Assembly: GCA_030612625.1 (NCBI GenBank)
Contig: JAUWNN010000004.1
Coordinates: forward strand, 1-36,493
Direction of reading: 5' to 3'
Source: Caldifarciminota bacterium
Lineage (GTDB): Bacteria > Hydrothermota > Tepidihabitantia > Tepidihabitantales > Tepidihabitantaceae
DNA length: 36,493 nucleotides
Both the position numbers and the translations under genes were made by a program. The notes below the pieces were generated by a model, which was not told where the DNA came from, made no database searches, and saw only the letters and a program-made list of their open reading frames with translations. Within the stretch, counting starts at the first letter, position 1; every line of letters begins with the position of its first letter. Positions 1-36,493 of the stretch are shown here, in pieces.

Positions 1-156
1 AGGCTTGCGTGAAGCAGTTCGCGAAGCGATTTCCGAAGCGATGTGCCAGGCGTTTGTCGAAGCCGTTGCCGAAGCGCTGCAAGACAGGTTTGCCGACACC
101 TTTCAGGACACGATGAACGCTACAATGAAAGCTACAATGAAAGCTACAATGAATAC
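1..156. repeat. Degenerate 12-bp tandem array (13 units, truncated by window start)
   Basis: Exact 12-bp phase from base 1 to 156: AGGCTTGCGTGA / AGCAGTTCGCGA / AGCGATTTCCGA / ... / TACAATGAAAGC / TACAATGAAAGC / TACAATGAATAC; the + frame reads as a tetrapeptide repeat MREA-VREA-ISEA-MCQA-FVEA-VAEA. Confidence 0.85.
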
Positions 157-223
157 ACGATTTTGTTCTGGATTTCGGGTTTCGGATTGAGAGCGGCTTG
201 GACGAGTGTGAAGCACGTTGCCA

Positions 224-295
224 TTAAGGGGGCATAATACCTAACTCGGTGCCGATGCCGGAGACGTGATTGATTGAATTGAGTATGTCCCCTTA
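224..295. repeat. REP-like imperfect inverted repeat
   Basis: TTAAGGGGGCATAATAC (224-240) pairs with GTATGTCCCCTTA (283-295); a related arm, GTATTGTGTCCCCTTAA, occurs near 36360. Confidence 0.45.
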
Positions 296-492
296 TCTTA
301 CGTTCTCGCCAGTTCATCACAGTATGCTATAGTCAGACTGCTACGGGTGTCAAGCAGTTCGGCTCACAGCTTACGGCTGACAGCTAACGGCCAATCGCTT
401 TCCGCCGACCGCTTTCCGCTAACCGCTGGCGGCTGAATCTGAGAGATGTTTCCATCAGCGTCGACGTGACGGAGCGGCTCATAACGACCAGA

Positions 493-1176
493 CTACTTCT
501 CCTTCTTGCCCTTGAATCCAACGCCCAGGACTTTCGTGTGCTCAGGCGGCTGCATGAGCTGGCGCATCGCGGCCATGAGGGAACGGATACTGCGGTCGTG
601 AGTATCCAGTCGGCTCTCGAGTTCTGCAAGCTTGAGTGCCAGTTTCCGGTGGTCTGCCAGCATCCTCCGCATCCGGATGAACGCCCGGACTACAAAAACG
701 CTGACTTCAACAGCCCGCTTCGAGTTCAGCACGCTGGCAAGCATCACCACACCGTGTTCAGTGAAAGCACGCGGGGGGCTTGACGAATGTTTGAGCTTTG
801 ACAACCGGTCGCATTTTGCGACCAGTTCGTCCTTCTCCCCAAGCGTAAGCTGAAACATGAAGTCTTCCGGGAAACGGCTCCGGTTACGTTTCACTTGCTC
901 GTTGAGCCGTTTGGTGGTCACCCCGTAGAGCACCGCCAGGTCCGCACCCAGCATCACCCGCTGACCTCGAATTACCAGAATCGCCTGCTCGATTTGCTCC
1001 ACCGGAATCAGATAGCCACCGGTCTTTCTCGTTGACCTGCCGGGCTGCCTGGAGTCAGAACCTGACACTCGACTATCTCCTACCCATCCGACCCCGTCTG
1101 GTCTGCCATCGGATGGCCTGTCTGCGTGCCGTGCACAGGCAGGCAGTTTGTGCCGTCGGACGGTACCTTGTACCAT
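493..1176 (-). CDS. ORF6N-domain DNA-binding protein (start uncertain; conserved part begins near YLIPVEQIEQAIL)
   Basis: Translation VEQIEQAILVIRGQRVMLGADLAVLYGVTTKRLNEQVKRNRSRFPEDFMFQLT matches the ORF6N/KilA-N-type family pattern; upstream N-terminus looks repeat-derived. Confidence 0.8.
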   Translation of the reverse strand: MVQGTVRRHKLPACARHADRPSDGRPDGVGWVGDSRVSGSDSRQPGRSTRKTGGYLIPVEQIEQAILVIRGQRVMLGADLAVLYGVTTKRLNEQVKRNRSRFPEDFMFQLTLGEKDELVAKCDRLSKLKHSSSPPRAFTEHGVVMLASVLNSKRAVEVSVFVVRAFIRMRRMLADHRKLALKLAELESRLDTHDRSIRSLMAAMRQLMQPPEHTKVLGVGFKGKKEK

Positions 1177-1185
1177 CGAATGGCA
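1105..1185. repeat. Cluster of three related short palindromes (GCCATC-G-GATGGC, TGCCGTC-G-GACGGTA, TACCATC-G-AATGGCA)
   Basis: Seen at 1105-1117, 1151-1165 and 1171-1185; related copies near 13594, 32736 and 36214. Confidence 0.65.
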
Positions 1186-1300
1186 CCTTCCCAGGGGTCA
1201 GTCCCTTCGGTCATTCCGCTTCGCTCCAATCGGCTTCTTCGGCTAACAGCTCGCGGCTCACAGCTCTCGGCTGCTGTCGGCCTCACGCTTGATGCCTGCC

Positions 1301-1525
1301 TCAGTCTTCGGACTCCAGGCTCTTGATGAGGCGCGCACGCAAACCGATGACCGTCAATCCGACGACCTCGCGGCGCGCCGGGTCGAAACGCAGAACCACG
1401 CCTTCGCCAATGTCAACGCCTTCTGCCGGCCGCGGTTCGCCGACCGCACAGTAGAGCACGTCGGCTTCTTCGTCGTAATCCCAGGACAGATTGGTCGGTT
1501 TCTCAAGAATCTTTACCGTTTCCAT
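1301..1525 (-). CDS. DUF2283-family small protein
   Basis: LSWDYDEEADVLYCAVGEPRPAEGVDIGEGVVLRFDPARREVVGLTVIG is the typical DUF2283 pattern. Confidence 0.75.
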   Translation of the reverse strand: METVKILEKPTNLSWDYDEEADVLYCAVGEPRPAEGVDIGEGVVLRFDPARREVVGLTVIGLRARLIKSLESED

Positions 1526-1821
1526 ATCACTCTCCCCTTTGCGGACACTCGACCCGCCAAGTACGCTGTGAGCACAAACCCGTCATCAGGACCGGTCTCT
1601 CGATAGACGACCACGACATAGCGGCCCAATGGCAGTTCGGCATACTCGCGAATGGCAAGGAGTTCTTCATAGTCGCCTTGCTGAATTATATCCGGTTCTG
1701 AGACGGTTTCCAGAACTCGCTCGCGCCAGCCGGACACTTCGGGGTGGCGCGCTGCAATGTGGTTCCACCTTTCGTCGGTCAGCCGGATGGGAACACCACC
1801 ATGCGAACGCACTATCAGCAT
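1513..1821 (-). CDS. Small PBECR/DUF4258-like putative nuclease-type protein, upstream of and overlapping the DUF2283 gene
   Basis: IRLTDERWNHIAARHPEVSGWRERVLETVSEPDII... YVVVVYRETGPDDGFVLTAYLAGRV; 13-bp overlap with the DUF2283 ORF. Confidence 0.5.
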   Translation of the reverse strand: MLIVRSHGGVPIRLTDERWNHIAARHPEVSGWRERVLETVSEPDIIQQGDYEELLAIREYAELPLGRYVVVVYRETGPDDGFVLTAYLAGRVSAKGRVIWKR

Positions 1822-2044
1822 GGCTCAAGCCTCATCTAGCACTTGGGATTGATCGTGACGCCAGCCCTTTTCTTGTGTCGTATTCCGGTGCATCCTTGCG
1901 GAATCTGCTCGCGCAGGACTCTGAGGTTGTCGCCGAAGTAGAACTCGTCGCAAGGCATCCGTGTTCCATCACCTGCAAGATAGGACGGGAGCGACCGCTT
2001 GTCAAACGTTACCGCTTACCGCGTGCCGCAAACGGCTGACGGCC

Positions 2045-2165
2045 AGAGATTGCCACGGCTTCGCCTCGGAATGACAAGGAGCGCAACAAGCGCAGAGAGA
2101 TTCTCACGGTCGCTACGCTCCCTCAGAATGACAAGGGCGGCGCTTGCGCTAGCGCTCAAGGTGAC
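2045..2165. repeat. Dispersed TCATTCTGAG...GAGATTCTC-type repeats, two or more degenerate copies
   Basis: AGAGATTGCCACGGCTTCGCCTCGGAATGACA and GAGATTCTCACGGTCGCTACGCTCCCTCAGAATGACA, a motif class seen in intergenic DNA of many bacteria. Confidence 0.6.
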
Positions 2166-2390
2166 AAGCAGCATCTGCTGACCGCCAACAACCAGCAGCC
2201 GATGGCTGACGGCCAACGGCCAGCCGCAACGCGTCTGCTCATTGTTCTGAATCTTCGGCCATAGGCACATCAAACACATCGTGCCGAATCCTGAGAAGCT
2301 AATTCCTTGTGGTTTGGTGACTTACCTCAGAAGCCGGGTCTCAGGAGGCCCCGGAAAGTGAGTAGGGGAGTCACCCCCCTATTGAACTTC

Positions 2391-2670
2391 CATCTCAGGC
2401 GGAATCTCAGTTCCAGGCTCAGGACCGAGGTCAGAATTCGGCTCAGTTCCTGGGTCAAAACCGAAGTCAGTTCGGATATCAGCCGGGATTTCAGTTGCTT
2501 AGTCAAATGCCGGGTCAGAATCGGACTCAAAACCGACCTCAACCTGAGCCTCACCTGCGAAGTCAGAATCCGGCTCAGCTCCCAACTCAGCTCCAGGTTC
2601 AGCTTCGGGCTCATTTCCGAACTCAGCCTCCAGTTCAGGCCCGGATTCAGAACCGGGCTCAGCTTCTGGA
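2391..2670. repeat. Degenerate 12-bp tandem array, 23 units with invariant TCA
   Basis: TCA occurs at 2395, 2407, 2419, 2431, 2443 ... 2647, 2659, every 12 bp without exception; consensus about nnnCTCAGnnCC. Confidence 0.9.
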
Positions 2671-2817
2671 GCTTCTTCCGAGCCCAACTGCAGGCCCAAA
2701 CGGAAATGGGTTACAGTCACCGACAGGCTTCTTGTTTCTGAATCCGACCCATGAATTGGGGATTTCTGATTGGGGATTTTGGATTGACGGAACTGGGTTG
2801 TTCGATAGGATAGCCGC

Positions 2818-3171
2818 ATGGATGAGAATACGTTCAAGAGAAGGACCAAGGGACTCGGACTTCAAGCAATTCGGCTTGTGCGAGCACTACCCAGAACCCG
2901 GGCCGCTGATGTGATTGGCCGGCAGTTGCTGCGTTCGGCGACTTCTGTCGGAGCTAACTACCGCGCCTCCTGCCGGGCGAAATCAGTAAGGGACATGATT
3001 GCCAAGTTGGGGATTGTGGAAGAAGAGGCTGATGAATCGGTTTACTGGATGGAGTTACTGGTAGAAAGCGGTATCGTGCCGAAGAGGGAAGTTGATGAGC
3101 TCATAATAGAGGCTAGCGAGATACTCGCGATGGTTGTCGCGTCAATCAAAACTCTCAAGAAGCGCACGTAG
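2818..3171 (+). CDS. Four-helix-bundle protein (S23/IVP-like family)
   Basis: QAIRLVRALPRTRAADVIGRQLLRSATSVGANYRASCRAKS... FIxKLGIVEEEADESVYWMELL-type pattern. Confidence 0.85.
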   Translation: MDENTFKRRTKGLGLQAIRLVRALPRTRAADVIGRQLLRSATSVGANYRASCRAKSVRDMIAKLGIVEEEADESVYWMELLVESGIVPKREVDELIIEASEILAMVVASIKTLKKRT

Positions 3172-3233
3172 CTAATCCGCAATCCAGAATTGGAAATCGC
3201 AAATCCACTGGTTTCAGTCAATCGGCAGAACGG

Positions 3234-4136
3234 CTACTGCGGGCCTTTCCACACAAAAGCGCCGGTCTTGTCGACATAGCCCCAGTCCGGGCCGGTCTCG
3301 ACCCGGGCCAAGCCGTTGGTGAACATTCCGGCCCGGTCGAACTGCGGCTCGATTACCATCTCCCCGGCCTTGTTGATGAAGCCCCAGGAAGCATTCTCAT
3401 TTGCGACCGGTGCCAGGCCTTCGGAGAATCGGAACGCATCAGTGTACAGCGGTTCAATCACGACATTCCCGGCCTTGTCAACAAAGCCCCACATTCCGTT
3501 TACCCTTACCGGTGCCAGGCCTTCGGAGAATCCGTGGCTCCAGTCATACTGCGGCTCCACCACCCATTCTCCGGCAGTGTCAATAAAACCCCATTTGCCG
3601 CCCATCTCCACCACCGCGGCGCCCAGCTTATCTGAAAAACCTTCTACCCGGTAGAACTTGGGTTCGATGACCATCTTACCCGACTTGTCAATGAAGCCCC
3701 ATTTGCCGTCAACTTCCACATCAGCCAGGCCTTCGGAGAAGTCATATGCCATCTCGAACTGCGGCTCGATAACAGTTTTCCCGGAAACGTCGATATAGCC
3801 CCACTTGCCCTTTCGGCTCACCCTGACCAGCCCTTCGGAAAACCCCCCGGCGGCATCATACAACGTATCGATAACCATTGTGCCCGACTCATCAATGAAC
3901 CCCCATTTGCCGCCGGCAACTCCGCCAAGCGCAACCGGTGCCATTCCTTCAGAAAAACTCCCGGCCATGTCAAACTGAGGCTCGATAGCCACTTCTCCGT
4001 TCTGGTCAATGTACCCGCACTTGCCTTTTTCAACCAGCAGAAACAGACCGGCCTGACTCTCTGGCTCTTCAGGCTGAGACCAGGAAATACCGGCAAGCAC
4101 AGCCACACCGACTAAGCATCCAACAACTCTTTTCAT
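3234..4136 (-). CDS. WG-repeat protein with predicted signal peptide
   Basis: Start MKRVVGCLVGVAVLAGISWSQ, then repeated KWGFIDxSGxxVIEPxFDxAxxFSEGLAPV units. Confidence 0.88.
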   Translation of the reverse strand: MKRVVGCLVGVAVLAGISWSQPEEPESQAGLFLLVEKGKCGYIDQNGEVAIEPQFDMAGSFSEGMAPVALGGVAGGKWGFIDESGTMVIDTLYDAAGGFSEGLVRVSRKGKWGYIDVSGKTVIEPQFEMAYDFSEGLADVEVDGKWGFIDKSGKMVIEPKFYRVEGFSDKLGAAVVEMGGKWGFIDTAGEWVVEPQYDWSHGFSEGLAPVRVNGMWGFVDKAGNVVIEPLYTDAFRFSEGLAPVANENASWGFINKAGEMVIEPQFDRAGMFTNGLARVETGPDWGYVDKTGAFVWKGPQ

Positions 4137-4189
4137 ATCAGCCTCCTGCTGTTTCATATCCTTTACTCTATTCAGGACCAGCGCTTTGT

Positions 4190-7100
4190 CTAGATTGCTC
4201 TCAACGCGGCGTTCATCATTGCCGCGGTCTGCTCTGATTTGAACCCGAGATGGCTGATTGCACCGGCCGGGCATATTGCGGCGCAGTTCCCGCAACCTTT
4301 GCACAAAGCCTCGTTGATGTGGGACACAATCTTGGTCTCTATCGCAACGAGTTCCGGGGCATTGTACGGACAGGTGGCTACGCAGAGCCCGCAGCCCGCG
4401 CACACGTCCTCGTCCACTACCGAGGTTGTGGCGCTCGCCTCGTACGTATCCTTGGAAAGAATCGTACCGGCCCTTGCTGCCGCGGCTTTCGCCTGGGCGA
4501 TGGCTTCCGGGATGTTCTTGGGCGAATGTGCCATCCCGGCCAGGAATACGCCTTCGGTCGCGAAGTCAACCGGCCGCAGCTTGACGTGTGCTTCAAGGAA
4601 GAAGTTGTTCTCATTCAGCGGGACTTTGAGCATCTGGGAAATGTCTGCGGCATCTTCGTGCGGGACTATTGCCGGGGCAAGCACGACAAGGTCCGGATTC
4701 ACAACCAGATCGGTCTCCAGGAGATTATCCCTCATTCTTACCTTCAGCTTGTCGCCATCCTTATCGACGACCGGCTTCTGTTCCTCGTCGTACCTGACGA
4801 ATATCGCGCCGTTGTCGCGGGCACGCTGGTAGTGCTCTTCGAGGAAGCCGTAAGTCCGCATGTCCCGGTACAGCACGTAGATGTTCACTTTGGGACTGAG
4901 TTCTTTGAGCTTGAGCGCGTTCTTCACCGCTTCCTGGCAGCATACCCGCGAGCAGTAAGGATGTTCATTATCCCTTGACCCGACGCACTGGATCATCACG
5001 ACGTTCTTGAGCCTGGCCAGCTTGTGGGCCTGCGGGTCCTGCATCCGTTTCTCCAGTTCGGTCTGGGTGATTACCCGCTCGTCCTCGCCGTACAGGTACT
5101 CTTTGGGTCTGGATTCCTCGGCACCGGTCGCAACGATGACAATCCCGTGCTCGAAAGAAAAGGTCTGAGGATTCGAGGATTCTAGTTCACTTGAACCCTT
5201 GAACCCTTGAACCCTTGAACCCTTTGCCATTTCGATTGTCGTCTTATAGTCCCCGATATACCCTTCGACCTGCTCGATAGTCGCCGACTTGTACACCTTG
5301 ATTCTCGGGTGGTTCTCGATTTCCTGGACCATGGTCTCCAGGTGCTCCTGGATATCCTCGCCTTCAATCGTGTGGTACAGGTTTCTCAGGTTGCCACCCA
5401 GCTCACCCTCGCGCTCGACCAGTATCGCGTCGAACCCCTGGTCGGCAATCGACAAAGCGGCCGTCATCCCGGCCAGGCCCCCGCCAATTACAAGTCCTTT
5501 CTGGCACATCGGGAGCATGACTGAGTGCAGCGGCTCGAGCAACCCCGCTTTTGCCACCGCCATCTGAACCAGGGTCTTCGCCTTCACCGTGGCCTGCTCC
5601 GGCACGTGCCCGTGAATCCAGGAGCATTGGTCCCGGATATTCGCCATCTCAAACAGGCACGGGTTCAGGCCGGCTTCGCGCAGGGTCTCCTGGAAGAGCG
5701 GCTCATGGGTCCTGGGCGAGCAGGACGCAACTACCACCCGGTTGAGCCTCTGCTCCTCAATGATGCTGGTAATCTTCTGCTGGGTATCCTGGGAACAGGT
5801 AAACAGGTTGTTCTCGGCATAGACAACGCCGGGCAGTTCACGGGCGAATTCGACAACTCCGGGAACGTCCACCACGCTTCCGATGTTGATGCCGCAGTGA
5901 CAGACGAACACACCAATCCGCGGCGCCTCGCCCATGACATCCCTTTCCTCGGGGTACGTCTTGGGAACAATCGCGGTCCCCCGGGCCTCGGCTACCACGC
6001 CTTCGGCCGCAGCCGCGGCGCCCGATGCCTCCATTACGGTTTCCGGTATGTCCTTCGGGCCGCAGGCCGGACCGCACACGAATATCCCGGGCCGGCTCGT
6101 CTCAACCGGCGAAAAAGTCGAAGTCTTGAAGAACCGGTACTTGTTCAGCTTGACATCCAGCTTGTCGGCAAGAACCGCGTTGGCCTGCCTCGGTTCGAGT
6201 CCGACCGAGAGCACCACCATGTCGAACTCCTCGCACAACTGCCGCGGGTTGCTCTCCGTGGTGTAGTACACAAGCAGGTTCCCGGTCTCCGGAACCTCCA
6301 GGACCTTGCCGACTCGGGACCGGACGAACCGCACGCCATGCTGGTCCTTTGCCCGGTTGTAGAACGCGTCGAAATCCTTGCCATGGGCCCGGATGTCCAT
6401 GAAGAATATCGTCGGCTCGACCCCTTTGACGTGCTCCTTGGCGATAATCGCTTCCTTGATGGCGTACATGCAGCAGACCGACGAACAGTACTTCCGGTCT
6501 TCCATGTCGTCCCTGCTCCCGACGCACTGGATCCAGGCGATTCGCTTCGGGACTTTGCCGTCGTAAGGCCGCTGGACGTGGCCGGCAAAAGGCCCGGAAG
6601 CGGCCAGGATCCGCTCAAACTCGATGCTGGTCACGACGTTCCGGCACTTGCCGTACCCGAACTCGGATTTGAGCGAAGGGTTGAACTTCTCCGCACCATC
6701 GGCGACAATGACCGCCCCGACGTCGAAAGTAAGCTGCTGTTCTTTCTGGTCGAAGTCGATTGCGTCCGATTCGCAGAACTCCTTGCAGATCTGGCATTCG
6801 CCGGTCTGCAGGTGGATGCAATGCTCGGCATCAATCGTAGCGTAGTTCGGGACCGCCTGCGGGTAGGCAATGTATATCGCCGATCTCTCCACCAGGCCTT
6901 CGTCGAACTCGGACAGAATCGGAACCGGCTTGTTGTGCGTAATCTCCTCGCACTTGATGCACTTGGCCGGACACACGGAAAAGCACGCGCCACAGGTCTG
7001 GCATACGTCTGACTGGACGTCGAACGCCGGCTGCACCAGACGCTTGTCGCCTCTGCCGGTGAACCCGATTGCCCCTTTCCCCATTCGGTCCCGGCACACG

Positions 7101-7513
7101 CGGACGCAGAGCCCGCAGAGCAGGCAATCCTCGTTCTTCGGCTTGATCCTCGGCTTCCCGACCCCCATTTCCCCGGCAAGACGCTTGACCTCTTCGGAAT
7201 CCGGGCACCGCGCCAGCAGCAATTCCACCATGACCTTGCGGGTCTGCTTCACGCGCTGAGTGTCAGTCTCAACGACAAGCCCGTCCTGGGCCGGATAGGT
7301 ACATGATGCGTGAATGGCCGCCGGGCCGCCCTTCTGGCTCACTTCGACCAGGCAGAGCCGGCAGGCACCATAGGCCGGCAGCGCCTTGTGATAGCACAGG
7401 GTCGGTATCTTCACACCGACCTTGCCTGCCGCCTGGAGTATCGAACTGCCCTGTTCGACCTCGACCTGTTTGCCGTTGATTGTCAGGCTCACCATACTGT
7501 TTTCGTTGCTCAT
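4190..7513 (-). CDS. NuoG-like N-terminal [2Fe-2S]/[4Fe-4S] domain fused to HdrA; first HdrA module lacks its N-terminal Rossmann segment, second module complete
   Basis: N-term LCYHKALPAYGACRLCLVEVSQ...SCTYPAQDGLVV, DCLLCGLCVRVCRD, CQTCGACFSVCP, then HdrA segment FDEGLVERSAIYIAYPQAVPNYATIDAEHC...VVTSIEFERILAASGP...IQCVGSRDD; later VIGGGLAGMTAAL and C-terminal CAGCGLCVATCP/CKGCGNCAAICP. Confidence 0.88.
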   Translation of the reverse strand: MSNENSMVSLTINGKQVEVEQGSSILQAAGKVGVKIPTLCYHKALPAYGACRLCLVEVSQKGGPAAIHASCTYPAQDGLVVETDTQRVKQTRKVMVELLLARCPDSEEVKRLAGEMGVGKPRIKPKNEDCLLCGLCVRVCRDRMGKGAIGFTGRGDKRLVQPAFDVQSDVCQTCGACFSVCPAKCIKCEEITHNKPVPILSEFDEGLVERSAIYIAYPQAVPNYATIDAEHCIHLQTGECQICKEFCESDAIDFDQKEQQLTFDVGAVIVADGAEKFNPSLKSEFGYGKCRNVVTSIEFERILAASGPFAGHVQRPYDGKVPKRIAWIQCVGSRDDMEDRKYCSSVCCMYAIKEAIIAKEHVKGVEPTIFFMDIRAHGKDFDAFYNRAKDQHGVRFVRSRVGKVLEVPETGNLLVYYTTESNPRQLCEEFDMVVLSVGLEPRQANAVLADKLDVKLNKYRFFKTSTFSPVETSRPGIFVCGPACGPKDIPETVMEASGAAAAAEGVVAEARGTAIVPKTYPEERDVMGEAPRIGVFVCHCGINIGSVVDVPGVVEFARELPGVVYAENNLFTCSQDTQQKITSIIEEQRLNRVVVASCSPRTHEPLFQETLREAGLNPCLFEMANIRDQCSWIHGHVPEQATVKAKTLVQMAVAKAGLLEPLHSVMLPMCQKGLVIGGGLAGMTAALSIADQGFDAILVEREGELGGNLRNLYHTIEGEDIQEHLETMVQEIENHPRIKVYKSATIEQVEGYIGDYKTTIEMAKGSRVQGFKGSSELESSNPQTFSFEHGIVIVATGAEESRPKEYLYGEDERVITQTELEKRMQDPQAHKLARLKNVVMIQCVGSRDNEHPYCSRVCCQEAVKNALKLKELSPKVNIYVLYRDMRTYGFLEEHYQRARDNGAIFVRYDEEQKPVVDKDGDKLKVRMRDNLLETDLVVNPDLVVLAPAIVPHEDAADISQMLKVPLNENNFFLEAHVKLRPVDFATEGVFLAGMAHSPKNIPEAIAQAKAAAARAGTILSKDTYEASATTSVVDEDVCAGCGLCVATCPYNAPELVAIETKIVSHINEALCKGCGNCAAICPAGAISHLGFKSEQTAAMMNAALRAI
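5191..5222. repeat. TTGAACCC x4 tandem array inside the HdrA-fusion CDS
   Basis: Exact (TTGAACCC)4, translated in frame on the minus strand as part of KGSRVQGFKGSSELESS. Confidence 0.9.
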
Positions 7514-7989
7514 CTGTCTTGTCCGTGGTTGGGTGTTTTCCGCATCTCGTCGGTATCCAGCCTGAAGCTGGTTTCGCCGTCCCGATGCTCGTATACGAAG
7601 TGTATCTCCGGATGACCGGCAATCAGAGTCACCAGGGTTTCTTCCATGTCGCCGAGAGGCTTACGGTCGATATGGCTGTACTGGAACGAAGCCCGTATTC
7701 TCGTACCCCTGCCGACTTCGGAGCTGACTTCGATACCACCGCCGGTTTCCCGGGCCGCCTGTGCCAGCAGGGGCAGGCCCAGGCCCACCCGGCGCGTAGT
7801 CCTGGTCGTATAGAACGGGTCAAGCACTTTCTTGACAGTCTCCTGGTCCATTCCGCTGCCGTTGTCTTCTATCTCAATACTGAGCAGGTCCTTCTCAGTG
7901 TCCTCATTGATGCCGATCCTGATCTCCGAGGCCCCGGCCATGACCGAGTTCTCGACTACGTCAAGAACATGCAAGGATAGATCTTCCAT
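7510..7989 (-). CDS. HATPase_c (histidine-kinase-like ATPase) domain protein
   Basis: DVVENSVMAGASEIRIGI...IEIEDNGSGMDQETVKKVLDPFYTTR...VGLGLPLLAQAARETGGGIEVSSEVGRGT (N, G1 and G2 box pattern). Confidence 0.85.
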   Translation of the reverse strand: MEDLSLHVLDVVENSVMAGASEIRIGINEDTEKDLLSIEIEDNGSGMDQETVKKVLDPFYTTRTTRRVGLGLPLLAQAARETGGGIEVSSEVGRGTRIRASFQYSHIDRKPLGDMEETLVTLIAGHPEIHFVYEHRDGETSFRLDTDEMRKTPNHGQDR

Positions 7990-8737
7990 CTTCGTTACGC
8001 AGGGCCTTTCCTATTTCACTCGCCGTTGCTTCCTCAACCAGGAAAACGGTCGAACTCCTGCCGATGTCATCTATGAAATGGGCGTCGGAGGACGTAATCG
8101 CAGGAAAGGGGGTCGAGGGTCCCAGGGTCCCAGGACTTGAACCCTTGAACCCTTGAACCCTTGAACCCTCTTCCTGAGCCCTCTTCTCGGCCGCCACCTC
8201 GACACCGTCCAGCGCCAGCCCCTCGGGGATGAACCCGAGCTGGCCGATGATGCCGAATCGCTCGCGGTCGATGTGGGCCGCAATCGCAAGTCCACCAAGA
8301 GAATGAATCGTATCCACAATCGTGTCAACCGACAATTCGGTTGCCCCGATCAGAAGCCTGTCATTGATACCGGTCACTTCGTCGTGCTCATCAGCCAGCA
8401 CCTGCTCTCCGAAAGCCTGCTCGTCGTTGACCCCGGGCAGGTTGTCGTAAATGACGCGCTGGAGCTCAAACAGGCCTTCGTCATCATCGAACAGAGCCAG
8501 GATGTGCACTTCCTCTTCAGACGTGACCTCGATCCCGCCGATAACAGCAACCCCTTCTTGCTCCGCGGCCTTCCTCACCGCAACTACATTCTCTGCAGAG
8601 TTGTGGTCGGAAATCGCAATCGCATCCAGACCCTGCTGACGCGCCCTGCTTGCTATCCGCCTGGGCAGCATCGCCAGGTCGCCACACGGAGAAAGACAGG
8701 TATGAACGTGCAGGTCCATCTTCAGGTTCTTGAGCAT
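7961..8737 (-). CDS. PHP-domain metallohydrolase-like protein, with in-frame repeat insertion
   Basis: MDLHVHTCLSPCGDLAMLPRRI...AIAISDHNSAENV...IGGIEVTSEEEVHIL...ITSSDAHFIDDIG. Confidence 0.85.
   Translation of the reverse strand: MLKNLKMDLHVHTCLSPCGDLAMLPRRIASRARQQGLDAIAISDHNSAENVVAVRKAAEQEGVAVIGGIEVTSEEEVHILALFDDDEGLFELQRVIYDNLPGVNDEQAFGEQVLADEHDEVTGINDRLLIGATELSVDTIVDTIHSLGGLAIAAHIDRERFGIIGQLGFIPEGLALDGVEVAAEKRAQEEGSRVQGFKGSSPGTLGPSTPFPAITSSDAHFIDDIGRSSTVFLVEEATASEIGKALRNEDGRSILACS
8137..8168. repeat. TTGAACCC x4 tandem array inside the PHP-domain CDS
   Basis: Exact (TTGAACCC)4 followed on the left by GGGTCCCAGGGTCCCAGG; encodes EEGSRVQGFKGSSPGTLGPSTP on the minus strand. Confidence 0.9.
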
Positions 8738-8750
8738 CCTGTTGGCTTCG

Positions 8751-9098
8751 TCACTTCGTATTCCCGCGTATCCCGAGTTCGCAGAGTCTCCCTGCAATCT
8801 CAAAGGCCTGCAACCCGGTCAGCATGACCGGGATGTTCTCCTGCTCCGCTTTTGCCAGGACCTTCTGCTCCGGCTTTCTTCCGTTCACGACGACAATCCC
8901 GGCAAGCTCTTTCAGGGAAGCCACGGCTATGATGTTCTGATGGATCTGCATTGTAACCCAGACATTGCCCTCCCGGGAGTTGGCCATCACATCGCTGAGC
9001 AGATCGCTCGCATACCCGCCGCTCACATCTCTGTCAAGGTCGCTGGCCGGAGTAGCCACTTCCAGGTTCAGTTTTTCTACGATCTCTTTGAGTTTCAT
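8751..9098 (-). CDS. DRTGG-domain protein
   Basis: MKLKEIVEKLNLEVATPASDLDRDVSGGYASDLLSDVMANSREGNVWVTMQIHQNIIAVASLKELAGIVVVNGRKPEQKVLAKAEQENIPVMLT. Confidence 0.8.
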   Translation of the reverse strand: MKLKEIVEKLNLEVATPASDLDRDVSGGYASDLLSDVMANSREGNVWVTMQIHQNIIAVASLKELAGIVVVNGRKPEQKVLAKAEQENIPVMLTGLQAFEIAGRLCELGIRGNTK

Positions 9099-10018
9099 GA
9101 TTTCCCATTCAGGTAGACAACGGCCTCAAGCGTCGTCCCTTTGCCGACCTCTGAAACCAGGTTCATCTCATCGGTGCAGTTCTTGATATTGCACAATCCC
9201 ATTCCGGCCCCGAACCCCATTTCCCGTATCCAGTCAGGGGCGGTAGAAAAGCTGGGCTGCATCGCCTGCTCGATGTCGGCAATCCCGGGCCCGGAATCCG
9301 ACGCGGTAATTGTAATCCGCTCCGAACAGACCGAGATCGAAAGCTGCCCCCCGTCCGTGAACACAATGATGTTTATCTCCGCCTCGAATGCGGCAATCGC
9401 TATGCGGCGCACTATCTCGGGCTGGATACCGAGCCGATGCAGTGCCTTCTTGAGTTCGCTTGCCGCTTGGCCGGCCCGGTCGAAATCCTTGCCTGTGATG
9501 TCGTATCTGAGGACCAGGTTCGTCTTGTCCGCGACGATGTCCTCGAAGATGTGACTTGCCCGGTACCGGTGTATCTCTTCCTCGTGGTACTCGACCTCCA
9601 GTTTCTTCAGCAGGCACTTGATGATATCGCCTTTGGTGAGAATGCCGACCAGCTTTCTCCCGTTCCGTTCGATCACCGGGAAGCGACCAAACCCATACTG
9701 GTCGAATTTCTTGACAGCATGGACCAGCGGCTCGTCGGCGTACAGCGTTACCGGATCCCTGGTCATCTTCTGCTCGATGAGAACGTCCATTTCGCCCTGG
9801 GCAAGGCACTTGATGAAATCCTCAATGCTGATCAGCCCAACCACCTTCCCTTTGTCCACCACCGGAGATCCGGAGAAACCCTTGTCCCGCATCATGTCTC
9901 TCAGGTCATGAATCGCCTGCTTCGGCCTCACCGTAATCACGTCCGCGACCATCGCATCCCTGACCCTGAGCTCATAGGTCAGCTCCTGGATCTTGGTGAA
10001 ACTTCTATCCTCGGTCAT
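9095..10018 (-). CDS. CBS-pair protein fused to RsbW-type HATPase domain
   Basis: Two CBS motifs (RVRDAMVADVITVRPKQAI; IEQKMTRDPVTLYADEPL...GRFPVIERNGRKLVGILTKGDI) then IAIAAFEAEINIIVF...ITASDSGPGIADIEQAM...GFGAGMGLCNIKNCTDEM. Confidence 0.87.
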   Translation of the reverse strand: MTEDRSFTKIQELTYELRVRDAMVADVITVRPKQAIHDLRDMMRDKGFSGSPVVDKGKVVGLISIEDFIKCLAQGEMDVLIEQKMTRDPVTLYADEPLVHAVKKFDQYGFGRFPVIERNGRKLVGILTKGDIIKCLLKKLEVEYHEEEIHRYRASHIFEDIVADKTNLVLRYDITGKDFDRAGQAASELKKALHRLGIQPEIVRRIAIAAFEAEINIIVFTDGGQLSISVCSERITITASDSGPGIADIEQAMQPSFSTAPDWIREMGFGAGMGLCNIKNCTDEMNLVSEVGKGTTLEAVVYLNGKS

Positions 10019-10382
10019 TCCTCTTGCTGATGTCCAGATAGCCCAGACCGGTCAGCCCGTTCTTGAACAGCCTGCCGCAACTCACGAACATCGGCAGCCG
10101 GGTTGTCATCAGAACCTGGCCCTTCTGTTCGGCCAGCTTGATCGTCTCTTCATCCGGCCTCTTGCCGCGGATAAAACAGATCGCGTGGATGTCCGCCACG
10201 TCAGCCGTGTAGACAACCTGCCGGTTCGCCAGTCCTGTCAGGAGGATTGCGTCGGGCTTGGCAAAAGCCAGGACGTCGCTCATCAGGTCGGAAGCACAGC
10301 CGATTCTCACTTCGGTCTTGAGGCTGTCCTGACCGGTTATGACTTCCGCCTCAATGGTCCTGCTGATTTCTTCGAGTGTCAT
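10005..10382 (-). CDS. DRTGG-domain protein
   Basis: MTLEEISRTIEAEVITGQDSLKTEVRIGCASDLMSDVLAFAKPDAILLTGLANRQVVYTADVADIHAICFIRGKRPDEETIKLAEQKGQVLMTTR. Confidence 0.8.
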   Translation of the reverse strand: MTLEEISRTIEAEVITGQDSLKTEVRIGCASDLMSDVLAFAKPDAILLTGLANRQVVYTADVADIHAICFIRGKRPDEETIKLAEQKGQVLMTTRLPMFVSCGRLFKNGLTGLGYLDISKRNDRG

Positions 10383-10409
10383 TCTGTTATTTCTTCCCTT
10401 TCTCAACCG

Positions 10410-12218
10410 TCATGGTGATTCTCCTGTTGTGACCAGTATTGCATCGAACTTGCAGACATCGATGCAGACCCCGCACTTGATGCACTTGGTCCGGTCGATG
10501 CTGTGCGGCTTCTTCTTCCCGCCGGTAATAGCCTGGGAAGGGCAGTTCCGTGCGCACAGGGTGCAGCCGGTACATTTGTCCTTGTCCACCTCGTACTCAA
10601 TCAGCGCTTTGCACACCTTGGCCGGGCACTTCTTGTCCCTGATATGGGCGACGTACTCATTCCTGAAATGACGCACAGCGCTCAACACAGGATTGGGTGC
10701 GGTCTTACCCAACCCGCACAAGGATGCTTCCTTGGTTGCTTCTCCCAGTTCCTCCAGAAGCTCTATGTCACCTTCCTTCCCTCTTCCCTCGCAGATGTTC
10801 GTCAGAATCTCATGCATTGCCGCGAGTCCCTCGCGACAGGAAGTGCACCTTCCGCAGGATTCGTCCTTGGTGAACTCGATGAAGTACTTGGCGATATCAA
10901 CCATGCAACTGTCTTCATCCATCACGATCAAACCGCCCGATCCCATGATTGCGCCCGCTTCCTGCAGTCGTTCGTAGTCCACCGGCAGGTCGAGCAAGCT
11001 CTTCGGGATGACACCGCCGGACGGGCCGCCGGTCTGGACGGCCTTGAACTCCTTCCCGTTCGGGATGCCACCGCCGATATCATAGACAATCCGGCGCAGG
11101 GTTATTCCCATCGGCACTTCCACCAGCCCGGCGTTGTTGATATTCCCGGCCAGAGAGAACACCTTGGTGCCTTTGCTCTTCTCGGTCCCGATTGCGGCAA
11201 ACCATTCTGCCCCGAAGTTGATTATCCTCGGCAGGTTTGTCAGGGTTTCCACGTTGTTGATGACCGTGGGTTTCCCAAATACCCCTCGCTGAACCGGGAA
11301 GGGAGGCTTCTGGGCCGGTTCTGCCGGCCGGCCTTCGATCGAATGAATCAGTGAGGTCTCTTCACCGCACACAAATGCGCCGGCACCCCGGAATATCTCG
11401 ATGTCGAAGTCAAAGCCCGAACCGAATATGTCCTCCCCGAGCAATCCGTACTCCCTGGCCTGAGCGGTCGCACTGATCAGCCTCTTGATCGCCAGCGGGT
11501 ACTCAATCCTGATATACACGTAGCCTTTGCTCGCCCCGATTGCGTAGGCGGCAATCAGCATCCCTTCAATCAGTGAATGGGGGTCAGCCTCGATTATCGA
11601 CCTGTCCATGAAAGCACCCGGGTCACCCTCATCGGCATTGCAGATAAGGTACTTGGGCGTATTCGGGTTGCTCCGGCAGAACTCCCATTTCCTGCCGGTC
11701 GGGAAGCCGGCACCACCACGACCCCTGAGCCCCGCGTCCGCTATCTCCTGGACTACCTCCGCGGGGGTCATGTCTTTCAGCACCTTTGCCAGGGCTTTGT
11801 ACCCGTCCCTGGCGATGTACTCGTCAATCTGGTCCGGGTCGATGATTCCTCTGTTCCAGAGCGCAATCAGCCGCTGGTCGCGATAGAAAGGAACATCGTG
11901 CAGCTTCTCAATCGGGTACAGGGTCTCAGGATGGACGTACATCAGGGACTTCACCGGCCTGCCCTTGAGCAGATGCTCCTCAACCAGATGAGGGATATCT
12001 TCCTCTTTCAGGAACTGATAGACCACGTCGTCAGGCTGAACTATCAGCGTCGGGCCTCTGGTGCAGAGCCAACTGCTCCCGGTGAGGATGACCTGGATTT
12101 CGTCTTCCAGGTTCTGCTTCTTGATCTCCTCTTCAAGCCGCTTCCTAATCGCCAGCGCCCCGACCGAAACACACATCGTGCAGGTGCAGAGCATCACGTT
12201 GGTTCTGTATACCTTCAT
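10410..12218 (-). CDS. NuoF/HndC/HydB-like NADH-binding flavoprotein with C-terminal ferredoxin domain
   Basis: GLRGRGGAGFPTGRKWEF, GDPGAFMDRSIIEADPHSLIEGM, ESCGRCTSCREGL, CTGCTLCARNCPSQAITG, CIKCGVCIDVCKFDAI. Confidence 0.93.
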   Translation of the reverse strand: MKVYRTNVMLCTCTMCVSVGALAIRKRLEEEIKKQNLEDEIQVILTGSSWLCTRGPTLIVQPDDVVYQFLKEEDIPHLVEEHLLKGRPVKSLMYVHPETLYPIEKLHDVPFYRDQRLIALWNRGIIDPDQIDEYIARDGYKALAKVLKDMTPAEVVQEIADAGLRGRGGAGFPTGRKWEFCRSNPNTPKYLICNADEGDPGAFMDRSIIEADPHSLIEGMLIAAYAIGASKGYVYIRIEYPLAIKRLISATAQAREYGLLGEDIFGSGFDFDIEIFRGAGAFVCGEETSLIHSIEGRPAEPAQKPPFPVQRGVFGKPTVINNVETLTNLPRIINFGAEWFAAIGTEKSKGTKVFSLAGNINNAGLVEVPMGITLRRIVYDIGGGIPNGKEFKAVQTGGPSGGVIPKSLLDLPVDYERLQEAGAIMGSGGLIVMDEDSCMVDIAKYFIEFTKDESCGRCTSCREGLAAMHEILTNICEGRGKEGDIELLEELGEATKEASLCGLGKTAPNPVLSAVRHFRNEYVAHIRDKKCPAKVCKALIEYEVDKDKCTGCTLCARNCPSQAITGGKKKPHSIDRTKCIKCGVCIDVCKFDAILVTTGESP

Positions 12219-12334
12219 GGAGAAAGGGTCCTAGGGTTCCAGGATTCCAGGGTTCTGCCCCCGGGCGTGCAGGCTTCGCATCCAAGGTTCCAGGACTCGA
12301 ACCCTTGACCCCTTTGGCCCCTTGAACCCCTTTT
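12219..12334. repeat. Intergenic degenerate GGGTTCCAGG/CTTGAACCC repeat
   Basis: GGGTCCTAGGGTTCCAGGATTCCAGGGTT...AAGGTTCCAGGACTCGAACCCTTGACCCCTTTGGCCCCTTGAACCCC. Confidence 0.7.
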
Positions 12335-12718
12335 TCACGGCACCCTCTCACTCCCGAAAGCCAGCGCATATTCCTTGACGATTTCACCTGAAAGGACGTG
12401 CTTGGCGAATATCTCCTTCGCCTTGTCCGGAGTCAAGTCCACGTATTTCACCGGCGGTTGGTCCTGAACTTCGACCGTTATCATCGGCTCACGGCTGCAC
12501 AGACCGGCACAACTTGAAGTGGTCAGGATGACGTCTTTGATGTTCCGTTCCTCGATTTCCTTCATTAACGCGCTCATGATCGCTCGCGCTCCGGAAGCTA
12601 TCCCGCAAGTGCCCATGTGGACAATGACCTTTGCACGACCGGTCCCTTCACGAAGGAGCATTGTCCTTTTCACCTTTTCAGTAATCTTCGCCAAGTCCTC
12701 AGGCTTCAGTTTTGACAT
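12335..12718 (-). CDS. Thioredoxin-like [2Fe-2S] ferredoxin
   Basis: [73 protein letters not shown]. Confidence 0.87.
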
Positions 12719-13661
12719 TCCCCGCCTCCTTGTAGCTTCTAAGCAGCTTGGGGATTTGAGATATCCGGAAATGGCCGTGCAGGTCCTCGTTCACCACCAC
12801 AACCGGAGCCTGGCCGCAGCATCCGAAACAGGATATGGTCTCAAGCCCGAACGTCAGGTCCTCAGTGGTGTTCCCCACTTTCATGCCAAGCGCTCTCTCA
12901 AAAGCTTCAAGAATCCTGTTGCCGCCTTTTATGTAGCAGGCCGTTCCCATGCAGACTTTGACTGTGTATTCGCCCCTGGGCTTCAGGCTGAACGCGTTGT
13001 AGAAAGTCGCTATCTGGTAAACCAAGCTCAGGGGCATATCAAGTTCCTCGGAGACGTAGCGCAGTACGTGTTCCGGGAGATAGGAGTAGCTGATGTTGAT
13101 ATCGTGCAAGGCCGGCAGCAGCGCACCCTCTTTGTCCTTATACTCCTCGATAATGCTCCGCATCCTCTTCAGGTCGTCAGGTTCGAGCTTCACCTCGACC
13201 TTCTCCTGGTCGAGGTAGACCGCCTTTGTCACCGGGCAATTCTCCATGCACAGCCCGCAGCCGGTGCATTTATCCTCGTCAACATAGCGAGGTTTCTTCT
13301 TCACTGTCACCACGAAGTTGCCCGGAGTTCCGGTCAGTTCCGCAAGTTCGGCATTGGTGATGAGTTCAATATTGGGGTGTCTACCACAATCAACCAGCTT
13401 GGGCGAAACGATGCACATCGCGCAGTCGTTCGTCGGAAACGTCTTGTCAAGCTGCGCCATGGTCCCGCCGATAGCTGGGGTGTTCTCGACCAGGTAGACC
13501 TTGAAACCCGAGTCGGCCAGGTCCAACGAAGACTGGATCCCGGCTATCCCGGCACCAACAACAAGCACGGCACCTACAGGAGAGGGGGGTGAGGCGTCGG
13601 ACGGCACCTGCGAAGACGCAGAGCCAGGATTCGAGGGTTCCAGGGTTCCGCTACTCGTCAT
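12699..13661 (-). CDS. Fusion of the HdrA N-terminal (FAD Rossmann plus 4Fe-4S) segment with a NuoE-like [2Fe-2S] domain
   Basis: [65 protein letters not shown]...[14 protein letters not shown], then [45 protein letters not shown]...[11 protein letters not shown]...[16 protein letters not shown]. Confidence 0.9.
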
Positions 13662-13682
13662 TCGCCATTCACCATTCGCAAG

Positions 13683-14081
13683 CTACTCTTCCTTCAGAAG
13701 CTTGCGGACATGTTTCACTAATTCCATGGCCTCGATCGGTTTGTCTACGAAATCGTCAACAGGCAGCCAATCCGCCTCTCCGGCCGCGCCGCCGAAATCA
13801 AACGGGTACTTCTTGTCAACCGCGGTGAGCATCAGAATCGGAATCTGCTTGGTTCTGTCGTCGGTCTTGACCTTCCGGCAGATGTCAAACCCGGAATCCA
13901 GCCGCGCCATCATCACGTCCAGGATCATGAGGTCAGGCAGCTCCTTCTGCAGTTCTTCGAAGCACTCCTTAGGATTCATCGCCCGTCTCGTCTTATATCC
14001 AAAGCTTTCAAGGACATTCGCCGTTGCCTCGAGAAAACTCGGGTCGTCGTCCACAAGCAGTATCGTCTTCTGGTCAGCCAT
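13683..14081 (-). CDS. Stand-alone response-regulator receiver protein
   Basis: MADQKTILLVDDDPSFLEATANVLESFGYKTRRAMNPKECFEELQKELPDLMILDVMM...ILMLTAVD...VDDFVDKPIEAMELVKHVRKLL; phosphoacceptor Asp in LMILDVMM. Confidence 0.92.
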   Translation of the reverse strand: MADQKTILLVDDDPSFLEATANVLESFGYKTRRAMNPKECFEELQKELPDLMILDVMMARLDSGFDICRKVKTDDRTKQIPILMLTAVDKKYPFDFGGAAGEADWLPVDDFVDKPIEAMELVKHVRKLLKEE

Positions 14082-16101
14082 TTTGGGTTCCTCCTGCTCT
14101 GTCAGAGCCGCTTCCGGCCGGCGCGCAGTTGCGAATGCGCAGGGTGAAAGCGGCAAATCTTCTCACTTCCCTGTCATCCTGGTCCACATCATACTGGTCC
14201 GGGTTCTCCCGGAGTGTTCTATGGGTTATGAACTTGCCGTCGAGGATCCGCCCGGCGTCTACTCCGACGCTGCCGTTGTGCATCCCGGCGATCTTCCTCA
14301 CCAGAAACAACCCGAGCCCGGTTCCGCCGATGCCGAGGGTATCGAATCGGGCGTACTCGTCGAACACCGCTTCGAACTTGTCCTCAGGAATACCGATACC
14401 CTCGTTGGTGATTGCGAACTCGAACCCGTCGTTCCATTTCTTCAGCGTCGAGCGGATTGTCGTATTCGCGGTGCCGTACTTGATCGCGTTCTGCACCAGG
14501 TTGTTGAGCGCCACACGCACCAACCGTTTGTCGCAGATCACCTCGAGACCGTCGCGCTGGTCGCAGATGAACTCCATCCCCTTCACCCTCAGCGAGGACT
14601 TGAGGCGCAGTGCAACCTCATCGACGATGTCTCCAATGACGGCAACGCGGGGACCGAATGCGAGCCGGCCGGTTCGCACCTTTGAGGACGCAAGATAATT
14701 CCTGACCATATCCTGCATCAGGTTCAGGCTGCTGAGCGCACCCAGCAGCATTCGGTCGTGCTTTTCCTTATCGAGTCTCCGGGCTACCTCAGGGTCTGTG
14801 AGCGCGCTTATGTTCATGACAACGGTCCCCAAAGTGGCGCTGAGTTCGTGACTCACAAAGCCGATAACCCAGGTCAAGTGGCGATTCAGTTTCTCGCATT
14901 CACTGCACAGGTCATCCTCGTCGGAGAGACCGGCGAGCTTCGTCTTCAGTTCCTTCATCTCTCCGTGCGGCTCTTCGGGGGGAAGGGATGACTCGGGCCT
15001 GTCCTGCCTGCTCGCGGCCCTCGCCTTCTTCTTCTCAGCAACCGACCCAATCAGGGACAGCACGCCTTTCTTGTCTCCTTCGGACAGGACCGCAGGCTCG
15101 ATGTACCCCTGGTCCACCGCTTCGGTGAAGACCTTCTTGGCCAGGGTTGTTCTGATTACAGCGGTGGTGTATCCATCCGGGGAGCCGAGACCGCCCACTG
15201 AGATGTCCGCGAAGTCATTGGCGAAATCCCGGCAGGCAAGACACGCCGGTCTGGCGATATCCTCGATCTCGTCAAACGGCACGCGAATGGTCACGCCGGA
15301 CTTCATCTCCAGTCTGAAGTCCTCCTTGACGTTGATCTTCAGGATGTCCTCAGGCCTTATGACGTATTTCTTCACGAACCCTTTTCCCATGAGATCCTCG
15401 AACGCGAAACACTGCATGCAGAACAGCCCGACAGTGAAATGAATTGCATCTGCCGGCAGTATGTTCAGGACCTGCATCTTGCGAACCGCCATAATCTGGC
15501 ACGGGGTACCGACAACCGCCAATTTGGTGGTCCGCTTCGGGCCGAACATCCTCACCACCGGAAGAATCGGCACGTAAGTGGAATACTTCTCGCCGATTCC
15601 TTCGAGATGCGACGATTCGGAAAACTGCGACCCGGCCGCCTGGATAAGCCTTTCGCGTGTGGTGGCGATTTCCGGCTCGCGGTTGAACAACCCGGTCTTC
15701 TTCGCGACTATCGCACCGTCAATGGTCTTGCTCTCAAGCATGTAGGCGAGCAACGCAGTGACCACGCCGCCGTCGGTGGCAACTTCCGTTATCCCGGCAT
15801 CGGTTGCCCGCGCGGAAACGACATCCCGGAAGACACCAACCGGAGCTGACCATCCGAATTTCTCCTTGACGTCTTCATTGAGCTCCTGGGTCTGGGGACA
15901 GATGAGATAGCATATTCCACACCTGAAACACTTGTCCGGGTCCACGTATCGGGGCAGATTGTCGACACAGTAGCACATCTCGATTGCCCCGATCTGGTGG
16001 GCGGTGCAGAAGGAAACGCACGCACCGCACTTATTGCACAGGCCCTTTTCTATAACGTCCTTGAGAAGGTCGTCAAAACTCAACTTGGTGCTTTGCTTCA
16101 T
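14074..16101 (-). CDS. FrhB-like Fe-S domain fused to a histidine kinase
   Basis: N-term LCNKCGACVSFC, CFRCGICYLICPQ, ATDGGVVTALLAYML, LAVVGTPCQIMAVRKM, CLACRDFANDFADISVGGLGSPDG; C-term VIGFVSHELSATLGTVVMNISAL (H box), RVALNNLVQNAIKYG (N box), NEGIGIPEDKFEAVFDEYARF (G1), GGTGLGLFLVRKIAGMHNGSVGV (G2). Confidence 0.93.
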   Translation of the reverse strand: MKQSTKLSFDDLLKDVIEKGLCNKCGACVSFCTAHQIGAIEMCYCVDNLPRYVDPDKCFRCGICYLICPQTQELNEDVKEKFGWSAPVGVFRDVVSARATDAGITEVATDGGVVTALLAYMLESKTIDGAIVAKKTGLFNREPEIATTRERLIQAAGSQFSESSHLEGIGEKYSTYVPILPVVRMFGPKRTTKLAVVGTPCQIMAVRKMQVLNILPADAIHFTVGLFCMQCFAFEDLMGKGFVKKYVIRPEDILKINVKEDFRLEMKSGVTIRVPFDEIEDIARPACLACRDFANDFADISVGGLGSPDGYTTAVIRTTLAKKVFTEAVDQGYIEPAVLSEGDKKGVLSLIGSVAEKKKARAASRQDRPESSLPPEEPHGEMKELKTKLAGLSDEDDLCSECEKLNRHLTWVIGFVSHELSATLGTVVMNISALTDPEVARRLDKEKHDRMLLGALSSLNLMQDMVRNYLASSKVRTGRLAFGPRVAVIGDIVDEVALRLKSSLRVKGMEFICDQRDGLEVICDKRLVRVALNNLVQNAIKYGTANTTIRSTLKKWNDGFEFAITNEGIGIPEDKFEAVFDEYARFDTLGIGGTGLGLFLVRKIAGMHNGSVGVDAGRILDGKFITHRTLRENPDQYDVDQDDREVRRFAAFTLRIRNCAPAGSGSDRAGGTQNG

Positions 16102-16129
16102 GCTCTTCTCCACACTCGCCGCCGGTAGT

Positions 16130-16597
16130 TCATTTCGCGCTAAACCTGCTCTGGACCATGGACTTGATTTTCTTCTTCTGCTCGGCACCGGGCTTGATCA
16201 GGTATTCCACCAGATTGCACCTCAAGTCCTGGGCAAACCGGTCGAGCTCCTCCATCTGCTCAAGTCGTTCCCTGGGCGCGAACCCTTCTTCGACCGCCAT
16301 CTCCCGCAGCACACCCATGACGCCGGCGAATTTCACATTCTGGGGGCAATGCGCATAGCAGACATAGCATCTGGCGCACATCCAGATGATATCCGAAGCC
16401 AGAACTTCTTTCCGCATACCCAGAATAGCCATCCGGATAATTTTCCTCGGGTCATAAGCCTCGTTGACTTCTGCAACCGGGCAGCTCGCGGTGCAGGTAC
16501 CACACGAGAAACAGCGTTTGAAATTCTCGGCGCCGGGTCGCGCGGCGATTTCGTACTTGAACTTCGTATCAAGGTCACTCAGGTTGACTTCATCCAT
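16130..16597 (-). CDS. hdrC: HdrC-like 2x[4Fe-4S] protein
   Basis: NFKRCFSCGTCTASCPVAEVNEAYDPRKIIRMAILGMRKEVLASDIIWMCARCYVCYAHCPQNVKFAGVMGVLREMA. Confidence 0.88.
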   Translation of the reverse strand: MDEVNLSDLDTKFKYEIAARPGAENFKRCFSCGTCTASCPVAEVNEAYDPRKIIRMAILGMRKEVLASDIIWMCARCYVCYAHCPQNVKFAGVMGVLREMAVEEGFAPRERLEQMEELDRFAQDLRCNLVEYLIKPGAEQKKKIKSMVQSRFSAK

Positions 16598-16608
16598 TCT
16601 GCCTCCTG

Positions 16609-17439
16609 TCAATACTGCTCCGGCAGTTCCTGCAGCTCCGCATAGGAGAATACCGGCCCGTCGGCACACACGTACTTGGACCCGATATTGCACCTGCCGC
16701 ATTTCCCAATCCCGCATTTCATTCTTCTTTCGAGCGAGGTATAGATTCTCTCCGGGGGGAATCCGAGGTCAAACAGAACCGGCAAGGTATACTTGATCAT
16801 CACCGGCGGGCCGCACACTACAGCCCAGGTATCCTTGGGGCTGGGCGCCACTTCCTTCGTCACAGTCGGGACAAAACCCACCCGCTTGTCCCAGCCGGAC
16901 ACTTCCTTGTCGATGGTGAGATGCAGATTCAGGTCGTCCCGCTTCTCCCATTCGGCCAGTTCGTCGCGATAGAGGAGCAGACCAGGCCTTCGGGCTCCAT
17001 AGATAACTGTGATATCAGCGAAATCCTTCCGGTGCGCGAACATGTAGACCGCGAGTGACCGGAGTGTAGTGAATGCAAACCCGCCGCTGATAATCACCAC
17101 GTTCTGGCCTTTGAACTTCTCCACCGGATAGTGATTCCCGAGTGGCCCCCGCAGGCCGATTGTCTCGCCCTGCTTCAGATAGTGAAGTGCGGTTGTGACG
17201 ACCCCGACCCGGTTAACAGTGAATCTCAGGAATCCCTTCTCGGTCGGCGAAGACGCTATTCCGAACGGGGCTTCGCCTTTTCCCAGGACGGACAGTTGGC
17301 AGAACTGACCGGGCAGATAGTCAAACGCCTGTTTCTCGTCGCAGAAACTCAGGTCGAACGTTCTCAGGGTTTTGTCGTCCGACTCTTCCCGGATTTTGTC
17401 TACGGTCACCGGGATGGGAATGTAGCAGTTATCCGGCAT
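16609..17439 (-). CDS. FAD/NAD(P)-binding electron-transfer subunit, AsrB / sulfhydrogenase gamma (HydG)-like
   Basis: FDYLPGQFCQLSVLGKGEAPFGIASSPTEKGFLRFTVNRVG...GLRGPLGNHYPVEKFKGQNVVIISGG...VVCGPPVMIKYTLPVLFDLGFPPERIYTSLERRMKCGIGKCGRCNIGSKYVCADGPVFSY. Confidence 0.9.
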   Translation of the reverse strand: MPDNCYIPIPVTVDKIREESDDKTLRTFDLSFCDEKQAFDYLPGQFCQLSVLGKGEAPFGIASSPTEKGFLRFTVNRVGVVTTALHYLKQGETIGLRGPLGNHYPVEKFKGQNVVIISGGFAFTTLRSLAVYMFAHRKDFADITVIYGARRPGLLLYRDELAEWEKRDDLNLHLTIDKEVSGWDKRVGFVPTVTKEVAPSPKDTWAVVCGPPVMIKYTLPVLFDLGFPPERIYTSLERRMKCGIGKCGRCNIGSKYVCADGPVFSYAELQELPEQY

Positions 17440-18454
17440 CCATAAATCTCTTGATTACGTAGCGAATGTCAAGATTGACCGGGCAACTCCGGACGCATCT
17501 GCCGCATCCCACGCATGCAATCTCGCCGAACACGTCAACGAAGTAGTTGAACTTGTGCATCACCCGCTGCCGGATTCGTTTTTTCCCGGTCGGTCTCGGG
17601 TTGTGACCTGATGCCTCTTTCGTGAACTGGGGAGCCATGCACGTATCCCAGATTCTGATTCGCCTGCCCCGGCTCGTGCCCGGCATCTTCTCGTCCTGGA
17701 TGTCAAAACAGTGGCAGGTCGGACACAAATACGCACAGACTGCACAGGAAAGGCACTTCCCGGCAAGCTCGTCCCACAACGAGCTGTCCCACGACTTGTC
17801 CAGAACCGCCTTGATGGAGGAAATGTCAACCTTGTCTTCCATCGATGATTCGGCGTGCTCCCTGACGCCGGCCGCTTTGCTCAGGTCATCGTCGGTGGGC
17901 TTCCTGAACGGAATCTCGTCTGAACTCTCCAGGAAACCTCTTCCTTTCTCGCTGCAGGACTCCACCAGCAGGGCATCGCCGATATCAGTGAGCGCGATGT
18001 CTGAGCCCTGCTTGCTGAACGGACCCAGGTCCAACCAGTTGCAGAAGCAACCAGCCCGCGGCGTATTGCAGCCCACACTGATTATGAGCGCGTTCTCGTA
18101 TCGCCGGGTCCAGCAGGAATCGTTGTATTTCCCGGTGCCGAAGACCTTGTCCAGCATCAGCAGGCTCCTTGCATCGCACGGCCTGATACCGAGGACCGCA
18201 ATCGGCTTGTCCGGACCCGACGGAGTCTCTGTCTTCCCGTTCTCATACGTGAGTATCGTCTCAACCTGGGGAAAGAAAATGCCTTTGGCCGACTCATCCG
18301 TGTTGGAGTCCAATTTCAGTGCATCGGCTGACTCTACTTCGGCAAACCTGGTCAAGCCATTGGCTTCAACCGGACCGAACAGACGGTACTCTGAGAGCAA
18401 CGCAGCAACGAACTTGTCAAGCCGCTTCTTGTCCAGCTTGAGGATATCACTCAC
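17429..18454 (-). CDS. 4Fe-4S protein, AsrA / sulfhydrogenase beta (HydB)-like
   Basis: GIFFPQVETILTYENG...IAVLGIRPCDARSLLMLDKVFGTGKYNDSCWTRRYENALIISVGCNTPRAGCFCNWLDLGP...CLSCAVCAYLCPTCHCFDIQDE...CVGCGRCVRSCPVNLDIR. Confidence 0.9.
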   Translation of the reverse strand: MSDILKLDKKRLDKFVAALLSEYRLFGPVEANGLTRFAEVESADALKLDSNTDESAKGIFFPQVETILTYENGKTETPSGPDKPIAVLGIRPCDARSLLMLDKVFGTGKYNDSCWTRRYENALIISVGCNTPRAGCFCNWLDLGPFSKQGSDIALTDIGDALLVESCSEKGRGFLESSDEIPFRKPTDDDLSKAAGVREHAESSMEDKVDISSIKAVLDKSWDSSLWDELAGKCLSCAVCAYLCPTCHCFDIQDEKMPGTSRGRRIRIWDTCMAPQFTKEASGHNPRPTGKKRIRQRVMHKFNYFVDVFGEIACVGCGRCVRSCPVNLDIRYVIKRFMDAG

Positions 18455-19413
18455 AGGATGAACTCCTGCTTGTCTTCCTCGTCGAAAGCCGCCATTGCCG
18501 GAGTTTCGTCAGGGTCCAGACCGGAAGTGTACCCGAATCTCTCCTGGATTTCCTTCTCGACCTTCTTGTTCAGCAGTCCCAGGTTGATACCGAGGGGGCA
18601 GGCCCGTTCACAAGCTCCGCAATCAACACACCGGCCCGCAGTGTGCAGAACCCGCACGATGTGGAATATCATCGTATCGGACAGGTCGGTGCTCTTCCCG
18701 AACCACTGGGGATTGCTCTGGTCAACAAAGCACTCCTCGCAATAGCACATCGGGCAGGCGTTCCGGCAGGCATAGCACCTGATGCACTTGGAGAACTCGT
18801 TCTCGAAGAAAGCCCACCTTTCGGAAGCATCGAGCTTCTCGAACTCATCGAACTCTTTGCACTCAGGTTCCTGAGATGCAGCCTCTTTCGGCTCGGTTAT
18901 GAACACATCGTGTACCGGCGGGCTCGGGTAGCGACACCGCCTGCAGGAATCCGACAGGACATCAAATTTGTCCAGGGAGACTTCGAAATCCTTCCCCTTG
19001 AGCACGACCTTCTCACCCTCGATCCGGTACTCGGAAACTTCCCTGCCCTGGGTCTTGTCGCAGGCCTTCCTGTGGTCGAGCACACCTTCACAGGGAATAC
19101 CGATTATGAGAATGCCCTCACGTTTGACTTGACCCTCGGCTATGTATTGGACCACTGCCCTGCCGTCACAGCCCTTTGCCACGATTCCCACTCGTCCATC
19201 CCCGGCCTTGCCGCACTTCTTCAGGTACTGGGTCAGATTGTTGCCGCAGGTGATGTCGAAAACCAGGCTGTCCGCATCCTTTTCGTCTTCAATAAAGACC
19301 GGGGTCGAGCGAAGCGCTGAACTTCCCCGGGCATATCCGATTACCCGGCAGACCTTCTGCTCCTGCAGCAGCTTCCTCACTGTTTCTCTTAGCACTTGCT
19401 CGACGTCCGCCAT
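18451..19413 (-). CDS. 4Fe-4S FrhB/FdhB-like beta subunit
   Basis: VGIVAKGCDGRAVVQYIAEGQVKREGILIIGIPCEGVLD...CSRRCRYPSPPVHD-like segment, KCIRCYACRNACPMCYCEECFVD, RCVDCGACERACPLGINLGLLNKKVEKE. Confidence 0.85.
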   Translation of the reverse strand: MADVEQVLRETVRKLLQEQKVCRVIGYARGSSALRSTPVFIEDEKDADSLVFDITCGNNLTQYLKKCGKAGDGRVGIVAKGCDGRAVVQYIAEGQVKREGILIIGIPCEGVLDHRKACDKTQGREVSEYRIEGEKVVLKGKDFEVSLDKFDVLSDSCRRCRYPSPPVHDVFITEPKEAASQEPECKEFDEFEKLDASERWAFFENEFSKCIRCYACRNACPMCYCEECFVDQSNPQWFGKSTDLSDTMIFHIVRVLHTAGRCVDCGACERACPLGINLGLLNKKVEKEIQERFGYTSGLDPDETPAMAAFDEEDKQEFIL

Positions 19414-19414
19414 G

Positions 19415-19891
19415 TCAGTACTTCGTCTCTGTAGGCTCAAGGTTCCTCACCAGTTTCCTGGCAGGACCGAGCTTCTTCACGTCCTCGGTGACTTTGGTGA
19501 CGACCTGGGCGAATTTCTCGCCTTCACCGGCCGACACCCAGGAAAACTGAACCCGACCCGGCTCCAGGCCCATGAACTCCAGCAGCGTCTTCAATACGGC
19601 GAACTTCCTGCGCGCCACGTAGTTGCCCGAGATGTAATGGCAATCTCCGGGATGGCAGCCTGAAACCAGAACCCCGTCAAACCCGTTCTGAAGGCACTTG
19701 AGAATGAATATCGGGTTGACTCTACCTGAGCAGGGAATCCTGACAACCCGGATATTGGGAGGGTACTGAATCCTTGAAACCCCGGCAAGGTCTGCCCCGG
19801 CGTACGAGCACCAGTTGCACAGGAATGCCAGTATCTTGGGCTGCCAGTCCTTGTGCCGTCCGATGGTGTTTTCCACTTTCGCTTCAATCAT
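19415..19891 (-). CDS. mvhD: MvhD-type hydrogenase iron-sulfur subunit
   Basis: [81 protein letters not shown]. Confidence 0.93.
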   Translation of the reverse strand: MIEAKVENTIGRHKDWQPKILAFLCNWCSYAGADLAGVSRIQYPPNIRVVRIPCSGRVNPIFILKCLQNGFDGVLVSGCHPGDCHYISGNYVARRKFAVLKTLLEFMGLEPGRVQFSWVSAGEGEKFAQVVTKVTEDVKKLGPARKLVRNLEPTETKY

Positions 19892-22800
19892 GTCGTTATT
19901 GCGCTGACCGCTTCGAAAATCTGGTCGTCCGTGAAACCCTTCAGGTTGATAGCACCGGACCGACACGACGCCGCACAGGCACCACAACCCTTGCACAACG
20001 CTTCATTCACTTCGGCGACCGTTTTCACAACCTTCGACCCCATCGTCATCTCTTTCAACTCGACTGCGGCATAGGCACAAGCCTTGACACAAACACCACA
20101 ACCAGTGCATCTATCAGGGTTGACCCAGGATACGGTACCTTCGGCCTCAATGACCTTCCTGCTCAACACGCCCAATGCCCTTGCTGCCGCGGCTTTTGCC
20201 TGGGTTATCGACTCATCAATGTTCTTCGGAGAATGAGCAAGTCCGCACATGAAAACCCCGTCGGTGGCGAAGTCGACCGGCCTCAGCTTCATGTGGGCCT
20301 CCAGGAAGAAGCCCTCTTTGTTCAACGGCACCTTGAGCATCTTTGCCAATTGCTCATTCTCTTTCGGGGCATCCATGGCGGCCGAAAGCACAACAAGGTC
20401 TGCTTCGATCACAATCTTCTTGTCGAGCAGGAAATCCACCAGCTTGACCTTCAGTTTGCTGTCCGGGTCGCTTTTGTCCACCGGCTCGAGTTCGGGCTTG
20501 TGGTCCAGGTCATACCTCTCGAAGACCACACCCAAGTCCCTTGCCTGGCCGTAGTACTTCTCGGCCAGACCGTAGGTCCTGATGTCCCGGTACAACACAT
20601 AGACGTCGGTGCCGGGCCGCATCTTCTTCATCAACGTGGCATTCTTGATGGCCTGGCCACAACATACCCGGCTGCAATAGAGCCTCTCCCCTTCCCGGGA
20701 GCCGACACACTGAATCATGACCACGGTCTTGCATCTCGGGAGGTCGGCAATCCGCTTCTCAAGCTCAAGCTGGGTAATCACCCGCCGGCTCTTTCCGTAC
20801 AGGTACTCGGCAGGCTCTGACTCCCTGGCCCCGGTGGCAACGACTACGACGCCATGGTCGTACTCGACGCTCGGCTCTTTGCTCTTGGCTTCTGGTTTCT
20901 GGCTGTTGACTTCAAAGGTCGTCTTGAAATGCCCGATGTAGCCTTCGATGCTCTGCAGCCTGGCGTTCCTGTGGACGGTAATGAACTTGCTGTCTTCCAC
21001 CTTCAGGATAGTACTGTGCAGGAGCTCCCGGGGGTCCGCGCCGTTCAGTGTGTTGCGGATGCCGGCCAGATTCCCGCCGAGCTCGCTCTCTTTTTCCAGG
21101 AGACAGACTTCGTACCCGGCGTCAGCCATTGCCAGAGACGCAATCATGCCGGACAGCCCGCCGCCAACAACCACGGCCTTCGGGTTGATTTCAATCGGCA
21201 GTTTCTGAAGCGGAAACAGGTTCCTTGCTTTGGCAACGCCCATCTCCACCAGGTCCTTGACCTTGGCGGTTGCCAGCTCAGGCTCGTGCATGTGTGCCCA
21301 ACTGCACTGGTCCCTGATATTCGCCATCTCGAAGAGATACTGGTTCAGACCGGCCTCTCTGAGCGTCTCGCGGAACAGCGGCTCATGGGTCCTCGGGGTG
21401 CACGCGGCAACCAGAACCCGGTTCAGGTTATGCTCCCGGATTTTCTCTTTTATCGTATCCAGGCAGTCCTGGGAACAGGCATAGATGACGTCCTCGGTGT
21501 ATTCTACATTGGGCAAAGTCCCGGCAAATCCGGCGACATCCTTGACATCCACTACGCCGGCGATGTTGATCCCGCAGTGGCAGACAAACACGCCAATCCG
21601 CGGCCGCTCGCCCACAACGTCTTTCTCCTCGGGGAACTCCTTTTTCGAGACCTTCTCCTGTCTCTCAAGGGCCAGGAACCGGGCGCAGCCTGCCACAGCA
21701 CCCGAAGCGGACATCACCGATTCCGGGATGTCTTTGGGCCCGTTCGCAGCGCCGCAGGCGAATATGCCCGGCCTCACGGTATTGAGCGGCTCAAACGGAA
21801 CCGCCCGGCAGAACCCGTATTCGTCCAGCTTAACATCGACCTTGTCTGCAAGCTCAGCCATATCCTCACGCGGCTCCAGGCCGACCGAGAGCACAACCAG
21901 GTCGAAAACCTCGCTGTCCCGCTTGCCGTACTCCCGGGTGAAGTGCAGCCTCAGGTTGCCGTCGTCAGCAGGCGTGACTTTTGCGACTCTCGCCCTTGTG
22001 AACTCAACCCCGAACTGCGACTCAGCCCTCTCGTAGTACTTGTCAAAATCCTTGCCGAACGCCCTGATGTCCATGAAGAAAATGGTCGGCTCGATTCCCT
22101 TGCTGTGCTCCTTGGCAATGACCGCTTCCTTGATTGCGTACATGCAGCAGACCGAACTGCAGTAGTCGTGCTTCCTTTCCAGATCCCTTGAGCCGACGCA
22201 CTGGATGAACGCAACCCTCCCGGGCTCCTTCCCGTCCGACGGCCGCACAACGTGGCCCTTCTGAGGCCCGCTTGCCGAAAGCATCCGTTCGAACTCGATG
22301 GAGGTTACCACATTCGGATATGCCTTGTATCCGTACTGGCCATATCCGATAGGGTTATGGGGGTCGATCCCGGATGCCAGAACGACCGCGCCGCAATTCA
22401 GGTCAATGAACTTGTCTTTGTCCTTGAAGTTGATTGCGTCCGCTTCGCAGGCTTTCTCACACAGCTTGCACACCCCTTTGGTGAGCTGCAGGCAGTGCGC
22501 CGCGTCAATGACGTAGTTCGACGGGATGCTCTGGGCAAAGTACCGGTATATCGCTTTGCGCTGTCTCAGTTCCACATCAAACTCGTCGGCAACCTTGACC
22601 GGGCACTTCTCAGCACAGACCCCGCAGCCGACGCACTTGTCCGGGTCCACGTACCGGGCATGTTCCTTTATCCGGCAGTTGAAATCACCCGCCGTGCCTT
22701 CCACTGACACAAGCGACGAGCAGATGTGGAGCGTAATACCGGGATGCCGGGCGCACTCACTCATCTTCGGGGAAAGAATACAGATTGAACAATCATTCGT

Positions 22801-22962
22801 CGGAAAGGTCTTATCCAATTGGGGCATCCTGCCGCCGATTGACGGGGTCTGCTCAAGCAGATGAACGTCGGCACCCAGTTCGGCAAGGTCAAGCGCTGCC
22901 TGGATGCCCGCTATCCCGGCGCCGACTACCAGTACCGACTTGCTGGAACTCTTCACACTCAA
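19888..22962 (-). CDS. hdrA: Long two-module HdrA-like flavoprotein (1024 aa)
   Basis: [71 protein letters not shown], second VVGGGLSGMIASLAMADAGYEVCLLEKESELGGNL, C-terminal CTGCGVCVKACAYAAVEL / CKGCGACAASCRSGAI. Confidence 0.95.
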   Translation of the reverse strand: MSVKSSSKSVLVVGAGIAGIQAALDLAELGADVHLLEQTPSIGGRMPQLDKTFPTNDCSICILSPKMSECARHPGITLHICSSLVSVEGTAGDFNCRIKEHARYVDPDKCVGCGVCAEKCPVKVADEFDVELRQRKAIYRYFAQSIPSNYVIDAAHCLQLTKGVCKLCEKACEADAINFKDKDKFIDLNCGAVVLASGIDPHNPIGYGQYGYKAYPNVVTSIEFERMLSASGPQKGHVVRPSDGKEPGRVAFIQCVGSRDLERKHDYCSSVCCMYAIKEAVIAKEHSKGIEPTIFFMDIRAFGKDFDKYYERAESQFGVEFTRARVAKVTPADDGNLRLHFTREYGKRDSEVFDLVVLSVGLEPREDMAELADKVDVKLDEYGFCRAVPFEPLNTVRPGIFACGAANGPKDIPESVMSASGAVAGCARFLALERQEKVSKKEFPEEKDVVGERPRIGVFVCHCGINIAGVVDVKDVAGFAGTLPNVEYTEDVIYACSQDCLDTIKEKIREHNLNRVLVAACTPRTHEPLFRETLREAGLNQYLFEMANIRDQCSWAHMHEPELATAKVKDLVEMGVAKARNLFPLQKLPIEINPKAVVVGGGLSGMIASLAMADAGYEVCLLEKESELGGNLAGIRNTLNGADPRELLHSTILKVEDSKFITVHRNARLQSIEGYIGHFKTTFEVNSQKPEAKSKEPSVEYDHGVVVVATGARESEPAEYLYGKSRRVITQLELEKRIADLPRCKTVVMIQCVGSREGERLYCSRVCCGQAIKNATLMKKMRPGTDVYVLYRDIRTYGLAEKYYGQARDLGVVFERYDLDHKPELEPVDKSDPDSKLKVKLVDFLLDKKIVIEADLVVLSAAMDAPKENEQLAKMLKVPLNKEGFFLEAHMKLRPVDFATDGVFMCGLAHSPKNIDESITQAKAAAARALGVLSRKVIEAEGTVSWVNPDRCTGCGVCVKACAYAAVELKEMTMGSKVVKTVAEVNEALCKGCGACAASCRSGAINLKGFTDDQIFEAVSAITT
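20872..20915. repeat. Degenerate GGCTTCTGGTTTCTGGCTG-type repeat inside the hdrA CDS
   Basis: GCTCGGCTCTTTGCTCTTGGCTTCTGGTTTCTGGCTGTTGAC, encoding VNSQKPEAKSKEPSVEY. Confidence 0.55.
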
Positions 22963-23426
22963 ACCGCCATCCTCTGCTCCGCAATGCTGCTGACTATCCG
23001 CTCGGTCAGGTCTGGAATCCTCGCCTCCATCTCCGGGCCGCAGCCTTCGTGAAACGTCAGGTTGTCCGCTACTTCCACGGCATATATCTCAACTCGTTCC
23101 GGGATCTCATACCCCAGCTTCTTTCCAAGCTCAATCGCAGTCACAATACCTACCCCGTGTGAATACGACGGGTCTCCCGGGCTGCCGAGGTCTTCCAGAC
23201 CCAGTTCGTACAGAGTACCGGGAATCCCCCCTTCTGTCTTTATCGAGTCGATTATGACCAGCTTGTCATACCCGGCAATGTAGTCCAGCAGCCGGATCCC
23301 GGACAGACTCACCTCAATAACGTCCACATCGGGCAGACATCGTTTCCTGATCTCACTCGCTATTCTGATGCCTACTCCGTCATCCGTAAGGATGGGGTTC
23401 CCGATGCCGATGATAAGGGTCTTCAT
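22959..23426 (-). CDS. Hydrogenase maturation protease
   Basis: MKTLIIGIGNPILTDDGVGIRIASEIRKR...VSLSGIRLLDYIAGYDKLVIIDSIKTEGGIPGTLYEL. Confidence 0.92.
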   Translation of the reverse strand: MKTLIIGIGNPILTDDGVGIRIASEIRKRCLPDVDVIEVSLSGIRLLDYIAGYDKLVIIDSIKTEGGIPGTLYELGLEDLGSPGDPSYSHGVGIVTAIELGKKLGYEIPERVEIYAVEVADNLTFHEGCGPEMEARIPDLTERIVSSIAEQRMAV

Positions 23427-24886
23427 TCTCTCCGCAACGTCTTTGTGACATCTCCTTCAGGATTCCTGATATTCACCTCAAGCGGCATCTGGCCCGGCAG
23501 GCTGTGAGTTGCGCAGGCAAGACAGGGGTCATAGGCTCTGAAAGCCATCTCCACCATATTGAGAAGCCCGTCCGACACCTTGCCACCTTTTATCAATGCC
23601 TTCGCCGCCCTCTCAATGGACATGCACATGGCAGCAGAGTTGTTCAGGGTGGCGACTATCAGATTGACTTCGGTAATGATGCCTTTCTCGTCTGTCTTGT
23701 AGTGATGGTACAGCGTGCCTCGCGGTGCTTCCACCACTCCAATACCTTCGTCAGGTATCGCTGTCGGGATGTTCCTCACATCAGGGTCGAGGATCTCCTC
23801 GTCCTGGGCCAGTTCCAGAAGCCTTTCCGCCGCGTAGAGCAGCTCAATAAGCCTTGCCCAGTGATAGGCCAGGGTGTTGTGTGCCGGCTTGCCGCCCAGG
23901 ACATCATACATCTTCTCATACTCTGCCTGGGCAAGTGGTGTTGCCATTCCATCGGACACATTGAGTCGGGCAAGGGGCGCCACCCGGTACACACCGCTAT
24001 CCTTCCCGTCGACAAAGCCCTTCCAGCCTACGGCCTTGAGATACGGGAACTTGATATAGCTCCACGGCTCGACACGTTCCTCAATATGGTCCAGGTACTC
24101 CTGGGCCTTGAACTTGACGAACTCCTTGCCTTCGGGGTCAACCACCCGGATGTCACCGTCGTAGAAGTTCACCTTGTTGCTCTTGTCCACCAGTCCCATG
24201 TAGTAGGTCTCGTGCTTGTAGATGTCTCCGACAATGACGTCCACATACTCCTTGTTCTTGAGCACGATGTCCTCAAAGGCCTTGAGCGTGAACTTGGCAA
24301 ACTCAACCGCATCCCTGCCGGTCTGGATATACTCCTGCCGGTCTTCCTTGGTGACTCCCTTGGACACACCTCCGGGCAGATTGCATACCGGATGAATCAC
24401 CCTGCCGCCTTGCTTCGTAATAACGTTGCGCAGCTTCTTCCTGATACCGATAACCTGCTTGGCAGCATCAAGCCCGACCTTCTGAATCACACCCAGGATG
24501 TTCCTGTCTGCCGCAGGTGCCTGGGGCCCGACGATGAAGTCAGGTCCACCGAGGAAGAAGAAATGGAGCGTGTGGTCTTCTGCCATGAAAGCGGAATTGA
24601 TGAGTTCCCTGATCTTCTTGGCAGCCGGCGGTGGCTCCACTTTGTACAAGTCATCAAGTGCCTTCCCCGACGCCATGTGATGAGCAGTCGGACAGACCCC
24701 GCATATCTTGGGGGTAATCCTCGCCATTTCCTCAGCCATGCGTCCTTCAGAGAATTTCTCGAATCCCCTGAGTTCAGGAACCTGGAAGTACGCCTTGCTC
24801 ACGTCTCCCTTGTCATCAAGGAATATCTCTATCTTTCCGTGTCCCTCAAGCCTGGTTATCGGGTCAATCGTTATTCTTCTCGCCAT
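23423..24886 (-). CDS. mvhA: [NiFe] hydrogenase large subunit, MvhA-like (group 3c-like)
   Basis: ITRLEGHGKIEIFLDDKG..., ITPKICGVCPTAHH (L1), C-terminal AYDPCLACATHSLPG (L2) with a cleavable tail. Confidence 0.95.
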   Translation of the reverse strand: MARRITIDPITRLEGHGKIEIFLDDKGDVSKAYFQVPELRGFEKFSEGRMAEEMARITPKICGVCPTAHHMASGKALDDLYKVEPPPAAKKIRELINSAFMAEDHTLHFFFLGGPDFIVGPQAPAADRNILGVIQKVGLDAAKQVIGIRKKLRNVITKQGGRVIHPVCNLPGGVSKGVTKEDRQEYIQTGRDAVEFAKFTLKAFEDIVLKNKEYVDVIVGDIYKHETYYMGLVDKSNKVNFYDGDIRVVDPEGKEFVKFKAQEYLDHIEERVEPWSYIKFPYLKAVGWKGFVDGKDSGVYRVAPLARLNVSDGMATPLAQAEYEKMYDVLGGKPAHNTLAYHWARLIELLYAAERLLELAQDEEILDPDVRNIPTAIPDEGIGVVEAPRGTLYHHYKTDEKGIITEVNLIVATLNNSAAMCMSIERAAKALIKGGKVSDGLLNMVEMAFRAYDPCLACATHSLPGQMPLEVNIRNPEGDVTKTLRRE

Positions 24887-24896
24887 ATTCCCCTCC

Positions 24897-25877
24897 TTAC
24901 CCCATCCTCTTCCTTCTCAACATCGACGCCGGCAGACTGTACATGTAGAAAAGCCCGGCCGGATCATCTATCTGCTTGACCAGACTCTCCACCTCTTCCT
25001 CAGTCACTTTGTCCTCATCTTCAACGCCGAGTATCGACGCAATCGCAGAGACCATCTTTGCGCCCTGGTCCCGGACTCCTTTGGTCGGACCAAAACACCC
25101 TCTACAGGGCATGTTCGCGTTGATGCATCTCTCCCCGCATCCGCTTCTTGTCGCCGGCCCGAGGCAGATGATTCCCTCCTCAAGAAAGCACTTCTCCGGG
25201 TCAGCGATGACTTCGTGAGGTCTCCTTATGGCTTTGATACTCAGTTTCTCCGGCTTGCTGTCTTTCCTCGGACAGGTGTCACACAAGGACTTGTCCGGCG
25301 CGAGCACCGAGCCTTTGTCCGGGAGTTTTCCTTCCAGGATGGCGGTGACCGCGTTCATTATCAGGTCCGGTGGCGGTGCACAACCAGGCAGATAGTAATC
25401 CACGTTTATCACCTGGTCGAGGGTATACACCGTGTCATAGAACTCCGGAAGCGTAAGCTCCACTCCGTCAACCTTGGTCTTCTGCTGGGGATAGATGCCC
25501 TCGGGGTTCCTAACTGAAGGGACGTCTTTGTAGACCCTCTCGAAAATCGTCTCCCGGTCCCAGAAGTTCGCAAGCCCCGGGATGCCCCCGATGTGTGCAC
25601 AACTGCCGAAAGCCACCACCAGGCCTGACTTCTTCCTCAGCAGCTTCACCATCTCTTCCTGCTCTTCGGTCCTCACCGCGCCATTTATGAAGCTGACTGC
25701 TATCGCGCCGTCTTTCATCGCCTCAACGTCTTTGCGCTTGAAGTCAAGAGCAACGGGCCAGAGCACGATGTCGACGGCATCGACGACTTTCAGGAGGTCT
25801 TCGGCAAGGTCAACCACCGCTTCCTCGCAGCCCCCACAAGAAGCACACCAGTAGAATGCAACCTTCGGTTTAGCCAT
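24897..25877 (-). CDS. mvhG: [NiFe] hydrogenase small subunit, MvhG-like
   Basis: VAFYWCASCGGCEEAVVDLAEDLL...VVAFGSCAHIGGIPGLAN...DYYLPGCAPPPDLI...CLGPATRSGCGERCINANMPCRGCFGP. Confidence 0.95.
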   Translation of the reverse strand: MAKPKVAFYWCASCGGCEEAVVDLAEDLLKVVDAVDIVLWPVALDFKRKDVEAMKDGAIAVSFINGAVRTEEQEEMVKLLRKKSGLVVAFGSCAHIGGIPGLANFWDRETIFERVYKDVPSVRNPEGIYPQQKTKVDGVELTLPEFYDTVYTLDQVINVDYYLPGCAPPPDLIMNAVTAILEGKLPDKGSVLAPDKSLCDTCPRKDSKPEKLSIKAIRRPHEVIADPEKCFLEEGIICLGPATRSGCGERCINANMPCRGCFGPTKGVRDQGAKMVSAIASILGVEDEDKVTEEEVESLVKQIDDPAGLFYMYSLPASMLRRKRMG

Positions 25878-25889
25878 GGCCGCCTCCTC

Positions 25890-26291
25890 TCAAGACAACT
25901 CCAAAGGACCCAGTCCCTTGATTGTATCAGCCATCTCGTTTGCCACTTTCGCGAATCTCTCCCCCTCTCCCGCGGCAACCCAGTCCAGCCTCACCCTTTC
26001 CGGTTCGATTCCAAGTTGCTCCAGGGTCTTCTTCAGCAGCGATATCCTCCGTCTGGCCTTGTAGTTGCCCATCTTGTAGTGGCAGTCTCCCGGGTGGCAT
26101 CCCAGAATCAGTACTCCGCTTGCCCCTTCTCTGAAGGCATGGAGCACAAACTCCGGTTCCACCCGTCCGCTGCACATGACTCGAACAGTCCTGATGTTTG
26201 CCGGGTATTCCAGACGGGCATCACCAGCTCTATCAGCTCCCTCGTACGAGCACCAGTTGCAGAGAAAACCAACGATTGTCGGCTCTTTCAT
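25890..26291 (-). CDS. mvhD: MvhD-type hydrogenase iron-sulfur subunit
   Basis: [77 protein letters not shown]; 4-bp overlap with upstream hdrA. Confidence 0.95.
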
Positions 26292-28222
26292 TTTGCCACC
26301 CCTTTGATCTCAGCAAGTATCTGCTCTCTAGTGAACTGCTTTGCTGTAATCGCTCCGGATGGACACGCCGCGACGCACGTACCGCATCCTCGGCAGAGCG
26401 CCTCATCCACGACCGAAGTCCCTTTCTCCTTGTCCCGGGTTATCGCGGAATACGGACACAGCAGAATGCACGTCTTGCACCCGGAGCACAAATCCTCATC
26501 GACAACCGCAACCATCGGTTCGAGCGCGAGCTTCTCCCCGGGCACAAGCCGGGACAGTACCCTCCCAGCGGCCGCTCCTGCCTGTGCCACCGCATCTCCG
26601 ATGTCCTTTGGTCCCTGGCAACTGCCCACTGCGAAAACGCCCTCCAGCGCCGTGGCAAAAGGCTTCATCAAGGCGTGTTCTTCGCAGAAGAACCCGTGGT
26701 CGTCTCTCGAAGTGTCGAGAATCCCGGCTAACTTCTCGATGTCAGAACTCGGCTCAACCGCAGGTGCAAGAACCACCATGTCCACTGATACTGTCTTCCC
26801 CGAGGAATCGGTTCCGTGTTTCACCGCCAGCTTGCCTTTATCAGCGGTGACGGCCACGGTCCCGTTGCTCCTGATGAACTCAACACCCTGGTCTACAACT
26901 CTATCATACCATTGCTGGTGTTCTTTCTTCGGAACGCAGATGTCAGAATAGAAACAGTACAGCTTCGCGTCAGGCAGCTTCTCTCTCATGATGTGCGCGA
27001 GCTTGATTGAATACATGCAGCATATCCCGGAGCAGTATTCCTTCTCTTTCCTGCCGACACAGAACACGAAGGCAATGGACTTCGGTTCCTTCCCGTTCTT
27101 CAGCAGGACCTTTCCGCCCGTCGGTCCGTTCGAGGCATTCAACCTCTCCAGTTGCAGCGCGGTCACGACATTGTCGAGTTTGCCGTATCCGTATTGAGGC
27201 AGCGCTTTCGGGTCAAGAAGCGTAGCGCCGGTCGCCAGGATGATGGCTCCCACTTTCCTTTCTATAACCTCGTCCTTGTCGTCAAAACTGATGGCTCCAA
27301 ACGGACAGGCCTGTTCGCAGGCCCGGCACTCCTCGCCTTTGAACCGCTTGCAGTTGTCCTTGTCGATGACCGGCACATTCGGCAGGGCACCGGCAAACGG
27401 AACGTATATCGCCTTTCGCTTCGACAACCCCTCGTCATACTCATTGGACACCTCCACCGGGCACGGCTCAAAACACGCGCCGCAACCGATGCAGGCTTCT
27501 TCGCTCACATACCTTGCCTTCCTCCTGATCTTGACTGAGAAGTTACCGAAAGACCCGAGCGTTTCTTCCACCTCGCTGTGTGTGAAAACCTCGATGTTCT
27601 CCTTCTGAAGAACCTCTTGGAGCTCAGGCGCAATCATGCAGGGCGCGCACTCCATGGTCGGATACACCTCTTCGAATCTCGCCGCAAGCCCGCCGATGCA
27701 GGGGCTCTTCTCCACGAGATAGACCTTCCTCCCTTTCTGGGCAAGGGACAAACATGCTTCCAGTCCGGCAACGCCTCCCCCGACGACCAGGACATCGGCT
27801 TGGACCTCAATTTCCTTTCTCTCTATCGGCTCAAGCAATGGAGCCCTGTTTATCGCCGCCATGACCAGGCTCCTTGCTTTCCGGGTTGCCAAGGCCTTGT
27901 CAGGGGTCACCCAGGCGCACTGCTCCCTGATATTCGTCATCTGCATGAGGAAAGGATTCAGGCCGGCTTCCTCGCATGCCCGCATGAGTTTCTGCTCATA
28001 CATCTTCGGCGTGCAGGCAGCAACCACGACCCTCGTGAGTTTCTCCCCCTCTATCTCGGACTTGAGGAACTCCAACCCGTCCGCGGAACACAGCAGATTA
28101 TGGCTCTTTGCCGTTGCCACACCCTCGATGCCTTTCACGTCATCAACAATAGCATCGACATCTACCTTATCTCCGATATTCGGCCCGCATTTGCAGACGT
28201 ACACGCCAATCCTCTCAGCCAT
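26288..28222 (-). CDS. hdrA: HdrA-like flavoprotein
   Basis: [118 protein letters not shown]. Confidence 0.95.
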
Positions 28223-28234
28223 TCCGCCTCCCTT

Positions 28235-28738
28235 TCACAGAAAGACCTCCGTCTTTGCCGGGTTCGGCCCTGCCTTTCGTATCGTCTCGGTGAACTCGGT
28301 GACCACTTCTGCGAATCTCCCGCCTTCGGACGCGGACACCCAGGAAAGCCTGACCCGGTTCGCTTCCAGGCCCAGCTCCTCAAGTACTTTCAGGGTCAGC
28401 GCAAACCTCCGCCGGGTGTAGTAGTTGCCGGTCTGATAGTGGCAATCCCCGGGATGACAACCGGCAACCAGCACGCCATCCGCACCGGCAAGGAACGCCT
28501 TGAGCACGAAAAGCGGGTCCACCCGGCTGGAACACATCACCCGGATTGCAACCATCGATGGCGGCATCTTCAGCCTGGTCACTCCGGCCAGGTCAGCACC
28601 GGCGTAGGAACACCAGTTACACAGGAAACCGACTATCCGTGGCTGGAAATCCCCGCCGCCCTCGGCGGGGCTCTGAATTCCGGGTTTCGGACTCAGGATT
28701 TCCTTGTCCAACTGGCGCGCAGCGCCATCATCTGCCAT
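28235..28738 (-). CDS. mvhD: MvhD-type subunit with repeat-derived N-terminal extension
   Basis: [78 protein letters not shown]. Confidence 0.93.
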   Translation of the reverse strand: MADDGAARQLDKEILSPKPGIQSPAEGGGDFQPRIVGFLCNWCSYAGADLAGVTRLKMPPSMVAIRVMCSSRVDPLFVLKAFLAGADGVLVAGCHPGDCHYQTGNYYTRRRFALTLKVLEELGLEANRVRLSWVSASEGGRFAEVVTEFTETIRKAGPNPAKTEVFL

Positions 28739-28739
28739 G

Positions 28740-29837
28740 CTATGCCCCGATTTCCTCCAGCTCTTCCATCTCGAAAGTGCTGGTTGGTATCTTCTCCTCG
28801 GCGTCTCTTCCTGACACGTAGCCGAACATCCCCTGAACACTTCCGGCCAGCTTGGCGAAGAGCGACGCAACCGGAATGTCAACCGGGCACACATCCGAGC
28901 ACATCCCGCATCCCACACAACTGATGCTCACGTGGAACAGCCTGCCGATCTGGTAGTACAGCGTACCTGTCGGCAGTCTCAGCGCCCCCCGGTTGGTCAA
29001 CTCCGTTTCCAGGGTGGAAGGGTCGAACTCGTTCTCTGCGGCTTCGAAATGACACGAACTGCAATAGCAAACCGGGCAGGCCCTGCCGCACGCATGACAA
29101 CCGATGCAACGGCCAAACAGCGCGGTCAACCCGGCCATCCCCAGCTCTTCCGCTGCGAACTGTCCGAACACATCCGGCTTCTGCTCGGCCCGCTTCTTTC
29201 GCATGCTGTCCAGCGCTTCCAGCTCCGGGCCCGCTTCGGTCAACTCGTAGCTCAAGCCGGCCAGGAACTCCTCACCCTTTTCGCTGTTCACCTGGACTGT
29301 GGTCTGCTTACCGTTGTCATTGCCCACAAGTGTCAAGGTGATATCCGCACCGGTCGGCACGAAATTCTCGCATACCCGGCATGAATCGCGCATATCCTCT
29401 GAAACTCCACCGGTCTTCACCTGTTTCCAGTATTCCTCAAGCTTCAACTGCAGCCCGTCTTTCGCCGTCTTCATCTCCAGGACCCCGCCGCAGGTGTAGC
29501 TTATGAACAACAGGTTATCCAACCTGGCCTGTTCGAGCTTGACAAGCTCGAACAGCGCCCGCAACTCGCACGGCCTCATGATAACCGCAATCGGTGTCTT
29601 GACCGGTTCGAGCATCGTGAGCCGCGAAACCATCTTGCCCGCGTTTGCCGGCATCAGAGGCAGCGTAGGAACAATATGGTCCAGCAGTTTCTTGTCCGTA
29701 ATCAAGGCATATGAATAGCTGTTCTCACCGGTCTGTGCCAGCGCAAATACACCGCCGACCTTCCCTTTATCCATCAGCGATGCCAGCATGTCCCGCAGCG
29801 CATCGTCAGGCGGCCTGGGAACCTGGAACTGCTTCAT
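28740..29837 (-). CDS. FdhB/FrhB-like 4Fe-4S subunit
   Basis: IAVIMRPCELRALFELVKLEQARLDNLLFISYTCGG...CRVCENFVP...RCIGCHACGRACPVCYCSSCHFE...CVGCGMCSDVCPVDIPVASLFAKL. Confidence 0.85.
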   Translation of the reverse strand: MKQFQVPRPPDDALRDMLASLMDKGKVGGVFALAQTGENSYSYALITDKKLLDHIVPTLPLMPANAGKMVSRLTMLEPVKTPIAVIMRPCELRALFELVKLEQARLDNLLFISYTCGGVLEMKTAKDGLQLKLEEYWKQVKTGGVSEDMRDSCRVCENFVPTGADITLTLVGNDNGKQTTVQVNSEKGEEFLAGLSYELTEAGPELEALDSMRKKRAEQKPDVFGQFAAEELGMAGLTALFGRCIGCHACGRACPVCYCSSCHFEAAENEFDPSTLETELTNRGALRLPTGTLYYQIGRLFHVSISCVGCGMCSDVCPVDIPVASLFAKLAGSVQGMFGYVSGRDAEEKIPTSTFEMEELEEIGA

Positions 29838-29945
29838 GCTCAACGCTTCACGCTCCACGCAATACGCCTCATGGGTAGTGCCTCGTGCGTTATGCATCTT
29901 GCGTAGTGCGTCATGCGTAGTGCGTCATGCGTTATGCATCTTCGT
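29838..29945. repeat. Short interspersed direct repeats between two FdhB-like paralogs
   Basis: GCGTTATGCATCTTGCGTAGTGCGTCATGCGTAGTGCGTCATGCGTTATGCATCTTCG; GCGTTATGCATCTT occurs twice, GCGTAGTGCGTCAT twice. Confidence 0.75.
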
Positions 29946-31047
29946 ATTCATGCAGCTCATCTTCTTCATAAGTCAGGGTCGGTATCGGCTCGTCCGTGCT
30001 CCGACCCGGAACGTAGTCAAACGTCTTCTGAACCTCATCCCCGGCAAAAGCGAAAACCTGGCTGACCGGCACGTCCATCGGGCATCCATCTTCGCACGCG
30101 CCGCACCCGACGCACGAAAGCCCCATATGGTATATCCTGCCCAGATGGAACTGCATCATATCGCCCGGGAAACGTATCCCACCCCGGGCCTGCGCCTTCG
30201 CGAAGTAATCCTCAGCCCTGAGCCGGACCTGGTCACTCGAATCAAAGAAGCACTGGCGGCAATAGCAGATCGGGCAAACCCTCATACAGTTATGGCAGTT
30301 GATGCAATCGGCAAACAGGAGACCGAGATTGTCCATCCCTGCGGCCTTGTCCTTCAGTTCCGAGACCACCTTGCTCCTGTTCCCGGCCTTCTTGTCCCGC
30401 GCCTTCTCCACTTCCACCTGCCACGCCGATACGTCCTCACTGCATTCAATCCCGGCCTTGTCCAACAACTCCTCACCGCGCTTGCTCACCCCGATGATGA
30501 CAGCCTCTTCTTCCTTCGTACCGACCAGGCCGACATGCAGGTCAACCGGCACGTCCTCGCAACTGAAATGCACGCAGGTTTCGCACGTCGGCCGAAGGCC
30601 GTCGCCCTCCCAGTTGTTCAGGATTCCCTGGTATCGCTTGTCAAGCGCCTCAGGGTCATTCACGTAGTCCCGGGTCCGAAGCGCACCCGGACAATCAAGG
30701 CTCATGAACAGGACGTTTTCCAGATCAACCTGTCTCCGCTTGGCCAGCTCAATTGACGCCCGAACCTCACACGGCCGCATAACGCACAGCACCGTCTGCT
30801 CGACCTTGCCATGACGTGTCAGGCTCTGCAAAGCCCGCGCGCCCTGAACCGGCATGACCGGCGGCAAAGGAGCACAGGAATCAAGCATCTTCGGGTTCCT
30901 TATCAGCAGATAGACAAACGTCTCCCCTGATTTCACTCTGGTCGGGACCAACACCGCATCTACGCAGCCGCTGTCCTTGAGTGACTTCAACACCGCGCTG
31001 ACCGCACCATTCACACCATTCTTCGCCTGAATCGTCGCGCCCGTCAC
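29932..31047 (-). CDS. FdhB/FrhB-like 4Fe-4S subunit (GTG start overlapping hdrA stop)
   Basis: VLCVMRPCEVRASIELAKRRQVDLENVLFMSLDCPGALRTRDYV...CETCVHFSCEDVPVD...CINCHNCMRVCPICYCRQCFFD...CVGCGACEDGCPMDVPVSQVFAF. Confidence 0.85.
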   Translation of the reverse strand: MTGATIQAKNGVNGAVSAVLKSLKDSGCVDAVLVPTRVKSGETFVYLLIRNPKMLDSCAPLPPVMPVQGARALQSLTRHGKVEQTVLCVMRPCEVRASIELAKRRQVDLENVLFMSLDCPGALRTRDYVNDPEALDKRYQGILNNWEGDGLRPTCETCVHFSCEDVPVDLHVGLVGTKEEEAVIIGVSKRGEELLDKAGIECSEDVSAWQVEVEKARDKKAGNRSKVVSELKDKAAGMDNLGLLFADCINCHNCMRVCPICYCRQCFFDSSDQVRLRAEDYFAKAQARGGIRFPGDMMQFHLGRIYHMGLSCVGCGACEDGCPMDVPVSQVFAFAGDEVQKTFDYVPGRSTDEPIPTLTYEEDELHEYEDA

Positions 31048-32714
31048 TTCAGTATCTCGGTAACTTCCTGGTTCAACTGCCTCGTGGTGAAATGCCGGTG
31101 CTTTGCCGCCCCGGACGGACAGGCCGATGCGCAGTTCCCGCACCCGCGGCACAGAACTTCATTGACCACCGCGATATGCCTTGACTCATCCAGAGTTGTC
31201 GCCCCGTACGCGCACACCGTAACGCACGTGCCGCACCCCACGCACAGTTTCTCCGACACCTCGGAAGTCCGGGTTTCAAGCTGCAGCCGCTTGCCCGGAA
31301 CAAGCGACGAAAGGACCTTGCCCGCAGTGGCGCTTGCCTGCACTATCGTATCTCTTGTGTCTCCGGGTCCCCGGGCGCACCCGGCAATGAACACGCCTTC
31401 GGTCATTGTCGAAACCGGGTTCAGAACTGCGTGCTCTTCCACGAAGAACCCGCTTTCGTCCACCGAGATACTGAGCATGTCGGCAAGCTCGGGATTCGAA
31501 GGGTTGGCTGCCAGCCCGGTTGACAGAACGACCATATCCACCGCCAGTTCGGCCCCGGTTCCGCCCGGCTGTTTGTACTTGACTGTCAGCCCTGAATCCC
31601 CGCCGGTCACTTCGACGCTCTCGAATCTTGCGAACTTGACCCCTTTTGCCTCGGTCTCCTTGTAGAACCGGTCATACCCCTTCCCCGGCAGGCACAAATC
31701 CCGGTACAACTCAACCACTTCTGTCTCCGCTGACTGCTCCCTTATCTGCCGGGCAATCTTCATCGAGTTCACACAGCACATCTTCGAGCAGTATCCCAGC
31801 TTATCTCTACCCACACAGTGGATTACGGCAACCGACTTCACAGGTTTGGCCGACTCGGTCAGCAGCTTGCCGACGCCTCTCTTCTCGATTTCATCCGCAG
31901 TGTACACACCATCCAGCTTACCGTACCCATATTCGGCCAGTTCCTTCGGGTTAAAAGCCTGGGCCCCGGTCGCAAGCACCACTGACCCGGCTTTCAGCTC
32001 AATCTCTTTGCCTTCCTGCGTTTCCAGCAGGGCCACGAAACTACCGAAGAACCCGAGTACTTCCTTGACCTTGCAGTTCTCGAACAGTTCAATCTGCGGG
32101 TTGTTCCTCAAAGCGTCGATTCTCGGTCCCAGGAAATCCCCGGCCGGCTCCATTGCCGGGAAAAGCAGTCCCCGTTCCTTCAGCATCCCACCAAGCTCGC
32201 CCTTCTCGGCCAGGAACACCTTTCTTCCTTTGTGCGCGGTTCTCAGAGCAACCTCTATCCCCGCGATTCCTCCGCCGATGACGAAAACATCCGGGTTGCA
32301 ATCAATCTCCTTCTGCTCAAGCGCCTGGTGATACTGCACCCGGGTTACGGCCGCCCGGATAAAGCGCAGCGCCTTGCCGGTTGCCTGTTCCTTGTCCGGC
32401 ACGGTCCAGGCGCACTGCTCCCGGATATTCACGAGCTGGAACATCTGCGGATTGAGCCCGACGTCTGAAGCCACTTCGGCGAACGTACCTTCATGCTGCT
32501 TCGGTGAGCAGGCTGCAATCACGAACCGCTCAAACCCGTTCTTCTTGATGCTCTCAGCAAGGAACTTCTTGCCGTCTGCTGAACAGAACAGCTTGTGCCG
32601 CTCGATTCCGGCCACCTTGCCGTCTTTTTCTATCTCGGCAGCAACCCGGTCCAGGTCGATTGCGTCCGCGATATTCGGTCCGCATTCACAAAGGTACAGA
32701 CCGATCTTCGCCAT
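31044..32714 (-). CDS. HdrA-like flavoprotein, QmoB-like without MvhD domain, lacking the central 4Fe-4S insertion
   Basis: GLYLCECGPNIADAIDLDRV, VFVIGGGIAGIEVALRTAHKGRKVFLAEKGELGG, CVGCGTCVTVCAYGATTL, CRGCGNCASACPSGAA; no CxxCxxCxxxCP between Rossmann motif and VVLATGA. Confidence 0.9.
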   Translation of the reverse strand: MAKIGLYLCECGPNIADAIDLDRVAAEIEKDGKVAGIERHKLFCSADGKKFLAESIKKNGFERFVIAACSPKQHEGTFAEVASDVGLNPQMFQLVNIREQCAWTVPDKEQATGKALRFIRAAVTRVQYHQALEQKEIDCNPDVFVIGGGIAGIEVALRTAHKGRKVFLAEKGELGGMLKERGLLFPAMEPAGDFLGPRIDALRNNPQIELFENCKVKEVLGFFGSFVALLETQEGKEIELKAGSVVLATGAQAFNPKELAEYGYGKLDGVYTADEIEKRGVGKLLTESAKPVKSVAVIHCVGRDKLGYCSKMCCVNSMKIARQIREQSAETEVVELYRDLCLPGKGYDRFYKETEAKGVKFARFESVEVTGGDSGLTVKYKQPGGTGAELAVDMVVLSTGLAANPSNPELADMLSISVDESGFFVEEHAVLNPVSTMTEGVFIAGCARGPGDTRDTIVQASATAGKVLSSLVPGKRLQLETRTSEVSEKLCVGCGTCVTVCAYGATTLDESRHIAVVNEVLCRGCGNCASACPSGAAKHRHFTTRQLNQEVTEILK

Positions 32715-32716
32715 AA

Positions 32717-34024
32717 TCAATCCTGTGCCGGGTCCTGCCGTCGGACGGCAGTGTCCGCCTTGCTCCCATTCAGGACCGCAGCAACGGCAGCCTCTGCCTG
32801 GACAACAACATCCTGCATGCTCTTCGGCCCTTCGTTGCATCCGGCCACGAATATCCCGGCCCGCTTCGTAGCCACCGGGTCGAATTCAGTAGTCTTGAAG
32901 AACCCGAAATCACCAGGTTCAATCCCCAGGAGCTTTGCCAGCGCATCAGCGCCTGAGTTCGGTTCGATACAGGGAGCCAGCACAACCATGTCAACGTCGA
33001 CCGTATCTTTCCCGGTTTTGCCGTCCTGGTACGTAATTCTCACGCCCTCGCCGTTCCCGGACAACTCCACTCCCCTGGCCCTGACCAGCTTGACGCCTTT
33101 CTCCTTCGCCTCATCCAGGAACTTCTGGCCGGCCTTGCCCGGAGTCGAAAGCTCCTGGAAGAACTCGTGCACTTCGACCCCTTCCACCTTGTCGAATGCA
33201 TAGCAGGCGAACTTGGTGAGATACATGCAGCAGACCTGGGAACAGTACCCCCCGGCATCACGGCCCACGCAGTGAATCAGGCCGATTGACTTCGGCTCCC
33301 TGCCGTCCCGGGTCTTGATTGCGCCTTCGGTCGGCCCGTTCGACGCCCGCAGCCGCTCGAACTCGAACGCATGAAACACGTTCTCAATCTTGCCGTATCC
33401 GTATTCGGGAAACCGGCTCACGTCACCCAACTGGTACCCGGTAGCCACGATAATCGCGCCGACCTTAATTTCCTTTTCCTCGTCCTTCTCCTCGAAGCTG
33501 ATTGCATCGAACATGCACGCGTCCTTGCAGGCGGTGCAATCCTCGCCTTTTGCCCGCAGGCAACAATCCATGTCAATTGCCGGCGCATTCGGCAGCGCGC
33601 CCGCGCAGGCAAGGAATATCGCCTTCCGTTTCATCAGCCCTTCCTCGAACTCGTTGTCGACACTGACCGGGCAAGGCTCAAAGCACGCGCCACACCCGAT
33701 GCAGTTGACGAGGCTGACGTACCTTGCACGACTGGCCAGCTTCACCGTGAAGTCACCGACATCACCCTGAACATCCGTCACGTCGGTCAGGGTCAAGAGC
33801 TCTATGTTCTTGTCTTCAAGGAGCTGCGACTGCTTGGGCGCAATCATGCAGGTGGCGCACTCCATATTCGGGAACACCTCTTCCGACTTGATTACGGTGC
33901 CGCCGAAATACGAGTTGCGCTCGACCAGGTACACCTTCCGGCCCGCGTTCGACAGCAGCAGGCTGGCCTCGATTCCGGCCAGGCCTGCACCGATTACGAG
34001 GACGTTGTTGTTCTCAGCCATCAC
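32717..34024 (-). CDS. Short HdrA-like flavoprotein (435 aa), QmoA-like
   Basis: [70 protein letters not shown], ends after GIFVAGCNEGPKSMQDVVVQAEAAVAAVL with no C-terminal ferredoxin domain. Confidence 0.9.
   Translation of the reverse strand: MMAENNNVLVIGAGLAGIEASLLLSNAGRKVYLVERNSYFGGTVIKSEEVFPNMECATCMIAPKQSQLLEDKNIELLTLTDVTDVQGDVGDFTVKLASRARYVSLVNCIGCGACFEPCPVSVDNEFEEGLMKRKAIFLACAGALPNAPAIDMDCCLRAKGEDCTACKDACMFDAISFEEKDEEKEIKVGAIIVATGYQLGDVSRFPEYGYGKIENVFHAFEFERLRASNGPTEGAIKTRDGREPKSIGLIHCVGRDAGGYCSQVCCMYLTKFACYAFDKVEGVEVHEFFQELSTPGKAGQKFLDEAKEKGVKLVRARGVELSGNGEGVRITYQDGKTGKDTVDVDMVVLAPCIEPNSGADALAKLLGIEPGDFGFFKTTEFDPVATKRAGIFVAGCNEGPKSMQDVVVQAEAAVAAVLNGSKADTAVRRQDPAQD
32736..32750. repeat. 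TGCCGTC-G-GACGGCA palindrome inside the 3' end of the QmoA-like gene
   Basis: Perfect 7-bp arms around central G; encodes the C-terminal ADTAVRRQ tail. Confidence 0.7.
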
Positions 34025-34449
34025 TCAATAAACGGCATCTTCCTCAGAGGATTCGGCCCGAGCTTGGTGATATGCTCGGCAAACTCGTTCGTCACCTCTG
34101 AGAACCGCTTACCTTCCGAAGCTGATATCCACGAGAGTCGGAACCGGTTCGAGTCCAATCCGAAGGTCTCCAGTATCTTGTGCATCAACGCGAACCTTCT
34201 CCGCGCAAGGTAGTTGCCGGTCTGGTAATGGCAGTCACCAGGATGGCAACCCGCAACCAGCACCCCGTCCGCACCCCGCAGATAAGCGGAAAGCAACATG
34301 ACCGGGTCCACCCGGCTCGAACACATCACCCGGATAGTGGTCAGTGTTGCCGGGACCTCCAGCTTATTGCTTCCCGCCAAATCAGCGGCCGCATAAGAAC
34401 ACCAGTTGCACAGGAAACCGACGATATTGGGCTCGAACTTGTCGGCCAA
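34021..34449 (-). CDS. mvhD: MvhD-type hydrogenase iron-sulfur subunit
   Basis: [78 protein letters not shown]. Confidence 0.94.
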   Translation of the reverse strand: MADKFEPNIVGFLCNWCSYAAADLAGSNKLEVPATLTTIRVMCSSRVDPVMLLSAYLRGADGVLVAGCHPGDCHYQTGNYLARRRFALMHKILETFGLDSNRFRLSWISASEGKRFSEVTNEFAEHITKLGPNPLRKMPFIE

Positions 34450-34457
34450 GGCGCTGC

Positions 34458-34682
34458 TCAGAACTGAATCTGGGCGTTGAACTTGCCGCCGCCTTCGTCC
34501 CGGCAGAACAACAGAGTCTTACCCGTCCTTTTGCACCAGTTCTCGACGTCCCTCGGGAACGACGGACAATCTGCAAGAACCTCAAGGGTATCACCAGCCT
34601 GCATTTTCGGAGCCTCAACTGCCAGTTTGAGTACCGGCTGGGGACATTTCATTCCGAGCGTATCCAGTTTGTGAACTGCCAT
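34458..34682 (-). CDS. tusA: TusA-family sulfur carrier
   Basis: HKLDTLGMKCPQPVLKLAVEAPKMQAGDTLEVLADCPSFPRDVENWCKRTG (CPxP motif). Confidence 0.92.
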   Translation of the reverse strand: MAVHKLDTLGMKCPQPVLKLAVEAPKMQAGDTLEVLADCPSFPRDVENWCKRTGKTLLFCRDEGGGKFNAQIQF

Positions 34683-34691
34683 TTTTCCTCC

Positions 34692-35045
34692 TTAGAATGA
34701 GAAAGTTATCTGCGCGCCCTGAATCTCGGCCATGAACGTGGTGGCGCCCACCAGTTCAACGTCGTCCCGCAGGTCTTCCTTTTTCACATCGCACGCCTCA
34801 AGCGCCAGCTCGCAGAAATAGAGCTTGCCCCCGAGACTCTTGACCCCGTTCCACATCTCGATGAGGTCTGGAAAACCTTTCTTCTTCATGTTCTCGACCA
34901 CGCCCGGCTTGAGCGCAGCCGTTGCGCCCGGGGTGAAAAACACGTATACGGTATCGCCGCTCGCAGCCGCTGACGAACCTAGTACGAATGTCGGGAACAG
35001 GTTCTTTGGTTCAGCACCGTTACAGACAAAGGCCACTTTCGCCAC
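34692..35045 (-). CDS. DsrE-family protein (GTG start, AGGAGG RBS)
   Basis: VAKVAFVCNGAEPKNLFPTFVLGSSAAASGDTVYVFFTPGATAALKPG...GGKLYFCELALEACDVKKEDLRDDVELVGATTFMAE. Confidence 0.87.
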   Translation of the reverse strand: MAKVAFVCNGAEPKNLFPTFVLGSSAAASGDTVYVFFTPGATAALKPGVVENMKKKGFPDLIEMWNGVKSLGGKLYFCELALEACDVKKEDLRDDVELVGATTFMAEIQGAQITFSF

Positions 35046-35191
35046 ACTTCCTCCTTTTTGATTCTCTCCCCACACGCCAGCAGCCACGCTACTGGCTGGA
35101 AGCAACTGCCTACGTGCTGTCTGCGTGGCGACTCAATTTACCAACGCAGTGCCGAAAAGCAATTCCTCCCATTATACAGATTGCGATAGCG

Positions 35192-35220
35192 ATAATAGAA
35201 ACACCGCCGCCTCATGTCAA
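35192..35220 (-). promoter_or_regulatory. Candidate sigma70-like promoter for the electron-transfer cluster
   Basis: Minus strand TTGACA - 17 nt - TATTAT, with a further TATAAT at 35171-35176, upstream of the first gene (DsrE). Confidence 0.55.
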
Positions 35221-35694
35221 GGAAATCAGCCTCCAGAACGCCCAACAAAGCTACGGTTCACTGTCTACCGTTCAATCGCCTTACCCGAGGAATCGCCGGT
35301 GCGAATGTAACCACGGCCGGGTCAGGCAAACCCGGCCACCTCCACATGGCCAGACTTCTCCCCTGACAGAAAAAACCGCCCGCCTCCACGTTCTTGCTTT
35401 GCGTCCTTTGCGCCTTTGTGGTTCCGTTGCATTCCCTCTCCCTCGGCGGTTCCTCCTTCTTTGTCATTGCTGGACCACCGCAGGTCGCCGTGGCAATCTC
35501 TCTGCGAACCATCAGCCCTCAGCGGTATGCGGACAGCCATTCCACCAGTCATTTCCTCTTGATTTCGTGATACAAATTTGTCTCCTGGAGGTCAAACCCC
35601 AAGCCCACCCTCCAATAAGCGGTTCAGAACCCTAAGTATAAGGCAAAGTTATGACTTAACCTGCGTTTACGGCCCTGAAAAACCCACACATAGG

Positions 35695-36030
35695 GGTCAT
35701 TCCCCAGGTCGTTTTTCAGATGCTCTAACAGGCTCTTTTGCAGACCCCTTGCTTCGTCCTTGTCCCCGACATTTACCAGCCCATTTCCCGGTCGCTTTCC
35801 CAGTCCCTCTGCTATTCCCATTGTCCGGCCCATTGCTCAGGCCTTTGCCCGAGCCTCTGTTCGGTCCTTTGCTCCAGCCTTCTACCTGCACCTTGGCTGG
35901 TCGTTTTCCGGGCCCTCTACCCGGCCATTTCCCATATCCTTCCGCCCGTGCTTCTCCGATTCCTTTCCCAATCCCCTTGCCCGATGCTTCGACCGGTTCT
36001 TTCTCAAACTTCCTGCTCATCAATTTGCTC
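35695..36030. repeat. Degenerate 12-bp tandem array, about 28 units
   Basis: Constant 12-bp phase: GGTCATTCCCCA / GGTCGTTTTTCA / GATGCTCTAACA / ... / GGTCCTTTGCTC / ... / ATCAATTTGCTC; consensus about GGYCCTTTGCCC. Confidence 0.85.
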
Positions 36031-36249
36031 AGGCATCTGGGTTCGTCGCTTTGCCCGGCTGTCGGCCGCTGGCCGAATGCTCGCCTGGTTCATCCTTCAG
36101 CCTTCCGCCTTCATCCTTTCGGACGACGGTCAGCCACCTGTCATTTCGACCCCTTCGCTTCATGTTATTCCGAGGCCCTTCACTTCCTGTCATGCTGCTC
36201 TGCCGGAGGCAGGTGCCGTCGGACGGCTCACGCAGCGAAGCATCTCTCA

Positions 36250-36320
36250 TAGTCGTTCAGGGTAAACTCCGCCGAAGAATCTCAGTGCAGGGTGAACTCC
36301 GTGGAGAAATTTCTCTGTGG
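36250..36320. repeat. Two tandem degenerate copies of a CAGGGTGAACTCCGTxGA-type dispersed repeat
   Basis: TTCAGGGTAAACTCCGCCGAAGAATCTCAGTG followed by CAGGGTGAACTCCGTGGAGAAATTTCTCTG. Confidence 0.55.
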
Positions 36321-36493
36321 TGAGCGGTCAGCGGCTGCCGGTCAGCGGGCTGAAGTTACGTATTGTGTCCCCTTAACTCCTAAGACGGGTCGGGCCGCGG
36401 TTCGGTGCCTGTTGTGGCTGCCGTGGCCGTTGCGAGTCAAGGGTAGGGGTGTGACGTCGTAGCGGCGGTCTTGTCGAGTGCCGTGACGGTGAC

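Follow-up and report, generated by a model that had tools for sequence, protein, structure and literature searches.

FrhB-type Fe-S/flavin subunits usually carry electrons in energy-converting enzymes, and to our knowledge the regulation of bifurcating Hdr-type complexes, in which such subunits occur, is little understood. Kinases that read redox state, such as NreB (a [4Fe-4S] cluster) or ArcB and RegB (thiols), sense with small domains or lone cysteines and not with the subunit of an enzyme complex. In the hydrogen-sensing regulatory hydrogenases HoxBC/HupUV, a kinase (HoxJ/HupT) takes its input from an enzyme homologue; these are separate proteins with a [NiFe] hydrogenase as input, whereas the protein described here would combine an FrhB input and a kinase in one polypeptide. 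Kinases fed by enzyme homologues are already known, but we found no published example with an FrhB-type subunit joined to the kinase: searches of openly accessible papers gave no description of this architecture, and a WOR-3 survey mentions mvhADG-hdrABC and no FrhB-kinase.

The solved structures closest to the FrhB part of this protein (P0001) in a PDB search are 8rja_E (2e-46) and 8riu_B (2.2e-40), with 3zfs_C also matched. FwdI and CODH zeta of Ca. Ethanoperedens (PDB 8RJA, 8RIU) are subunits of large metalloenzymes that combine a ferredoxin domain containing two clusters with an F420-reductase domain containing one cluster and FAD; CODH zeta is anchored by its N-terminal ferredoxin domain, which bridges electrons to the FAD, and dimerises through a short C-terminal extension (PMC11493965). 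P0001 resembles both in having a two-cluster ferredoxin domain followed by an FrhB core. However, FwdI and CODH zeta use F420 and lack a kinase, whereas the fusion has a kinase, expected to be dimeric, in the place of the dimerising end of CODH zeta and resides in hosts without detected F420 synthesis genes. FrhB of F420-reducing hydrogenase, Fsr and FpoF share the FrhB core and cluster ligands with P0001 but likewise lack a kinase, and P0001 scores below the curated cut-offs of the FrhB and FpoF families. The closest relatives of the fused domain are the free FrhB proteins that Caldifarciminota and Cloacimonadota encode within Hdr/AsrAB clusters (L009, L011, L052 and others); these occupy the same slot in several genomes but are unfused, lack Cys43/Cys45 and mostly have no neighboring kinase.

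The window, that is, the whole analysed stretch of 36,493 nucleotides from a Caldifarciminota bacterium, encodes P0001 and its response regulator P0002 at 13683-16101, the coordinates given in a first-pass annotation made from the sequence alone, with both genes on the minus strand (Table 1). That annotation had described a single reading frame leading from an FrhB-like N-terminus into a kinase, and the 675-residue frame indeed runs from 16101 to 14074 with zero internal stops; the motifs that it had quoted (GTPCQ, CLACRDFANDFADISVGG, FVSHEL, NLVQNAIKYG, NEGIGIP and GGTGLGL) were all located, and the 8-bp overlap between the kinase stop and the regulator start is exact (14074-14081).

Table 1. 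Features of the fusion locus and its neighbors, in window coordinates
Feature	Position	Strand	Evidence
FrhB-histidine kinase fusion, 675 aa (P0001)	14074..16101	-	open frame, Pfam, full-length and partial relatives
N-terminal ferredoxin domain (residues 1-83), two 4Fe-4S motifs	15853..16101	-	Fer4 match and Cys conservation
Cys43-x-Cys45 insertion specific to fusions	15967..15975	-	alignment, fused vs free FrhB
FrhB core (residues 84-366), predicted FAD site and one 4Fe-4S cluster	15004..15852	-	Pfam, PDB relatives, invariant Cys
Linker (residues 367-403), CxxC = Cys399/Cys402 at 14896-14907, abutting phosphoacceptor helix	14893..15003	-	alignments
DHp (dimerisation/phosphoacceptor) region, H-box FVSHELSATLG, His418	14632..14892, approximate	-	sequence motif and alignment
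HATPase_c catalytic domain, N-box, G1 NEGIGIP, G2 GGTGLGL	14242..14631, approximate	-	Pfam
C-terminal kinase extension (residues 621-675)	14077..14241	-	kept within kinase family
Receiver-only response regulator, 132 aa (P0002)	13683..14081	-	Response_reg 3.2e-20
HdrA-fragment/NuoE fusion protein, downstream of regulator	12699..13661	-	domain matches
HdrC-like 4Fe-4S subunit, directly upstream of fusion	16130..16660	-	domain matches
AsrB/sulfhydrogenase-gamma-like NAD(P)H-FAD subunit	16609..17439	-	domain matches
AsrA/sulfhydrogenase-beta-like Fe-S subunit	17429..18454	-	domain matches
HdrA-like protein, 1024 aa, same cluster	19888..22962	-	synteny with L017, L050, L057

P0001 consists of a two-cluster ferredoxin domain (cluster ligands Cys22/25/28/32 and Cys58/61/64/68), a complete FrhB core, a short linker and a histidine-kinase core. 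Pfam places it in the FrhB/FdhB family, with PF04422 followed by PF04432, both above the gathering score (FrhB_FdhB_N, residues 94-165, 1.4e-19, 70.4 bits against a cut-off of 22; FrhB_FdhB_C, residues 192-335, 3.7e-38, 131.2 bits against 23.3), and further matches Fer4 (residues 52-69) and HATPase_c (residues 524-614, 3.5e-17). Of the domain architecture proposed for verification at the outset, only HisKA (PF00512) went unmatched at E<=0.01. The H-box is nevertheless recognisable by eye, and NCBIfam HisKA-type kinases align across it; as judged from the sequence, the DHp helix is divergent with a clear H-box. With H-box, N-box, G1, G2 and HATPase_c all present, P0001 classifies as a histidine kinase. 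An AlphaFold2 model built from five sequences reached a pLDDT of 32 and was left unused.

Given that the window comes from a metagenome assembly of 303 contigs, joining of two genes by an assembly artefact or by chance read-through has to be considered. However, the fusion recurs in five genomes at 63-71% identity with the same neighbors. Six fused copies, three complete and three cut by contig ends, were identified in three phylum-level groups (that of the window, that of G148/G163, and Cloacimonadota). A relative from a WOR-3 genome (L017, Caldifarciminota) is 69% identical over all 675 residues, its genome G147 matching G142 place for place; G284 carries two copies, one complete (64%) and one cut; the copy of an unclassified bacterium (L018) covers residues 3-467 before the contig ends, and that of G163 is cut at residue 413 (the G284 and G163 copies were recovered by genome searches). 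In terms of loci, L017/L021 (69%) and L034/L047 (64%) are the complete relatives of P0001, and L018, L046 and L050 the partial ones; the complete fused sequences number only three, all metagenome-assembled. Alignment shows that homology among the fusions runs from the FrhB core through a variable linker into the kinase. Since independent assemblies carry the same architecture, a frameshift or stop between the two parts, named beforehand as the refuting outcome, and a chimera are ruled out, and we assign an artefact negligible probability. A pattern scan of genome contigs from 85,462 species yielded four loci and missed G284, so that the true spread of the fusion is probably larger.

In a phylogeny with 26 FrhB domains, all six from fusions group in a single clade with support of 100/99, which indicates one fusion event followed by descent; the fusion was probably spread between phyla by transfer. 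Free FrhB orthologues from related organisms are about 45-61% identical to the fused domain, and genome searches detected none at E<=1e-42 in any fusion-bearing genome, a claim limited by genome incompleteness; in G000, G142 and G284 a canonical (strong-matching) FrhB_C domain occurs only in fused form. Because the fusion-bearing genomes lack a free copy, the fused domain probably still performs the electron-transfer-subunit work of the complex. The cysteine pattern can be followed throughout: all 12 cluster-ligand cysteines are kept in the fusions, comprising the eight of the ferredoxin domain, which are present in 6/6 fusions, and the core-cluster residues Cys201, 228, 287 and 290, which are invariant in the 6 fused and 19 free sequences; seven of the eight ferredoxin-domain cysteines occur in every one of the 19 free proteins. 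The glycine-rich core motifs are also conserved in the FrhB alignment, and an FAD site is predicted. Cys43 and Cys45, in contrast, occur in all six fusions and in none of the 19 free FrhB proteins; together with Cys399/Cys402 of the linker they might act as a thiol- or metal-based switch. Among the free proteins, 8 of the 19, mostly from Cloacimonadota (L052, L059, L060 and others), have Gly or Asp in place of Cys61 of the second ferredoxin cluster, and because of this replacement one ferredoxin cluster may be lost or altered in them.

The connotation of F420 that comes with the name FrhB did not hold for these organisms. CofE was detected in 0/7 genomes searched and CofH in none of the seven above the cut-off, with control methanogens positive for both; F420 is therefore an unlikely electron partner. 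The models for the F420-reducing hydrogenase beta subunit, TIGR03289 and NF006807, scored below their curated cut-offs (167.6 vs 331.5 and 192.5 vs 269 bits).

The genomic setting bears out the Hdr/Mvh cluster reported initially: the hdr/mvh-type cluster is conserved, with synteny across the relatives. Its order in the window, in which some gene names were assigned from the sequence by eye, is hdrA - flpD - FrhB2 - asrA - asrB - hdrC - FrhB-HK - RR - hdrA/nuoE - thioredoxin-like 2Fe-2S gene - nuoF - DRTGG - CBS/HATPase - DRTGG - PHP, with NiFe hydrogenase genes located further upstream. G284 (L047) has the same order, and hdrC adjoins the fusion in L017, L046, L047 and L050; in L018 about 1.1 kb (2868-3990), containing a helix-turn-helix-like frame and repeats, separates the two. 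In G017, from the family of the window itself, the genes after asrA-asrB-hdrC are a free FrhB and hdrA, in that order, and in G242 a free FrhB precedes the hdrA/nuoE-nuoF-DRTGG run, in both cases with no kinase; the hdrC-hdrA slot is occupied by a free FrhB in G017 and G039. Accordingly, the fused protein takes the position of the free FrhB.

The HdrA/NuoE protein, which joins the Rossmann start and Fer4 of HdrA to a NuoE-type domain, is kept in Cloacimonadota and occurs in L047, in L052 and beside the distant kinase-regulator pairs of L013-L015. A protein with two CBS domains and a SpoIIAB-like HATPase (9095-10018, minus strand) is flanked by a pair of DRTGG-like proteins and by one PHP-like protein, with a second HATPase protein at 7510-7989; this block, conserved with nuoF, likely comprises regulators. 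Sulfur-transport and rhodanese genes lie between hdrC and the free FrhB in L052 (3961-6866), L053 and L054, hinting at a sulfur substrate for complexes of that type.

The kinase and its regulator make up a module of their own that is also encoded in the absence of FrhB, a point that goes beyond the first-pass annotation. Two Cloacimonadota (L048, L049) encode free kinases of approximately 292 residues that lack a sensor domain, are 59-62% identical to the fusion kinase and whose genes overlap by ATGA with a Fer4_11 protein gene within a complex-I/Ech-like operon; by eye, the free kinases begin near residue 382-386 of the fusion. The placement of the free Cloacimonadota kinases in the kinase tree (83/82) is compatible with either loss of FrhB or pre-fusion ancestry. 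All six fusions and the free Cloacimonadota kinases L019/L020 have a CxxC motif ahead of the H-box; RR-PAS-HK relatives lack this CxxC. The distant relatives L012-L016 have RR-HTH-PAS or RR N-termini, and their next gene, where seen, is hdrA-like or hdrA/nuoE; L012, L014 and L016 combine receiver, HTH_17, PAS and kinase beside a receiver-only regulator of the WLPV type. In L056 (6187-9591) separate genes for an RR-HisKA-HATPase kinase and for a protein with two receivers come after a free FrhB, making a second, independent FrhB-kinase adjacency. Free kinases beside Fe-S genes suggest that redox-complex-associated kinases form a broader class not yet described.

The regulator follows the fusion wherever the contig extends and is the more conserved partner, with identity of 83% between P0002 and its L017 counterpart, 76% for L047 and 76-77% for the free-kinase loci L048/L049, as against 53-63% for the kinase (76-83% for the regulator overall). 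Such conservation would fit a receiver with fixed protein contacts. A WLPV motif is invariant in the regulator family, which retains the phospho-acceptor Asp, acidic pair, Thr and Lys, so that the fusion is adjoined by a regulator with intact phosphorylation residues, as in a two-component system. P0002 lacks a DNA-binding domain and therefore probably acts by contacting another protein, which may be the complex or a component of a further relay.

We propose, with slightly better than even confidence, that P0001 is the FrhB-type electron-transfer subunit of a probably bifurcating Hdr/AsrAB complex, permanently fused with a soluble histidine kinase that relays its redox state or loading. The ferredoxin domain would dock on the complex and supply the flavin and cluster of FrhB with electrons, in the manner of FwdI/CODH zeta. 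The kinase dimer, coupled by the short linker, would then respond to the redox state or loading of this subunit (flavin, clusters and possibly the CxC/CxxC thiols) by autophosphorylating at His418 and passing the phosphate to the co-translated receiver P0002. The docked subunit envisaged in the first-pass annotation gains support from the free FrhB in the same slot, the lack of a free copy and relatives that are complex subunits; docking itself is predicted from orthology, operon slot and solved relatives, redox gating by FrhB is suggested by analogy, and autophosphorylation with phosphotransfer to P0002 is likewise presumed. Alternatively, the fused FrhB might have left the complex to sense soluble ferredoxin or NAD(P)H. 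Its relatives are modular redox units and the fused clade carries residues of its own (Cys43/45), but we consider this improbable, as the fusion retains the FrhB operon position and its host genomes have no free FrhB to fill the subunit slot.

A stronger contender, if still rather unlikely, is that FrhB only transfers electrons and anchors the kinase, with the kinase taking its signal from another source, such as nucleotide levels or the CxxC linker, and P0002 acting locally on the complex. Since free kinases of the same family lack FrhB, this domain need not be the kinase input: the closest ones (59-62%) have no sensor domain yet retain the CxxC and the same regulator, whose excess conservation over the kinase is expected for fixed contacts. 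However, those free kinases adjoin an Fe-S subunit gene, a hint that such subunits give the input, and the fusion-specific cysteines suggest that FrhB was altered upon fusion. We regard as very unlikely a C-terminal part that has abandoned phosphorylation for a role as a dimerisation or ATP-binding module, akin to the dimerising extension of CODH zeta (PMC11493965). The unmatched HisKA and the Asn or Ser in G1 would agree with such degeneration, but the His, N-box and G2 and the regulator Asp, Thr and Lys are conserved among relatives from several phyla, and the kinase boxes are otherwise intact in the complete relatives. The G1 Asp of histidine kinases normally contacts adenine, and Asn at this site is known from some active CusS/CopS-type kinases. 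The NEGIGIP sequence, flagged early as an oddity, does contain Asn, which is shared by 9/10 members of the kinase family (Ser in L048) and is thus a family trait, not decay of the P0001 gene; this answers the concern in part.

A further possibility, doubtful at present, is that a functioning catalytic subunit of an electron-bifurcating complex is at the same time the sensor kinase. The fused FrhB would then take its redox state from the turnover of the complex and directly gate the phosphorylation of a receiver, which in turn would feed back on the complex. If the proposed relay is true, the fused kinase would provide a concrete, testable route for the redox state of an enzyme to drive signaling, and cells of three little-known phyla of bacteria could be informed of that state by the enzyme itself.
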